From: Ruminococcus sp.
GTDB lineage: Bacteria; Bacillota; Clostridia; Oscillospirales; Ruminococcaceae
Length of the DNA: 56,809 bases
NCBI GenBank assembly: GCA_017542125.1
Contig: JAFXXU010000055.1
Span: 1-56,809 of the forward strand
Direction: 5' to 3'
The notes beneath the pieces were generated by a model. It worked only from the letters and a program-made list of their open reading frames with translations, had not been told where the DNA came from and did no database searches. The stretch's first letter is position 1. The number at the start of each line of letters is the position of its first letter. The position numbers were made by a program, and so were the translations under genes. Shown here in pieces: positions 1 through 56,809 of the stretch.

Positions 1-155
1 GATTGCCTAAATTCGACGCAGGCGGGCTGGCACCCGGCAAGGAGAATAGTGTCAACAAGTTGACACGGTAATATGACGGATAAGCCGGTCGTCAAGCAGG
101 CTTGACACGGCAGATGGCGTGCAGAGGCGTCAGCCGCGGGTTGTGCGGTGTTGCC
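1..155 (+). mobile_element. MITE-like repeat, copy 1 (truncated by window start)
   Basis: This is the right-hand part of the inverted-repeat element seen whole at 17687-17858 and 23112-23283. It ends in the same terminal repeat (GTGCGGTGTTGCC). It differs from the whole copies by two short palindromic stretches. One, at 49-66, replaces the TTGGG of other copies (GTGTCAAC-AA-GTTGACAC); the other is at 91-106 (GTCAAG-CAGG-CTTGAC). It encodes no plausible protein. The element ends two bases before the aspS stop codon (157-159), so it may now provide the 3' end of that transcript. The left end lies outside the window. Confidence 0.8.
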
Positions 156-156
156 T

Positions 157-1944
157 TTATTCTTCTTCCTTCTCGCTGAGCTTTACTGCGATATGGAGCT
201 CGTCGAGCTGCTTGGTGTCCACGGTGGAGGGGCACTCGCTCATAAGCTCGCTGGCGTTCTGCACCTTGGGGAAGGCCACAACATCGCGAAGGCTGTCGGC
301 ACCGCACATGATCATAGCGATACGGTCAAGGCCGATGCCCATTCCGCCGTGGGGAGGTGCAGCGTAGCGGTAAGCGTCAACAAGGAAGCCGAACTTAGCC
401 TCGATCTCCTCGTCGGTCATACCCAGAGCCTCGAACATCTTCTGCTGGAGCTCATAGTCGGTGATACGCATAGAGCCGCTGGAGAGCTCGGTGCCGTTGA
501 GCACCAGATCCCAGGCCTTTGCTCTTACGTTGGCGGGGTCGGTATCCAGGTACTCCAGGCACTCCTCCATAGGCATGGTGAAGGGGTGGTGGGCGGCTAC
601 CCAGGTCTCCGTCTCGCTGTCGTACTCAAAGAAGGGCATCTCGACGATCCAGAGGAAGTTATGCTTGCTCTCGTCAATGACACCGAGGCGCTTTCCGCAG
701 ATAAGGCGGATGGCTCCCAGGGTGGAGAGTACGGTAGAGGTCTTGTCGGCGCAGATGAGGACGAGGTCGCCCTTTTCGGCACCCACTGCCTCACAGATGC
801 TCTCCAGCTGACCCTCAGCCAGGAACTTCTTGAAGGAGCAGTTGGGCTCGTCCGCCCAGCGGATATAGGCCAAGCCCTTTGCACCGATGCCCTTGGCATG
901 CTCGATGAGCTTATCTATCTCCTTGCGGGTATAGGTCTCGGCGCCGTTCTTGACGTTGATGGCTCTTACCGAGCCTCCGGCGGCGAGGGCGTCCTTGAAG
1001 ACCACGAAATCCACATCCTTGACAGCCTCGGAGATATCCTGGATCTCGAAGCCGAAGCGGGTATCGGGCTTATCGGAGCCGTAGCGGTCCATAGCGTCCC
1101 TGAAAGTGAGGCGGGGCAGGGGGAGGGTGATATCCTCGCCCAGTATCTCCTTGAAGAGCCTTGCCACGAAGCCCTCAACGGTGGCCTGGATATCCTCAGC
1201 GTCAACGAAGGACATTTCAAGGTCTATCTGGGTGAACTCGGGCTGTCTGTCGGCACGGAGGTCCTCATCGCGGAAGCAGCGTGCCAGCTGCACATAGCGG
1301 TCGTAGCCGGAGATCATGAGCAGCTGCTTATAGATCTGAGGGGACTGGGGCAGAGCATAGAACTTGCCCTCGTGTATCCTGGAGGGTACGAGGTAATCTC
1401 TTGCACCCTCGGGGGTAGACTTCATCATCATAGGAGTTTCGATCTCCAGGAAGCCGTTCTCATAGAAATAGTCTCTGGTGACCTTGGCGATATTATGCCT
1501 CATAATGAGGTTGCGCTGGAGCCTGGGGTTCCTCAGGTCGAGGTAACGGTATTTGAGCTTCAGCTCCTCGCGGACGTTATCGGAATTGGTGACCTCAAAG
1601 GGAGTGGTCTCGGCCTTGGAGAGCACTCTCAAGTCATCGACGAAGATCTCCAGGTGGCCTGTGGGGAGCTTATCGTTCTTGCTCTCTCTCTCCACCACCT
1701 TGCCCTTAGCCATAAGGACGAACTCGCCCCTAACCTGCTCGGCCTTCTCAAATACTGCGGGGTCGCTCTTATCGTTGAACAGCAGCTGGACCACGCCTGT
1801 TCTGTCTCTCAGGACGATAAAGATGACGCCGCCCTTGTTCCTTACTCTCTCGACAAATCCGCAGACGACTGCCTCGCTGCCGATCTCGCTGACCTCACCG
1901 CAGTAGACTGTTCTGCGGAGGGTGCCCATTGTGTCAAGTTTCAT
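157..1944 (-). CDS. aspS: Aspartyl-tRNA synthetase
   Basis: It charges tRNA-Asp with aspartate in the cytoplasm. The 595-residue length is normal for the bacterial class II enzyme. Visible parts in order are an N-terminal OB-fold anticodon-binding domain (about 1-110), motif 1 (about 145-170), motif 2 with FRDEDLRADRQPEFTQID (about 222-240), the bacterial GAD insertion (about 300-430), and motif 3 GGMGIGLDR (about 533-545). The ATG follows an AGAGGA ribosome site. It is the last gene of the run that starts with hisS, 71 bp after the preceding gene, so it probably shares the T-box control at 6062-6297. A repeat element sits directly after its stop codon. Confidence 0.97.
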   Translation of the reverse strand: MKLDTMGTLRRTVYCGEVSEIGSEAVVCGFVERVRNKGGVIFIVLRDRTGVVQLLFNDKSDPAVFEKAEQVRGEFVLMAKGKVVERESKNDKLPTGHLEIFVDDLRVLSKAETTPFEVTNSDNVREELKLKYRYLDLRNPRLQRNLIMRHNIAKVTRDYFYENGFLEIETPMMMKSTPEGARDYLVPSRIHEGKFYALPQSPQIYKQLLMISGYDRYVQLARCFRDEDLRADRQPEFTQIDLEMSFVDAEDIQATVEGFVARLFKEILGEDITLPLPRLTFRDAMDRYGSDKPDTRFGFEIQDISEAVKDVDFVVFKDALAAGGSVRAINVKNGAETYTRKEIDKLIEHAKGIGAKGLAYIRWADEPNCSFKKFLAEGQLESICEAVGAEKGDLVLICADKTSTVLSTLGAIRLICGKRLGVIDESKHNFLWIVEMPFFEYDSETETWVAAHHPFTMPMEECLEYLDTDPANVRAKAWDLVLNGTELSSGSMRITDYELQQKMFEALGMTDEEIEAKFGFLVDAYRYAAPPHGGMGIGLDRIAMIMCGADSLRDVVAFPKVQNASELMSECPSTVDTKQLDELHIAVKLSEKEEE

Positions 1945-2015
1945 TGTGGTTTCCTCTTTTCTTTTTTAAGGGGGATGTACGGTCGATCAGTGATCGGCCA
2001 TACGCACGCCCCCTG

Positions 2016-2516
2016 TTATTTTTTCTCAATATCAAATCTCTTCCCCTTGAGCACATCCGAATAGGTGTCGGTCACATAAAGATGATCGACCCCCTCCAGC
2101 TTGTAATCGTCGATGTAGATATAAGCTATCGACTCGCTCCCGGGAGGGATGTAATATGTCACGGTAAATCTGTCGTTCAGACGGAGATCCTCAAACTCGT
2201 TTTTCAGAGTGTTGTAGACGATCCTGCCGTCCTCGGTGGTGATGTAAAGAGAACTGAAGGTGCTGGGATCGGGGCTGTTGTTGCGGAGCTTGACCTCGAA
2301 TATCCTGTCCTCGGTCTCCTTATCGTAGCCGATCTCCTTGAAGTACAGCACCTCGTTGAACTCCAGATGCCGCGCCTCGCTTGCAGCCTTGCTGTCGGCG
2401 ATGTCCGGCATGGCGATGATCTCGATAATCAGCACCACAAACACGAATATCGCTGGACCGAAGAAGCGGAAAAGCTTCTTGAATATCTCAAACAGTACCT
2501 CAAAGACGATGCTCAT
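2016..2516 (-). CDS. Hypothetical membrane-anchored protein
   Basis: The 166-residue protein has one strongly hydrophobic segment near the N-terminus (about residues 18-38, rich in F, V and I). A mainly beta-strand extracytoplasmic part of about 120 residues follows. No known domain was recognised. The start overlaps the stop of the upstream zinc-ribbon gene by four bases (ATGA), so the two are translationally coupled. Both outer portions look like similar beta-rich domains, so they may act together at the membrane. Function is unknown. Confidence 0.75.
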   Translation of the reverse strand: MSIVFEVLFEIFKKLFRFFGPAIFVFVVLIIEIIAMPDIADSKAASEARHLEFNEVLYFKEIGYDKETEDRIFEVKLRNNSPDPSTFSSLYITTEDGRIVYNTLKNEFEDLRLNDRFTVTYYIPPGSESIAYIYIDDYKLEGVDHLYVTDTYSDVLKGKRFDIEKK

Positions 2517-3304
2517 ACAGAAGCCTCCTCTCTGAGAACATATTCGTATCTCATTTCAGCGGACTTGTCGCTGGCGTAGATGTCGGTGGTGCTGAAAAGA
2601 TAGAGCCTGTGCTCCTTCTCAGCTGCCGGCACCGCAAAGAGTATCTTATGCTCCGCACCGGGAGTCCCCTTGCCGGAGAATACTCCGTCACAGTAATCGC
2701 TCTCACGGTACTGATCCTCGGTGATGCCTGTGAGCTCCATTATGTCATAGCGGTCAAAGCATTTTGCGGTGCAGCCCTTCTCGGTGCAGATGAATGCATC
2801 CGAGAGCCGGTTATACTCCGTTGTACCGTCATCGGAATAGCTGACCTCAATGATCTTGAAGCCCTCGCTCACGTTCTTCTGATACTCCTCAGCCACGCGG
2901 AAGCCAGTGACCCTGACCCTTGATCCGCCCAATACGATCTGATCCCCCGGCCTGCATTCCTTGGTCTCCATCTGCTCGGTGGAGCGATGATCACGGTAGT
3001 ATTCAAGGCGCTCCTTGTATCTTCCGTAGCCCCATAAGCCGACCAGCACCATACAGCCCACCAGGAACAGGCAGATGAGCAGCTGCATACCCTTTCGCCG
3101 CAGGGGCGATATCTTCTGCTCCTTGCGCAGCTTCTCGTTCAGGTAGCCCCGCAGCACCTCCGAGACCGTTCCGCTCTGGACGCGCTCGTTCTCGATGGCT
3201 TCTGCCATCTGCTCCTCAGTCGAGTGCATACCGCAGTAGGGGCAGATGCCCTGCTTTTTAACGGGGTCGTATTTCTTTCCGCACGCGCTGCATTCGATCT
3301 TCAA
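2513..3304 (-). CDS. Zinc-ribbon membrane protein of unknown function
   Basis: The 263-residue protein starts with a four-cysteine zinc ribbon (CSACGKKYDPVKKQGICPYC, residues 5-24). A cytoplasmic basic segment, one transmembrane helix (about residues 72-92) and a C-terminal beta-rich domain outside the membrane follow. The layout is a cytosolic sensor-like ribbon joined to an extracytoplasmic domain. The start is TTG at 3304, chosen because GGAGGGG lies six bases upstream; no ATG is well placed. It overlaps the next gene by ATGA. No specific function can be assigned. Confidence 0.75.
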   Translation of the reverse strand: MKIECSACGKKYDPVKKQGICPYCGMHSTEEQMAEAIENERVQSGTVSEVLRGYLNEKLRKEQKISPLRRKGMQLLICLFLVGCMVLVGLWGYGRYKERLEYYRDHRSTEQMETKECRPGDQIVLGGSRVRVTGFRVAEEYQKNVSEGFKIIEVSYSDDGTTEYNRLSDAFICTEKGCTAKCFDRYDIMELTGITEDQYRESDYCDGVFSGKGTPGAEHKILFAVPAAEKEHRLYLFSTTDIYASDKSAEMRYEYVLREEASV

Positions 3305-3307
3305 TCC

Positions 3308-3769
3308 TTACCCCTCCAAACGCCGCCGCATTTTCAGCAGCGGTACCCATTCGTCCTCGATCATTTTCTCTCCCGTCAGCTCAAAGCCGTGACGGCGGTA
3401 GAACTCCCTGCCCCGCTCGTTGTATTCAAGCACCCAGAGCCAGTCGGCTCCCAGCCTCTCATACCCGTAGCGCAGCAGCTCCGAGCCTATCCCGCAGCTC
3501 TGGAACTGGGGATCGACAAACAGTTTCTCTATCTCGTCTCCCCTGACGCGGAGCATCCCCTTTACCGCCCCGTCGTCGTAGACCCATACCTCGGAAAGCG
3601 CCTGCGACCCCTCTGCGTACTCCGCGGCGACATCCAGCACGTTGAGCTCCCCGAAATAGAATTCGTCGTTGTGAAAGAAGCGGTAGAAATTCATCCGGTA
3701 GTTGAAAACTATCAGCTCCGCGATCCTGGAGATGTCCGAGGCGCGGGCAGGTCTGATATGCCCGGTCAT
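3308..3769 (-). CDS. GNAT family N-acetyltransferase
   Basis: It is expected to transfer an acetyl group from acetyl-CoA to an unidentified amine. The 153 residues fit a single GNAT domain. The acetyl-CoA motif A is visible as LFVDPQFQSCGIGSELL (about residues 85-101), followed by the usual ARxFYxxxGF-like end (REFYRRHGF, about 126-134). It overlaps the preceding gene by four bases (3766-3769), so it is translated in the same operon. The substrate cannot be read from the sequence. Confidence 0.88.
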   Translation of the reverse strand: MTGHIRPARASDISRIAELIVFNYRMNFYRFFHNDEFYFGELNVLDVAAEYAEGSQALSEVWVYDDGAVKGMLRVRGDEIEKLFVDPQFQSCGIGSELLRYGYERLGADWLWVLEYNERGREFYRRHGFELTGEKMIEDEWVPLLKMRRRLEG

Positions 3770-4287
3770 TCCTCATCCTCCGTGTCATCCTGCTGCTTCT
3801 CGGCGGGCAGGTTCTCCAGGTACGCCCTGACTATCGGGCGCTTGTTGTCCCAGAACATAAAGAACACGCCCACAGCCCAGACAGCCGCAAATGCCCCGGC
3901 CGCAGCGAACTCGCGCATACCCGCCGCCATTAGGGAGATCAGCAGTATCACCAGAGTCCACACCCCGCCGAATATGTAGGTGTAGACAGGTTTGCGGAAG
4001 CTGCCGGTTATCAGCGAGCCGTTCTCCGTTTCGGTTATCCTGCCGAAGAAGCCCGTGGAGCCGCCGTCCCGCTTTTTAGCCTCGTGGTGGAACACCTGAA
4101 ATCTGTCTGCAGAGGTACGGCAGCCGTAAAAGCAGCTCTCGAACTTGTGCTTCCTCATAAATCGCCCCTGGGACATCAGGTTCAGGGTCGGTCTGTGCTC
4201 CGTCAGCTCCCGGTCAAGACGCCTTGCCAGACGCTTCGGCGAGAGCGAGGTGCGGTATTCAAAGCTGACGGGCAGGATGCTCAGCAT
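3766..4287 (-). CDS. Hypothetical membrane protein
   Basis: The protein has about 173 residues from the ATG at 4287, which overlaps the stop of the upstream gene in a TGATG junction. A longer reading frame exists, but that junction argues for this start. The N-terminal half is basic and soluble (residues 1-90). Two adjacent hydrophobic helices follow (about 97-140), and the tail is acidic (EKQQDDTEDEE). The pattern recalls small two-helix Firmicute membrane proteins with a cytosolic head domain. No family was recognised. Confidence 0.7.
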   Translation of the reverse strand: MLSILPVSFEYRTSLSPKRLARRLDRELTEHRPTLNLMSQGRFMRKHKFESCFYGCRTSADRFQVFHHEAKKRDGGSTGFFGRITETENGSLITGSFRKPVYTYIFGGVWTLVILLISLMAAGMREFAAAGAFAAVWAVGVFFMFWDNKRPIVRAYLENLPAEKQQDDTEDEE

Positions 4288-4598
4288 CAGCCTTCCTCTT
4301 TCGTGTCGGGATAATCGGCAGGATCGAACACCCTGTCGTTTATCTTGATCTGACCGCCTGCGGTCATATTCACAAATATCCCGTAGATGGTCCCGCAGTT
4401 CTTGCACCTGAACTGGTGGAAGAACTTCTGGGCAGTGTTTATCCCGCCGGCGATCATAAGCTCTATGGGCATACTCTCATATACCGCTTCCATAGTCCCC
4501 TGCAGGATCATTCCGTGGAACGACTGCATTGCCGACAGATAATCGGTGGGAGAAGGGATATCAACCAGGGGTATCATTTCACAGTCCTTACATCTCAT
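4287..4598 (-). CDS. Small zinc-finger-like protein
   Basis: The 103-residue protein carries two CxxC pairs, CKDC at residues 3-6 and CKNC at about 66-69. These could bind one metal across the intervening helical segment. It lies 15 bp after hisS and is coupled to the next gene by a TGATG overlap. No catalytic motif was seen and the function is unknown. Location in the hisS-aspS transcript may be historical rather than functional. Confidence 0.7.
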   Translation of the reverse strand: MRCKDCEMIPLVDIPSPTDYLSAMQSFHGMILQGTMEAVYESMPIELMIAGGINTAQKFFHQFRCKNCGTIYGIFVNMTAGGQIKINDRVFDPADYPDTKEEG

Positions 4599-4613
4599 AG
4601 CTGCTGCCTCCTG

Positions 4614-5972
4614 TCAGTTTTCATTCTTGTCTTCCTGCTGAGCCGTGAGGAAGGCGTCCGCGAAGTTGCGGAAGCTCTCGTCGGTATCCAGCAGCAGGGC
4701 GTAATACTGCTCCGCGAACTGCTCGCTGATGCCCTCGCCCAGAGTTATATCCGTCTGCTCACCGGTGGTCATATTCTTCAGCTTTGCGCTTCCGCTCTCA
4801 AGCTCGCTGTCACCGATGACGATAACGTATTTCGCACCGATCTTGTCGGCATATTTCATCTGCGCCTTCAGGCCCCTGCCCATAAGGTCGTACTCGGCGA
4901 AGAAGCCCTCCGCACGGAGCATCGAAGCCAGCTCCACCGCCTTTTCGGCAGCGGCTTCGCCCATTGAGGCAAAGTAAAGGTCGCAGGTCTTTTCCTCCAT
5001 GAACTCGCAGCCCTGAGCCTCCATAGTGAGGATGATCCTCTCGAGACCCATCCCGAAGCCGAGGGCGGGAGTGGGCTTGCCGCCCAGGGACTCCACGAGC
5101 CCGTCGTAGCGGCCGCCGCCGCAGACGGTGCCCTGCGCTCCTATATCCGAGGAGATGAACTCAAACACCGTTCTGGTATAGTAATCAAGACCTCTCACGA
5201 TCTTGGGATTTACCACATAGTCGATGCCCATGATGCTCAGGTGCTTCTTGACGCTCTCAAAGTGAGCCGCGCAGTCCTCGCAGAGGTAATCGGTGATGAC
5301 CGGTGCGTCCTTGGCTATCTCCTGATCCTCCTTGGACTTGCAGTCCAGCAGACGCATGGGGTTCTTGTCGAGCCTCTCCTGACAGGTCTCGCAGAGCTCG
5401 GCGCGGTGGGGCTCAAAGTATGCCCTGAGCGCCTCCCTGTACTTGGCCCTGCACTGGGGGCAGCCTATGGAATTGATATTCAGCACGATATTTTTAAGCC
5501 CCAGGCTGTCGATTATCCCGTGGGCGAGGGAGATAAGCTCTGCATCCGCAGCGGGCGAGGGTGAGCCCAGCATCTCGCAGCCGAACTGGTGGAACTCCCT
5601 AAGCCTGCCCTTCTGCGCCTTTTCGTGGCGGAAGCAGGACACGATATAGAACACCTTCTGGGGCAGGCCCTCATTGAGCAGGCCGTTCTCCAGGGCTGCC
5701 CTGATGACGCCTGCCGTGCCCTCGGGTCTGAGGGTAAAGGTCTTATCCCCCGTGGAGGATACTGTATACATCTCCTTTGATACCACATCGGTGGTCTCTC
5801 CCACCGATCTTACGAAGAGCCCCGTTTCCTCAAAAGTGGGAACTCTGATCTCCTTGAAGCCGAAGATCCCGGCATTGTCCTTAACGACCTGTTCAACGGT
5901 ATGCCACTTATACGCCTGCGAGGGTACGACATCCTGAGTTCCGTTGGGTCTTTTGATCTGTTCCATTTTCAT
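4614..5972 (-). CDS. hisS: Histidyl-tRNA synthetase
   Basis: It charges tRNA-His with histidine in the cytoplasm. The 452-residue protein has the class II core with motif 2 (REFHQFGCEML, about residue 124), the histidine-specific GLDYYTRTVFEF (about 257-268), motif 3 (GFGMGLERIIL, about 300), and a C-terminal anticodon-binding domain. The extended C-terminal tail is acidic. The ATG at 5972 begins MKMEQIKRPNGTQD, typical of HisRS. It is the first gene after the T-box leader at 6062-6297. Five small genes and then aspS follow without a visible terminator. Confidence 0.97.
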   Translation of the reverse strand: MKMEQIKRPNGTQDVVPSQAYKWHTVEQVVKDNAGIFGFKEIRVPTFEETGLFVRSVGETTDVVSKEMYTVSSTGDKTFTLRPEGTAGVIRAALENGLLNEGLPQKVFYIVSCFRHEKAQKGRLREFHQFGCEMLGSPSPAADAELISLAHGIIDSLGLKNIVLNINSIGCPQCRAKYREALRAYFEPHRAELCETCQERLDKNPMRLLDCKSKEDQEIAKDAPVITDYLCEDCAAHFESVKKHLSIMGIDYVVNPKIVRGLDYYTRTVFEFISSDIGAQGTVCGGGRYDGLVESLGGKPTPALGFGMGLERIILTMEAQGCEFMEEKTCDLYFASMGEAAAEKAVELASMLRAEGFFAEYDLMGRGLKAQMKYADKIGAKYVIVIGDSELESGSAKLKNMTTGEQTDITLGEGISEQFAEQYYALLLDTDESFRNFADAFLTAQQEDKNEN

Positions 5973-6010
5973 CTTCCTTCCGTTTGGATATGCATTTTCT
6001 ATCTTACATC

Positions 6011-6030
6011 AATAATATAGCTATATTATT
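6011..6030. other. Perfect 20-bp palindrome in the hisS 5' region
   Basis: AATAATATAGCTATATTATT is perfectly self-complementary. It lies between the T-box terminator and the hisS start codon, about 40 bp upstream of the ATG. It could fold as an AT-rich hairpin in the mRNA or bind a dimeric protein. No promoter was recognised around it. Confidence 0.6.
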
Positions 6031-6061
6031 ACCACAGACTTAAAACTTTCGTTTTTGCGGC

Positions 6062-6297
6062 GGAAAAACAAAACACGCTGCCGCCCCCTATAGGGACGAC
6101 AGCGTCGTGATACCACCCTAATTGCAGAGCACATAGCTCTACCTCTTATCTTCTCCCTAACGCAGAGGCTACGCGCCGCCTTTATCAGCGGCGAGCTCGG
6201 AGGTGTCCTTCGGTCGCTCGTCTGCGGACGCTTTCACCGTACCGTCCATCGCTATATGCAGACTGTTGAGCTGCCTACTCTCCCCGTCACAGCATTT
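6062..6297 (-). promoter_or_regulatory. T-box leader upstream of hisS, with overlapping Asp/His specifier
   Basis: On the minus strand the T-box sequence AGGGTGGTATCACGA is at 6119-6105. A GC-rich terminator hairpin and the tail TTTTGTTTTT follow (about 6108-6062). Upstream is a stem I with the GGGGAGAGTA bulge region, the distal arm GTCTGC...GCAGAC, and the 3' specifier strand GAAGGACACCTCC. The specifier region reads GACAC (6207-6203), containing GAC (Asp) followed in an overlapping frame by CAC (His). T-boxes bind uncharged tRNA and favour antitermination. The genes controlled would be hisS and, through the same transcript, aspS. The exact 5' end is not determined and no convincing promoter was found just upstream. 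Confidence 0.9.
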
Positions 6298-6323
6298 CGT
6301 ATATTACCGCACAAGCGCTTAGC

Positions 6324-6725
6324 TTATGACGGATTTACGATCTCTCTCCAGTCGAGGTCACCGCGCTCGAGGGCGTGGATGAGAGCCTCGGCGGTCGCTA
6401 TATTAGTAGCGATCGGGATGTTATGAACATCACAGAGCCTGAGAAGGTCGCTGTCCTTCGGTTCGGACGGCTTTGCCGAGATGGGATCCCTAAAAAACAG
6501 GAGGATATCTATCTCGTTGCAGGAGATCCTGGCGGAGATCTGCTCACCGCCGCCCTGCGAGCCGCTTAAGTAGCGCTGTATCTTAAGGCCTGTCGCCTCG
6601 CCGACCATCTTACCTGTCGTACCTGTTGCGCAAAGGGTGTGTTTACTGAGTATTCCGCAATATGCTATGCAGAATTGCACCATAAGCTCCTTTTTGGAGT
6701 CATGTGCGATCAATGCGATATTCAA
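6324..6725 (-). CDS. mgsA: Methylglyoxal synthase-like protein, catalytic residues altered
   Basis: The 133 residues match the methylglyoxal synthase fold: IALIAHDSKKE near the N-terminus (phosphate-site His-Asp), the ATGTTG loop, and NIPIATNIATAEAL near the end. The family converts dihydroxyacetone phosphate to methylglyoxal. By eye against the E. coli enzyme, the residues equivalent to Asp71, His98 and Asp101 are Gly, Ser and Lys here (GGGEQ instead of GGDQQ; PSEPK instead of PHDPD). It may therefore bind a phosphorylated ligand without making methylglyoxal. The gene follows minD by 37 bp and probably shares its transcript. The symbol reflects family membership, not proven activity. Confidence 0.8.
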   Translation of the reverse strand: MNIALIAHDSKKELMVQFCIAYCGILSKHTLCATGTTGKMVGEATGLKIQRYLSGSQGGGEQISARISCNEIDILLFFRDPISAKPSEPKDSDLLRLCDVHNIPIATNIATAEALIHALERGDLDWREIVNPS

Positions 6726-6762
6726 GAGTATACGCCCCCTTAATATATTTGTTTGCCGACGC

Positions 6763-7500
6763 TTACATTTTCAGCGAAAGCGGGATATGCTCGCCCTTGA
6801 TCCTCCTCGAGATAGCCGAGAAAGCAAGGAAGCCCATAGAGCTGGAGGAAAGCGGAGCGCCCTTGCCGGTGGCCAGGGGTATAGCGCTGTCCTCGGGGAT
6901 AACGCCGAGCAGCTGAACGCCGACGGTATCTATGATAGCGTCGAGATCGTCCATCTCGTCGAACTCGAAGATCCTCTTATTGGCTTTGTTGATGAGCAGG
7001 CGCTGCTTCTGATTGCCGCGCTTATAGAATTCGTCTGACATCATTCTCGCGTCACGCACGCAGACAGGGTCGGGCGTGGTAACTATAAGGATAAGGTCGG
7101 AATTGGTAACGATATCGAATACCGAATTGTTGATGCCCGCCGAGGTGTCGATGATGATATACTCGAAGTATTTCTTCATCTCGGAGGTGATCTTCTCGAT
7201 ATCCTCGGTCTTGAGCTGAACGAACGGGTCGGAGGGAGCGCAGAGAACGCTCAGGTTCGATGCGAGCTTGACCGTCGTGGTAGCCTTGTAGACATCGCAG
7301 GTGCCTTCGATAACGTCGCCCAGATCATAGGTGATATTTCCCTGCATACCGAGCATTATGTCCATACACCTCAGACCGAAGTCGAGCTCGATGATAAGGG
7401 TCCTGTTGCCCTGCTTGGCAAGCGCATAACCAAGGCAGGCGCTTATCGACGACTTGCCTGTTCCGCCCTTGCCCGAGGTTACAGCAATGATCTTTGACAT
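6763..7500 (-). CDS. minD: MinD-like P-loop ATPase (septum site / cell positioning)
   Basis: The protein has 245 residues from the ATG at 7500, which has AAAGGGG just upstream. The deviant Walker A KGGTGKS (residues 11-17), LIIELDFGLR and the MinD-type NITYDLGDVIEG segment are clear. MinD ATPases oscillate or sit on the membrane and place the division site, usually with MinC/MinE or DivIVA, none of which is in this window. The C-terminal end (RRIKGEHIPLSLKM) is a weak version of the MinD membrane-targeting helix, so a related ParA-type positioning role is possible. It is driven by the promoter at 7634-7661 and is followed by the methylglyoxal-synthase-like gene. Confidence 0.8.
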   Translation of the reverse strand: MSKIIAVTSGKGGTGKSSISACLGYALAKQGNRTLIIELDFGLRCMDIMLGMQGNITYDLGDVIEGTCDVYKATTTVKLASNLSVLCAPSDPFVQLKTEDIEKITSEMKKYFEYIIIDTSAGINNSVFDIVTNSDLILIVTTPDPVCVRDARMMSDEFYKRGNQKQRLLINKANKRIFEFDEMDDLDAIIDTVGVQLLGVIPEDSAIPLATGKGAPLSSSSMGFLAFSAISRRIKGEHIPLSLKM

Positions 7501-7603
7501 ATAAATATTTGCCCCTTTCGTTATATCACGCCGCCGCGCAAGCCTGGGCGCGGGGCAGCGATAGTAATTCAAAGCATTGAGACCGCCCTCCGAAAGGACA
7601 CAC

Positions 7604-7612
7604 TTATCCACA
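7604..7612 (+). other. Single DnaA-box-like nonamer
   Basis: TTATCCACA, the consensus DnaA box, sits in the 5' untranslated region of minD. Only one copy was seen nearby, and no dnaA, dnaN or AT-rich unwinding region is present, so it does not mark an origin. It could be chance. Confidence 0.35.
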
Positions 7613-7633
7613 GGGCAGACGGTACCTATTTAT

Positions 7634-7661
7634 ATTTTACCACAATATTTGCAAATGTCAA
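7634..7661 (-). promoter_or_regulatory. Promoter for minD
   Basis: The minus strand reads TTGACA (7661-7656), a 16-bp spacer, then TAAAAT (7639-7634). The transcript would start about 130 bp before the minD ATG. No other start or gene lies between, so the leader is long for a housekeeping gene. Confidence 0.7.
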
Positions 7662-7718
7662 AGCATAAATAGCAAAAAAAGATAAAATCGTTAATTCATA
7701 TCAATTTGACCCTTGAAT

Positions 7719-7880
7719 ATTAGCAATATTGCACAACGAATACCCTCTGGCCGAAAACGTTTGAGAGGTGAATTTTGCCATTCGTTATGTGCAGATTGCA
7801 TAAATCGCCGTACAGCGGCGATAAATGGGTAATAAAGGTGCATAATCGGCAACCGTCCCGGCGCCTCGGGATCTTCGGTT
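7719..7880. other. Structured intergenic stretch with LacI-type operator-like site
   Basis: In the 454-bp minD/lipoprotein gap, GCACAACGAAT (7730-7740) pairs with ATTCGTTATGTGC (7780-7792), enclosing CCTCT/AGAGG. The loop holds CGAAAACGTTTG (7752-7763), the same dodecamer found at the glgP promoter. A 7-bp hairpin ATCGCCG-TACAG-CGGCGAT lies at 7805-7823. A further TCCCG...CGGGA repeat lies just upstream of the promoter at 7884. No open reading frame is convincing here. It could be a small RNA, a leader or an operator region. Confidence 0.4.
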
Positions 7881-7883
7881 TTC

Positions 7884-7917
7884 TTGACAAAGCGGGCTCG
7901 TTGTGGTACATTATAAT
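7884..7917 (+). promoter_or_regulatory. Promoter for the 7955 lipoprotein gene
   Basis: TTGACA at 7884-7889 is followed after 17 bp by TACATT (7907-7912). A perfect TATAAT overlaps at 7912-7917, but with a 22-bp spacing. Transcription would start about 30 bp before the ATG. Confidence 0.65.
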
Positions 7918-7954
7918 ATGAAAGATTATATTATCCGAGGAGAGTGATCCGGGT

Positions 7955-9619
7955 ATGATAAAGCGATTTGCAGCCGTGCTGATGAGCGCTCTGCTGCTCT
8001 GCGGGTGTGCTGATACCCCCAAGACCGGCAAGCCCGGAAAGACCGACAGCAATTCACAGCAGGCCGTTACATACACTGTCATCCCCGCTTCGGAAAGCGA
8101 TCCCGAGCTTCTCTATGACAGCTGCGGGGTCACGGTGCGGGTAAAGGAGCTCAACAAGGACGAGCTGCTGCTGGAGGCTTCAAACACCAATTCACAAAAG
8201 GTAACTCTCCGCTCGCTGTATATCGAGGTCGATGGCCTTGCCGGGGAGACCGAAATCTACCGCAACCTGAAATCGGGTGAGACCCATGATATCGGGCTGA
8301 GCATAGGCGACGGCTTCGGCAGCGCCAGTACCCGCTTCTATCTGGTGGGGGAGGATTTCAACATCATCGAGGGGAGCCTCTCGGATGTTATCACCCTCAA
8401 GCTCTCGGATACCAAGACCCTTCGCGCCGACCCGCTCTGTACCCCCGTTTACGAGGACGACTCGGTGAAGCTGGGCATGAGCGGCGTCCGCTACCTCAAC
8501 AACACCAATTCCGTATATATAGAGCTTTTCGGCATCAACAAGACCGATAAGGATCTTTACGTCAGGGCATTGGTACATTCCTGCGACCACGAGGATTACT
8601 CAGCCTCCTGCTCCGGGTTCATCCCCCGCAACGGCAAGGCGGATCTGATCATGAGCGCCTTCACCACCAACGATACCATCTCCGGGGCGGATCTCGACAG
8701 CATAAACTATGACCTTTATCTGGCCTCCGCCGAGGATGCTATGTCCGACTCCTATTCCGCGCCCCCTGCCGCCGAGGGTCTGACCCTTTATCTGCCCAAG
8801 ACAGGCAGGCCGGAGAACAAGGTGCCGGATAGGATCATATCGGCACCCTCCCCGGATGAATACCTGGAGGATACCCTCTCGGAGGATGACAGGCTCCTTT
8901 CCGCGATCAGACGTCCCTCCGTTTACGACAACGGCAGCGTGAGCATAGAGTATGTTGCGGCATCCGCCGAGCATCACGACCGGGGCATAACCGCAAGGCT
9001 GTTCTTCAAATGCACCAACAGGCTTGACAAACAGATCAGGCTGGAAGCCAGCGGCGTGGTGAACCGCGCCAATGCCGATTACTTCGTTGACAGCTCCGTC
9101 AAGGCTATGTATGAGAAATACATCGAGGTCTCCTACGATCTGCCCGAATCGGGCATTCTCGGGGAGCCCACCTGGGCGGCGGTAAAGTTCAACATCCGCT
9201 ACGACGACGGCCACGACGATACCCCGATGATTGGCACCACCGATTATCTCACCGTACAGTTCAGCGAGGAGCTCTACGACCCGCAGCCCCCTGCCGACGC
9301 TCATCTGATATTTGAGGACGATAACTGTGCGCTCTATCTGGTGAACATCGACAAGCCCCGCTCGGCGGTCAAGCTGGAGCTGTTCGCGGTCAACAAGCTC
9401 GCTGAGGATATACTTGTCTCTCTGGATTTCCCCGACGGGGAATACTGGATGTATTCATCTTTACAGATGCTGCCCCAGTCCTGTTCGGATGTGTCAGTTC
9501 CCGTATATTCCTCCGAGGGCAAGGAGCTGACCGTGGAGGAATTCAGCGGCATGGGTGTGGAAGTATCCGTTTACGATTTCAGCGGCACAGCGATCGCCGC
9601 CGGTGAGGGTACGCTATGA
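7955..9619 (+). CDS. Predicted lipoprotein with repeated beta-rich domains
   Basis: The 554-residue protein begins with a lipoprotein signal: basic MIKR, a hydrophobic stretch and the lipobox LCGC (Cys18). It should therefore be anchored on the outer face of the membrane. At least two internal units look alike: SVKLGMSGVRYL...VYIELFGINK (about 168-195) and NCALYLVNIDK...VKLELFAVNK (about 452-480). This suggests tandem immunoglobulin-like folds. The start has GAGGAGAG upstream. It overlaps the next gene by ATGA (9616-9619). Binding or adhesion is possible, but no specific function is supported. Confidence 0.8.
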   Translation: MIKRFAAVLMSALLLCGCADTPKTGKPGKTDSNSQQAVTYTVIPASESDPELLYDSCGVTVRVKELNKDELLLEASNTNSQKVTLRSLYIEVDGLAGETEIYRNLKSGETHDIGLSIGDGFGSASTRFYLVGEDFNIIEGSLSDVITLKLSDTKTLRADPLCTPVYEDDSVKLGMSGVRYLNNTNSVYIELFGINKTDKDLYVRALVHSCDHEDYSASCSGFIPRNGKADLIMSAFTTNDTISGADLDSINYDLYLASAEDAMSDSYSAPPAAEGLTLYLPKTGRPENKVPDRIISAPSPDEYLEDTLSEDDRLLSAIRRPSVYDNGSVSIEYVAASAEHHDRGITARLFFKCTNRLDKQIRLEASGVVNRANADYFVDSSVKAMYEKYIEVSYDLPESGILGEPTWAAVKFNIRYDDGHDDTPMIGTTDYLTVQFSEELYDPQPPADAHLIFEDDNCALYLVNIDKPRSAVKLELFAVNKLAEDILVSLDFPDGEYWMYSSLQMLPQSCSDVSVPVYSSEGKELTVEEFSGMGVEVSVYDFSGTAIAAGEGTL

Positions 9620-10737
9620 AGATCAGGCTCAACAAAAACAGGCTGGCGCTCCTGTTAATATTCGGGGGCTGCATACTGCTTAATATACTCGCCTGGTGTT
9701 CCAGCTCCTTTTCGGACTGGTACTCCGAGCATATCTACCCCTTCTGGGTCAACGCCTTCGGCAGGCCCATAGCCCTGCTCCCCTTTTCGCTGGGAGAGAT
9801 AATGATAATTGCATTTATTGTTATAATCCTGCTCACTATCCCCGTGATGACGGTGCTTCTGATAGTTCTTAAAGGGCGCAGGAAAAAGGTGTTCAAGGTC
9901 TGCGGGCTGATATATGTCTGGATACTTGCCTTCATAGTCCTGACCGAGACCCTCAACTGCTTTATCAACTACCACCGCTCCACCTTCGGGGAGCTTTACG
10001 GCATCCCCAAGACCGAGCACACCAATGCCGAGCTTATCGAGCTCTGCGATTACCTCACCGCCGAGACCAACGCCCTCTCAAAGCAGGTGCAGCGTGCTGA
10101 GAACGGCGAGTTCATCCTCACCGCCGACCTGGACGAGACCGCCCGCAAGGCAATGGCGGCCCTGGGGGATGAGTTCCCCATGCTGGGGGGCTATTACGTC
10201 ACCCCCAAGCCCATCATAAACTCCTTCTTTATGAGCCAGCAGTATCTTATGGGGATATATTTCCCCTTCTCGCTGGAGGCTAACTACAACTACCAGATGT
10301 ACCCCTCTAACATCCCCGAAACGGTCTGCCACGAGCTGGCTCACACCAAGGGTTTTATGCTGGAGGACGAAGCTAACTTCATAGCCTTCCTCGCCTGCGA
10401 CCGCTGCGATAACGTGGAGTATCGTTACAGCGGCTATCTCAGGGCGCTGAAATACGTCCTCTCCGAGGTGAAGAGCAACTGCACCGACCAGGAGATCTCC
10501 CGGGCTTACGGGGCTCTCAGTATGGAGACTATGGTGGATATCAACGGCAACTCCTCCTACTGGCAGAAGGTGCAGGAGAGCGATGAGGGGCTGCTGCCCT
10601 CCAAGACGGTAGCGAAGATCTCCGACGCAGCTATGGAGACCTCACTGAAGCTCAACGGCGTTCAGGACGGCAAAAAAAGCTACGGCAGGATGGTGGATCT
10701 GCTGCTGAATTACGGCGTAGGCAAAGCAAAGGAATGA
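9616..10737 (+). CDS. DUF3810 family membrane zinc metalloprotease
   Basis: The 373-residue protein has three hydrophobic helices in its first 120 residues (about 9-27, 55-85 and 95-115). A large domain with the zinc motif HELAH (in ETVCHELAHTKGFMLEDEANF, about residues 235-255) follows. The distal EDEANF supplies the likely third ligand. This order matches DUF3810 proteins, whose substrates are not established. It is translationally coupled to the upstream lipoprotein by a four-base overlap, so the pair may act together at the cell surface. tsaE follows four bases later. Confidence 0.85.
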   Translation: MKIRLNKNRLALLLIFGGCILLNILAWCSSSFSDWYSEHIYPFWVNAFGRPIALLPFSLGEIMIIAFIVIILLTIPVMTVLLIVLKGRRKKVFKVCGLIYVWILAFIVLTETLNCFINYHRSTFGELYGIPKTEHTNAELIELCDYLTAETNALSKQVQRAENGEFILTADLDETARKAMAALGDEFPMLGGYYVTPKPIINSFFMSQQYLMGIYFPFSLEANYNYQMYPSNIPETVCHELAHTKGFMLEDEANFIAFLACDRCDNVEYRYSGYLRALKYVLSEVKSNCTDQEISRAYGALSMETMVDINGNSSYWQKVQESDEGLLPSKTVAKISDAAMETSLKLNGVQDGKKSYGRMVDLLLNYGVGKAKE

Positions 10738-10741
10738 TCCT

Positions 10742-11188
10742 ATGATATACGAATATACAACAAGCTCCTCCGCTGAGACCATAGAGCTGGGCAGGAGGAT
10801 AGGTGAGCGGCTCCGGGGCGGCGACTGCATCGCCTACATCGGCGGGTTGGGTGCAGGTAAGACCACTATGACCCGGGGCATAGCCATGGGCATGGGTCTT
10901 GAGGACGATGTCACCAGCCCTACCTTCACCCTTGTCAACGAGTACAGGGGGGCGGGGCTGTCGCTGATACATTTCGATATGTACCGCATAAGCTCCTCAG
11001 CAGACCTGGAGACCACGGGCTTTTTCGACTATATGGACGAGGACACCGTCCTGGCTGTGGAATGGAGCGAAAACACCGCCGATGCCCTCCCGCCGGGGAC
11101 GGTGACTGTCACCCTGGAGCGGACGGGTGACGAGACCAGAAGAATAACGATAAACGGAGATGAACGCTTTGCTGACATTGGGGATTGA
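10742..11188 (+). CDS. tsaE: tRNA threonylcarbamoyladenosine biosynthesis ATPase TsaE
   Basis: This is the ATPase partner of the TsaB-TsaD complex that makes t6A at position 37 of ANN-decoding tRNAs. The 148 residues contain the P-loop GGLGAGKTT (about 34-42), TSPTFTLVNEY (about 59-69) and HFDMYR (about 77-82), all characteristic of TsaE. It overlaps tsaB by 29 bp, so the two are co-translated. tsaD and tsaC are not in the window. Confidence 0.95.
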   Translation: MIYEYTTSSSAETIELGRRIGERLRGGDCIAYIGGLGAGKTTMTRGIAMGMGLEDDVTSPTFTLVNEYRGAGLSLIHFDMYRISSSADLETTGFFDYMDEDTVLAVEWSENTADALPPGTVTVTLERTGDETRRITINGDERFADIGD

Positions 11189-11855
11189 CACCTCCGGCAA
11201 GGTAGCCTCCTGCGCTGTTGCCGACAGCGGGAAGCTGCTCGCCGAGAAGATACTTTACACCAAGCTGACCCACTCGCAGATAATCCTGCCTATGGCGGAG
11301 GAGCTCCTGCGGGACTGCGGGCTCACCTTTTCCGACCTGGAGGCGGTGGTCTGCGCGGCGGGGCCGGGATCGTACACAGGTCTGCGGATAGGTCTGGCTG
11401 CGGTCAAGGGGATAGTTATGGGGGCGCCTCATCTGAAATGCGCCGCAGTTTCCACCCTTGAAGCTCTCTGCCTGAACGTTTCGGCTTTTCAGGGGCGGAT
11501 AGTTCCCGTGATGTACGCAAGGCCGGGAGTGGTATACGCCGGGGAATACGAGAGCCGCCGGGGCAGGGTAACTCCCCTCACCGAGGACAGAGTCACCGAC
11601 GAGAAGGAGTTCTTTGAAGCCCTGGACACCTCATCCCCCGTAATGCTCACCGGTGACCGCTGCGTTGAGATCAAGCAGCTCTATTTTGCCGATAATGAAA
11701 ACGTCCTTGCGGCTCCCGCCGCAGACAGGCTCCAGCGGGCATCCTCCCTCTGTGCGGCATTTCTTGCAGACCCCGGGAGAGCCCTTCCCCCGGAAGCGCT
11801 GGAGGCAAGCTATCTTCAAGCCACCAAGGCCGAAAAAACCCACGGGGCGAAATAG
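11160..11855 (+). CDS. tsaB: tRNA threonylcarbamoyladenosine biosynthesis protein TsaB
   Basis: This is the non-catalytic ASKHA-fold partner that binds TsaD and TsaE in t6A synthesis. The 231-residue protein begins LTLGIDTSGKVASCAV (the ATPase-fold phosphate-1-like strand). It carries the family signature AAGPGSYTGLRIGLAAVKG (about residues 66-84). The ATG lies inside the 3' end of tsaE, with GGAG just before it. A strong bidirectional terminator follows at 11894-11920. Confidence 0.95.
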   Translation: MNALLTLGIDTSGKVASCAVADSGKLLAEKILYTKLTHSQIILPMAEELLRDCGLTFSDLEAVVCAAGPGSYTGLRIGLAAVKGIVMGAPHLKCAAVSTLEALCLNVSAFQGRIVPVMYARPGVVYAGEYESRRGRVTPLTEDRVTDEKEFFEALDTSSPVMLTGDRCVEIKQLYFADNENVLAAPAADRLQRASSLCAAFLADPGRALPPEALEASYLQATKAEKTHGAK

Positions 11856-11888
11856 CGCCGTATCGGCAGACAATAATACTCATCATAC

Positions 11889-11935
11889 AAAAACGCCCGG
11901 AGGCTCGATGCCTCCGGGCGCTGTGTTTTTTTATT
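11889..11935. terminator. Bidirectional terminator between tsaB and glgP
   Basis: A perfect 11-bp stem CGCCCGGAGGC / GCCTCCGGGCG (11894-11904 and 11910-11920) has a TCGAT loop. It is followed by a T-run on the plus strand and preceded by an A-run. It serves both convergent genes. Confidence 0.92.
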
Positions 11936-14351
11936 ACTTGGTGAGCTTCCAGATATCTCTTGCGTAGTCCTCAACGGAGCGGTCAGCGGAGAAGATACCG
12001 GCGTTGGCGATGTTAGCCAGCGACATCTTCTGCCACTTGAGCTTGTCGCGGTAGCACTCGGAGGCATAAGCCTGAGCCTTCTGGTAGGAGTCGAAATCAG
12101 CAAGAGCCATATAGGTATCGGTGGTCTTGAGTGCATTGGCGATCTCGCCGAACTGCTCGCCGTTGATGCCTCTGGACATCCTGTCAACAGCCTCGCGGAC
12201 GGTGGCGTTGGAGTTGTAAACGTCAATAGGTCTGTAATGGGGCTTGGCGTTGTTCACCTCGTCAACGTTCATACCGAAGATGATGATGTTATCGTCGCCC
12301 ACCTGCTCGTGGATCTCCACATTCGCGCCGTCCATGGTACCCAGGGTAACGGCGCCGTTGATCATCAGCTTCATATTGCCCGTACCCGAAGCCTCGGTGC
12401 CTGCAAGGGAGATCTGCTCGGAGATCTCGGCAGCGGGCATCAGCAGCTCGGAGAGGGATACACAGTAATCCTCAAGGAAGATGACATTGAGCTTCTCGGA
12501 GAGCTTCTTGTCCTTACGCAGCTCCTGAGAGATGTTCCAGATCAGCTTGATGATCTGCTTTGCCATATAGTAGCCGGGAGCCGCCTTCGCCGCGAAGATA
12601 TAGGTCTTGGGGGTGAAATCGGCATCGGGGTTGTTTTTGAGGAAGTTGTACTGAGCGATGATGTTCAGAGCATTCAGCTGCTGACGCTTGTACTCGTGCA
12701 GACGCTTTACCTGAACGTCGAAGATGGAATCGAGGTTCAGCTCCACGCCGTACTGGTTCTTGACATACTTGGCAAAGGCAGCCTTGTTGTCGGCCTTGAT
12801 GGCAGCCAGCCTCTCCAGGACTTCCTTATCGTCAGCAAACTTGTTGAAATTCTTGAGCTTGGCAGCATCTCTGAGGAAGCCGTCGCCGATCTTCTCACGG
12901 AGCAGCGAGGTAAGTCCCTCGTTGGACTGATAGAGCCATCTTCTGTATGCGATACCGTTGGTAACGTTGGTGAACTTCTCGGGAGTGTAGTCATACTCAT
13001 CGCGGAAGGTCTCGCGCTTGATGATCTCGGAGTGGATCTTAGCAACGCCGTTGACGTGGTGGCAGGCGTGAACGCAGAGAGTAGCCATCTTGACCTTGTT
13101 GTTCTCGATGATGGACATTCTCGTTACCTTATCCTGGTCGCCGTAGCGCTCCCAGAGGCGGCGGCAGTAGCGCTCGTTGATCTCAACGATGATGGAGAAG
13201 ATCCTGGGGGTAACGCTCTTTAAGAGGTTGCAGTCCCACTTCTCCAGAGCCTCGGGCATAACGGTGTGGTTGGTATATGCGAAGGTCTTGGTGACGATAT
13301 CCCAGGCCTTATCCCAGGAATAGCCGCAGTCGTCCAGCATAACTCTCATCAGCTCGGGGATAGCCAGGGTGGGGTGAGTATCGTTGATATGGATAGCCAC
13401 CTTCTCGTGGAGGTTGTCAAGAGTACCGTAAACGCTCATATGCTGGTTTACGATATCACCAATAGAAGCGGCGCAGAGGAAATACTGCTGCCTGAGGCGG
13501 AGGCTCTTGCCCTCCTGGTGATTGTCGTTGGGATAGAGCACCTTGGTGATGGCCTGTGACATGATGTTCAGACCGAGAGCCTTGCTGTAATCGCCCTTGT
13601 TGAACAGGGGCATATCGAAGGAGGATACCTCAGCCTTCCACAGCCTGAGCTTGGAGACAGCCTCGCTGCCGTAGCCGGAAACGAACATATCGTAGGGCAC
13701 CGCCATAACGGAGGTGTAGTTCTCGTGAGTTACGCAGTGATACTGATTATCCCAGTACTCCTTGAGCTCGCCGTCAAATCTGACCTCGATAGCCTTGCTG
13801 GGCACGGGAACGAGCCAGGCGGAACCGCCGGGGAGCCAGTTATCGGGGAGCTCGGTCTGCCAGCCATCATCCAGCTTCTGCTTGAAGATACCGTACTCAT
13901 AGCAGATGGAGAAGCCGGTAGCGTGATAGCCGTCAGCGGCGAGGCCGTCGAGGTAGCAGGCTGCAAGTCTGCCGAGGCCGCCGTTGCCGAGGCCGGCATC
14001 GGGCTCACACTCGTAGATGCCGTTGATGGAGATGCCGAACTCATCGAGGACGGCCTTGGTCTGCTCGATCATTTCCAGATTATAGAGGCTGGTCTTGAGG
14101 GAGCGGCCCATCAAAAACTCCATGGAGAGGTAGTACACCTTCTTATGGCCCATAGAATGGGTCTTGACGGTGAAATGCCTTCTCTTGGCCTTCATTATCT
14201 TAACAACTATTTTGGTAAGAGCCTCATAGACCTGCTGGTCGGAAGCCTCATCGGGGGTGGTCTGGAAATCGCTGTGCAGGATATCGAGGAACTGCTTTTT
14301 CAGTTCTTCCTTAGTAATAGTCTTTTCTGCATTTTTCTTTGGCCTTGCCAT
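11934..14351 (-). CDS. glgP: Glycogen/starch/maltodextrin phosphorylase
   Basis: It releases glucose-1-phosphate from alpha-1,4-glucans with pyridoxal phosphate. The protein has about 805 residues from the ATG at 14351, which has a perfect AGGAGGT site. A longer frame upstream lacks a ribosome site and runs into the promoter region. Visible signatures are YLSMEFLMGRSL, the EPDAGLGNGGLGRLAACYLDG glycogen-binding region, and the PLP site EASGTGNMKLMINGAVTLGT near the C-terminus. The N-terminal tail MARPKKNAEKTIT is lysine-rich. It is a single-gene unit under the promoter and operator at 14519-14577. Confidence 0.96.
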   Translation of the reverse strand: MARPKKNAEKTITKEELKKQFLDILHSDFQTTPDEASDQQVYEALTKIVVKIMKAKRRHFTVKTHSMGHKKVYYLSMEFLMGRSLKTSLYNLEMIEQTKAVLDEFGISINGIYECEPDAGLGNGGLGRLAACYLDGLAADGYHATGFSICYEYGIFKQKLDDGWQTELPDNWLPGGSAWLVPVPSKAIEVRFDGELKEYWDNQYHCVTHENYTSVMAVPYDMFVSGYGSEAVSKLRLWKAEVSSFDMPLFNKGDYSKALGLNIMSQAITKVLYPNDNHQEGKSLRLRQQYFLCAASIGDIVNQHMSVYGTLDNLHEKVAIHINDTHPTLAIPELMRVMLDDCGYSWDKAWDIVTKTFAYTNHTVMPEALEKWDCNLLKSVTPRIFSIIVEINERYCRRLWERYGDQDKVTRMSIIENNKVKMATLCVHACHHVNGVAKIHSEIIKRETFRDEYDYTPEKFTNVTNGIAYRRWLYQSNEGLTSLLREKIGDGFLRDAAKLKNFNKFADDKEVLERLAAIKADNKAAFAKYVKNQYGVELNLDSIFDVQVKRLHEYKRQQLNALNIIAQYNFLKNNPDADFTPKTYIFAAKAAPGYYMAKQIIKLIWNISQELRKDKKLSEKLNVIFLEDYCVSLSELLMPAAEISEQISLAGTEASGTGNMKLMINGAVTLGTMDGANVEIHEQVGDDNIIIFGMNVDEVNNAKPHYRPIDVYNSNATVREAVDRMSRGINGEQFGEIANALKTTDTYMALADFDSYQKAQAYASECYRDKLKWQKMSLANIANAGIFSADRSVEDYARDIWKLTK

Positions 14352-14518
14352 ACAATTACCTCCTATTGACGGTACAGCTGCAAATGGGCAGATGTGCCGT
14401 TTCATATGTCTGCAAAAGCAACATATCTGATATATTATATCATAAAAACATCCGACATTCAACCCCATACTGTGAATAGGTTAAAAAATTTTGGTGCTTA
14501 TTCCCTTATGAGGCTTGT

Positions 14519-14577
14519 CGAAAACGTTTGCGATACTTATACAATCTAATTATATGTTGATTATGTCCAAATGTCAA
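14519..14577 (-). promoter_or_regulatory. glgP promoter with LacI/MalR-type operator
   Basis: The minus strand has a perfect consensus promoter, TTGACA (14577-14572), 17 bp, TATAAT (14554-14549). About ten bases after the likely start lies CGCAAACGTTTTCG (14532-14519), with the AAACGTTT core of LacI-family operators such as MalR. An operator at that place would block elongation or promoter escape. The remaining 14352-14661 gap holds the leader and a small hairpin at 14593-14613 (GATCCTA...TAGGATC). Confidence 0.8.
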
Positions 14578-14661
14578 GCGGGAGATTTATGAGATCCTAC
14601 AATTCATAGGATCGTACACAATTCACAACAAGGAGAATAAATTTTTGGGGAATATCACATC

Positions 14662-15351
14662 TTATTTCAGCCTTGCCCGTATATTCTTCCAATCCGGGCA
14701 GTATTTTCCCACCAGAGCCCAGAACTCTACGCTGTGATCCATATGGACCAGATGGCAGAGCTCGTGTATTATAACATAATCTATACAGTCCCGGGGGTAA
14801 TAGACGATGTTGGCGTTTATCGAGATATTCCCGCCGGAGGAGCATCTCCCCCAGCTGGCGGACATCCTCTTGACCGTGACCTTTTTGGGGGTGAGCCCTG
14901 TCAGCGCCGAGAGCCTTTCCATACTCTCTCTGATAACGGCGAGGGTCTGCCCGTCGATGGCTTTCTTTGCCTGAGAAGCCACATACCTGCCGTCGTACCC
15001 CTCACGGACGCTGATCTCAAGTCGGCCTTCGGTAAATCTGGGAGGCCGGTAGCTCCCGGCGGGAACGCAGGTGACGGTATAGACCTCCCCTGCCAGAGTG
15101 AAGCTCTCGCCCTCGGCGTAGGTGACGGGAGGCACAGCCTCGCTGCCTGAACTTTTTTCTATGCTCCGGAGAATCCAGTCCGCCTTTTCTTTGAGGAAGG
15201 CCACGCCCCGGGCTTCGTCGCCGTTCTGGGGCAGCTTCAGCACTACCCTGCCGTTCTTGACGGCTATATAGATATTCTTACGCCTGCCCCTGTCGATGAC
15301 GTATTCCAGCGTTCTGCCGTCGCTCAGGGTCAGCTTTCGCAGCTCTGACAT
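14662..15351 (-). CDS. YgjP-like / M48-type metallopeptidase domain protein
   Basis: The protein has about 229 residues from the ATG at 15351, chosen because AGGTGAG lies just upstream. The zinc motif HELCHLVHMDHSVEFW (about residues 189-204) is the hallmark of the YgjP (DUF45) metal-hydrolase family. It is preceded by YVIIHELCHL and a conserved WGRCSSGGNISIN segment. It should be cytoplasmic, since no signal peptide or membrane helix is visible. Its substrate is unknown. A terminator separates it from the gene upstream. Confidence 0.88.
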   Translation of the reverse strand: MSELRKLTLSDGRTLEYVIDRGRRKNIYIAVKNGRVVLKLPQNGDEARGVAFLKEKADWILRSIEKSSGSEAVPPVTYAEGESFTLAGEVYTVTCVPAGSYRPPRFTEGRLEISVREGYDGRYVASQAKKAIDGQTLAVIRESMERLSALTGLTPKKVTVKRMSASWGRCSSGGNISINANIVYYPRDCIDYVIIHELCHLVHMDHSVEFWALVGKYCPDWKNIRARLK

Positions 15352-15365
15352 TATCTCACCTGCCT

Positions 15366-15397
15366 GTAAAAAAGGAGCGGGCAGCGCCACGCTCCTT
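15366..15397 (-). terminator. Terminator of the SH3-like protein gene
   Basis: AAGGAGCG (15372-15379) pairs with CGCTCCTT (15390-15397). On the minus strand the hairpin is followed by a run of seven T. It ends the transcript of the gene at 15411-15980. Confidence 0.88.
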
Positions 15398-15410
15398 ATG
15401 GTTTCAAATG

Positions 15411-15980
15411 TTACTGTTCAGCCTCAGCGGGCTGTTCCTCCTCCTGACCCTCGACGGGTGCTTCTTCATCCAAAGCCTCCAGAGGGTTCTCGCGGTTTAT
15501 CTCGGCGGAGCTTAAATAGTCCTCCAGAACATAACCTGTATAGGTAGTGCCGTCGCCGTTGAGGAAAGAAACCTGGCAGAAGCCGTCGGCTCTGCGCTCC
15601 AGCACCTCAACCTTGATATTCGGCGACATACAGATAAGGTGCGCCGACTCAGCCTGGGGCTCTGCAAGCAGCTGGACGTAGGTGATTATATAGGCATATT
15701 CGGGTCCTGCGGGCACGGCGGGCTCCGTTTCGGCCAGTGTGCTCGAAGCGGTAACGGCTGCGCTCTCTGCGGGGGCAGAGGTGGCTGCCGTGGTGGTGGT
15801 ATGGGAGATAGTTCCCGTATCTATCCCGGCGGGGACATCCTTGCTGTTGCTGGAGAATATGCTCTTGGAGAGCAGCAGTATCAATGCTACGCATATCGCG
15901 GTGATAACCAGAATAGTTATCACATTGACGGCGTTAGCCGACTGGAGGATATTCGATTTTTCGCTGTCTTTCCTGCTCAT
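15411..15980 (-). CDS. Membrane-anchored SH3-like domain protein
   Basis: The 189-residue protein has a short cytosolic N-terminus and one transmembrane helix (about 18-40, VITILVITAICVALILLL). A Thr/Ser/Ala-rich linker (about 55-90) and a bacterial SH3-like domain (about 95-160, YIITYVQLLAEPQAES...GFCQVSFLNGDGTTYTGYV) follow. The tail is rich in Glu and Pro. Such SH3 domains often bind peptidoglycan peptides, so a wall-linked role is plausible. It is transcribed alone, from a perfect consensus promoter at 16028-16056 to the terminator at 15366-15397. Confidence 0.82.
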   Translation of the reverse strand: MSRKDSEKSNILQSANAVNVITILVITAICVALILLLSKSIFSSNSKDVPAGIDTGTISHTTTTAATSAPAESAAVTASSTLAETEPAVPAGPEYAYIITYVQLLAEPQAESAHLICMSPNIKVEVLERRADGFCQVSFLNGDGTTYTGYVLEDYLSSAEINRENPLEALDEEAPVEGQEEEQPAEAEQ

Positions 15981-16027
15981 TCGGCATCACCTCCGGCTTT
16001 GCGGCACCTTGCCGCAGGGTATGATAT

Positions 16028-16056
16028 ATTATAGCACATTCCGCGCCCCTTGTCAA
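16028..16056 (-). promoter_or_regulatory. Consensus promoter of the SH3-like protein gene
   Basis: TTGACA (16056-16051), 17 bp, TATAAT (16033-16028) on the minus strand. Both hexamers are perfect. The start would lie about 40 bp before the ATG. Confidence 0.88.
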
Positions 16057-16068
16057 ATGGGGATCGGA

Positions 16069-16698
16069 TTATTTCGTTCCGAAGATCCTGTCGCCGGCAT
16101 CGCCGAGGCCGGGGACGATATAGGCGTCGCCGTTGAGCTTTTCATCCAGGCAGCCCACATAGATATCAATATCGGGGTGGGCGTCGTGGAGGGCCTTGAG
16201 CCCCTCGGGGGCTGCTATGACGCACATATACTTGATATTCTTACAGCCCTTTGCCTTGATGAGATCCACCGCAGCGATAGCAGAGCCGCCTGTTGCCAGC
16301 ATAGGGTCGGGGAGGATAACGAGCCTTTCCTTGATGCTGTCTGGCAGCTTGCAGAAATACTCGTGGGGCTCGTGGGTCTCCTCATCGCGGTAGAGGCCTA
16401 TATGCCCCACCTTAGCGGAGGGCACGAGGGCGAGTATGCCGTTCACCATACCGAGGCCGGCTCTGAGTATGGGCACCACAGCCAGCTTCTTTCCGGAGAG
16501 CATGGGCACCTCTGCTCTGGTGATAGGGGTCTTGACGCTCACCAGCTCGGTGGGCAGGTCGCGGAGGGCCTCATAGCCCATAAGCATAGCGACCTCCTCC
16601 ACTAGTATGCGGAAGTCTCTGGTACCTGTATTCTCATCCCGCATAAGCGAGATCTTATGCCTTATCAGGGGGTGATCTATTATCATTACCTTATTCAT
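16069..16698 (-). CDS. upp: Uracil phosphoribosyltransferase
   Basis: It salvages uracil by joining it to PRPP to form UMP in the cytoplasm. The 209 residues match the usual length. Signatures are [14 protein letters not shown] (about 74-87), the PRPP loop [18 protein letters not shown] (about 126-143) and the uracil-binding [18 protein letters not shown] at the C-terminus. It lies between mscL and the SH3-like gene. A terminator follows mscL, so upp probably has its own start or relies on readthrough. Confidence 0.97.
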
Positions 16699-16727
16699 AT
16701 CCTGAAACCTCTCTCATCCTGCCAAAA

Positions 16728-16757
16728 CAAAGGGGCGGACTTTCGCCTGCCCCTTTG
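16728..16757 (-). terminator. Terminator downstream of mscL
   Basis: CAAAGGGGC pairs with GCCCCTTTG (16728-16736 and 16749-16757), enclosing a GC-rich inner loop. On the minus strand it runs into TTTGTTTT. It lies between mscL and upp. Confidence 0.85.
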
Positions 16758-16774
16758 ATCTTTGGTTTGCATTT

Positions 16775-17182
16775 TTAGTCGAGCTGCGAAGTGCAGTTGG
16801 GGCATCTGGTAGCCTCGATGTTGATATCGGTCTTGCAGAAGGGGCAGGTCTTGATAGCGGGAGGAGCGACCTCTTCCTTCTTCTTGCCGATGCTCATCAG
16901 CTTGTTCACGGCCTTCATCATCAGGAAGATACACAGTGCCATGATTATGAAATTGATGACAGCTGTGATGAAATCACCGTAGTTGATGTACTGACCGCCG
17001 TAGATCTTGATCCTGCCGCCGACCTCGGCGCCGCCGAGACCGTTGATAAGCGGGTTGATGAAATCCTCGGTGAAGGCGGTAACGATATTACCGAAAGCTC
17101 CGCCGATGATAACACCTATGGCAAGATCCATTACATTGCCTTTGAGTGCAAATGCCTTGAACTCTTCTAAAAATTTCTTCAT
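16775..17182 (-). CDS. mscL: Large-conductance mechanosensitive channel with C-terminal zinc ribbon
   Basis: It forms a pentameric membrane channel that opens under turgor stress. The protein has 135 residues from the ATG at 17182 (GAGGTGG upstream). It begins MKKFLEEFKAFALKGNVMDLAIGVIIGGAFGNIV, the conserved first helix, and has a second transmembrane helix (about 68-90). After the charged helix KKKEE, where MscL normally ends in a helix bundle, the protein continues with CPFCKTDINIEATRCPNC (about residues 112-129), a four-cysteine zinc ribbon. Its promoter is at 17214-17242. Confidence 0.95.
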   Translation of the reverse strand: MKKFLEEFKAFALKGNVMDLAIGVIIGGAFGNIVTAFTEDFINPLINGLGGAEVGGRIKIYGGQYINYGDFITAVINFIIMALCIFLMMKAVNKLMSIGKKKEEVAPPAIKTCPFCKTDINIEATRCPNCTSQLD

Positions 17183-17213
17183 TGCTGACCACCTCAAATC
17201 AAAAATTTTAATT

Positions 17214-17242
17214 ATTATAGCATAATATTCTCACAAATGCAA
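17214..17242 (-). promoter_or_regulatory. Promoter of mscL
   Basis: TTGCAT (17242-17237), 17 bp, TATAAT (17219-17214) on the minus strand, about 30 bp before the mscL start. Confidence 0.78.
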
Positions 17243-17686
17243 CAGTTTTTTTGTAAAAAAACGAAATAATTCTTATTTTTTCTCAGACTTAGGTAAAAGC
17301 TGTTCTTTCCTGTTGAAATACTGCTGCTTGTGATGTAATGATCAGGAAAAAGCATCACCACCGGAGCCAATTGACCAGCCCGTACAGCGAACAATTCTCC
17401 ATACCCAAACGCTCCAAGCCCCCAAAGAAGCCCTGACGCCAAAAAGCACCCACCGATCTGCACTTCCCGCCCGCCCGAGATGGTCAATCCGAGTGTTCCA
17501 TTCGGATGGCGCAAAGCGCAGCTCCCTTCAAAAAGGGGGGCGACAAAGGGGTGATCAGGAGTGGGGGGCGCCCCTCGAACCCAAGTGGCGTATGATAAAG
17601 AAGCTATCACATCTAATAATAACAGACAATACAGCGGGTCAAACTCCATCAGACTAAGTTCGCAGACATACGCCATTCTTCATATA
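17243..17686. other. Gene-free stretch between mscL and repeat copy 2
   Basis: The stretch is about 440 bp with no believable gene. One frame stays open through most of it, but the composition (Pro/Gly-rich, no ribosome site) looks non-coding. It holds a G-run region with the palindrome GGGGCGCCCC near 17565-17574 and the sequence TGATCAGGA twice (about 17337 and 17551). It may be remnant or structural RNA sequence. I cannot name it. Confidence 0.4.
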
Positions 17687-17858
17687 GGCAACACCGCACG
17701 ACCCCTGTGCGTCAGATGCGAAGTCCAGGTTTTCGTCAGATTGCCTAAATTCGATGCAGGCGGGCTGGCGCCCGGCAAGGAGAATTTGGGTAATATGACG
17801 GAAAGCTGGCAAGCAGATGGCGTGCAGAGGCGTCAGCCGCGGGTTGTGCGGTGTTGCC
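17687..17858 (+). mobile_element. MITE-like repeat, copy 2 (complete)
   Basis: The 172-bp element starts GGCAACACCGCACGACCC and ends GGGTTGTGCGGTGTTGCC, a terminal inverted repeat of about 18 bp. It is flanked by TATA on both sides, a probable 4-bp target duplication. It encodes no transposase. It is about 98% identical, in the opposite orientation, to the copy at 23112-23283. Confidence 0.87.
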
Positions 17859-17944
17859 TATATAATTATACCAAATAGATCACCAAAATTCAAGTGTTTT
17901 CAGAATGATCGCAGGGCGTTTATATAGTTTTTGCCGCGGGATCA

Positions 17945-18613
17945 CTACTCTACCCCGTGTTTGACCAGCACCTTTCTTTTCCAAGCCTCCGCCTTGTTCC
18001 TTGCCGCCTCGGTGTCATAGAAAAACTCATCTGGATCGTCAGCGAAGTCCAGCCAGCAGATCTTTCCGTAAGCCGTGCCGTAGTATCTGACAGCTCCCAT
18101 TTCCCGCGTCAGGCAGGAGACCAGATAGCTGTGCCCGGGCTTCATATAATCCGCACCGCTCATATCAAGTACAGTCAGCAGCTGCTCGCCGGGCATATCG
18201 GCGTCAAGGGTAGAGTTAAAGCGGTACTGCTCCTTCGGCAGACGCCGGAGGCCTCCGTCTATAATGAGTTCAACGCTTTCTCCGACTTCGGGACAGATAC
18301 CGCTTATCTGCTTATCCACTGTTATTCTTTGCTTGCAGACACCGTTTGCACAGGTCAAGCTGTCCTCTGCCGTGCAGACGAAAATCGCCTGAGAATAGCT
18401 GTTATCGTACATCCTGCCTGCGACGTCAAATGCGGTGAAAGCGCTGTCGGGAACCATATCAACGGTGACGGTGCAGTCGATGTGTGTGTTCCTGATATCT
18501 TCATAACGGCTTATGGAGGCTATGCCTGCATCTGGTATCCCGGAGCGGATAACGATGCCGGCGATCACCGCCGCCGTGACAATAAGCACCTGAACAGAAA
18601 TAAACAGCTTCAT
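17945..18613 (-). CDS. Hypothetical secreted/anchored protein of the ABC operon
   Basis: The protein has about 222 residues from the ATG at 18613, which overlaps the ATPase stop by ATGA. An N-terminal hydrophobic helix (about 3-22) acts as signal or anchor. The rest is extracytoplasmic, with a Cys pair (CANGVCKQ, about residues 88-95) that could form a disulfide. It is the last gene of the LytTR/ABC module and may be an accessory or substrate-recognition protein of the transporter. No known domain was recognised. Confidence 0.75.
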   Translation of the reverse strand: MKLFISVQVLIVTAAVIAGIVIRSGIPDAGIASISRYEDIRNTHIDCTVTVDMVPDSAFTAFDVAGRMYDNSYSQAIFVCTAEDSLTCANGVCKQRITVDKQISGICPEVGESVELIIDGGLRRLPKEQYRFNSTLDADMPGEQLLTVLDMSGADYMKPGHSYLVSCLTREMGAVRYYGTAYGKICWLDFADDPDEFFYDTEAARNKAEAWKRKVLVKHGVE

Positions 18614-19257
18614 TTTTCTTCCTCCGTAAGGCTGCATACGCCACCGCGCATGGTGTAGATCTCATCGCAGAGGGCAGAGATATCCTCGCGGTTGTGGCTT
18701 GCGATAAGCACAAGTGCGCCCCGCTCCTTTTCTTCACGGATGAGGTCTCTTATCTGCTCCACGCCGTCCTCGTCGAGGGCGTTGGTGGGTTCGTCGAGGA
18801 TAAGCACATCCGGGCGCTCCATTATCGCCTGCGCCAGTACGATACGCTGTTTCATTCCGAGGGAGTATTTACGAACCGTGCGCCTGTCATCGGGGTCGAG
18901 TCCGACGCGGGTTATTGCCTCTCTGATCTCCTGCTCACCTATGAGCGAGTTGATCTTCGCCAGCATTTTCAAATTCCGCAGACCCGTAAATTCGGGGTAG
19001 AGCCCCACATTCTCGATCACAAGACCGAGCCGGGGGATGATATCAAGCTCAGTGCCGAGCACCTTGCCGTTGCAGCTCACGCTGCCGCTTGTCGGCTTGA
19101 TGAGCCCCGCGATCATCCGGAAAAGCATAGTTTTTCCCGAGCCGTTGCGCCCCACAAAGCCGTAGATGTGTCCGCTCTCGAAATGCAGGGAAATGTCCTT
19201 CAGCACCTCGTTGTTCCGTATCGTCTTGCTGACGTTTTCAAGGTCTATCCTGTTCAT
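18610..19257 (-). CDS. ABC transporter ATP-binding protein
   Basis: It powers the two membrane proteins encoded just upstream. The 215 residues contain Walker A GRNGSGKTM (about 38-46), the signature SLGMKQR (about 131-137) and Walker B VLILDEPTNALDEDG (about 149-163), followed by the switch His in IASHNRED. The order and length fit ABC-2-type drug or bacteriocin self-protection and export ATPases. It overlaps the next gene by four bases and lies 9 bp after the second permease. Confidence 0.93.
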   Translation of the reverse strand: MNRIDLENVSKTIRNNEVLKDISLHFESGHIYGFVGRNGSGKTMLFRMIAGLIKPTSGSVSCNGKVLGTELDIIPRLGLVIENVGLYPEFTGLRNLKMLAKINSLIGEQEIREAITRVGLDPDDRRTVRKYSLGMKQRIVLAQAIMERPDVLILDEPTNALDEDGVEQIRDLIREEKERGALVLIASHNREDISALCDEIYTMRGGVCSLTEEEK

Positions 19258-19266
19258 AATACCCTC

Positions 19267-20013
19267 CTAAAACAGATGCTCCGCGTTGACCAGACCCAGC
19301 TCTCTTTTGCGTATCACAGCAAGCCCGGCTGCGAATACCGCTGCCGATATAATGCCGTTGATACCGGCCTTTACCGCCATATCCGCATAGCTCTCGTCGG
19401 CTAAGAATGTGCAGTTGAATACGATGCTGACCTGTTTTATCGGTGAGGATACCAGCAGGATATTTACCGCCGCATACACCACCGCAACGGCAAGTCCGAT
19501 CACGCTGCCGAAGAATATCCCGACAATGTTTGAAAGCATCACAAGTATATAAACGCATAGCGTCACCGAGCAGATCACGAGCGCGATTCTCGGAAACGGT
19601 ATGCTGCCGACATCGAAGTATGAAGTCATCAGAGCGTTCAGGGTGCAGGTGAAAAGGGCGATGATAAGGCTGAAAACAAGCAGCGAGAGGGAACGCTTCA
19701 CATACCACGCGGTGCGGTCATTCTGCCTTGTGAAATAATAGGTGCCGCTGATGCTCAGGTCAGCGGAGATGTTCTGCCCGAAGAACATCGGCGGCACAGC
19801 AAGGAACGCAAGCTGCGCGATATCCGAGACGTTCAGGCCGGTATCCGCACGGTGAAAGCCGAAAAGCAGCTGGCTGAATATCTTTGAAAAATCATTTCCA
19901 AGGCTCTGTTCAAAGTCGATGACGTTCCGGCGCAGCGAAACAAGATCGCCGAGATTCAGTACAAATATGACCGTCAGCGTCACGGCCAGCCGTATAAGGT
20001 TACGCGTGTTCAT
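19267..20013 (-). CDS. ABC-2-type permease (second subunit)
   Basis: The 248-residue protein is dominated by six hydrophobic helices (about 8-24, 66-82, 108-130, 140-170, 172-192 and 215-235). The loop after the first helix is long and outside. It overlaps the upstream permease by four bases (ATGA at 20010-20013). It resembles membrane subunits of ABC-2 transporters that move peptides or lipids. The cargo is unknown. Confidence 0.82.
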   Translation of the reverse strand: MNTRNLIRLAVTLTVIFVLNLGDLVSLRRNVIDFEQSLGNDFSKIFSQLLFGFHRADTGLNVSDIAQLAFLAVPPMFFGQNISADLSISGTYYFTRQNDRTAWYVKRSLSLLVFSLIIALFTCTLNALMTSYFDVGSIPFPRIALVICSVTLCVYILVMLSNIVGIFFGSVIGLAVAVVYAAVNILLVSSPIKQVSIVFNCTFLADESYADMAVKAGINGIISAAVFAAGLAVIRKRELGLVNAEHLF

Positions 20014-20882
20014 TTAAGCTGATCCCTCCGCGAAGCAAAAAGCATTATCCCCGCCGAAACTGCGATGATGACTGCGATCTCTGCGGCGGGTATCCAATAC
20101 GGTCTGCCGTAGTAGGGATTATCGGAGGAAATGACCGAATATTTCAGAGGGTCGATGCGAAGGTACATATAACCGCAGTCAACCTTTATCATCGACTCCC
20201 AAAGCTCAAACAGCTTGCAGAGCAGGAACACAGGCACGAATATAAACACCGCAAATCTTCTGAAAGAATACGACAACGCCAGCGCCAGCACTGCGCAGGA
20301 TCCGGCGTAAACAGATAACAGCAGCCCCGCAAAAAGCTCTCCGAGTATAGGAGAAAAAACGGTAAGCTCCAGCATCAGGTCGCGCATCGTAAAGAATTCC
20401 TTGCCGCCTGCGGTCAGCTCGCTGAAATTGATATCAAAGACGTTGATGACCGAGCTTGAGCAGAAGATATGGGTCAGGGCTGTGCTTATCAGCAGCGGGA
20501 TAAAGAAAATGATAAAGCCGCCCGCAAAGGCCGCTGCCAGCTTTGAGAAACAGTATCTGCGTTTCCCGCTGCGGGCGATGACGATATCGCTTATCCGGGT
20601 GCTTCGGTCAATGAACAGCGAGAAGGAAAATGGCAGCACGCACACAAAGGGAAAGATGAACCACAGCATCTGCGGGATGCCGTAGGACTCATTCGTTTTG
20701 TTTAGCAGCGCACGGTCAACGGCTTGCAGGTTTGAAACATCCGCGCCCCTCTCAGGATCAAGCGAGACGTAATACATCCCTCTAACAAAGCTGTAAGCGA
20801 CAAACAGCATCATCACCGTAAACCCTATCTGAAAGCCGCGCTTGTGAAGCATTATTCGCAGCTGTGTCCGAAAGCTATTCAT
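20010..20882 (-). CDS. ABC-2-type permease (first subunit)
   Basis: The 290-residue protein has a cytosolic N-terminus, a first helix (about 17-36), a large outer loop, then five further helices ending in ASRRDQLK. The loop DRSTRISDIVIARSGKRRYCFSK is the typical ABC-2 coupling region. The ATG follows GGAGGTG. It is the first gene after the promoter at 20924-20952, which may be controlled by the adjacent two-component system. Confidence 0.83.
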   Translation of the reverse strand: MNSFRTQLRIMLHKRGFQIGFTVMMLFVAYSFVRGMYYVSLDPERGADVSNLQAVDRALLNKTNESYGIPQMLWFIFPFVCVLPFSFSLFIDRSTRISDIVIARSGKRRYCFSKLAAAFAGGFIIFFIPLLISTALTHIFCSSSVINVFDINFSELTAGGKEFFTMRDLMLELTVFSPILGELFAGLLLSVYAGSCAVLALALSYSFRRFAVFIFVPVFLLCKLFELWESMIKVDCGYMYLRIDPLKYSVISSDNPYYGRPYWIPAAEIAVIIAVSAGIMLFASRRDQLK

Positions 20883-20923
20883 AAAAAATGCACCTCCGCT
20901 CTTTGCCCGTTATCTCTGCCGAC

Positions 20924-20986
20924 ATTATAAAACGCCGATGAGTGTACGTCAAGCAAATCTGCGCAAGGTGCAATTATTTGTCGCAA
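20924..20986 (-). promoter_or_regulatory. Promoter of the ABC genes with upstream direct repeats
   Basis: The minus strand has TTGACG (20952-20947), 17 bp, TATAAT (20929-20924). Just upstream are two direct repeats, TTGCGACAAAT (20986-20976) and TTGCGCAGATT (20966-20956), spaced 20 bp or two helical turns. That geometry suits a LytTR regulator pair next to the -35 box, although the repeat is not the textbook LytTR consensus. The sites lie across the 3' end of the histidine kinase gene. Confidence 0.65.
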
Positions 20987-22287
20987 ACAGCGGTCTGATC
21001 CGCGATAAGTGCGATACGGCAGACAAACTGTCCGTCCGCTTCAAAGAGATCCACCCGTCCACCGTGACGCTCGGTGATCTCACTGATTATTTTCAGCCCC
21101 AGACCGTGATCCTCCTTGTCGGGCTTGTCGGTGGCGAGGGTCGGGTTAGCATCGAGGACGGAGCCGTCGATGCTGTTCGACACCGTAAAGGTGTAGTATC
21201 TTTCGTTCTCGCAGGAGATCTCAAGGGATATCTCCCGTGGACTGCCGGCGGGCAGCTTTGAGCAGGCAGCTATAGCGTTGTCGAGGGCATTGCCCAGCAG
21301 GCTGCAAAGGTCGGTATCGCTTATGCCGGAGATGTTGCAGACAGAGAGGCATTTCGTGCTTATCCCCAACTCCGCGGCATAGGACAGCTTTGAGTTTATG
21401 ACAGCGTTGGCAACGCTGCTGCCGGTATCGGCAAAGGTCTGCATAGCTTCGAGAGCATCGGTGTTCTCCTTTGCAAAACGGTAGGCGCGGTCATACTCCC
21501 CGCCGGCGATAAGCTCGGTAAGAGTGAGAAAGTTGTTGTGCATATCGTGCTTTATCCGCCGCACCGAGCCGTACTGCTGCATAAGGCTTTCGGTATACTG
21601 GCGGCTGTAATGTTCACGGAGCTGCGCATTCTGCAGCTCGGTCTCAAGCTCGCGCCGTCTGCTTTGGAGCTCCGAGAGGTAACATATGAGCATACAAAGC
21701 AATGCGAACAGCAATGCAGCTATGCCGAAGATATCTCTCAGGCCATCGTCCTTCACCGAAAGGCAGAGCATAATGCAGCCTGCAGCCGCCGAAAATCCCG
21801 TGACCGTCAGGGGGACACCGCTGTCGTATGATACAGCAGTTTTTCGGCTCCGGAGCATCCGGAAAAGCATCCCGACAACCACGAACCACAAAAGCTGAAC
21901 CGTTACAAACAGGGTGATGAGCTGCCTGTCGTTATAGATCAACTGTTTCAGACCGCTCTCACGCTGTGGGTGGAAGATCATCAGCGCCCCCGTATTCACG
22001 GCTGTTCCGATCGCGAGCGGGACAAATCCCGCGACCAGCTTTTCGGTGAGCTTACGGTGTACCGTGACCGAAAGCACGAGCATCACCGCCGGATATATGA
22101 TGCAGCCCGCCCCCTCGATCAGGACGGTATTATCCAGCAGCATCACCGCCGCCGAAAGCAGAGCTGTGCAGATTATCGGAAACGCGGCACGGTATGCGGG
22201 CTTTCTGAACTCTATAAACAGCCCCGCATATACCGCGCAGACCGCAGCCTGCAAGGTGCAGATGAACCCGTCAAGAATGTAGCTCAT
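20974..22287 (-). CDS. AgrC/GHKL-type sensor histidine kinase
   Basis: The 437-residue protein has about six membrane helices in the first 200 residues, then a coiled linker. The phosphoacceptor segment is RRIKHDMHNNFLTL (about 248-261). The ATPase domain has the N box LLGNALDNAIAA (about 337-348) and G box HGLGLKIISEI (about 394-404). This is the HATPase_c_5 type used by AgrC- and BlpH-like peptide sensors. It lies 4 bp after the LytTR regulator. The signal is not encoded as an obvious peptide gene nearby. Confidence 0.92.
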   Translation of the reverse strand: MSYILDGFICTLQAAVCAVYAGLFIEFRKPAYRAAFPIICTALLSAAVMLLDNTVLIEGAGCIIYPAVMLVLSVTVHRKLTEKLVAGFVPLAIGTAVNTGALMIFHPQRESGLKQLIYNDRQLITLFVTVQLLWFVVVGMLFRMLRSRKTAVSYDSGVPLTVTGFSAAAGCIMLCLSVKDDGLRDIFGIAALLFALLCMLICYLSELQSRRRELETELQNAQLREHYSRQYTESLMQQYGSVRRIKHDMHNNFLTLTELIAGGEYDRAYRFAKENTDALEAMQTFADTGSSVANAVINSKLSYAAELGISTKCLSVCNISGISDTDLCSLLGNALDNAIAACSKLPAGSPREISLEISCENERYYTFTVSNSIDGSVLDANPTLATDKPDKEDHGLGLKIISEITERHGGRVDLFEADGQFVCRIALIADQTAVCDK

Positions 22288-22291
22288 CAGA

Positions 22292-23023
22292 TCACCTCGC
22301 TCTTTTCAGATACTCGGTCAGCCGGCGATCGACCTCCGGCTTGAAGCTCCGCCCCATGGGCAGCTCGCAGCCTGTTTTGAGTATCACGCACTCACGGGTC
22401 AGGTCGATATTGAAAACATAACGCAGGCTGACAAGATATTTCTTATGTACCCGGACGAAGTTCTTCTCCGAAAGCCCGACTTCGAGCCCCGAGAGCTTCG
22501 CCCTCACACGGAAAGGCTCCGGCTCGCCTTTGATATGATAAAGCACATCGTGGTCGCTGCTCTCGATATATATCACATCCGCAAGGCTTACGGAGAACCG
22601 TCCCCGATCACTGTTTTCGAGTATGATCTTCTCGTTCTCGGTCAGGGCATCGAAAAGCTGTTCTATGACACGATCAAGCTTCGGCAGCATTATGCTTTGC
22701 TCCTGCTTGACGATGAAGTTCAGCGGACGGAATTCAAAGCTGTCATACACAAGCTCGTTGTGGCTCGTCACAAAAACTATACAGCACCGCGGGCTGATCT
22801 CGGTCATGGTCTTTGCCGCGGAGAAGCCGTTCACCGAGGGCATATCTATGTCGAGAAACACCGCATCAAGGGGCTCGGAGCGGTGTACCTCCAGCAGCAT
22901 AGCAGAGCTTGAAAATCCGGAAACATCCGAGATGATGCCCCGCTTCTCAAACGCCTCCCTGACCGCTTTAACAAACCGCCCGAGGAACCTTTCATCGTCA
23001 TCACACACAGCGACCCGCAGCAT
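22292..23023 (-). CDS. LytTR-family response regulator
   Basis: The protein has about 243 residues from the ATG at 23023, which has GGGAGG upstream. The receiver domain shows the acidic pocket VCDDDE (about 5-10) and the phosphoacceptor FLDIDMPSVNGF (Asp about 57). The C-terminal LytTR DNA-binding domain (about 140-240) includes IYIESSDHDVLYH and FVRVHKKYLVSLRYV. It pairs with the kinase 4 bp downstream. Its likely target is the ABC promoter at 20924-20986. Confidence 0.94.
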   Translation of the reverse strand: MLRVAVCDDDERFLGRFVKAVREAFEKRGIISDVSGFSSSAMLLEVHRSEPLDAVFLDIDMPSVNGFSAAKTMTEISPRCCIVFVTSHNELVYDSFEFRPLNFIVKQEQSIMLPKLDRVIEQLFDALTENEKIILENSDRGRFSVSLADVIYIESSDHDVLYHIKGEPEPFRVRAKLSGLEVGLSEKNFVRVHKKYLVSLRYVFNIDLTRECVILKTGCELPMGRSFKPEVDRRLTEYLKRAR

Positions 23024-23061
23024 AGATCTCCCTCCCCCTCTGAAATAATTACGTCGGGTAT

Positions 23062-23090
23062 ATTTTATCATAGGTTATCGAAAAATGCAA
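23062..23090 (-). promoter_or_regulatory. Promoter of the LytTR/kinase genes
   Basis: TTGCAT (23090-23085), 17 bp, TAAAAT (23067-23062) on the minus strand. Repeat copy 3 begins only 22 bp upstream of the -35 box. Confidence 0.7.
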
Positions 23091-23111
23091 GGGCGAGTTC
23101 ATATCAATTAA

Positions 23112-23283
23112 GGCAACACCGCACAACCCGCGGCTGACGCCTCTGCACGCCATATGCTTGCCAGCTTTCCGTCATATTACCCAAATTCTCCTTGCCGGGC
23201 GCCAGCCCGCCTGCGTCGAATTTAGGCAATCTGACGAAAACCTGGACTTCGCATCTGACGCACAGGGGTTGTGCGGTGTTGCC
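23112..23283 (-). mobile_element. MITE-like repeat, copy 3 (complete, inverted)
   Basis: This 172-bp element is the reverse complement of copy 2 with only about three differences. It is flanked by TTAA on both sides, a clear 4-bp target duplication. It has the same 18-bp terminal inverted repeat and no coding capacity. Together with copy 2 it brackets the LytTR/ABC module (17945-23023). Confidence 0.9.
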
Positions 23284-23520
23284 TTAAGTAAGGAGGACTG
23301 GCTGATCGAGCGAATCGAGATCCACGCTCCCGACAGATCAAGCCGGTCACAGGCGGCAGAAAGAAAAGGCTGCATAGAGCGTATCTGCGCAGTCTTTGCT
23401 TCAAAACCTAAAAGCTTCTTTATTGATACCCATTTTCCTTCGGAGACACCCTCTCTCGGCGTGCGACGTTACGGAAATCGCTCGCCCGCTCTTCCTGTGT
23501 CTGCGGAGAAGTACAGGCGT

Positions 23521-23723
23521 TCCCGGCACTGCCGGGACGTTTCCTTGATAGCTTGGATAGAAAACAAGGCGCTGCGTCCCTTTTGTTTTTGGGATGCAGC
23601 GCCGATTGGTGTTTTATAGCTTTGCGCATTTATTCAGTTTTGTGACACAGCGGTTGGGGTCGGAGCTGTGCTCCGAATTGGGGCGCTGCCCCGCTTTATT
23701 CCGAGCGTAGCCGAGGAATAAAG
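23521..23723. repeat. Series of five hairpins downstream of the P-type-ATPase-like gene
   Basis: The hairpins are TCCCGGC-act-GCCGGGA (23521-23537), a 13-bp stem GGCGCTGCGTCCC/GGGATGCAGCGCC around a T-rich loop (23568-23603), CGGAG-ctgtg-CTCCG (23661-23675), GGGGC-gct-GCCCC (23680-23692), and CTTTATTCC/GGAATAAAG (23694-23723). The last ones may terminate the minus-strand gene ending at 23797. The rest of the 23284-23796 gap contains no gene I can support. Confidence 0.65.
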
Positions 23724-23796
23724 TCTGACCGGCGCAGTATTTGGCTTTGTGCCTTGACATTTGGTTTGTGCGGAACGATTGCCCGCTCCTGCTGTT

Positions 23797-25989
23797 TTAT
23801 ACCTTCCTGTGCTGTGCTATCAACGTCACTATCAGGAACGCTGCATTATACAGGAATACAAAGGTCGGACTTAACTGCCCGAATGTCCCCAGAAGCGTCA
23901 TGACCAGCGCTATGCCCGCTCCCAGTACCGCCGCTCCTGCCTGTATCGCTACTCCCAATGCGGCGATCTGCTTCAACCTCTTTGTGCCGATCAGCAGCAT
24001 CGCAAAGGAGGGGAAATGCCCCGAGCAAAGCATCGGTGAGGATACCTCCGGTGCGTAATCGGTCTCCTTGAAGTAGTCCTTATAGAAGCGGAAGGGCAGC
24101 AGCTTCAACATCCCCCTGTCCACTCCGAACAGCTCCGAAATGAAGTCCAGGTTTATGAAGCCGTCCACCGTTCTGATGACGGCAACGATCCCGTTATCAC
24201 CCAGCTCTCCCAGCCAGCGGGATACCGAAAGGCTGGCTTTGGTCTGTACCACAAACAGCATCGAGACCACTCCCGATACCGAGAGGTAAAGCACCGTATT
24301 CCCCTTGGAATACTCAGCCTCTTTATTCCTGGTGGGCAGGCCGTCTATCGAATGGTTCTCCATAAGCTCACGGGAGCCCAGCAGCACACGCTTGTTCTCA
24401 ATCCAGCCCGAGAGGCCCAGGCCGTCCTCGTAGATGTAGCTCTCCACAGGGTAGAGCATCTCGGTCTTGCCTCTGAGCATTTTGTAGAAGGTGGGGCTCA
24501 GGATGCTCCCTGCTCCGCAGGCGAGGGAGGCGGCATAGAGTATGCAGTCCTCGATCTTGGTGGAGCCCAGCAGCTTGAGGCTCTTGAAATCCACCATTCC
24601 TTTGGGGAAGAGCTGCTCGGCATCGATGAGCACGGAATTGGTATCGGCGAACTTATCCACCGCCGAATAGCCCAGCATAACGCCGGAGTATTGCAGGTAC
24701 TTATTCTGGGCTCTGCCCATGGGGATATTGACTGTAAGCATCAGTGCCAGCGACGAGCACACCGTCACGGTACCCGCGAGCACCGCCAGCATATTGAAGA
24801 TCTTCTCGGTCATACCCGCCGTATTCTTTTCAAAGATCAACGAGAGCGCTCCTGCCAGCAATCCCGCGACGATTATCAGCGGGGTCATTTTTCTGGCATA
24901 CACATCCGAGACATCTGAGGAGTAGGAGTTCTTCATAAAGTCCTTGATGAACTCGGTCTTTCTCATAGCCGCCAGCTCGGGGAAATCATCGAGGACGCCG
25001 CTGGTGAACTTTGCAGCCGTATCCTCGTTATCGACGGTGACTAAGGCATATCTCTCGAAGTCAGAGGCTACGAAGCGGAAGTTGCGCTCCGTTCTCTTGA
25101 CGATCATCAGCTTGCCCAGGGTATTGAAGATGAGCCCGATTATGGAGATGGAGGTATAGATGTTATAGAACTCTCTCATAACTATCGAGGGCTCGAAGAG
25201 GGTGGCTATGCCGGCTATGACGTTGAAGAGTATCCCCACAGCGGCTAGGCTGTCGCAGTCGGCGCGGCGGCGGAAGATATTCTTTACGCCCTCAAAGACC
25301 ACGGTATAGCTCACGGCGATAGCCGCAAGACCCAGTATGGTATTGGTAAACAGGAAGGTGGAGGGGTTCATCACCTTGTCGAAGACCTTGACCATAGGCA
25401 GCGAGAGGTCGTTGGCTACGGTTATGATCAGCGAGAACACACCCGCAAACAGCAGCACGCACATCCTGACGATGAGGTTCTGCTTGACCTGGAGGATATC
25501 CCTGAGCACCTCGTCCTCGTCCTCGAACTGCTCGAACTCGTGCTGGCCCGTATGCTTGGCGGGGAGTTCCTCCTCATCGGAGGTCTGCTCTTCTTCCTCG
25601 TCCTCATCGGAATGGTGCAGGCGGAAGTTATCCACCTTGCGGCGGCGCCTGTCCTTCAGCATCTTCGAGCGCTCCTCATAGCTGAGGTCCGTGGGGATAT
25701 CGGTAACGCGCTCCATTTCCTCGGTCCTGGGGATGACCTTTCCGGTGAGCCCCATATCTATATCGTTGACATTTGCTCTTTGGACGGGTGTTTCCTCGCT
25801 CTCGCGGGAGACCTCACCCTGCTCGCGCCTCAGCTTCATCAGGCTCTCGATGAGCTCGGCGTTTTCCTTGGCCCTGGCTACGTTCTCGGGTGCCGCAGGT
25901 CTTATCTCGTCGGCGGGGAGCTCCTGCTCCTCCGGCCCGTCAAATCTGAAATCGTCCATATTGCCGTCAACAGTCAGCTTTTCTGACAA
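23797..25989 (-). CDS. P1B-ATPase-like membrane protein with degenerate catalytic motif
   Basis: The 730-residue protein opens with an acidic and basic disordered region (1-165). Hydrophobic helices follow (about 170-300), then a second pair (about 365-425). The next part resembles the P/N domains of copper-type P1B ATPases: GLSGWIENKRVLLGSRELMENH (about 535-556) and NTVLYLSVSGVVSMLFVV. The phosphorylation motif DKTGTLT is replaced by DAEQLFP (Asp456). The TGDN hinge of the P-domain is not found; IVAVIRTVDGF stands at that position. Terminal helices complete the fold. ATP-driven transport is unlikely as written. It lies 13 bp after rlmB. Confidence 0.72.
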   Translation of the reverse strand: MSEKLTVDGNMDDFRFDGPEEQELPADEIRPAAPENVARAKENAELIESLMKLRREQGEVSRESEETPVQRANVNDIDMGLTGKVIPRTEEMERVTDIPTDLSYEERSKMLKDRRRRKVDNFRLHHSDEDEEEEQTSDEEELPAKHTGQHEFEQFEDEDEVLRDILQVKQNLIVRMCVLLFAGVFSLIITVANDLSLPMVKVFDKVMNPSTFLFTNTILGLAAIAVSYTVVFEGVKNIFRRRADCDSLAAVGILFNVIAGIATLFEPSIVMREFYNIYTSISIIGLIFNTLGKLMIVKRTERNFRFVASDFERYALVTVDNEDTAAKFTSGVLDDFPELAAMRKTEFIKDFMKNSYSSDVSDVYARKMTPLIIVAGLLAGALSLIFEKNTAGMTEKIFNMLAVLAGTVTVCSSLALMLTVNIPMGRAQNKYLQYSGVMLGYSAVDKFADTNSVLIDAEQLFPKGMVDFKSLKLLGSTKIEDCILYAASLACGAGSILSPTFYKMLRGKTEMLYPVESYIYEDGLGLSGWIENKRVLLGSRELMENHSIDGLPTRNKEAEYSKGNTVLYLSVSGVVSMLFVVQTKASLSVSRWLGELGDNGIVAVIRTVDGFINLDFISELFGVDRGMLKLLPFRFYKDYFKETDYAPEVSSPMLCSGHFPSFAMLLIGTKRLKQIAALGVAIQAGAAVLGAGIALVMTLLGTFGQLSPTFVFLYNAAFLIVTLIAQHRKV

Positions 25990-26002
25990 TCCGATCAGCT
26001 CC

Positions 26003-26800
26003 TTATCTGGATGCAGCCCTACGCTGCCTTACTATCTCGTACATAAAAATGCCTGCTGCCACCGAGGCATTGAGTGAGGTGATCCTCCCCGCCATGGGCA
26101 GGCTCAGAAGCATATCGCATTTATCCTTGATGAGGCGGCCCATACCGAAGCCCTCGGAGCCGATGACCAGCCCTATGGGGCCTGTCAGCGAGGCGGAGGT
26201 GTAATCCTCTCCGGAGCCGTCGGTCCCGTAGATCCAGACGCCCCGCTTCTTAAGCTCGTCCACTGCCGCGGCAAGGTTCGGGACTCTTGCCACCGGAACA
26301 TAGCTGGCTGCCCCTGCCGAGGTCTTGAACACCGTGAAATTCAGCGAAGCGCTCCTTCTCTTGGGGATTATGACCCCGTGGGCTCCCGCTGTCTCGGAGG
26401 TACGGATTATCGCCCCGAGATTATGGGGATCCTCGATCTCATCGCAGATGATGATGAAGGGATCCTCACCCTTCTGCTCGGCTGCCGCGAAGATATCGTC
26501 AAGGCTTGCGTACTCCGCGCAGGCTCCCACCGCGATGACTCCCTGATGTGAGGCTCCCCTGCACATCTTTGAGAGCTTCTGGTCGTTGGCCTCCTTGACG
26601 ACTATCCCCCGCTCCTTTGCCATAGCGGCGATGCGGCTTATGGAGCCGCCTGCGTCGGGGTCGATGAGCACCGAGTCGATATTCATTCCCGCCTTCAGCG
26701 CCTCGGTCACGGGGTTGCGCCCGATGATGAGCGTATCCTCATATTCCTCCGGGACGGGTCGGCGGTTTTTATTCATATTCTTTCTGTTCTGATCGTTCAT
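26003..26800 (-). CDS. rlmB: TrmH/RlmB-family 23S rRNA 2'-O-ribose methyltransferase
   Basis: SPOUT enzymes of this type methylate the ribose of G2251 in 23S rRNA using S-adenosylmethionine. The protein has about 265 residues from the ATG at 26800 (AAAGGA upstream). It has an N-terminal substrate-binding domain (about 20-95, LIIGRNPVTEALKAG). The knotted domain follows, with EDPHNLGAIIRTSETAGAHG (about 122-141), IGLVIGSEGFGM (about 210-221) and SLNASVAAGIFMYE (about 241-254). The basic, Asn-rich N-terminal tail is common in Firmicute members. It shares a transcript with the P-type-ATPase-like gene. Confidence 0.92.
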   Translation of the reverse strand: MNDQNRKNMNKNRRPVPEEYEDTLIIGRNPVTEALKAGMNIDSVLIDPDAGGSISRIAAMAKERGIVVKEANDQKLSKMCRGASHQGVIAVGACAEYASLDDIFAAAEQKGEDPFIIICDEIEDPHNLGAIIRTSETAGAHGVIIPKRRSASLNFTVFKTSAGAASYVPVARVPNLAAAVDELKKRGVWIYGTDGSGEDYTSASLTGPIGLVIGSEGFGMGRLIKDKCDMLLSLPMAGRITSLNASVAAGIFMYEIVRQRRAASR

Positions 26801-26848
26801 ATTGCGTTCCTTTGCGCTTAATTCCCGCATCCGGGCACATATATGTAC

Positions 26849-26877
26849 ATTATAACACAAAAATCCCGAAAAGCCAA
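26849..26877 (-). promoter_or_regulatory. Promoter of rlmB, overlapping the upstream terminator
   Basis: TTGGCT (26877-26872), 17 bp, TATAAT (26854-26849) on the minus strand. The -35 box and spacer are made of the hairpin that terminates the preceding gene. Confidence 0.75.
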
Positions 26878-26900
26878 TAGCCTTATCGGGATTTTTTGCA
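26858..26900 (-). terminator. Terminator of the 26914 gene
   Basis: AAAAATCCCGA pairs with TCGGGATTTTT around an inner self-complementary loop. The arms are followed by T on either strand, so it can work both ways. It directly follows the stop codon at 26914. Confidence 0.85.
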
Positions 26901-26913
26901 ACTTAATATATTG

Positions 26914-27486
26914 TTAACATTTTTCCCCGCTGCTGCTTACGGTGATGCTGACCGTATAGCTCTTCCCGGCTTTTTCCAGCCCCTCTATGACAGCCGAGCC
27001 GTCAAAGGGGAGAACCTCGATCTCTCCGCCCCGTTTGCAGCGGTCAAGGTACAGCACCTCCCCGCCCTTGCCGTCGGGGCAGACGGAGAACACCAGCGTG
27101 GGGATGTTCAGAGCAAAGATGCAGCAGTAGCCGAAGCCCCAGATAAGTTCCTCGTCCCGCTCGGGGATGCTTACGGTGATCTGCTTACCCGGAGCTGCGG
27201 CAGGTTCGGGGCAGCCCTTGTCCTTCATAAAAGCTTTCAGCCGCTTTCTCCGGAGATCATCCCTGATAACGAAGTAAGGAAAAAGTATGAACACCGGATC
27301 CAGCAGACCCAGCAGCGCCAGCCACTTGTGAGGCGTGGTCAGGAAGCCCAAGGCTATGCACAGCCCTCCCATCAAGGGAACACCGCTCCTGTCCGCACGC
27401 ATTGCCAGCAGTGTCATAACGATAAAGAACAGCCCTATCCCGCAGAGCAGGATACAGACGCCATAATCTCTCACAAATCCATTCAT
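26914..27486 (-). CDS. Hypothetical membrane protein
   Basis: The protein has about 190 residues from the ATG at 27486, which has GGAAGGA upstream. Three hydrophobic helices are visible (about 8-26, 34-50 and 58-80). A soluble mixed domain follows, with two cysteines (GYCCIFALN) in a fourth short hydrophobic stretch. No family was recognised. It is transcribed alone and ends at a strong terminator. The 700 bp upstream hold the unusual GTTGAAA cluster, which may control it. Confidence 0.7.
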   Translation of the reverse strand: MNGFVRDYGVCILLCGIGLFFIVMTLLAMRADRSGVPLMGGLCIALGFLTTPHKWLALLGLLDPVFILFPYFVIRDDLRRKRLKAFMKDKGCPEPAAAPGKQITVSIPERDEELIWGFGYCCIFALNIPTLVFSVCPDGKGGEVLYLDRCKRGGEIEVLPFDGSAVIEGLEKAGKSYTVSITVSSSGEKC

Positions 27487-28182
27487 TATTCCTTCCCCTA
27501 CCCTTGGCGCTTTATGATGGCGCCCGCACTCGGTCTGCCCTACCCGGAGGGGAGGGTATCGGCTTGTGCTCGAGCTGTTTCTTTGCACCTGACGTAACCT
27601 TGTCAGAGAGACAGAGGATATCTTCTCCCATCATAACTGTATCCGAGTGCCTTGCGTTCACAAAGATTTAATATAATTTGCCATATTGTGCCAGAAATTA
27701 GTCGTTTTTTCAAAACAATGTTGATAAATGGCAAGAACACACGTTTTTTCAACAAAAGGTTGAAAGTTACGGTTGAAAAGTGGTTTTCGGAGATCCAAAG
27801 TGTTGAAAACTCGGTTGAAACCGTTGAAAACTATACTGAAATTACGGGATTTCAGCGTTGTTGAAAAATCTGCGAGTCTGAAAAAACGTACAAAAATCCG
27901 AAAATAGGACGAAAATCAGGTGACAGATATGAACAAATGGTTAACAACACCATCTCTCAAGGATCTCCTTTTAAAACACCCCCGAAACTTCGGGGGATAG
28001 CCGGGATTCTTAATTTGTTGCGGAATACTGTAACAATTTTCGGGGCAATTGTCCAAAAAATGTCCCTCAAAGCTCATCGTTCCCGAAGCCTCGGGAAATA
28101 TGCTATACGTGTCCCAAAAAGCGGACAGTAGTCACTTTCAGCAGGCAAAAATTTCCTGTTACATTTGTAACCGTTTCGTAAC
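27487..28182. other. Gene-free AT-rich stretch with GTTGAAA repeat cluster
   Basis: Between 27745 and 27868 the motif GTTGAAA(A/C/G) occurs six times in one direction (27759, 27772, 27802, 27814, 27823, 27860) and once inverted as TTTTTCAAC (27745). Weaker relatives lie at 27707 and 27720. One pair forms the palindrome CGGTT-GA-AACCG (27812-27823). The region is AT-rich against GC-rich surroundings. No believable gene is present; the short open frames lack ribosome sites. It resembles an iteron or multi-site protein-binding array. A second hairpin, TTCCCGA/TCGGGAA, lies at 28080-28097. Confidence 0.6.
27970..27996 (-). terminator. Terminator of the DUF6062 gene
   Basis: CCCCCGAA-AC-TTCGGGGG (27979-27996) is followed on the minus strand by GTGTTTTAAAA. 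It lies about 190 bp after the stop codon of the DUF6062 gene, so termination is late or an earlier site was missed. Confidence 0.6.
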
Positions 28183-28872
28183 TTATCGGGTGGTCAGGAA
28201 CTTGATCGCCCTCTCGATGGAATCCTTTGAGTTGCCCCAATCGGCATTCTTGGCGGTGTTGCGGTAGTCGTACATCTTGCAGTAGTGGGAGACATCCGCT
28301 TCAAGCAGGTCAAGGTACTTTTTCGTAAGCTCCGAGCAGCCGTTGACGAACTCGCCCAGGTATTTCTTATCCAGCTTCTCCGCTGCCAGGGAGACCAGCA
28401 GCTCGTAATGGGGCAGGCAGAGCTGCTCCTGCTGCGAAAACAGCTCGCGGAACTCCTTCTCCTTCTGATAGAGCTCAAAGAAGGTCACAATCAGCCTGGA
28501 CATTCCCCACTCTATCTTGGAGCAGACAAAGCAGTCGTTGTTGATGACCGAGACCTTCTGCTGCTTGGCGGTCTTCTTCTCAAAAAGCCCGGTCTTGGCC
28601 TTGGCAAAGACGTCACGCTGGAGCGTCTGCAGATGGGTCTGGAGCATAAGTGCCAGCGAGAGACGGTTCTTGCAGGCTCTCATCTGCTCGAAATGGGTCT
28701 TGCAGAAGCCCTGGCGGTTGGTCTCTATGCGGACATCCGGCTCCATCATGGCGGCTCCCATTATGTACTCCACGGTGCGCTGCTCCAGCATATCCCTCAT
28801 CCGGCAGATGGGGCAGCCCTCCCGGGGCTCGAATATCTCGTTAACGGGTATGGTAAGGATGCTTTCTCTCAT
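28183..28872 (-). CDS. DUF6062 family protein
   Basis: The 229-residue protein has three cysteine pairs: CPIC near residue 20 (EPREGCPICRMRDML), CKTH at about 57 and CFVC at about 113 (INNDCFVCSKIEWG), plus CLPHYE at about 151. This CPxC/CxTH pattern is that of DUF6062, a Firmicute family proposed to bind metal and of unknown function. It is soluble, since no membrane helix is visible. It is transcribed from the minus-strand half of the overlapping divergent promoter at 28886-28935. Confidence 0.85.
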   Translation of the reverse strand: MRESILTIPVNEIFEPREGCPICRMRDMLEQRTVEYIMGAAMMEPDVRIETNRQGFCKTHFEQMRACKNRLSLALMLQTHLQTLQRDVFAKAKTGLFEKKTAKQQKVSVINNDCFVCSKIEWGMSRLIVTFFELYQKEKEFRELFSQQEQLCLPHYELLVSLAAEKLDKKYLGEFVNGCSELTKKYLDLLEADVSHYCKMYDYRNTAKNADWGNSKDSIERAIKFLTTR

Positions 28873-28885
28873 ATCGTCCCTCCTC

Positions 28886-28935
28886 TTGAAATTTTCCTCA
28901 CTTTATAGTATAATGTAAAAAACCGGGTTTTTCAA
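28886..28935. promoter_or_regulatory. Overlapping divergent promoters
   Basis: Plus strand: TTGAAA (28886-28891), 17 bp, TATAAT (28909-28914), for the 28955 gene. Minus strand: TTGAAA (28935-28930), 17 bp, TATACT (28912-28907), for the DUF6062 gene. The two -10 boxes share four base pairs, so the polymerases should exclude each other. Confidence 0.8.
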
Positions 28936-28954
28936 GGGGGATAAGCAAAAATCT

Positions 28955-29938
28955 ATGAAAAAGAAAGCAAACGTCATCCTGTTTCTTGAAAGGATAGCCA
29001 TTGTGCTGATACTGGGGGCCACCAGCTTTGCGCTGTTCTTTTCCATAAGCGGCAATACCGATACCGCCACCAGATGCTCGCTGGATGCAGTAGTCGGGGG
29101 TATGCTGATAATGATGCTGGGGGCTATGATCAAGAACCTCCGGGCATACGGGAAAACGGGGATGTTCTTTGAGACCCACCGCCCCAACTCCTCGCTGGGA
29201 GTGGCGGCATACATAATGTCCCGCGGGACGTGGACCATGTTTTTCATCTGCCTGGTATTCGTCAACCACTCAGACTCCGGCAGCGCGGGGGATACCGCCT
29301 CGGTATCGCTGCTGGGCGGTTCAATGATACTGTCTCTCCCCACTCTGATCACCGGGATAATTTACTTTTCCAGACGCTCAAAGGAGCGGTCGGGGAAGCT
29401 GAAGGCCTCCCCCACATTTTTACAGTATTACGGCAGAGGCGATGGCACACATCTGCGGCTGCCCTGCCGGAACTTTGACCTTATGGACGATCGGCTCTCA
29501 AGGCGGCTGGAGATAGCCTCAAACGGGCTTATCACCTATCTCAGCGAGAACGGGGTCTCCCCCTCCCGCACGCTGCTGCAGAACGGTCTCGCGGTGGATG
29601 CCTACCCCGTCAGCGCCAAGGATCTTGAAGACCTGGCAGCTTCCACCTCAGCCAACTACCTCAGGGCCTACAACGAGCTGCTGCGCAAGCTGGGCTACGG
29701 CACGGTCATCACCCCCGAAGACTGGCGGGCGGTGATACTTTCCAGCGCCGATCAATGGGTGCTCAACCGGCTGACCTCTCAGATAGACGTGCGCTACTAC
29801 CTCATTTCCTGCATGGATATGCTGCTTTACCCCCGCGGGCTCACGGTGGTGGAGCTTTCGGGCTTTGAGGGCGAGGCCTCGCTGACCGTCATTGTCCGGG
29901 CGGACAAGGCGCGGGAGCTTGAATACTACACACGGTAA
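28955..29938 (+). CDS. Hypothetical membrane protein with large cytosolic domain
   Basis: The 327-residue protein has four hydrophobic helices in the first 145 residues (about 8-30, 43-60, 88-104 and 120-140). A soluble C-terminal half of about 180 residues follows, with no recognised motif. The start has AAGGGGG 14 bp upstream. It is 11 bp upstream of the OGG1-type glycosylase and co-transcribed with it. Function unknown. Confidence 0.75.
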   Translation: MKKKANVILFLERIAIVLILGATSFALFFSISGNTDTATRCSLDAVVGGMLIMMLGAMIKNLRAYGKTGMFFETHRPNSSLGVAAYIMSRGTWTMFFICLVFVNHSDSGSAGDTASVSLLGGSMILSLPTLITGIIYFSRRSKERSGKLKASPTFLQYYGRGDGTHLRLPCRNFDLMDDRLSRRLEIASNGLITYLSENGVSPSRTLLQNGLAVDAYPVSAKDLEDLAASTSANYLRAYNELLRKLGYGTVITPEDWRAVILSSADQWVLNRLTSQIDVRYYLISCMDMLLYPRGLTVVELSGFEGEASLTVIVRADKARELEYYTR

Positions 29939-29949
29939 GGAGATAAACT

Positions 29950-30765
29950 ATGGATTACTCCGTCAGGGGCAATGATATATTCCTGTATCAGCCCGACTTT
30001 GAGCTTGATGACACCTTTGACTGCGGTCAGGCCTTCCGCTGGACAAAGACCGGCGAAGACTCCTACGAGGGCTTTTATCTGAACACCCCTCTGCGCATAA
30101 GCATCGTTGACAGGCGGGACAGGATATTCCGCTTCGAGAACACCTCGGAGCAGGTATTCCTGGAGCAATGGTACAATTATTTGGACTTATCCACCGACTA
30201 CGGCGAGCTTAAGCGCCGCTTCTCCGAGGATGAGACCCTAGCCCGCGCCTGCAAGTACGCAGGGGGCATACGCATCCTGCGGCAGGACAGCTGGGAGGCG
30301 CTCTCCAGCTTCATAATCTCACAGAACAACAACATCCCCCGCATAAAGGGGATAATCGGACGGCTCACCGAGCATTACGGCGGCTACCCCTCTTCGCAGC
30401 AGCTGGCGGACGAAACGGAGGAGAGCCTGGCTTTCCTGCGCTCCGGGTTCAGGGCGAAATATCTCGTGGATGCTGTGGCTAAGATAAACTCCGGGGAGCT
30501 CGACCTTGCCGAGGCAGCCTCCCTGCCCCTTGAGGAGGCCGAAAAGCGGCTTATGAGCATCAAGGGCGTGGGGCCGAAGGTGGCAATGTGCGCTCTGCTT
30601 TTCGGTATGCACCGCACCGATGCCTTCCCCATAGACGTCTGGATGAAGCGGGCTCTGGAGCGCTGGTATCCCAACGGTCTGCCCGATTGCGTAAAGGGCT
30701 ATGAGGGCGTAGCGCAGCAGTATCTTTTCCACTACATCAGGAACCACCCCCAGGAGGATATGTAA
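29950..30765 (+). CDS. ogg: 8-oxoguanine DNA glycosylase / AP lyase (OGG1-type)
   Basis: It removes oxidised guanine from DNA and may nick the abasic site. The 271 residues show the OGG N-terminal domain with FDCGQAFRW (about 24-32). The HhH-GPD core follows: SFIISQNNNIPRIKGII (about 119-135), helix-hairpin-helix SIKGVGPKVAMCAL with the catalytic Lys (about 201-214), and FPIDVWMKRAL with the catalytic Asp (about 224-234). This is the eukaryote-like OGG1 class found in many Clostridia rather than MutM. It is followed by the tRNA-Gln promoter. Confidence 0.92.
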   Translation: MDYSVRGNDIFLYQPDFELDDTFDCGQAFRWTKTGEDSYEGFYLNTPLRISIVDRRDRIFRFENTSEQVFLEQWYNYLDLSTDYGELKRRFSEDETLARACKYAGGIRILRQDSWEALSSFIISQNNNIPRIKGIIGRLTEHYGGYPSSQQLADETEESLAFLRSGFRAKYLVDAVAKINSGELDLAEAASLPLEEAEKRLMSIKGVGPKVAMCALLFGMHRTDAFPIDVWMKRALERWYPNGLPDCVKGYEGVAQQYLFHYIRNHPQEDM

Positions 30766-30793
30766 ACATTCTGTTAAAAAGCGTATATGATGC

Positions 30794-30822
30794 TTGATTT
30801 TTCGGGAATTGTGCGGTATAAT
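30794..30822 (+). promoter_or_regulatory. Promoter of the tRNA-Gln pair
   Basis: TTGATT (30794-30799), 17 bp, TATAAT (30817-30822). The likely start is about 35 bp before the first tRNA. Confidence 0.75.
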
Positions 30823-30862
30823 AATAAAGCTGAATTGTTCAGCGGTTGTTTCGGGAGAGCAT

Positions 30863-30938
30863 TGGGATATAGCCAAGTGGTAAGGCAGAGGGTTTTGATC
30901 CCTCCATTCCGCTGGTTCGAGTCCAGCTATCCCAGCCA
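30863..30938 (+). tRNA. tRNA-Gln (anticodon TTG)
   Basis: The acceptor arm TGGGATA/TATCCCA pairs over seven bases. The anticodon stem GAGGG/CCCTC encloses the loop TTTTGAT, giving anticodon TTG. The T arm CTGGTTCGAGTCCAG is regular. The CCA end is encoded (30936-30938). Confidence 0.96.
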
Positions 30939-30957
30939 ACCTTTTCCCGAAATATAC

Positions 30958-31033
30958 TGGGGTATAGCCAAGCGGTAAGGCACCGGATTCTGATTCCGGC
31001 ATTTCAAAGGTTCAAATCCTTTTACCCCAGCCA
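30958..31033 (+). tRNA. tRNA-Gln (anticodon CTG)
   Basis: The acceptor arm TGGGGTA/TACCCCA pairs over seven bases. The anticodon stem CCGGA/TCCGG encloses TTCTGAT, giving anticodon CTG. The T arm AAAGGTTCAAATCCTTT is regular and CCA is encoded. The two tRNAs cover both Gln codons from one transcript. Confidence 0.96.
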
Positions 31034-31038
31034 GCAAC

Positions 31039-31073
31039 GCCCTCGTCGCTATCGCGGCGAGGGCTCATTTTAT
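31039..31073 (+). terminator. Terminator of the tRNA-Gln operon
   Basis: GCCCTCGTCGC / GCGGCGAGGGC (31039-31049 and 31054-31064) forms an 11-bp stem with one G-T pair and a TATC loop. It is followed by TCATTTTAT. Confidence 0.88.
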
Positions 31074-31094
31074 ATTGCCGAAAGGGGGATCTCT

Positions 31095-31844
31095 GTGAAA
31101 AAGCTGTCGCTGGACTCAAATGCGGTGAAGCTCATCGCCATAGCTGCAATGACAGTTGATCATCTGGCCTGGGCGATGTTCCCGGGATATCCCCGTGAGG
31201 CGCTGCCCGTGATAATGCATATCATCGGCAGGCTGACCTGCCCCGTGATGTGCTATTTCGTAGCCGAGGGCTATCACTGCACGAAGAACATAAACAAATA
31301 CACCCTGCGGATGTTCCTGTTCGCGGTCATAAGCCATTTTGCCTACATCTATGCTTCAAACGACTACGTCTCGCCCCTGTCCTTCATCCCTTTTTACAGC
31401 GGCGTTCTCAATCAGACCGGCGTTATGTGGTCCCTGGCCATAGGCCTTGTGCTTCTGCGGATAAACGACAGCGGCCTAAACGAGGTCAAAAAATCCCTGC
31501 TGACTGTTCTTTGCTGCATTGCCGCGTTCCCTGCCGACTGGAGCTGTATAGCCTCACTGTGGATACTCTCCTTCGGGCAGAACAGGGGCAAGCCCCGGGA
31601 GCAGATAATATGGATGATGATATTCGCCTTACCTTATGCGCTAGTCTACTTTTTCGCCATAGACAGGCTCTACGGCATCATCCAGCTGACTGTGATCATC
31701 TCCGTCCCGGTGCTTCGCGCATACAACGGCCAGCGTGGAAAAAGCCCCCGCCTCGACCGCTTTATGAAGTGGTTCTTCTACATCTACTACCCCGCACATC
31801 TTTTGGCGATAGGCCTCCTCAGCACCGCCGGAGTATTCGGATAA
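31095..31844 (+). CDS. TraX family membrane protein
   Basis: The 249-residue protein is an integral membrane protein with about seven helices. Its opening, VKLIAIAAMTVDHLAWAMFP (about 11-30), is the TraX family signature. IIGRLTCPVMCYFVAEGY follows (about 43-60). F-plasmid TraX acetylates pilin. Chromosomal Firmicute members are of unknown substrate and probably modify a surface polymer or peptide. No conjugation gene lies nearby, so this is a stand-alone gene. It has AAAGGGGG upstream and a terminator directly after. Confidence 0.9.
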   Translation: MKKLSLDSNAVKLIAIAAMTVDHLAWAMFPGYPREALPVIMHIIGRLTCPVMCYFVAEGYHCTKNINKYTLRMFLFAVISHFAYIYASNDYVSPLSFIPFYSGVLNQTGVMWSLAIGLVLLRINDSGLNEVKKSLLTVLCCIAAFPADWSCIASLWILSFGQNRGKPREQIIWMMIFALPYALVYFFAIDRLYGIIQLTVIISVPVLRAYNGQRGKSPRLDRFMKWFFYIYYPAHLLAIGLLSTAGVFG

Positions 31845-31848
31845 AAAC

Positions 31849-31882
31849 ACCGCCCTGTGACAGCACAGGGCGGTTTGCTTTT
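31849..31882. terminator. Bidirectional terminator after the TraX gene
   Basis: ACCGCCCTGTG-ACAG-CACAGGGCGGT is a perfect 11-bp stem (31849-31859 and 31864-31874). It is preceded by an A-run and followed by TTGCTTTT, serving the two convergent genes. Confidence 0.92.
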
Positions 31883-32304
31883 CAGTTATCCAAATAGTAA
31901 TCCTTGCGCCCGAACAGGATGGTGTCTATCTCGTCCTCGTCGTTATCCATATAGACGCCTACCGAGCCCTCCTCGGTGATGAAGCCCTCATCGTCCTCAT
32001 CGGTGTCGGGGTACTTATCTATAAAGTAGTCCAGCACCTCGGAATAGCTTTCGGGGAGCCTGTCCCCGCCGTAGAAGACCTCCACCTCGTCATACGCGAT
32101 TATCTCCATGGCTTCAAAGCGGTAACCGTCGTCGTAATAGATATGGAAGGCTCCGTAATCATCCGTCTCTATGGCGTCATCCACCAGCTTCTTGAAGGAG
32201 CAGTCGGGTGTGCCGAAATGCTCCCAGACCTCTGCTCTGCGGGCACCGAAGGGCACTCCGTTCACCGAGACCAGGGGGTCGATCTTTATAACGTTATTCT
32301 CCAC
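31882..32304 (-). CDS. Small acidic hypothetical protein
   Basis: The protein has about 140 residues from a GTG at 32304, chosen because GGGAGGTG lies seven bases upstream; an ATG five codons earlier has no ribosome site. It is very acidic (many Asp and Glu, with DTDEDDEGF near residue 105) and soluble. The first half resembles small Firmicute proteins with a VNGVPFGARRAEVWEHFG segment, as in uncharacterised folding or immunity-like proteins. It follows ispF by about 16 bp. Function unknown. Confidence 0.7.
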   Translation of the reverse strand: MENNVIKIDPLVSVNGVPFGARRAEVWEHFGTPDCSFKKLVDDAIETDDYGAFHIYYDDGYRFEAMEIIAYDEVEVFYGGDRLPESYSEVLDYFIDKYPDTDEDDEGFITEEGSVGVYMDNDEDEIDTILFGRKDYYLDN

Positions 32305-32320
32305 AAAAGCACCTCCCATA

Positions 32321-32815
32321 CTATTCGCGGCAGATAAGGCACACCGCCGTGGCGGACATACCCTCGCCGGAGCCGGTAAAGCCCAGACCTTCCTCGGTGG
32401 TGGCCTTCACCGAGACCTGTTCCTTATCCATGCCGCAGGCAGCGGCTATGCGCTCTCTCATCTCACCGATAAAGGGCGCCAGCTTGGGCTTCTGGGCGCA
32501 GACCGTCGCGTCTATATTGACTATCCTATACCCTGCGGGAGCGAGATGCTCCCCGCAGACGGCTCTCATAAGCACAAGGCTGTCGGCACCGCGCCAGCGC
32601 TCGTCGGAGTCGGGGAAGAGATGACCTATATCCCCCATAGCGGCGGCTCCGAGAAGAGCGTCCATTATGGCGTGGGCCAGGACATCCGCATCGGAATGAC
32701 CCAGCAGGCCCCGCTCATAGGGTATCTTCACCCCGCCGAGGATAAGGTCCCTGCCCTCAGCGAGCCGGTGGACATCATAGCCGTGGCCGATGCGGAAATT
32801 ACAAGCCGCACCCAT
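32321..32815 (-). CDS. ispF: 2-C-methyl-D-erythritol 2,4-cyclodiphosphate synthase
   Basis: This is the fifth enzyme of the non-mevalonate isoprenoid pathway, converting CDP-ME 2-phosphate to MEcPP. The protein has 164 residues from the ATG at 32815, which overlaps the galE stop by one base (TGATG). Signatures are [11 protein letters not shown] with the zinc ligands (about 8-18), [13 protein letters not shown] (about 38-50), DIGHLFPD (about 60-67) and [17 protein letters not shown] near the end. The other pathway genes are not in the window. Confidence 0.96.
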
Positions 32816-33837
32816 CACTGCGCCTCTATCCCGTTGGGATTTTTGAGGATGAAGTTCCAACCGTCGCGGCACATATCATCCAGATCCAGCTTAGCCTCCC
32901 AGCCGAAGAGCTCGCGGGCCTTGGTGGGCTCGGAATAGCACCAGGCGATATCTCCCGCACGGCGGGGCATGATCTTGTAGGGCAGCTCCTTGCCGCAGGC
33001 CTTTTCAAAGGCGTGGAGCACCTCCAGCACACTGGAGCCCTTGCCTGTGCCCAGGTTCACCGCCTCAACGCCCTTGTGTGCGAGGACGTAATCGAGAGCG
33101 CAGATATGACCCTTTGCCAGGTCAACGACGTGGATATAGTCCCGGACGCCGGTGCCGTCGGGGGTGTCGTAGTCATTGCCGAATACACCCAGGAACTCTC
33201 TCTTGCCCACAGCCACCTGCTGGATATAGGGGAAGAGGTTGTTGGGTATGCCGTTGGGATCCTCACCCAGCAGGCCGCTGCTGTGAGCGCCGATAGGGTT
33301 GAAATAACGCAGCAGGGCGATGGACCACTCGCTGTCGGCAACGGCAACGTCCTGAAGGATCTGCTCGATCATTACCTTGGTATAGCCGTAGGGGTTGGTG
33401 GAGGTATGGGTGGGCATAGTCTCCACATAGGGGACGGGGTTATCCATACCGTAAACGGTGGCGGAGGATGAGAAAACTATCCTCTTGCAGCCGTGGGAAC
33501 GCATAGCCTCTATGAGCATAAGGGTCCCGGTGATGTTGTTGTGGTAATACTCCACAGGCTTCTGGACGCTCTCGCCCACAGCCTTGAGACCGGCAAAGTG
33601 GATGACGGCGTCGATCCTATGCTCGTCGAATATCTTATTGAGTGCGGGAAGGTCCAGGATATCGTTCTGATAAAAGGTGAGCTCCTTGCCGGTGATCCTC
33701 TTCACCCGCTCCAGCGCCTCGGGCTTGGAATTGGAGAGGTTATCCACCACTACCAGCTCATAGCCTGCCTCCAGCAGCTCTACGCAGGTATGGCTCCCGA
33801 TAAAGCCCGCTCCGCCTGTTACAAGTATCTTTGACAT
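32815..33837 (-). CDS. galE: UDP-glucose 4-epimerase
   Basis: It interconverts UDP-glucose and UDP-galactose with bound NAD. The 340 residues have the Rossmann loop [19 protein letters not shown] (about 7-25), [10 protein letters not shown] (about 80-89), the Ser of FSSSATVYG (about 122-130) and the catalytic pair YGYTK (Tyr and Lys about 150-154). The family ending [14 protein letters not shown] is also present. It has its own promoter at 33881-33909 and is coupled to ispF. Confidence 0.97.
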
Positions 33838-33880
33838 AATATTTCATCCTTTCTTGTGCAATTACAATGCCTGTGGTAAG

Positions 33881-33909
33881 ATTATACCACATCCCGGAGT
33901 GATTTGCAA
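33881..33909 (-). promoter_or_regulatory. Promoter of galE-ispF
   Basis: TTGCAA (33909-33904), 17 bp, TATAAT (33886-33881) on the minus strand, about 40 bp before the galE ATG. Confidence 0.8.
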
Positions 33910-33936
33910 GCGGAGAGCCGATGTTTTTCTCCGTGA

Positions 33937-33965
33937 TTGACATATCGAAGCAAAAGGGGTATAAT
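33937..33965 (+). promoter_or_regulatory. Promoter of the transglutaminase-like lipoprotein gene
   Basis: TTGACA (33937-33942), 17 bp, TATAAT (33960-33965), a perfect consensus. Transcription would start near 33972, which rules out the upstream ATG at 33971 and supports a start at 34001 or 34007. Confidence 0.87.
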
Positions 33966-34000
33966 ATAAAATGGTTTATTATGCAGGACAGAAAGGAAGG

Positions 34001-35005
34001 ATGGCCTTGAAGGCTCGGAGGGTTCTTGCCGCACTGCTTACAGCGGCGCTGCTGGCGGGCTGCGCCGCAGAGGATAACAGCAGCTCCCCTGCTCCGAAAG
34101 AGACTGAGGTCAGTTCAAGGACTGTGACCTCGGCTCCCGCAGTTACCCTGCCGGTGCAGACAGAGCCCCCGGAGGATACGGAGGCCGTTGACCGGGAAAA
34201 GATCACCGAGGCTTACAAGACCGGCGACCGCAGCGCCCTCAACAGCTTTGAAGCCGATGCTCTTGATGCCGCCTTGCAGCTGATAGAGTCCTGCACGGAG
34301 GAGGATATGACCGTTCCCGAAAAGGAGCTGGCGATACACGATAAGTTCGCGCTGAGCTGCCGCTACGATGATGAGGAGCTGAACGTCTTCCACAGCCACA
34401 GCCCCCATTCATCCGACCCCTACGGGGCATTGGTTGAGGGCAAGGCTGTCTGCCAGGGCTACGCCGAGACCTACGCCCTGCTTATGGATCTTATCGGCGT
34501 TGAGTGCAGGGTAGTCCACGGCACCAACCGCAAGGGCAACGAACACGCCTGGAACCTGGTCTGCTATGAGGACAGCTGGTACTGCGTCGATATGACCTGG
34601 GACGATCTGGACGGCGACGACAGCACGGGCGAGATAAAGCACGAATTCTTCAACGTCCCCGACACGGTGTTCTACGAGCACGATCACCGATGGGACACCT
34701 CTGCCTATCCCCGGGCCCTGGGGACGAAATACTCCTATTCCTCTCTGTTTGCAGATACACTCACCACCGAGGAGCAGCTGATCTCTCTGGTGACGGAGCG
34801 TGCAGAAAAGGGTGACAGGGATATCTCGGTGATCTCCCACAGCCAGCTGGAGAAAAAGCTTATGACCGCTGCGGACATAAGCACCGTTGACTACAAAACC
34901 CTCCGGAGGCTTTTTGAATCGGCGGGGCTGAAGATCAGGCTGGTGCGTGCTGACAAGACTTACAGAGGGAACGCCCTCTATATCTCGTTTTTAAAAATGA
35001 TCTGA
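34001..35005 (+). CDS. Transglutaminase-like lipoprotein
   Basis: The protein has about 334 residues. The N-terminus is a lipoprotein signal, KARRVLAALLTAALLAGCAAED with lipobox LAGC, followed by a Ser/Thr/Pro-rich linker. The transglutaminase-like core carries the Cys-His-Asp triad in VCQGYAETYALL (about 159-170), NEHAWNLV (about 187-194) and CVDMTWDD (about 202-209). Such proteins act outside the membrane as proteases or cross-linkers; the substrate is unknown. ATG 34001 and TTG 34007 are both possible. GGAAGG is better spaced for the TTG. Confidence 0.85.
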   Translation: MALKARRVLAALLTAALLAGCAAEDNSSSPAPKETEVSSRTVTSAPAVTLPVQTEPPEDTEAVDREKITEAYKTGDRSALNSFEADALDAALQLIESCTEEDMTVPEKELAIHDKFALSCRYDDEELNVFHSHSPHSSDPYGALVEGKAVCQGYAETYALLMDLIGVECRVVHGTNRKGNEHAWNLVCYEDSWYCVDMTWDDLDGDDSTGEIKHEFFNVPDTVFYEHDHRWDTSAYPRALGTKYSYSSLFADTLTTEEQLISLVTERAEKGDRDISVISHSQLEKKLMTAADISTVDYKTLRRLFESAGLKIRLVRADKTYRGNALYISFLKMI

Positions 35006-35021
35006 AAAAGGCGGTGTTGAT

Positions 35022-35801
35022 ATGAGGTTCCGACCCTGTATTGATATACACAACGGCAAGGTCAAGCAGATAGTCGGCGGCTCGCTGAGAGATGCGGGCA
35101 GCTTTGCTGCGGAGAATTTTGTCTCAGAGCAGGACGGCGGCTATTACGGGCGGCTCTATCGGTCCTACGGGCTGACGGGGGGGCATATCATACTGCTGAA
35201 CCCCGCAGGCACCGAGGAATACGAAGCCGACTGCGCCCAGGCGGCTCTTGCCCTTGAAGCCTTCCCCGGAGGCTTACAGCTGGGGGGCGGCATCACCGCC
35301 GAGAACGCCGGACGTTTCCTGGAGGCGGGGGCTTCTCACGTTATCGTGACCAGCTACGTTTTCAAGGACGGCAGGATCAGCGAGCGCAACCTTGAACGCC
35401 TTCTCCGTGAAGTGGGGCGAGAGAGGCTGGTGCTGGATCTCAGCTGCCGCAGGCGCGGGGAGGAATACTTCATCGTCACCGACCGCTGGCAGAAGTTCAC
35501 CGACACCCTCCTGAATGAAAGCTGCATAAGGGAATTCTCGGCTTACTGCGCCGAGCTTCTCGTTCACGCCGTGGACGTTGAGGGCAAGGCCGGGGGCATC
35601 GAGGAGGATGTGGCTTCCCTGCTGGGGAGCAGCGAGCTTCCCGCCACCTATGCGGGCGGGATACGCTCCTTTGAGGATCTTGACAGGCTGTTTGAGCTTG
35701 GGGGCGGCAGAGTGGATTTCACTGTCGGCTCGGCTCTTGACATCTTCGGAGGGGATATGCCCTTTGAGCAGGTGGTCAGATATGCGGAGGAAAGGCTATG
35801 A
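35022..35801 (+). CDS. hisA: Eukaryotic-type HisA (ProFAR isomerase)
   Basis: It catalyses the fourth-step isomerisation of histidine synthesis (ProFAR to PRFAR). The 259 residues follow the fungal HIS6 branch rather than the usual bacterial HisA: CIDIHNGKVKQIVGGSL (about 6-22), LQLGGGITAENA, ASHVIVTSYVF, RLVLDLSCRRR (about 136-146), WQKFTDTLLN, LLVHAVDVEGKAGGI (about 182-196) and TYAGGI...VDFTVGSALDIFGG. No other his gene is nearby. It is coupled to the next gene by an ATGA overlap. Confidence 0.88.
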   Translation: MRFRPCIDIHNGKVKQIVGGSLRDAGSFAAENFVSEQDGGYYGRLYRSYGLTGGHIILLNPAGTEEYEADCAQAALALEAFPGGLQLGGGITAENAGRFLEAGASHVIVTSYVFKDGRISERNLERLLREVGRERLVLDLSCRRRGEEYFIVTDRWQKFTDTLLNESCIREFSAYCAELLVHAVDVEGKAGGIEEDVASLLGSSELPATYAGGIRSFEDLDRLFELGGGRVDFTVGSALDIFGGDMPFEQVVRYAEERL

Positions 35802-36502
35802 GCGAAGAACTGCGTCTGAGCCGTGAGTACGTCTGCGTGCTCTGCGAGGGCAGAAGGGGGCAGACCAGCCCGCCCGGGACGAGCTTCGGCGGCAATCAGG
35901 GCTGGTTCGATGCCGAGGGTGACGGTTACATCTCCCCTCTTGGCTGCGGGCTCATCTCCTGCGCGGACATACTGCTTTATATGACCGGCCGCAGCCGCAT
36001 CGAGCAGGCAGAATACCTGACCTTTGTGCGCTCGCTGGCATCGGGGGCGCTGAAGGTGCGCCGCAAGCTGGGTCTTAACGGCATCAGCATGGCTCTGGGC
36101 ATGAGAAAGCTCTTCAAGGAGCTGGGTATGCCCTACAAGGCAAGCTGGTGCTTCTCAAAGCGGAAGCTCCTGCCCCGCATAGAGGAAATGATCAGAAACG
36201 ATATCCCTGTATGCATAGCGGCGGGACCCTGCATAGCCTCAAAGAAGACCAGGGGCAGCTACGGGGTCAACTTCTACACACGGGATAAGGAGGGCAGCTT
36301 CGTCCTCCCCGGTTGGAGAAGCGGGCAGGTGAAGGATCACTACGTCACCGTGACGGCGGTGGTCTATACCGAGAGCGACACTATGCTGGAGATATCCTCC
36401 TGGGGAGAGAAGTATTACATCTCCTGGGCGGAATATACCGGGTATATCTCACTTATACGCAGCTTTTTCTCAAATATCCTGCTGATAAGAGAAAAGGGCT
36501 GA
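35798..36502 (+). CDS. C39-like cysteine peptidase domain protein
   Basis: The 234-residue soluble protein has the arrangement of a papain-like fold. A possible catalytic Cys lies in PLGCGLISCADILLYMTG (about 47-64). A His lies in VKDHYVTVTAVV (about 179-190), and SSWGEKYYISW (about 201-211) holds the third-position segment. This matches peptidase_C39-like proteins, but activity is uncertain. There is no signal peptide, so it is cytosolic. It overlaps hisA by four bases; the functional link is not obvious. Confidence 0.68.
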   Translation: MSEELRLSREYVCVLCEGRRGQTSPPGTSFGGNQGWFDAEGDGYISPLGCGLISCADILLYMTGRSRIEQAEYLTFVRSLASGALKVRRKLGLNGISMALGMRKLFKELGMPYKASWCFSKRKLLPRIEEMIRNDIPVCIAAGPCIASKKTRGSYGVNFYTRDKEGSFVLPGWRSGQVKDHYVTVTAVVYTESDTMLEISSWGEKYYISWAEYTGYISLIRSFFSNILLIREKG

Positions 36503-36530
36503 AAAACCTGCTGAAATTAAGGATAATCTA

Positions 36531-36559
36531 TTGCAATCGGGAATAAGATATGGTATAAT
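36531..36559 (+). promoter_or_regulatory. Promoter of ddl-murI
   Basis: TTGCAA (36531-36536), 17 bp, TATAAT (36554-36559), about 60 bp before ddl. Confidence 0.78.
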
Positions 36560-36621
36560 ATAATATTGGCAGTCGTGCGGGAGACCCCCCACGGCAAGGA
36601 CAATCAAGCGAAAGGCGATGT

Positions 36622-37710
36622 TTGCTGATGGCAAAGCTGAAAGTCGCCGTCATCTTCGGCGGCAAGTCAAATGAACACGAGATCTCGCTGATCTCGGCAG
36701 TACACGTTATTAAGAGCATCCCCAAGGATCAGTATGACGTGATAACCATAGGTATATCCAAAAAGGGACACTGGTTCAAATACAGCGGCGAGACCGAGCT
36801 GATCCCCACCGGCGAGTGGGAGAAGCACCCCGACAACGTCCCCTGCATATTCAGCCCCGACCCTATCCACAAGGGCTTTATCGCCTTTGAGAGCGACGGC
36901 GAGGCGGTGAACATCAAGGTGGACTGCGTCTTCCCTGTGCTTCACGGCAGAAACGGCGAGGACGGCACCGTTCAGGGCCTCTTCGAGCTGGCGGGTGTGC
37001 CCTTCGTGGGCTGCGACCTGCTGTCCTCGGCTATGTGTATGGATAAGGACATCACCCATACCATCCTTGAAGCCAACGGCATCAGGACAGCAAAGTGGGT
37101 CAGGATACTCCGCAGCGAGCTTGACACCAAGCTGGCGGAGAAGTGCGACGAGATGGAGCGGATACTCTCCTACCCCATGTTCGTAAAACCCTGCAACTGC
37201 GGCTCCTCAGTGGGCATCACCAAAGCGAAGGACAGAGCAGGCCTCGAAGCGGGCATCAAGCTGGCCTTCGTTCACGATAAGAAGGTCATCGTAGAGGAGG
37301 GCATCACCGGCAGAGAGCTGGAGTGCGCCGTTATGGGCAACGACAGCGCTTTCGCCTCCGGCGTGGGCGAGATAAAGACCGGCTGCGAGTTCTACGACTA
37401 TCAGGCTAAGTACGAGGATGAGGCTTCGCAGGTCATCATCCCCGCTGAGATAAACGATGCGGAGCGTGAGGCTATCCGCGAGACCGCCCTCAGAGGCTAC
37501 CGCGCTCTGGGCTGCGAGGGCCTTGCCAGAGTGGATTTCTTCCTCACCGACAAGGGCGAGGTCATCATCAACGAGATAAACACCCTCCCCGGGCATACGG
37601 GGATCAGTATGTACCCCAAGCTCATGGAGCAGGCAGGCATCCCCTATGAGGAGCAGGAAGACAGGCTCATAAAGCTCGCACTCGACAGAGCGGGGGTCGA
37701 TTATGAATAA
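36622..37710 (+). CDS. ddl: D-alanine--D-alanine ligase
   Basis: It joins two D-Ala residues with ATP for peptidoglycan precursors. The protein has about 360 residues. ATP-grasp signatures are FGGKSNEHEISLISA (about 11-25), LHGRNGEDGTVQGLFELAGVP, VKPCNCGSSVGITKA (about 188-202) and EINTLPGHTGISMYP (about 321-335). The FYDYQAKY segment (about 257-264) is typical of the D-Ala-D-Ala type and not the vancomycin-resistance D-Ala-D-Lac ligases. Either TTG 36622 (AAAGG six bases upstream) or ATG 36628 may start it. It overlaps murI by eight bases. Confidence 0.95.
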   Translation: MLMAKLKVAVIFGGKSNEHEISLISAVHVIKSIPKDQYDVITIGISKKGHWFKYSGETELIPTGEWEKHPDNVPCIFSPDPIHKGFIAFESDGEAVNIKVDCVFPVLHGRNGEDGTVQGLFELAGVPFVGCDLLSSAMCMDKDITHTILEANGIRTAKWVRILRSELDTKLAEKCDEMERILSYPMFVKPCNCGSSVGITKAKDRAGLEAGIKLAFVHDKKVIVEEGITGRELECAVMGNDSAFASGVGEIKTGCEFYDYQAKYEDEASQVIIPAEINDAEREAIRETALRGYRALGCEGLARVDFFLTDKGEVIINEINTLPGHTGISMYPKLMEQAGIPYEEQEDRLIKLALDRAGVDYE

Positions 37711-38518
37711 CGCCGCCATAGGAGTTTTCGATTCCGGCGTGGGCGGCCTCAGCTGCGTAAAGGAGCTGACGGCTCTTATGCCCCACGAGGATATAATCTA
37801 TCTGGGCGATACTGCCCGCGTCCCCTACGGCACCAAGAGCGTGGATACCATAGCCCGGTATGCCAAGGAGGACATAGCCTTTCTTGAAAAGTTCAACGTC
37901 AAGATGATACTTATCGCCTGCGGCACCGTTTCCTCGGTGCTGATGTCAAGGCCGCTGTTTGAGGACAGCACGGTCAGCGAGTACAGCGGTGTTATCTATC
38001 CCACCGTTGCCGCTGCCTGCGCCGCCACCCGCAACGACCGTATAGGCGTCATAGGCACCCCTGCCACCGTCCGCTCCGGCTGCTACGGCAGAGCCATCCG
38101 GGAGCTGCGCAGCGATATAAGGGTATTCTCAAAGGCCTGCCCCATGTTCGTTCCCCTGGTGGAGAACGGCTATACCGACAGGGACGACCCGGTGGCGAAG
38201 CTCATAGCCGAGGAATATCTGGAGGGCATGAAGCGCGAGGGCGTGGATACCCTGATACTCGGCTGCACACACTATCCCCACCTGGAGGGGGTCATCAGCT
38301 CGGTGATGGGCAGCGATGTAAGGCTCATCTCATCCGGTGCCGAGATCGCCAAATATGCCGAAAGGACGCTGGTATCCTCCGGCAACGCTGCCGAGAGGAC
38401 AGAGAAAGGCACCCTGGAGCTCTACTGCACCGACAGCGAGGAGCTCTTCTCCGAGAACGTTGAGACGTTCCTGGGGCACAAGGATATGATAAAGATCTCG
38501 CGGTGCAGCGTCAAGTGA
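37703..38518 (+). CDS. murI: Glutamate racemase
   Basis: It makes D-glutamate for peptidoglycan. The 271 residues begin with IGVFDSGVGGLSCVKEL (about 6-22). The two catalytic cysteines lie in LIACGTVSS (about 72-80) and LILGCTHYPHL (about 183-193). The first motif reads ACGT instead of the common ACNT. PYGTKS and other substrate residues are present. It is translated with ddl, forming a small peptidoglycan-precursor unit. Confidence 0.95.
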   Translation: MNNAAIGVFDSGVGGLSCVKELTALMPHEDIIYLGDTARVPYGTKSVDTIARYAKEDIAFLEKFNVKMILIACGTVSSVLMSRPLFEDSTVSEYSGVIYPTVAAACAATRNDRIGVIGTPATVRSGCYGRAIRELRSDIRVFSKACPMFVPLVENGYTDRDDPVAKLIAEEYLEGMKREGVDTLILGCTHYPHLEGVISSVMGSDVRLISSGAEIAKYAERTLVSSGNAAERTEKGTLELYCTDSEELFSENVETFLGHKDMIKISRCSVK

Positions 38519-38552
38519 GCGGCGCGGGAATGTAAAAGCACAGGAGGCACAA

Positions 38553-38975
38553 TTGAAAAGGAAAGTAAGCATAAAGCTGGTCAGCAAGCAGAGCGACGGC
38601 GAGCAGAGCGACAAGCTCGAGCTGGAGACCGAGGGAATGTTCCGCTTCGACAAGCACGCATATGAGATAACCTATGACGAAACAGAGGTCACGGGCTATG
38701 AGGGAGCTGTCACCAAGCTGGAGGTGGAGGGCTCGAAGATAGTCCTCACCCGCTCGGAGCCTGCGCCCTCGAACCTGATAATAGAACTGGGCAAGAAGCA
38801 CCACTGCCATTACGGCACCCCCTTCGGGGAGTTTATGGTGGGCGTCACCGCACGGGACATCGAGTCGAATATGACCGAAAAGGGCGGCACCCTGGGGTTC
38901 AGCTATGTCATAGACATTAATTCGGGCTACGTCGGCGATTTTGAGGTCGATATAGACGTTAAGCCGCTGAACTGA
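38553..38975 (+). CDS. DUF1934 / YwiB family protein
   Basis: The 140-residue beta-barrel-like protein begins with a TTG at 38553, six bases after CAGGAGG. The family pattern is visible: KVSIKLVSKQ, FDKHAYEITYDETEVTGYEGAVT (about 31-53), and HCHYGTPFGEFMVGV followed by FSYVIDINSGYVGDFEVDIDV at the end. Members often sit next to argS, as here. The function of YwiB proteins is unknown. Confidence 0.9.
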   Translation: MKRKVSIKLVSKQSDGEQSDKLELETEGMFRFDKHAYEITYDETEVTGYEGAVTKLEVEGSKIVLTRSEPAPSNLIIELGKKHHCHYGTPFGEFMVGVTARDIESNMTEKGGTLGFSYVIDINSGYVGDFEVDIDVKPLN

Positions 38976-38989
38976 CCGCTGATCAAGTG

Positions 38990-39180
38990 ATACGATCGTA
39001 AAAACCCGACGGGGAATGCTCTCGCCGCCGTCAGTCGTGGGAGATGCATTTTCCGAACCTCACCGAGTCGCGCCAGCGGCGAGAGCTGATATAACAGTGG
39101 AGAAAACCAAAAATCAGATTTTTAAAACTAACCTGTTAATATGCGCTTTCAGTGTTTTACAATCGGCTAATAATAAAGTG
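38990..39180 (+). promoter_or_regulatory. argS leader with a long inverted repeat
   Basis: GCTCTCGCCG (39018-39027) and CGGCGAGAGC (39077-39086) form a 10-bp perfect stem enclosing about 50 bases with smaller possible helices. The AT-rich argS 5' region follows. No T-box motif was found. It may be a terminator for the DUF1934 gene or an unclassified leader. Confidence 0.4.
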
Positions 39181-39197
39181 ATAAGGAGAAATATAAA

Positions 39198-40970
39198 ATG
39201 TCGGATATGATAAAAAAGGCATCAGAGCAGGTGCGCGAGCTTGTAATGAACGCGCTGGGTGAGTGCGTGGCTGAGGGAGTATTCCCTACCGAGCCCATAC
39301 CCTCCTTCAACGTTGAGATCCCCGCCGACCCCAAGAACGGCGATATGTCCACCAACGCGGCTATGGTCTGCGCCAGGGCATTCAGAAATGCTCCCCGGAA
39401 GATCGCCGACGAGATCGCAAAGCGAGTATTCCTCACCGGCTCCTACTTCTCGAAGTGTGAGGTAGCAGGTGCGGGCTTCATCAATTTCTTCTTCTCCGCC
39501 GACTGGTTCTCCGAAGCGGTAGCCTGCGTCCTTGATGAGAAGGAGGCCTACGGCTCCACCGAGATGGGCAAGGGCAAGAGGGTGCTCATCGAGTACGTTT
39601 CCGCCAACCCCACGGGGCCTATGCACATCGGCAACGCCCGAGGCGGCGCTATCGGTGACTGCCTTGCCTCTGTAATGGAGAAGGCAGGCTATGAGGTGGC
39701 AAGAGAGTTCTATGTGAACGATGCAGGCAACCAGATCGAGAAATTCGGTCTCTCCCTGCTGCTGCGCTTCCGCCAGCTGACCTCCGACGAGGGCAGAAAG
39801 GTGATCGAGGCTGAGAACAACGACACCGAGGCTGTCTGCACCGTTATCTACAACGAGAGCGGCGAGGGCGGCAGGTTCGCTATGCCCGAGGAGGTATATC
39901 TCGGCACCGATATCATCGCTCACGCCAAGTGCTTCATCGACGAGAATGGCACAGACCTTGCCTCAGCCGATGACGACACCGTAAAGAAGGCACTGGTAGC
40001 CTATGCTCTGCCCAAGAACATCGAGGGTCTGGAGCGGGATCTGAAAAAGTACCGCATCGTCTATGACCGCTGGTTCCGTGAGAGCGAGCTGCACAACAGC
40101 GGCGCTGTGGCTGAGATAATCGAGAAGCTCAAGGAGAGCGGCTATACCTACGAAAAGGACGGTGCCCTCTGGTTCAAGTCCTCCGAGATGGGGGATGAGA
40201 AGGACAGGGTGCTTGTCCGTGACAACGGCATCCCCACCTACTTCGTTCCCGATATAGCCTACCACTACAACAAGCTGGTGACCCGGGGCTATGACACAGC
40301 CATAGACATCCTGGGTGCCGACCACCACGGCTACATACCCCGTATGAAGGCCGCAATGCAGGCTCTGGGCGTTGACCCCAAGAGGCTGGATATGGTCATC
40401 ATGCAGATGGTGAACCTGGTGCGCAACGGCGAGAAGTACAAGCTCTCAAAGCGCTCGGGCAAGGCTATCACCCTCTCCACCCTGCTGGATGAGATACCCA
40501 TAGATGCGGCCAGGTTCTTCTTCAACCTCCGTGAGCCCAACTCGCAGTTCGACTTTGATCTGGAGCTGGCTATATCACAGAGCTCCGATAACCCGGTCTA
40601 CTACGTTCAGTATGCTCACGCCAGGATCTGCTCGGTGCTCCGCAAGCTGGAGGAGGAGGGCATCGTGCTTAAGCCCGCCGATAAGGAGATCCTCTCGGTG
40701 CTGACCCGCCCGGAGGAGATCGAGCTGATAAAGTACATCGCCTCGCTGCCCACGGTCATCAACGACTCTGCCCGCTGCTACGACCCCGCCCGCATCACCA
40801 GATATGTATGGGAGCTGGCCACCAAGTATCACCGCTTCTACACCTACTGCCGCATAATGGGCGAGGAGGAGAATGTGATGCAGGCAAGAGCCCTGCTCTC
40901 GCTGGCTGTAAAGCAGATCATCTCGAACATCCTGACGATGCTCAAGATCGACTGCCCCGACAAGATGTAA
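39198..40970 (+). CDS. argS: Arginyl-tRNA synthetase
   Basis: It charges tRNA-Arg in the cytoplasm. The 590 residues form a class I enzyme. An N-terminal ADD1-like domain (about 1-120) is followed by the HIGH motif in ANPTGPMHIGNARGGAIGD (about 135-153). YHYNKLVTRGYDTAIDILGADHHGY lies at about 355-380. The KMSKS equivalent is LSKRSGKA (about 416-423). The C-terminal DALR anticodon-binding domain follows. The ATG is preceded by AAGGAG. It lies 10 bp before a small membrane protein gene. Confidence 0.97.
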   Translation: MSDMIKKASEQVRELVMNALGECVAEGVFPTEPIPSFNVEIPADPKNGDMSTNAAMVCARAFRNAPRKIADEIAKRVFLTGSYFSKCEVAGAGFINFFFSADWFSEAVACVLDEKEAYGSTEMGKGKRVLIEYVSANPTGPMHIGNARGGAIGDCLASVMEKAGYEVAREFYVNDAGNQIEKFGLSLLLRFRQLTSDEGRKVIEAENNDTEAVCTVIYNESGEGGRFAMPEEVYLGTDIIAHAKCFIDENGTDLASADDDTVKKALVAYALPKNIEGLERDLKKYRIVYDRWFRESELHNSGAVAEIIEKLKESGYTYEKDGALWFKSSEMGDEKDRVLVRDNGIPTYFVPDIAYHYNKLVTRGYDTAIDILGADHHGYIPRMKAAMQALGVDPKRLDMVIMQMVNLVRNGEKYKLSKRSGKAITLSTLLDEIPIDAARFFFNLREPNSQFDFDLELAISQSSDNPVYYVQYAHARICSVLRKLEEEGIVLKPADKEILSVLTRPEEIELIKYIASLPTVINDSARCYDPARITRYVWELATKYHRFYTYCRIMGEEENVMQARALLSLAVKQIISNILTMLKIDCPDKM

Positions 40971-40980
40971 GGGATACGCC

Positions 40981-41541
40981 ATGGATAATACTATCGACAA
41001 GAAGCGCCTGCTCATAGGGGCTTTCGTAAAGGGCTACCTTGAAGCCGAGCTGCTGGGGATATTCGTGTTCCTGTTTTTCTGGGCGGTATCCAAGGCCTTC
41101 GGGCTCTTCGGCAACATAATGTTCGGCTTTGTGGGCATAGCCACGGTGTTCGCCGTGGTAGCTGACTACGGCCTAAAGCAGGGCGACAAGGCATATAAAA
41201 AAGTACACCTTCACGGTGCGGAGCCCTGCCGCAATTTCGGGCTGGCTATCGGAGCGGTGGCATCTATCCCCTGCTGGGTATCGCTGCTGCTGCTGGCACT
41301 CTCCAAGGCGGGGATACTCTTCAACTTCCTGCCTGCCTACAAGATCATCAACGCCTTTTTCTTCCCGATCATCGACATAGTCGCTCACACAGCGGATGTG
41401 AACGAGATGCACCCGGCCTGCTTCGGGCTCTTCGCGGTGCTGCCGTTTTTCTTCATACTGAGCGGCTGGCTGTCCTTCCGGTGGGGATACGATCAGGTGG
41501 ATCTCAAAACGAAGGTGCTTTACAAGAACAAGGAAAAATAA
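40981..41541 (+). CDS. Hypothetical membrane protein
   Basis: The 186-residue protein has four or five hydrophobic helices (about 22-42, 46-62, 85-110, 112-130 and 150-165) joined by short loops, with a basic C-terminus. No known family was recognised. It follows argS closely and ends at the terminator at 41543-41578. Confidence 0.72.
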   Translation: MDNTIDKKRLLIGAFVKGYLEAELLGIFVFLFFWAVSKAFGLFGNIMFGFVGIATVFAVVADYGLKQGDKAYKKVHLHGAEPCRNFGLAIGAVASIPCWVSLLLLALSKAGILFNFLPAYKIINAFFFPIIDIVAHTADVNEMHPACFGLFAVLPFFFILSGWLSFRWGYDQVDLKTKVLYKNKEK

Positions 41542-41542
41542 G

Positions 41543-41578
41543 AAAACGGCTTCGGAGCTTATCCGGAGCCGTTTTGTT
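41543..41578. terminator. Bidirectional terminator between the argS unit and the GH26 gene
   Basis: AAAACGGCT / AGCCGTTTT with an inner CGGA/TCCG (41543-41575), T-rich downstream on both strands. It lies between convergent genes. Confidence 0.88.
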
Positions 41579-41582
41579 GTTC

Positions 41583-42626
41583 TCAGCTGTTGAAGTCGGG
41601 GAGCTCGTCCAGGGTGACGATCTTATCGCTGTTATAGACCGCTTTAAGGTTATCCCTATCGTTTGCCATGATATAATCGGTATGCCAGATCATGAACCAC
41701 GCCCAGAGATCGCCGTCCTCCTCAAACTGCTCTACCGGAGGCACGTTGCCGCACTCGTGGAAGGCTCTGGGCTTGTCGGTGATCTTCTGGAGCTTTTCCC
41801 AGGCTCTCTTGTTAGTGGTGTTGTCATAGGTATCGGAGCCGACGATGTCAACATACTCATCCCCCGGATACCAGTCGTCATAGACGTAGCCGGAATAGCC
41901 CAGCACCCAGATGAGATTGTTTAGACCGTACTCATTTGTGAACTTATCGTACATCAGCTGCCAGAGCTTGATGAAATTCTCCTTGCCGCCCTTTCCCCAC
42001 CAGAACCATTTACCGTCGAACTCGTGGAAGGGTCTCCACAGCACGGGGACATTGGCGTCCCGCAGCTCGGCGAGAGCCTTAGCAGCCTCATCCCAGCTCT
42101 TCATCAGGGTGTTGTATTCCTCTGTGCCCTCGGTGAGCAGCTTGTCGAAGTCGGGCTTTTCATCCTTGCTCTCCTGATAGCCGCTGCCGCTGACCCCCGT
42201 ATGCCAGCAGATGGTGACGATGCCGCCCTTGGCATCCCAGGCCTTGGCACGCTCCACTACGCCGGCGAAGTCGTTGTTCATAAAGTCCAGCCCTCTGATG
42301 GCAGGCAGCTTGCCCGTCACCTTTTCGATGTAATTCATCTCATAGTCGGGGCTGGTCTTCCAGGTGGACTCCATCTGACCCGCAAGCATCTGGCTGCCGA
42401 AAACGGAGCTGATGTACTCCTTGACCTTCGCCGTCTTGACCGACGCATCTGCCGCAGGCGCAGGCTGGGGATCGGGGGAGCTCTCATCCGTAACGGTCAC
42501 AGTTTCGGCAGGCTGGCTGCCGGCAGCGGAGCTCTCACCGCTGCTGCTCTCTGACCCGCAGGACACGAGAGCCGTCATCGCCAGGACTGCCGCAAGCAGC
42601 CCGGCATACAGTTTTTTGATCTTCAT
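41583..42626 (-). CDS. GH26 family lipoprotein (beta-mannanase-like)
   Basis: It probably hydrolyses beta-1,4-mannans outside the cell. The protein has about 347 residues from the ATG at 42626 (GGAGGG upstream). It has a lipoprotein signal ending in LVSCGS, a Ser/Pro/Ala-rich linker (about 25-65) and a TIM barrel. The GH26 acid/base Glu is in LWRPFHEFDGKWFWWG (about 198-213) and the nucleophile Glu in RAFHECGNVPP (about 288-298). TICWHTG and DIVGSDTYD also fit the family. It is divergent from a TetR gene, which may regulate it. Confidence 0.9.
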   Translation of the reverse strand: MKIKKLYAGLLAAVLAMTALVSCGSESSSGESSAAGSQPAETVTVTDESSPDPQPAPAADASVKTAKVKEYISSVFGSQMLAGQMESTWKTSPDYEMNYIEKVTGKLPAIRGLDFMNNDFAGVVERAKAWDAKGGIVTICWHTGVSGSGYQESKDEKPDFDKLLTEGTEEYNTLMKSWDEAAKALAELRDANVPVLWRPFHEFDGKWFWWGKGGKENFIKLWQLMYDKFTNEYGLNNLIWVLGYSGYVYDDWYPGDEYVDIVGSDTYDNTTNKRAWEKLQKITDKPRAFHECGNVPPVEQFEEDGDLWAWFMIWHTDYIMANDRDNLKAVYNSDKIVTLDELPDFNS

Positions 42627-42706
42627 CAATATTCCCTCCATACAGTTTTCCGGAGCATCCCGCCCCAAAGCAGCGGAGCCCGGTCATTTCCCAATACTGC
42701 AATTCG

Positions 42707-42735
42707 ATGATATCATATTTTTATCCCGAATACAA
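42707..42735 (-). promoter_or_regulatory. Promoter of the GH26 gene
   Basis: TTGTAT (42735-42730), 17 bp, TATCAT (42712-42707) on the minus strand. Confidence 0.55.
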
Positions 42736-42780
42736 TAGATATAAGATTAATTTTTCCGATATGTTCCAGATCATTTCTTG

Positions 42781-42809
42781 TTGACTTGCATAGGGTTTTG
42801 TATTATAAT
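42781..42809 (+). promoter_or_regulatory. Promoter of the TetR gene
   Basis: TTGACT (42781-42786), 17 bp, TATAAT (42804-42809), about 30 bp before the ATG at 42841. Confidence 0.8.
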
Positions 42810-42840
42810 ATGTTTATCTGCTGCCCGGGGAGGAAGAAAT

Positions 42841-43404
42841 ATGGCTATCCAGCATACAAAAAATCAGATAATGGAATGTGCTCTGCGAATGGCGGAGAAA
42901 AAGCCGGTAAACAAGATAACCGTGCGGGATATCGTCGAGGACTGTCAGATCACCCGCAACACCTTCTACTACTATTTCCACGACATCTACGACGTTTTTA
43001 CCACCTACATCGACAACCGCATCGACGGGCTCATCAAGCAGGGGGACGTTGAGGGCGAGGACGCGGTCTTTGATTTCCTCGAGCTCTGCACTGAATACAA
43101 GAACGTCTTTATCAACCTTTACAAGAGCATCGGTCACGAGCGGCTCTCGAAATTTGCCGAGGCAAAGCTGGAGCGCCTCATCATAATGGCTATCGAGAAG
43201 GAGTATGATATAGAGAAGATACCCCCTCTCGATCTGGAGATAATCTGCACCTTCTACGAGGAGGCTATGCTGGGCATACTCCTCCGCTGGCTCCAGGACC
43301 GCAAATATGACGATCCCGTTGACATCAAGCACTCTCTGGAACGGATCAGGGCACTTTTCGAGGGGCAGCTGGATCTGTTGATAAGAAACAGTTTAAAGAA
43401 TTAA
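42841..43404 (+). CDS. TetR family transcriptional regulator
   Basis: The protein has about 187 residues from the ATG at 42841 (GGGGAGGAAG upstream). The N-terminal helix-turn-helix (about 8-52) has KITVRDIVEDCQITRNTFYYYFHDIYD, typical of the DhaS/TetR_C group. The C-terminal helical domain would bind an unknown ligand. It is divergent from the GH26 gene with about 210 bp between. No clear palindromic operator was found there, so the target is open. Confidence 0.9.
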   Translation: MAIQHTKNQIMECALRMAEKKPVNKITVRDIVEDCQITRNTFYYYFHDIYDVFTTYIDNRIDGLIKQGDVEGEDAVFDFLELCTEYKNVFINLYKSIGHERLSKFAEAKLERLIIMAIEKEYDIEKIPPLDLEIICTFYEEAMLGILLRWLQDRKYDDPVDIKHSLERIRALFEGQLDLLIRNSLKN

Positions 43405-43590
43405 CTTTTGTTACAATTTTAGCGTAATGTGTAGTTTTTGTGCACTGCTTTTTTATTGTCAGTTTACCGAACTGTGTCAAATGTTGTATGATATTTAATG
43501 TATGATGGCGTATCTGGTGTTTTCAGGGGCATTTGTGTCAGACCTTGCACGCCGCCGTCAGTATAAAAGATTATATGGGAGGACAAAAGA

Positions 43591-44490
43591 ATGAGACCTA
43601 TAAAGATACTTACCGACTCCTGCTCGGATATGAGCGGCGAACTTCTGGAGAAGTACGATATCGATTACGCCAGGATGAACACCGTCCGCGCAGGCAAGGA
43701 GACCGAGGCTTCCCTCACCTGGGAGTATTACACTCCCAAGGAGCTCTATGACATTATGAGGGGCGGCGAGAGAGTCACCACCACTCAGGTGCCCGTAAAC
43801 GAGTTTATGAGGATATTCGGCAAGTACCTGGATCTGGGCTTTGACATAATCTACATCGGCTGCTCGCTGAAGCAGTCCGGCTCCGTGAACACCGGCAAGG
43901 TGGCTGCGGCTGATATACTCAAGAAGTACCCCGATGCAAAGATCACCTGCATCGACTCCCTAAACGCCTGCATAGGCGAGGGCATACTTGCTATCTACGC
44001 CTCAGAGCTTGCAGCCGAAGGCAAGGGCTACGATGAGATCGTTGAGGCTGTCAACGCCAGAAGAAACAACGTGGTCGAGTATGTTACCGTCCATTCCCTG
44101 GACGCTCTTAAAAGGGCAGGCCGCGTAAAGGCCAGCAGCGCATTCTTCGGGAATCTTATGGGTGTAAAGCCCATACTCATCTCCGACGCTGACGGCGTGC
44201 AGACTCCTATCAAGAAGGTGCGCGGCAGAGCCAATTCCCTTGAAGAGATGGTATCCATGATGGCTGAGAACATGATCGAGCCGGAGAAGCAGTACGTTTA
44301 TCTTGCTCACGCTGACTGCTCACAGGAGGAACTGGACAGCATCAGAGGGATGATAAAGGCCAAGATCCCCTGCAAGGGTATAGTTACAGTATATATCGGG
44401 CCCATCATCGGCGCTTCGATAGGCCCCGACGCTATCGGCCTCTGGGCATTCGGCAAGGAGATAACCTACAGAGTCGGGGAGGCTAAATAA
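43591..44490 (+). CDS. fakB: DegV family fatty-acid-binding protein (FakB)
   Basis: FakB holds a fatty acid while FakA phosphorylates it. The 299 residues show the DegV fold: IKILTDSCSDMS (about 4-15), TTTQVPVNEF (about 64-73), IGCSLKQSGSVNTG (about 90-103, fatty-acid carboxyl site), and the later SLDALKRAGRVKASSAFFG (about 168-186). The start has GGGAGGAC upstream. The stop overlaps the fakA start by one base (TAATG). Confidence 0.92.
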   Translation: MRPIKILTDSCSDMSGELLEKYDIDYARMNTVRAGKETEASLTWEYYTPKELYDIMRGGERVTTTQVPVNEFMRIFGKYLDLGFDIIYIGCSLKQSGSVNTGKVAAADILKKYPDAKITCIDSLNACIGEGILAIYASELAAEGKGYDEIVEAVNARRNNVVEYVTVHSLDALKRAGRVKASSAFFGNLMGVKPILISDADGVQTPIKKVRGRANSLEEMVSMMAENMIEPEKQYVYLAHADCSQEELDSIRGMIKAKIPCKGIVTVYIGPIIGASIGPDAIGLWAFGKEITYRVGEAK

Positions 44491-46112
44491 TGGGAATACT
44501 TACGGGAGCCATGCTCCTTGATATGGTCAGGTGCGGCGCCGATTCCCTTCGGCAGCACTGCGACGAGGTCAACGACCTCAACGTTTTCCCCATCCCCGAC
44601 GGTGACACCGGCAGCAATATGCTGCTGACCATCGAGGGCGGTGCCGAGGCTGACGGCGACGGCGGCATAGGCACTGTGGCTGAGGATATCGCTCACAGGA
44701 TGCTGCTCTCGGCAAGAGGCAACTCGGGCGTTATACTCTCCCAGCTCTTTGCAGGGCTGGCTGAGGGTCTCAAGGGGCTGGAAACTGCCGGGATGGATCA
44801 GCTCAGATTCGCGGGCTCAAAGGCGGTAGAGAGCGCCTACGGCTCTGTTATAACCCCCACCGAGGGCACCATACTAACCGTTGCGAGAGAATCTCACGAG
44901 TCAGCTGCGGACAGGACCTTTGAGGACATCCCCGATATGCTGGAGAGCTGCGTGAGAGAGGCAAAGATCTCTCTGGAGCACACTCCCGAAAAGCTGGAGA
45001 TACTCAAGCTTTCCGGCGTTGTGGATTCCGGCGGAGCGGGGCTCGTCTACATACTGGAGGGTATGCTGGGCTCACTTACGGGCAGAAAGCCCGAGGGCCT
45101 GCACACCGTTCCCAAGGCGCCCCCGAAGGTGAACGTTGATCTGTTCACCGAGAACAGCGAGCTGGAGTTCGGCTACTGCACCGAGCTGCTGCTGCGTCTG
45201 CAGAAGAGCAAATGCGACCCCGAGGCCTTCGATACCGATGCTTTCATCAAAACGCTGGAGACTCTGGGCAATTCCATAGTTGCTTTCAAGAACGGCAGCA
45301 TAGTCAAGCTGCACATCCACACGATGCAGCCCTATCAGGTGCTGGAGCTCTGCCAGCGCTACGGCGAATACCTTACTGTAAAGATCGAGAATATGATGCT
45401 CCAGCACAACGAGGTGGTTGAGCACGAGAGCATCAAGGCAAAGGACAGGCAGAAGTACGCTGTGGTGGCTGTTGCCAACGGCGACGGCATCAAGGAGGCT
45501 CTCCTGGGCTTCGGCGCAGATGTTATCATCGACGGCGGACAGACCATGAACCCCTCCGCCAGCGAGATGATCGCTGCCTTTGACAAGGCCAATGCCGATA
45601 CCATTTTCGTCCTGCCCAACAACGGCAATATCATCCTTGCCGCAAATCAGGCAGCGGAGCTCTACAATAAGTCGGATGTGAGGGTCATCCCCAGCAAGAA
45701 CATCGGCGACTGCTATTCGGTGCTTTCGATGCTCGATCTGGATTCGGACGATCCCGACCGCATCGAGGCTGAGATGAACGAGGCTATGGAGGGCACAGTG
45801 ACCGCCGAGATCTCCTGCTCGATACGCAGCACCAAGCTCAACGGCATCGAGATAACCGAGGGAGAGTATATCGGCATCATCGGCAAGACGGTGGTCTCCG
45901 CCGACACCGACTGCCTCGACACCGCTACGGCGGCAATAGACATTATGCGTCCCAACGAGCACAGCTCAATGATAATCCTGGAGGGCAAGGATGCCTTCAA
46001 GGGCCTTTCCTCCGAGATCGCGGCATACGTCCGCAGCACGTACCCGAATGTGGAGGTCTTCGAGAGCCACGGCGGGCAGGAGATCTATGATTTTATTTTG
46101 GTGGTGAACTGA
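44490..46112 (+). CDS. fakA: Fatty acid kinase catalytic subunit FakA (DAK2/DhaL-like)
   Basis: It phosphorylates FakB-bound fatty acids to acyl phosphates. The 540 residues have the N-terminal DhaL-like kinase domain with DLNVFPIPDGDTGSNML (about 29-45), SARGNSGVILSQLFAGLAEG (about 73-92) and SGVVDSGGAGLV (about 175-186). Middle and C-terminal DegV-like FakA domains follow (about 230-535), with NGDGIKEALLGFGADVIIDGG. It is coupled to fakB and followed immediately by plsY, which uses acyl phosphate. Confidence 0.93.
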   Translation: MGILTGAMLLDMVRCGADSLRQHCDEVNDLNVFPIPDGDTGSNMLLTIEGGAEADGDGGIGTVAEDIAHRMLLSARGNSGVILSQLFAGLAEGLKGLETAGMDQLRFAGSKAVESAYGSVITPTEGTILTVARESHESAADRTFEDIPDMLESCVREAKISLEHTPEKLEILKLSGVVDSGGAGLVYILEGMLGSLTGRKPEGLHTVPKAPPKVNVDLFTENSELEFGYCTELLLRLQKSKCDPEAFDTDAFIKTLETLGNSIVAFKNGSIVKLHIHTMQPYQVLELCQRYGEYLTVKIENMMLQHNEVVEHESIKAKDRQKYAVVAVANGDGIKEALLGFGADVIIDGGQTMNPSASEMIAAFDKANADTIFVLPNNGNIILAANQAAELYNKSDVRVIPSKNIGDCYSVLSMLDLDSDDPDRIEAEMNEAMEGTVTAEISCSIRSTKLNGIEITEGEYIGIIGKTVVSADTDCLDTATAAIDIMRPNEHSSMIILEGKDAFKGLSSEIAAYVRSTYPNVEVFESHGGQEIYDFILVVN

Positions 46113-46745
46113 TTGTCAGCTAGCTTTTACGTTGCCTGCGGCATTTTCGCTGTCGCGGCTTATCTGCTGGGAGGGGTCAACTTTGCGATCATCCTCTCAA
46201 AGCTCATCTATCATCAGGATATAAGGACACAGGGCAGCGGCAACCCGGGATTTACGAATTTCAAGCGTGTCTACGGGCTGAACGCGGCATCGGTGTTCGT
46301 TATGCTCAGTGATATAATCAAGGCTATGGTGCCGGTATGCATAGCAATGATCTATTTCGGCAATGTCCACGGCGTAGGGCAGTTCGGTGCGGCGTTTACG
46401 GGTATGTTCGCAATGCTTGGCCACTGCTTCCCCCTGTGGTACGGCTTCAAAGGCGGCAAGGCATTTATGACCGGCTTCGGCACCATCTGGTTCGTTGATT
46501 GGAGGATGACCCTCATCGCCATGGCGGTGTTCCTCACCCTGCTGTTCACGACGAAGTATATGTCGCTTTCCTCCTGTGTTTCCTCGATGGTATGCCCCCT
46601 GGCTCTGATGCTGCTGGGCGCCGAGAGCAAGTATGTACTGATCATCTCCCTGATGTCGGCGCTGCTTGTGGTAGCAAGGCACAAGGAGAACATCCGCAAG
46701 CTGCTTTCCGGAACGGAATCGAAGTTCTCGTTCAGCAGCCACTAA
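46113..46745 (+). CDS. plsY: Acyl-phosphate:glycerol-3-phosphate acyltransferase
   Basis: This membrane enzyme transfers the acyl group from acyl phosphate to glycerol-3-phosphate, the first step of phospholipid synthesis. The 210 residues have about five helices. Family motif 1 is GSGNPGFTNFKRVYG (about 42-56), motif 2 is GHCFPLWYGFKGGKA (about 108-122), and motif 3 lies near KYMSLSS. Translation seems to begin at a TTG directly after the fakA stop. Downstream of FakB and FakA it completes a route for using external fatty acids. Confidence 0.93.
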   Translation: MSASFYVACGIFAVAAYLLGGVNFAIILSKLIYHQDIRTQGSGNPGFTNFKRVYGLNAASVFVMLSDIIKAMVPVCIAMIYFGNVHGVGQFGAAFTGMFAMLGHCFPLWYGFKGGKAFMTGFGTIWFVDWRMTLIAMAVFLTLLFTTKYMSLSSCVSSMVCPLALMLLGAESKYVLIISLMSALLVVARHKENIRKLLSGTESKFSFSSH

Positions 46746-46767
46746 GTCAATTTACGAATACAGCAAC

Positions 46768-46803
46768 GAGCTCCGCAGGCAGGAATGCCCACGGAGCTCT
46801 CTT
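46768..46803. terminator. Terminator between plsY and the AraC-GGDEF gene
   Basis: GAGCTCCG (46768-46775) pairs with CGGAGCTC (46792-46799) around a loop containing a GGCA/TGCC mini-stem. TCTTATT follows on the plus strand. It lies between convergent genes. Confidence 0.7.
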
Positions 46804-46804
46804 A

Positions 46805-47644
46805 TTACTGTTTGAACTCTATCTTTCCGGTGTCACGGGATCTGTTGATGACCTCGTTGAAGTCGCTGCAGAGGACGGAGTATTTCAGATGCTCGCCGAT
46901 CCTGACCGCGCCGCAGTGAAGGTTTACTGCCACCTTTCCGCCAGAGTAGGCCACCTCATTGCCGTTCTGAGAGAGGACCTTTTCCGCAAGGGCGGCGACC
47001 TCCCGCTCATCGGAGCTTTCGGTTATCATAGCGAACTCATCGCCGCCTAACCGCAGGCAGATCATATCCTCGCCGGCTGCCTCATTGATGCGGCGGAAGG
47101 CTTCAAGGATGACCTTGTCGCCCGCCTCCCGGCCCAGGTTATCGTTTATGGGCATAAGGTGCTCGATGTCAAAGCAGATGACATAGGTCCCTGCCTGGGA
47201 GCGGAGGTAATCGTAGAACTCTCGTATATCGTATTTCTTGACTCTCATAAAACCGTTCCTTTCCGAGTATTCGGGGTTGAGAGCGGGATACAGCCCGCAG
47301 TTCCCCTTCCAGCTCTTTTTGAATTTTGAGGGCGGCACGCCCCATACTTTTGTGAATGCCCGGGTAAAGACCTCGTGGGAGTTATAGCCGTACTTCATGG
47401 CGGCATCCAGCACGGTGATATCGCTGTCAAGCAGATCCCTGCCCGCCAGCGTCAGCCTGCGCTTGGAGATATAGTCCATAAGGCTGTAATGGGTGCAGTA
47501 TTTCCAGGTCTTCTGCAGGGATGAAAGGGATACGCAGCAGGCTGCTGCGATATCCTCCTGCGAGAGATCTCCGCAGAGGTTGGCCTCGATATACTCCAAA
47601 GCGGTCACAAAGACAGCAAAGCCGTGATCGTATCTTTCACACAT
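46805..47644 (-). CDS. AraC-type regulator fused to a GGDEF domain
   Basis: The 279-residue protein has an N-terminal AraC DNA-binding region (about 8-112): LSQEDIAAACCVSLSSLQKTWK, then GYNSHEVFTRAFTKVWGVPPSKFKK. A C-terminal diguanylate-cyclase-like region follows (about 135-277) with an intact LRLGGDEFAM motif (about 198-207). It also has DIEHLMPINDNLGREAGD, the usual D-x-K/D-x-N-D loop with some changes. It may sense a nucleotide or make cyclic di-GMP, which is open. It is divergent from the NRPS operon with 231 bp between, making it the likely regulator of that operon. Confidence 0.9.
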   Translation of the reverse strand: MCERYDHGFAVFVTALEYIEANLCGDLSQEDIAAACCVSLSSLQKTWKYCTHYSLMDYISKRRLTLAGRDLLDSDITVLDAAMKYGYNSHEVFTRAFTKVWGVPPSKFKKSWKGNCGLYPALNPEYSERNGFMRVKKYDIREFYDYLRSQAGTYVICFDIEHLMPINDNLGREAGDKVILEAFRRINEAAGEDMICLRLGGDEFAMITESSDEREVAALAEKVLSQNGNEVAYSGGKVAVNLHCGAVRIGEHLKYSVLCSDFNEVINRSRDTGKIEFKQ

Positions 47645-47665
47645 TTTTCTCCCTCCAAGGAACAG

Positions 47666-47714
47666 AGTAACGTTACTATGGTATCATTATAACACCTTTT
47701 TCACGGTTTGTCTT
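47666..47714 (-). promoter_or_regulatory. Promoter of the AraC-GGDEF gene with palindrome at the start site
   Basis: AAGACA (47714-47709), 17 bp, TATAAT (47691-47686) on the minus strand. The perfect palindrome AGTAACGTTACT (47666-47677) lies just after the likely start site. This suits autorepression. Confidence 0.62.
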
Positions 47715-47749
47715 GACTTTTTGCGTAAAAAAATAAAAAAGCGGTTATC

Positions 47750-47830
47750 TTTCCTTCGGGACGGAAATATGAAAACTATACAAAATATTTCCAACCATCT
47801 ATTGCAAAACAGGTGATAATGTGTTATAAT
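47750..47830 (+). promoter_or_regulatory. Promoter of the NRPS operon
   Basis: TTGCAA (47802-47807), 17 bp, TATAAT (47825-47830), with transcription from about 47837. That excludes an in-frame ATG at 47813 and supports the start at 47876. An inverted repeat TTTCC...GGAAA lies upstream at 47750-47767 and could be a regulator site. Confidence 0.75.
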
Positions 47831-47875
47831 GTAGTTTGGAATATTATTATCCCTTTACGGAACGGAGGACTAATT

Positions 47876-50800
47876 ATGAACAGGATACTCTCAATGCTGA
47901 AAGAAAGCATCGCCCGCTGCCCTGACCGCGCCGCGCTTACCGATATGCAGGACGGCAGGAGTCTTACCTATTCCGAACTGGATACCCTTGCCCGTAGGAT
48001 AGCCGCAAAGCTCATCCGCTGCGGTGCTGTCGGCGGCAGATATGTCACGGTAGAGCTGCCCCGGAGCCTGGAATACATCGCAGCACAGCTGGGCGTGTGG
48101 TACGCCGGGTGCGCCTATGCCCCCCTCTCGGACGAATACCCGGAGGACAGGCTTGCATACATCCGCGAAAACTGCGATGCCGCAGCTGTCATCAACGAGA
48201 GATTTATGCGGGGCATCGAAATGGAGGAGCCTGTGACCGACACCGCCTTCCCCGACGAGAGCGCTCCTGCCCTGCTGAACTACACCTCCGGCTCCACAGG
48301 AAGACCCAAAGGCGTTATGCACGGCTTTGTCAGCATATCCGACTCGGTGCTGCGCTACAATAAGGAGATGGGGCTCACCGATGACAGCAACCATGCCATC
48401 ACCGCTTCGCTCACCTTTATAGTATCGGTGCAGTCGGTATGGGGGCCTTTATCCATGGGGATCAAGGCCACTCTGGTGCCCTTTGAGGCGATGCGCGACC
48501 CCTCGCTGCTGGCTGAGGGCTTTGACCGCTTCGGAGTGACCCACTCCTTTATCAGCCCGAAGGTGCTGAAGCTGTTCAAGAAGCAGGGTACTTCCCTGCG
48601 GCGCGTGCTTGTGGGCGGCGAGAGAGTCTCCGACAAATACGACGAAGGCTTCGGTATCATCTGCGCTTACGGACAGACCGAGACCACTGCCGCAGCCGTT
48701 ACATTCAGGGTAGATAAGGCATACCCAAATACTCCCATAGGCAAGCCTATGGAGGGTGTGTTCGCCTATGTCCTCGACGAGGAGGGCAATGAGGCTTCGG
48801 AGGGCGAGCTTTGCCTGACGGGGCATTTCGCCTCGGGCTATCTGGGGCTGCCGGAGCAGACCGAAAAGACCTTTGTTCAGAACCCCTTCTCCGACCGGGA
48901 CGGTATGGATACAATGATCCGCACCGGCGACCTGGTCCGTGTGGATGAGAACGGTGATCTCATCTACCTCAACCGCCGCGACTGGATGGTGAAGATCAAC
49001 GGTCAGCGCGTTGAGCCGGGAGAGATAGAGGCTGTCATCAGAGAAGTTGAGGGCGTGCGCGAGGCTGCTGTCCGGGACTTCAAGAACAGCTACGGGCAGG
49101 TATATCTTGCGGCCTACTATGTGGGCGGCGAGACCGTTACCGACGAATATGTAAAGGCCTGCATCTCCGACAAGCTGCCGCCATATATGCTGCCGGCATT
49201 CTTTATCAAGCTGGAAAAGCTGCCCCTTAACCAGAACGGCAAGCTGGACCGCTCTGCTCTGCCCGAGCCCGAGGCAGGCTCCTTCAAGGCGGAGTACGCC
49301 GAGCCCGTCACCGATTTGCAGAAGGCGATCTGCGCTGCATTCGAGAAGGTCCTGGGCATCGACGGCATCGGCATCGACGATTCCTTCTTCGCTCTGGGCG
49401 GCGACTCCATCCGCTCTGCTGCGGCTGCGGCGGAATGCTCCGCCTTCGGCATACGCACGGCGGATATCTTCGCGGGCATCACACCGCGAGGCATAGAGAA
49501 GCTGATGCTGGGCAAGGCCTCGGCACAGGCTATCGTCAGAAAGGCCGAGCGGGAGACCGTTTATCCCCTCACCCCCTACGAGCGGGGTATGTATCTTGAA
49601 CAGAAGATGGATCCCGACTCCACTGTTTACCTGCTGAACCTTATGTATGATATCAAGGGCTCCGACACCGAGAGCATCAAGGCAGCCCTGAATACAGTAT
49701 TCTCCCGCCACGAGGCGCTGCACTCCACTTACAGCGAGAAATCCGGCAGACCCGTCCGCGTTGTGACGGAGCAGCTGCCGGAGATAAAGGTCAAGGCTGC
49801 TGCTTCCTCCGATGAGGCTCACGCCGAAGGTGAGAGCTATGCCGAGCCCTTTGACCTCAATGCGGGGATACCCGTTCTGCCCACGATCTACGAGCTGCCC
49901 GACGGCTCGGCAGTGGTCCATATAGCCATACACCACATCGCCTTTGACGGCGGCTCGGCGGGGACGCTTTTCAGCGAGCTTGCCGCTGCCCTTGAGGGCA
50001 GGGAGCTTGCCGCTCCGGGGCTTGACCTGTCGGATATCTATGAGCAGAGCCTTGACCGCAGCTTCGAGAGCGGGCTCGAATACTACCGCAAAGTATTTGC
50101 CGACGGTGTTCCCGTCACCGATCTGCCGCTGCGGGGCAAGAGGCCGGTGAACCACCCCCTCTCCGACAGGGAGCTGAGCTTCGCTGTCTGCGGCGAGGAG
50201 CTGGCTGCACTTGAACGTACAGCCAAGAGCTTCGGGGTTACCGAGTTTGAGCTGCTGTTCTCGGCGGCGGCGCTGACGGCTGCGAAATACACCGCCTCGG
50301 AGGATATCGTGCTGGGCATACCCACCAATATGCGCCCCAACGGCGCCGAGGATGTTATCGGTATGTTCGTAAACACCGCGCCTGTCAGGATACGCCCTGT
50401 CAGGAAGCTGGCGCTGAATGAATACCTCTCGCAGACCAGTGAGGCCGTCCGCAGCGTGACCTACGGCGCAGACCTGCCCTTTGAGGATGTGGTCCGCGAG
50501 TTCGTCAAGCAGCGGGACAGCTCCCGCAACCCCATGTTCGATATAAGCGTGAACTATCTGCTTACGCCTGCGGCCTACGACAGCGAAAGGCTGCATATGG
50601 AGTTCTCCGTTCCGCTTCAGAAAATGAGCCGCGACCTTGCCATAAACATCCGCAGGGATCCCCGGGGGCTCAGGTTCACCGTTCAGTATTCCTCCGAGCT
50701 CTTTGAGGACAGCATCGCTGAAAACTTCGCGGAGCAGCTTCGCTATACCCTCAAGCTGATGAGCAGCGGAGCCGCAACTGTTGCCGAGGCCTCTGAACTG

Positions 50801-53800
50801 CCAAAGGCTCAGGAACTGGAGCTTATCAAATACTCCTGCGAGGCAAAGACGGATATACCCGTTACTCTGCTGCACAAGCTCTTTGAAGCCCGTGTTGCAG
50901 AAAACCCCGACCGCGCGGCCCTCATTGCGGTGGATGCGGAGTACACCTACCGCCAGCTGGACGAAAAGGCCAACATCGCAGCCAACGGGCTCATTGCCAG
51001 AGGCGTGACCGTGGGCTCCAGCGTGGCGATACTGCTGCCCAGAGTTTCGGCATTCTTTGCCTGTATGTTCGGCGTGAACAAGGCGGGTGCGGCCTTCATC
51101 CCCTGCGACCCCCAGTACCCTGCCGACCGTATCAACCATATCATCACAGATTCGGGGGCTTCCTTCATCATCACCACCAAGGACAAGCTCCCCGACTACC
51201 CTGCCGAGAAAGCCATAGATGTTAACGAGCTGCTCTCGGACACCGATACCTCCTCCCCCGATGTTCAGATGGAGGACAGTGAGCTCTCGTATATGATCTA
51301 CACCTCCGGCTCCACCGGAAAGCCCAAGGGAGTAATGCTGCACCACAAGGGTATCTGCAACTATCTCTATCCTCACCCGGCAAACATCCATATGAAATAC
51401 ATTAGCGATCACGTCGAGAACTATCTCTCGGTGACGACCGTTTCCTTTGATATGTCCTTCAAGGAGCACGCGGCGGCTCTCTGCAACGGCAAGACGCTGA
51501 TCTTCGCCGGCGATCAGCAGATGAACGACCCCCGTGAGCTGGCGGAGCTTATGGACAAATACCACGCCGACTGCATCAACGCGACGCCCTCACGGCTTGC
51601 CCAGTATATGGAGTACGAGCCCTTCTGCAAGGCGCTGGCAAGGTGCAGGCTGGTAATGTCAGGCGGCGAGGGCTACCCCATGAGCCTGAGAGACCACATC
51701 TCCAAGCTCTGCCCCGACACCCGCATAATGAACACCTACGGCCCCACCGAGATAACCGTTTCCTGCAACGCTGCGGATCTGACTGATGCAGACCACATCA
51801 GCGTGGGCAGACCTCTGCTCAATTACACCGAGTACATCGTTGACAAGTTCGGCGCACTCTCCCCCTGCGGAGCTGTAGGCGAGCTGCTGATCGGCGGCAT
51901 CGGTGTGGCCAGAGGCTACAAGAACCTGGAGCAGATGACCGCAGAGCGTTTCATCGACTTCGGCGGCGAGAGGGTCTACCGCTCCGGCGACTACGCCAAG
52001 TGGGACAGGGACGGCAATGTAATGATCCTGGGCAGGCTTGACAATCAGGTCAAGCTGAGAGGTCTGCGAATAGAGCTTGATGAGATAATCGGGCTCATAG
52101 AAGCACAGCCTTACATCAAGAAGGCAGCAGTGGTCATCCGCAAGATCAGCGGGCAGGAGAACCTCTGCGCCTATTTCACCGCCGAAAGGCAGATAGATAT
52201 AGAAGAGCTCCGGGCAGAGCTGAAAAAGCACCTGACCCATTATATGGTGCCTACCGCCTATCTGCAAATGGCTGAGATGCCTATGACCCCCAACGGCAAG
52301 ACAGACTTAAAGCGTCTGCCCGAGCCTGTTTCGGTGAGCGCCGGTGAGTACGCCGAGCCCGCCAACGACACAGAGCGGTTCTTCTGCGAGGCCTTTGGCA
52401 AGGCGCTGAAGCTTGACCGCGTCGGGGCAACGGATGATTTCTTCGAGATCGGCGGCACCTCGCTGATCGTTACCTCGGTGGTGCTGGCAGCCTCGGAGGC
52501 AGGCTACCCCCTGACCTACGGCGACGTATTCAAATGCACCACTCCCCGCACCCTGGCGGCGCTGTTCACCAAGGAGGAGGCGCATCAGAGCGGCAGCCTC
52601 TTCGACTTCGACAACTATGACTACACTAAGATAAACGAGCTGCTCTCCCGCAACACGATAGAGAGCTTTATCGCCGGCGAGAGCCGTGAACTGGGCAACA
52701 TTATGATAACCGGAGCCACCGGATATATGGGCGCTCACCTGCTGGCGCAGTACCTTGACGAGGAAAAAGGCACCGCCTGGTGCATGATCCGCAAGGGCAG
52801 GTATCCCGATGCGGCCAGCAGGATGAAGAATATGCTCTTCTACTACTTCGGCAGCCGCTACAACGGCATCTTCGATCAGCGCGTGAAGGTGCTGGACGGC
52901 GATGTTACCGACTACAAGTTCTTCGAGCCCTTTGAGGCTCTGCCCATCGACACGGTATTCAACTGCGCGGCGAATGTAAAGCACTTCTCCAGCGGCACGG
53001 ATATCGAGGACATCAACGTGGGCGGTGCGGTCAACTGCGTGAAGCTCTGCGAGAAGCTGGGGGCAAGGCTCATACACTTCTCCACCATATCCGTATCCGG
53101 CACCACCGAGGACATCACCAAGCTGAGCCGCACGGAGCTGGATGAGCAGTCCCTCTACTTCGGGCAGACAAACGACAACAAGTACACCTCCTCAAAGCTG
53201 ATGGGCGAGAGAGTCGTCCTGGAGGGTGCTGCCGAGAAGGGTCTGGACGCGAAGGTCATCAGAGTGGGCACGCTTGCCGCCCGTGAATCCGACGGTGAGT
53301 TCCAGATAAACTTCCTCACCAACAGCTTTATGGGACGTCTGCGCTCTTACAGTATGCTGGGCTGCTTCCCCTATCAGATGATAGAGAACCAGGTCTGCAT
53401 GGGCCCCATCGACGTTTCCTGTCAGGCATTCTTAAAGCTTGCCCGCACGCCCAAGGAGTGCTGTCTGTTCAACGCGGTCAACAACCACACCCTCCCTCTG
53501 GGGGATATCATCAGAAGGATGAACGCCGGCGGAATGGATATCCGCTTCGTAGAGTACGGCGAGTTCGCGGCGGCAGTAGCCGAGGCGCATCAGGATCCCG
53601 ACAAGGCTGCCATACTCCAGAGCATGGTGGCATATATGGCCCCCGCACAGGGGAACAAGGTCATCAGCCTGCCCTTCTCGGCTCACTACACCACACAGGT
53701 GCTTGCAAGGCTGGGCTTCTTCTGGAACGCCAGCAACGAGCGGTATGTTGACGACTTCATTAACGTGCTCGGAGGTTTCAGCTTCTTTGACAGCGACAAT

Positions 53801-53812
53801 CTGAGCAGATAA
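47876..53812 (+). CDS. Two-module nonribosomal peptide synthetase, A-T-C-A-T-R
   Basis: The 1,978-residue synthetase starts at the ATG with ACGGAGGAC upstream. Domains in order: A1 (about 10-465; YTSGSTGRPKG at 136, RTGDL at 349, NQNGKLDR at 452), T1 (GGDSIR, Ser511), C (about 560-955; HHIAFDG at 686-692), A2 (about 998-1475; YTSGSTGKPKG at 1142, YRSGDYA at 1368), T2 (GGTSL, Ser1529) and a thioester reductase (about 1605-1975; GATGYMG near 1613, YTSSK at 1770-1774). It should couple two building blocks and release the chain reductively as an aldehyde or alcohol. In A1 the position of the amino-group-binding Asp appears to be Ile182, while A2 keeps Asp1192. There is no starter C domain and no epimerase. 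No phosphopantetheinyl transferase is in the window. Confidence 0.95.
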   Translation: MNRILSMLKESIARCPDRAALTDMQDGRSLTYSELDTLARRIAAKLIRCGAVGGRYVTVELPRSLEYIAAQLGVWYAGCAYAPLSDEYPEDRLAYIRENCDAAAVINERFMRGIEMEEPVTDTAFPDESAPALLNYTSGSTGRPKGVMHGFVSISDSVLRYNKEMGLTDDSNHAITASLTFIVSVQSVWGPLSMGIKATLVPFEAMRDPSLLAEGFDRFGVTHSFISPKVLKLFKKQGTSLRRVLVGGERVSDKYDEGFGIICAYGQTETTAAAVTFRVDKAYPNTPIGKPMEGVFAYVLDEEGNEASEGELCLTGHFASGYLGLPEQTEKTFVQNPFSDRDGMDTMIRTGDLVRVDENGDLIYLNRRDWMVKINGQRVEPGEIEAVIREVEGVREAAVRDFKNSYGQVYLAAYYVGGETVTDEYVKACISDKLPPYMLPAFFIKLEKLPLNQNGKLDRSALPEPEAGSFKAEYAEPVTDLQKAICAAFEKVLGIDGIGIDDSFFALGGDSIRSAAAAAECSAFGIRTADIFAGITPRGIEKLMLGKASAQAIVRKAERETVYPLTPYERGMYLEQKMDPDSTVYLLNLMYDIKGSDTESIKAALNTVFSRHEALHSTYSEKSGRPVRVVTEQLPEIKVKAAASSDEAHAEGESYAEPFDLNAGIPVLPTIYELPDGSAVVHIAIHHIAFDGGSAGTLFSELAAALEGRELAAPGLDLSDIYEQSLDRSFESGLEYYRKVFADGVPVTDLPLRGKRPVNHPLSDRELSFAVCGEELAALERTAKSFGVTEFELLFSAAALTAAKYTASEDIVLGIPTNMRPNGAEDVIGMFVNTAPVRIRPVRKLALNEYLSQTSEAVRSVTYGADLPFEDVVREFVKQRDSSRNPMFDISVNYLLTPAAYDSERLHMEFSVPLQKMSRDLAINIRRDPRGLRFTVQYSSELFEDSIAENFAEQLRYTLKLMSSGAATVAEASELPKAQELELIKYSCEAKTDIPVTLLHKLFEARVAENPDRAALIAVDAEYTYRQLDEKANIAANGLIARGVTVGSSVAILLPRVSAFFACMFGVNKAGAAFIPCDPQYPADRINHIITDSGASFIITTKDKLPDYPAEKAIDVNELLSDTDTSSPDVQMEDSELSYMIYTSGSTGKPKGVMLHHKGICNYLYPHPANIHMKYISDHVENYLSVTTVSFDMSFKEHAAALCNGKTLIFAGDQQMNDPRELAELMDKYHADCINATPSRLAQYMEYEPFCKALARCRLVMSGGEGYPMSLRDHISKLCPDTRIMNTYGPTEITVSCNAADLTDADHISVGRPLLNYTEYIVDKFGALSPCGAVGELLIGGIGVARGYKNLEQMTAERFIDFGGERVYRSGDYAKWDRDGNVMILGRLDNQVKLRGLRIELDEIIGLIEAQPYIKKAAVVIRKISGQENLCAYFTAERQIDIEELRAELKKHLTHYMVPTAYLQMAEMPMTPNGKTDLKRLPEPVSVSAGEYAEPANDTERFFCEAFGKALKLDRVGATDDFFEIGGTSLIVTSVVLAASEAGYPLTYGDVFKCTTPRTLAALFTKEEAHQSGSLFDFDNYDYTKINELLSRNTIESFIAGESRELGNIMITGATGYMGAHLLAQYLDEEKGTAWCMIRKGRYPDAASRMKNMLFYYFGSRYNGIFDQRVKVLDGDVTDYKFFEPFEALPIDTVFNCAANVKHFSSGTDIEDINVGGAVNCVKLCEKLGARLIHFSTISVSGTTEDITKLSRTELDEQSLYFGQTNDNKYTSSKLMGERVVLEGAAEKGLDAKVIRVGTLAARESDGEFQINFLTNSFMGRLRSYSMLGCFPYQMIENQVCMGPIDVSCQAFLKLARTPKECCLFNAVNNHTLPLGDIIRRMNAGGMDIRFVEYGEFAAAVAEAHQDPDKAAILQSMVAYMAPAQGNKVISLPFSAHYTTQVLARLGFFWNASNERYVDDFINVLGGFSFFDSDNLSR

Positions 53813-53821
53813 GGAGAACCT

Positions 53822-55567
53822 ATGGAAAATACAGGTCTGCTCATAAGCAAAAAATACCGCAGCCTGCTGATCTCCACGCTGGCGATGTCGGCTTCGACCT
53901 ACATCTCATCCATACTCGACGGGATCATGGTGGGACGGATACTCGGCACCGCCCAGCTCTCGGCTATCAGCCTGACGACATCGATAGTGTTCCTCATAAG
54001 CATACCCATCTCCCTTTTTACCTTCGGCGGCAACACCCTGGCGGTAATGCACAAGGGCAGGCGGGACAATGCCTCGGCGGACAAGGTGTTCACCCTTTCC
54101 TTTGCGGCAGCCATGCTTATGAGCATCGCTATGGCGCTGATCGGTATAGCTCTGATCGAGCCGGTGGCGCAGCTGCTCACCAAGGGCAACGAGCTTAAGG
54201 AATACGTCTCCGATTACCTGCTGCCGCTGTGGTCGCTGGCTCCGCTGACAGCCCTGCTGACCGTCACCGCCTCATTCGCAAGGACGGACGGCAAGCGTCA
54301 GCTGGCGACGGCTCTGCCCATAGTTTCAAACATCATCAACCTGCTCTGCGACCTGCTGTTCATGAAGGTGATCGGCACCGGCATCGCAGGCGCGGGCTGG
54401 GCGACGGTGGTGGGATACTCTGTGGGCGGGTTAATGACCTTCCGCTACTACCTCTCCGGCAAGCGGACGGTGCATTTCACCAAAGCTGCCATCAAGGAGC
54501 TCAGGCTGCTGGGTGGCATCGTCACCACGGGGCTGCCCTCGGCGCTCATATACCTCTGCAACTTCCTGAGGCTCTTCTTCGTCAATGACATAATCATAAC
54601 CTCAACGGGCGTCATCGGCGCGAAGATAGCCTCTGTAACCTTCTCGCTCAACAGCCTTGCATTCATATTCGTGGAGGGCACCTCGATGACGCTGCTGCCC
54701 ATACTGGGAGCCCTAAACGGCGAGCGGGACATCAAGGGGCAAAAAACAGCCCTCCGCTACGGTATGTTTATGACGATGCTGATGTGCGGAGCGGTGTTCA
54801 TTATCAGCGTGGCGTTCCCGACGCAGCTGGCCTCCCTCTACGGTCTTACCGAGCCGGAGGCGGTGGACATCTTCGCCGTGACCTTCCGCATCGTATCGCT
54901 GAACGTTCTGATGATAGGAATAATCTACGTTATGCGTTCCTTCTTCCAGGCAACGGGTCAGAAGATGATCGCCAACTTTCTGGTAGTGGTGGACGGCTTC
55001 CTGTCGGTGGTGCCGCTGATGTATCTTCTCTCGAAGATCGACATCTACTGGCTGTGGGCGTCCTTCCCCTTCTCTAAGCTGATAACCCTTACGCTTATGC
55101 TGGCGGCTATGGCCATAGCCAAGAAAAAGCAGCACAAGCAAAGCCTCCTGCTGCTGGGCACCGATGAGGGCAAGGTGCTGAGCTTCTCGGTGAAAAACGA
55201 TGAAGCCGAGGCATCGAATGCAGCGAGAAAGGCCATAGATTTCTGCCGTGAGAACGGCGTTGACCCCCGCATAGCCAATGCCATAGGCGTTACAGCGGAG
55301 GAACTCTGCCAGAACATCGCCGTCTATTCAAAGACCCCGCAGAACCCCTCGGTAGATATCCTCATCAGGATACTCGACGACAGCGTGACCATACGCCTGC
55401 GCGACAACGGCCCCGCCTTTGACCCGACCCAGTATATCGACAACAGCGGGCAGGAGATAACGGGGCTCTCCCTGGTGCGCTCTCTGTCCTCGGGAATAGA
55501 GCACAACCGCGTGCTGGAAATGAACCTGACCTCGGTAACTGTTTCGAGGCAGGAAGAGGGAGCCTGA
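53822..55567 (+). CDS. MATE-family exporter fused to an RsbW-like ATPase domain
   Basis: The 581-residue protein starts with a MATE transporter of about 12 helices (residues 1-440): MVGRILGTAQLSAISL near the start and MRSFFQATGQKMIANFLVVVDG in the second half. A C-terminal GHKL ATPase domain of the anti-sigma-factor kinase type (about 450-575) follows. Its N box is TAEELCQNIAVYSK (about 490) and its G1-like box RLRDNGPAFDP (about 525). A further GLSLVRSL segment is present. It follows the NRPS by 9 bp with AAGGAGA upstream, so it probably exports the product. The attached ATPase domain could regulate transport or signal through phosphorylation. Confidence 0.9.
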   Translation: MENTGLLISKKYRSLLISTLAMSASTYISSILDGIMVGRILGTAQLSAISLTTSIVFLISIPISLFTFGGNTLAVMHKGRRDNASADKVFTLSFAAAMLMSIAMALIGIALIEPVAQLLTKGNELKEYVSDYLLPLWSLAPLTALLTVTASFARTDGKRQLATALPIVSNIINLLCDLLFMKVIGTGIAGAGWATVVGYSVGGLMTFRYYLSGKRTVHFTKAAIKELRLLGGIVTTGLPSALIYLCNFLRLFFVNDIIITSTGVIGAKIASVTFSLNSLAFIFVEGTSMTLLPILGALNGERDIKGQKTALRYGMFMTMLMCGAVFIISVAFPTQLASLYGLTEPEAVDIFAVTFRIVSLNVLMIGIIYVMRSFFQATGQKMIANFLVVVDGFLSVVPLMYLLSKIDIYWLWASFPFSKLITLTLMLAAMAIAKKKQHKQSLLLLGTDEGKVLSFSVKNDEAEASNAARKAIDFCRENGVDPRIANAIGVTAEELCQNIAVYSKTPQNPSVDILIRILDDSVTIRLRDNGPAFDPTQYIDNSGQEITGLSLVRSLSSGIEHNRVLEMNLTSVTVSRQEEGA

Positions 55568-55573
55568 CTTCTC

Positions 55574-56650
55574 ATGCGCAAGCATTATATCGACAATCTT
55601 CGGTGGATGTTCATTCTGCTGCTCATACCATATCACGCGGCTCAGGCCTGGGTGGTATGGGATGAACCGAATTACATAGTCCACGGGCAGAGCAGGGCGA
55701 TATGCAGCATAATAGTTTTTTTCAGCCCTTTCTTTATGCCGCTGCTCTTCCTGCTGGCGGGGATGAGCACCCGCTTCGCTCTTCAGAAGCGAACGTACAG
55801 GCAGTATGCTCTGGAGAGGGTAAAGAGGCTGCTGGTACCCTTCATATTCGGGATCCTGACCCTGGTGCCGGTGATGACCTACCTGGCTGACAAGCACCAT
55901 ACCGGCTACAGCGGCAGCTTCTTTGAACACTACTTGGTATTCTTCACCAGGTGGACGGATCTCTCCGGAGCCGACGGCGGGTTTTCCTGCGGGCAGTTCT
56001 GGTTCCTGCTCTATCTGTTCGTGATATCCTTTATAGCTCTCGGCATCATAGCCCTGCAGAGGAGATTCCTCCCCGACATCAAAGGGGACCTGCCCCTGCC
56101 GGTGCTGATACTGCTGGGGGCGCCCCTGCCTCTTTTATCCGACCTGCTCTCGGTGGGGGGAAAGAGCCTGGCGGAGTACACCTACATCTTCCTGATAGGT
56201 TACTATGTTTTTTCAAACGAGTCCGTTACCGACAGGCTGACGCGGTTCGGTGAGCTGTTCCTCATCATCGGCATTGCTGCCGCGGCGCTGGATGTTTACC
56301 TTTTCGTCTGGTCGGGGGGATCATACCCCAAGCTGAACACGGCGGCGAAGTTCACTGCTGAATGGTCGATGCTGCTGGGGCTCATCGGCACCGGCAAAAA
56401 GCGGCTGGAGTTTTCGGGCAGGGTGACACGGTTTATGTCCGCAAGGTCGTTCCCCTATTTCAGCCTGCATTTTGTGTGGGTGATAGTTATGCAGTATCTT
56501 GTAACTGATGCTTTCGCCGGCAATGTGCTGCTGCTCTATTTCGTCCCGGTGGTAGCGGCATTCGCTCTTACGGCGGTGTGCTGCGAGATCTTTCTGAGAG
56601 TTCCCGTCCTCAGCTTCCTGATCGGCGCCAAGCCCCTCCGAAAGACTTGA
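55574..56650 (+). CDS. Membrane acyltransferase (acyltransferase-3 / OafA-like)
   Basis: The 358-residue protein has about ten hydrophobic helices. It opens with HYIDNLRWMFILLLIPYHAA (about 3-22), the acyltransferase-3 signature with the conserved His. SFPYFSLHFVWVIVMQYLV (about 293-311) is a second family mark. These enzymes add acyl groups to sugars, lipids or peptides at the membrane. It lies 6 bp after the MATE fusion gene and should be co-transcribed, so it may modify the NRPS product or a cell-surface molecule that protects the producer. No terminator was seen before repeat copy 4. Confidence 0.9.
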   Translation: MRKHYIDNLRWMFILLLIPYHAAQAWVVWDEPNYIVHGQSRAICSIIVFFSPFFMPLLFLLAGMSTRFALQKRTYRQYALERVKRLLVPFIFGILTLVPVMTYLADKHHTGYSGSFFEHYLVFFTRWTDLSGADGGFSCGQFWFLLYLFVISFIALGIIALQRRFLPDIKGDLPLPVLILLGAPLPLLSDLLSVGGKSLAEYTYIFLIGYYVFSNESVTDRLTRFGELFLIIGIAAAALDVYLFVWSGGSYPKLNTAAKFTAEWSMLLGLIGTGKKRLEFSGRVTRFMSARSFPYFSLHFVWVIVMQYLVTDAFAGNVLLLYFVPVVAAFALTAVCCEIFLRVPVLSFLIGAKPLRKT

Positions 56651-56672
56651 AAAACTGCCTGAAATATGCTAG

Positions 56673-56809
56673 GGCAACACCGCACGACCCCTGTGCGTCA
56701 GATGCGAAGTCCAGGTTTTCGTCAGATTGCCTAAATTCGACGCAGGCGGGCTGGCGCCCGGCAAGGAGAATTTGGGTAATATGACGGATAAGCCGGTCGT
56801 CAAGCAGGC
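56673..56809 (+). mobile_element. MITE-like repeat, copy 4 (truncated by window end)
   Basis: It begins with the full left terminal repeat GGCAACACCGCACGACCC, 22 bp after the acyltransferase stop and preceded by CTAG. It matches copies 2 and 3 for about 115 bp. It then follows the longer variant also seen in copy 1 (TAAGCCGGTCGTCAAGCAGG) to the end of the window. No gene is encoded. Its 3' end is missing. Confidence 0.88.

Follow-up and report, generated by a model that had tools for sequence, protein, structure and literature searches.

What does a compact biosynthetic operon make when its synthetase ends in a reductase, and why should its exporter carry what looks like an ATPase? Both questions are raised by one locus in a 56,809-nucleotide stretch of DNA (the window), where genes for a synthetase (NRPS), a MATE-type exporter and a membrane acyltransferase follow one another and a regulator gene lies next door (Table 1). 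The best overall explanation, which we regard as probable, is an NRPS cassette in which export is tied to a partner switch through a kinase-type tail on the exporter.

Organization of the locus

Table 1. Features of the NRPS locus in the window
Feature	Position	Strand	Basis
AraC-type HTH (HTH_18) + GGDEF protein, 279 aa, divergent from NRPS	46805..47644	-	Pfam
Sigma-70-like promoter TTGCAA-17-TATAAT, TG before second hexamer, upstream of NRPS	47802..47830	+	Motif scan
NRPS, 1978 aa, A1-T-C-A2-T-R	47876..53812	+	ORF calls, Pfam, motifs
MATE exporter with fused C-terminal HATPase_c_2, 581 aa	53822..55567	+	Pfam, predicted fold
Kinase-like domain stretch, residues 437-581 of MATE fusion	55130..55567	+	N-box E494xxxN498, G1 D528xG530
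Acyl_transf_3 membrane acyltransferase, 358 aa	55574..56650	+	Pfam
Repeat segment at contig end	56670..56809		At least about 40 genome copies

By their open reading frame coordinates the three co-directional genes are separated by only 9 and 6 bp, the tight spacing that an earlier note on this DNA had described. The A-T-C-A-T-R order given there also holds, with two AMP-binding, two PP-binding, one Condensation and one NAD_binding_4 domain detected by Pfam, the last of these being the terminal reductase (R) domain. Numbered from codon 47873, the motifs GGDS (509), HHxxxDG (687), GGTS (1527), GxxGxxG (1614) and YxxxK (1771) are intact and their positions agree with this order. The reading of a two-module synthetase that releases its product reductively and has an exporter of its own is borne out. 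The NRPS open reading frame spans 47813-53812, and the in-frame ATG at 47876 sits after a Shine-Dalgarno-like GGAACGGAGG. A promoter scan of the region found 2 sites where 0.9 was expected in shuffles, which is weak alone; promoter scores of at least 10 of 12 occurred in 19 of 54 related loci and in 2 of 54 single shuffles. Past the acyltransferase gene the contig runs on for 159 bp before it breaks off within a high-copy repeat, which hides the end of the operon.

A predicted anti-sigma-type kinase domain on the exporter

The MatE domain of the exporter scores 93.3 bits against a Pfam cut-off of 24.9, and HATPase_c_2 was found by Pfam in 40 of 40 exporter tails (the window and 39 relatives; one more locus was omitted for strand). 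The predicted fold of the tail (pLDDT 83) gave anti-sigma-factor entries as all of its best 17 PDB matches, comprising SpoIIAB, RsbW, UsfX and a SigF complex. The MATE-ATPase fusion of the earlier note is thus a genuine fusion, but its ATPase half needs renaming: judged by Pfam and the predicted fold, the fused domain is a kinase domain of the SpoIIAB/RsbW (anti-sigma) type and not a transport motor, and an ABC-type transport ATPase is ruled out by the Pfam and fold searches. A phmmer search of the tail against PDB sequences returned three matches (RBL or OT3 names), in which no stretch passed the threshold alone, and these were read as chance.

In a redundant set of 67 other fusions, the N-box Glu is retained in 67, the G1 Asp in 64 and the N-box Asn in 53. 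The 14 fusions without the Asn include a paralog on contig C29 of the window's own genome, and some of the exporter tails that lack this residue may not be kinases. The retention of kinase residues, together with the partner genes found nearby in relatives, argues against the tail being a passive or regulatory appendage to the exporter of an ordinary gut dipeptide NRPS, a reading whose chemistry is weighed below.

Conserved neighbours in related loci

Neighbourhood counts were drawn from the 80 best NRPS relatives, whose loci are related and not independent. Among 45 six-domain synthetases having 2 kb of downstream sequence, MATE lies directly downstream in 31, and in all 31 it is fused; the gap between NRPS and MATE is 24 bp or less in 27 of the 31. 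A STAS gene occurs within 5 kb in 27 of the 28 fused loci having 5 kb downstream, and both STAS and a SpoIIE phosphatase in 25 of the 28; for comparison, the whole 2.9-Mb genome of the window contains 12 STAS matches, 11 of them above cut-off, and 11 for SpoIIE. In a set of 20 fusion loci, one of them beside an NRPS, STAS is within 5 kb in 10 and STAS or SpoIIE in 13; two of these 20 (L040 and L041) gave no tail match at the threshold used. From gene order, the conserved unit is apparently synthetase, kinase-tailed exporter and partner switch.

MATE is absent in 10 of the 38 loci having 5 kb downstream; ABC transporters are found in 5 of these 10, and neither STAS nor SpoIIE lies within 5 kb in 5 of the 10. 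In genomes of the same genus, G249 carries NRPS and fusion with no STAS or SpoIIE found nearby, while G245 and G250 carry STAS and SpoIIE yet have no MATE adjoining the NRPS. The parts of the cassette can therefore separate. In SpoIIE proteins of the window's genus group a pair of strongly hydrophobic segments is separated by about 170-205 residues, and a weaker third segment is present in 3 of the 4 genus proteins tested.

Beyond these genes, the largest gene family within 8 kb of the NRPS occurs in only 6 of 54 loci. No sigma-factor gene was seen in the conserved set by this gene-family comparison (as distinct from a sigma-factor profile; at most 6 of 54 loci per family). The acyltransferase, which the earlier note had treated as a built-in part of the set, has a counterpart beside the NRPS in 0 of 53 six-domain loci in a phmmer search (one query, E 1e-4) that very divergent acyltransferases could escape, 8 of these loci having less than 2 kb of downstream sequence; it was rejected as a core part. 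The divergent regulator is indeed next door, with HTH_18 and GGDEF domains, and it too was rejected: a related HTH is found within 5 kb in 0 of 45 loci and GGDEF in 2 of 45, so that it is no conserved neighbour.

These counts bear on a reading in which the switch acts on transcription or c-di-GMP, with the AraC-GGDEF protein as output and the exporter tail as anchor only. The precedent is SiaABCD of Pseudomonas aeruginosa, in which a STAS-like protein switches on a diguanylate cyclase (PMC7278518). The two systems are alike in an output that is apparently no sigma factor, in a membrane PP2C phosphatase, a kinase and a STAS-like protein, and in the GGDEF gene nearby in the window, which adjoins the NRPS and has an intact GGDEF motif. 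They differ in that the cassette includes an NRPS and an exporter; the rarity of GGDEF and the absence of a related HTH in relatives point to no conserved output, and a SpoIIE protein of the same genome (on contig C44) scores 39.3 bits against the 700 of the SiaA model. We judge this reading improbable.

Candidate partners in the same genome

A profile search of the contigs of this genome found no STAS or SpoIIE gene on the window contig (C64). Contig C44 begins with an orthologous STAS-SpoIIE pair whose linkage to the operon is unproven; among the STAS and SpoIIE loci found in this genome, none matches the NRPS-adjoining pairs of four same-genus genomes better than its STAS (71-77%) and SpoIIE (48-58%). 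Contig C37 carries a MATE-kinase fusion with a STAS gene immediately upstream. The end of C64 and the start of C44 share an identical stretch of 48 bp, which was rejected as proof of linkage: it lies within the repeat of the window contig end, present in about 40 or more copies and at many contig ends. Of the neighbouring genes tested around the C44 pair and around the operon in the window, none had a match at the loci of the same genus, and a physical link between C64 and the C44 pair is a guess.

Adenylation domain pockets and predicted product

The A1 pocket (IVQFVVAAAK) has Lys517 and lacks Asp235; both residues are present in the A2 pocket (DMKNVSTVSK). Asp235 is missing in 73 of 75 A1 rows, with Val, Ile or Ala in its place, and the two rows with Asp are the A2 domains of proteins showing no A1 (L104 and L148). 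To our knowledge the A1 pocket matches no A-domain code, and the A2 code resembles no proline code. The A2 code is almost unchanged across 77 A2 domains, implying a single conserved residue in the product. According to excerpts of PMC12283262, Asp235 and Lys517 are present in all alpha-amino-acid-activating A domains; since A1 lacks Asp235, the dipeptide-aldehyde or pyrazinone route of the earlier note is unlikely, and an acyl-capped or cyclic amino-aldehyde or alcohol would be the likelier product.

The ordinary gut NRPS of this kind, making a protease-inhibiting aldehyde from two alpha-amino acids, shares with the window an identical domain order, reductive release from two modules and a Firmicute setting, and ruminopeptin is an example of the gut dipeptide aldehydes already described, according to excerpts of PMC12327764. 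The aureusimine synthetase AusA (NF047350) is also the best NCBIfam model for the NRPS, aligned over almost its entire length, but its 933.7 bits are far below the equivalog cut-off of 2500. This score, the substituted Asp235 and the kinase-tailed exporter set the window apart from ruminopeptin and AusA synthetases, as the partner-switch genes within the cassette do its relatives, and we consider it unlikely that the locus is one of them.

A missing Asp235 need not mean a missing amine, because a synthetase on C29 has a C-A-T module whose A domain also lacks Asp235, and this module must supply a nucleophile. In pyrrolobenzodiazepine synthetases, a reductively released aldehyde cyclises onto an aryl amine. 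By that logic A1 could load an aminobenzoate-type acid and A2 an amino acid, the aldehyde closing on the aryl amine to give a benzodiazepine-like cyclic imine. The resemblance lies in a loading A domain apparently not of the alpha-amino-acid type (here without Asp235), followed by one C-A-T-R elongation module, and the C29 module suggests that Asp235-less A domains in this genome can take a nucleophile-bearing building block. The window differs from such synthetases in its single polypeptide, and no gene family, hence no precursor pathway, is common to more than 6 of 54 loci; there is only a slim chance that the product is of this type.

Proposed mechanism

We propose instead, inferring a mechanism from the domain anatomy and conservation observed, that module 1 loads a starter acid, probably other than an ordinary alpha-amino acid, which would be condensed with one conserved amino acid picked by A2. 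Release from the second carrier would fall to the R domain, giving an aldehyde or an alcohol, and the dedicated MATE protein would carry this product out. The cytoplasmic SpoIIAB/RsbW-type tail most likely phosphorylates or binds the STAS protein, and the membrane SpoIIE phosphatase, which in the window's genus would have an outside-facing region, would dephosphorylate it. Export, or the reporting of export, could thereby be coupled to the partner switch, a coupling suggested by the partners of such kinases adjoining the exporter in many relatives.

The cassette resembles RsbW/SpoIIAB-STAS-SpoIIE/RsbU switches in the predicted fold of the exporter tail and in the linkage of STAS and SpoIIE in most fused relatives with sufficient flank. 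It differs in the fusion of the kinase domain to MATE, and in having a biosynthetic enzyme where no sigma factor was seen in the conserved set. More tentatively, and with considerable doubt, the whole may form a chemical signalling circuit of rumen-type Clostridia: the NRPS would make one conserved small molecule, the exporter would be the partner-switch kinase, STAS phosphorylation would follow transport, a SpoIIE receptor outside the cell would sense this molecule or the context in which it occurs, and STAS would act on export or biosynthesis without a sigma factor, the same exporter-kinase being reused with GH3, GNAT and AMP-binding-APH enzymes in other Clostridia.

Occurrence and implications

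No earlier description was found in the literature searched: among the matches listed, none has a title that concerns a MATE-HATPase fusion or partner switching with an NRPS. A survey of 5,346 rumen NRPS clusters does not, in the excerpts of PMC8241843, describe a type with a kinase-tailed exporter, and the text of PMC11747023 contains none of the terms sought. The gut Firmicute setting suggested earlier agrees with the ruminant sample names of many relatives: the cassette probably belongs to gut, mostly rumen-type, Clostridia, and the window's bacterium probably came from the rumen.

Many uncultured Clostridia carry the cassette, and it can be tested in isolates because versions are present in Ruminococcus sp. 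FC2018 (L145, the complete set) and Lachnospiraceae AC2029 (L123, with ABC transporters). If the proposal is true, natural-product export would be joined with partner switching through an exporter with a built-in anti-sigma-type kinase, and bacteria would have a means of tying metabolite secretion to a signal.

Operon architecture

The three genes of the operon lie where the earlier note had placed them, with ORF coordinates in agreement, and the domain order that it claimed for the synthetase (A, adenylation; T, carrier; C, condensation; R, reductase) was confirmed by Pfam domains and by a motif scan in which condensation, carrier and reductase motifs were all found. By Pfam, the second gene encodes a MATE exporter with HATPase_c_2 at its C terminus, and the product of the third gene belongs to the Acyl_transf_3 family. 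The divergent regulator adjoining the synthetase, a DNA-binding AraC-GGDEF protein, has an apparently intact diguanylate cyclase motif. The acyltransferase and the regulator are thus present as described, but neither is a shared feature of the family: no acyltransferase was found beside the synthetase in 53 six-domain loci, and within 5 kb a related HTH occurs in 0 of 45 loci and a GGDEF gene in 2 of 45. Any additional gene family is common to 6 of 54 loci at most. Upstream of the synthetase lies a sigma-70-like promoter with 10 of 12 matches; the scan of this region found 2 such sites against 0.9 expected, and the same score was reached upstream of 19/54 related synthetases compared with 2/54 single shuffles. 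The genome has two phosphopantetheinyl transferase matches, one within a frame of 235 codons, which we take to be the size expected for an Sfp-type enzyme.

Features of the window and of fetched loci (L-numbers)
Location	Coordinates	Strand	Feature	Basis
Window	47876-53812		NRPS synthetase, A-T-C-A-T-R	Pfam and motif positions
Window	46805-47644	divergent	AraC-type HTH fused to GGDEF, upstream of synthetase	Pfam
Window	56670-56809, 17687-17816, 23161-23286		short repeat, ~140 bp or longer, apparently inverted ends	
Window	6089-6299	-	T-box leader	Rfam RF00230, 102.7 bits
Window	30863-31033		tandem tRNA-Gln pair, TTG and CTG anticodons	
L034 (own genome, contig C29)	8877-18522		second NRPS, C-A-T-C-A-T-R, 2632 aa, overlapping its MATE-HATPase gene	
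L035 (own genome, contig C63)	2906-7169		AMP-binding + APH-kinase protein, 831 aa, then MATE-HATPase	
L048	7229-8815		STAS-APH-HATPase fusion beside MATE-HATPase gene	
L037	7482-8786		434-aa protein with STAS domain beside MATE-HATPase gene	
L042	2213-7255		MATE-HATPase, then GH3-family enzyme and SpoIIE phosphatase	

Distribution and gene neighbourhood

A scan of GTDB species genomes yielded 289 stretches encoding a synthetase relative, the best 80 of which form the set for neighbourhood counts. Among these 80, many titles refer to samples from ruminants (goat, sheep, roe deer, red deer, reindeer) or to RUG isolates, presumably rumen MAGs; samples of horse faeces and unnamed runs also occur, and the set contains the isolates Ruminococcus sp. 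FC2018 and Lachnospiraceae AC2029. The search of 15 further genomes of the genus found the whole synthetase in four (73-79% identity), and in a fifth it is divided between two contigs.

Linkage was counted only in the 53 of 80 loci with a full six-domain synthetase, the other 27 being fragments or differently built synthetases. A MATE gene lies directly downstream in 31 of the 45 such loci with at least 2 kb of downstream sequence, starting within 24 bp of the synthetase in 27 of the 31, and a kinase-like tail is fused to the exporter in all 31. With at least 5 kb downstream, the fusion is present in 28/38 loci, and of these 27 have a STAS gene within 5 kb and 25 have both STAS and SpoIIE. Chance linkage of this kind should be rare, since the 2.9-Mb genome of the window (91 contigs, the window being C64) contains only 12 STAS matches, 11 of them over the cut-off, and 11 SpoIIE matches. 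A common gene order, with Pfam annotation of examples, is NRPS, MATE-HATPase, SpoIIE-HATPase, PGA_cap, STAS, and a second order is STAS, NRPS, MATE-HATPase, SpoIIE-HATPase, STAS. The MATE gene is absent from 10 of the 38 loci, five of which bear ABC transporters; examples encode PGA_cap, two ABC proteins and a ligase that is a distant relative of PaaK, some with a phosphopantetheinyl transferase gene as well.

In the same genus, genome G253 has STAS and SpoIIE-HATPase genes divergently upstream of the NRPS and the MATE fusion downstream, an arrangement repeated in G257 over two contigs. The divergent pair is also present in G245 and G250, where no MATE gene lies beside the NRPS, and G249 has the fusion, the pair not being found at its locus. 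The orthologous pair of the window's genome stands at the start of contig C44. Both this start and the end of the window contig lie inside one high-copy repeat, and adjacency of the operon and the pair is therefore possible. The repeat, which has about 40 or more copies in the genome and recurs at the ends of many contigs, resembles a miniature mobile element.

The exporter tail

The fusion of exporter and ATPase proposed previously exists as a gene, but the tail is, as judged from its modelled fold and its motifs, a kinase domain of the anti-sigma type. HATPase_c_2 was matched by 40/40 tails in one alignment (the window's and 39 from relatives, one further locus being excluded owing to strand). 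The 17 best PDB matches of the modelled window tail (pLDDT 83, pTM 0.79) are all chains of anti-sigma-factor entries (SpoIIAB, RsbW, UsfX and a SigF complex), with TM-scores of 0.58-0.71 by query length. Among 67 other fusions, a redundant set in which some genomes are counted twice, the N-box Glu is conserved in 67 and its Asn in 53, and the G1 Asp and Gly in 64 and 55, respectively.

Five MATE-HATPase proteins are encoded in the window's genome. The one on C29 follows the second NRPS, whose gene overlaps its own, and on C63 the AMP-binding-APH frame overlaps that of the downstream fusion; the C37 fusion has a STAS gene directly upstream and that on C90 a divergent STAS protein. Twenty fusion loci were fetched from the order (four from this genome and 16 picked among the longest matches, a subset of all fusions), and in two of them, L040 and L041, the tail was not matched at the threshold used. 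STAS lies within 5 kb in 10/20 and STAS or SpoIIE in 13/20, and the adjoining enzymes include GH3, GNAT and formyl-transferase.

Adenylation codes and product

In the window's synthetase the ten pocket positions read IVQFVVAAAK in the first adenylation domain (A1) and DMKNVSTVSK in the second (A2). Among the relatives, position 235 of A1 is Val in 57, Ile in 9, Ala in 7 and Asp in 2 of 75 rows; the two Asp rows (L104 and L148) belong to proteins in which no A1 domain is seen and have the code of A2. Asp235 and Lys239 of A2 are conserved in all 77 rows kept after dropping the reference and one misassigned row. One paper places Asp235 and Lys517 in all alpha-amino-acid-activating A domains (PMC12283262), and another describes an aliphatic residue as typically replacing Asp235 in alpha-keto-acid A domains (PMC10949194). 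Given these rules, the acid loaded by A1, which lacks Asp235, is probably a keto acid or another acyl acid. Such a starter would block pyrazinone formation, which requires the first residue to have its alpha-amine free, and this argues against a product like the dipeptide aldehydes and pyrazinones of similar gut NRPSs cited in the earlier note. The first A domain of the C29 synthetase, located in a C-A-T module, likewise lacks Asp235, so that the A1 building block may instead carry its amine elsewhere, as in an aminobenzoate or beta-amino acid. Two three-module relatives examined have a similar first code, a last code of the same kind and an inserted DAQD-type module. By analogy, Lys239 hints at an acidic side chain on the A2 residue, a link that we presume.

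Proposed partner switch

The synthetase type is already known; in the CC-licensed PMC literature searched, we found no description of an NRPS coupled both to a partner switch and to an exporter whose tail is an anti-sigma-type kinase. All four SpoIIE proteins tested from the genus have two strong hydrophobic segments ~170-205 residues apart, as would fit a membrane receptor, with a weaker third in three (G253, G250 and G257); FC2018-type SpoIIE proteins have several N-terminal hydrophobic segments. Partner switches can work without a sigma factor, as in SiaABCD (PMC7278518), although the GGDEF gene neighbouring the window's synthetase is not conserved in relatives. Our data establish the anatomy, predicted fold, motifs and linkage of the cassette. 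We propose that the kinase tail would phosphorylate or bind STAS, that SpoIIE would reverse this action, and that the target of the switch may be either export or biosynthesis.
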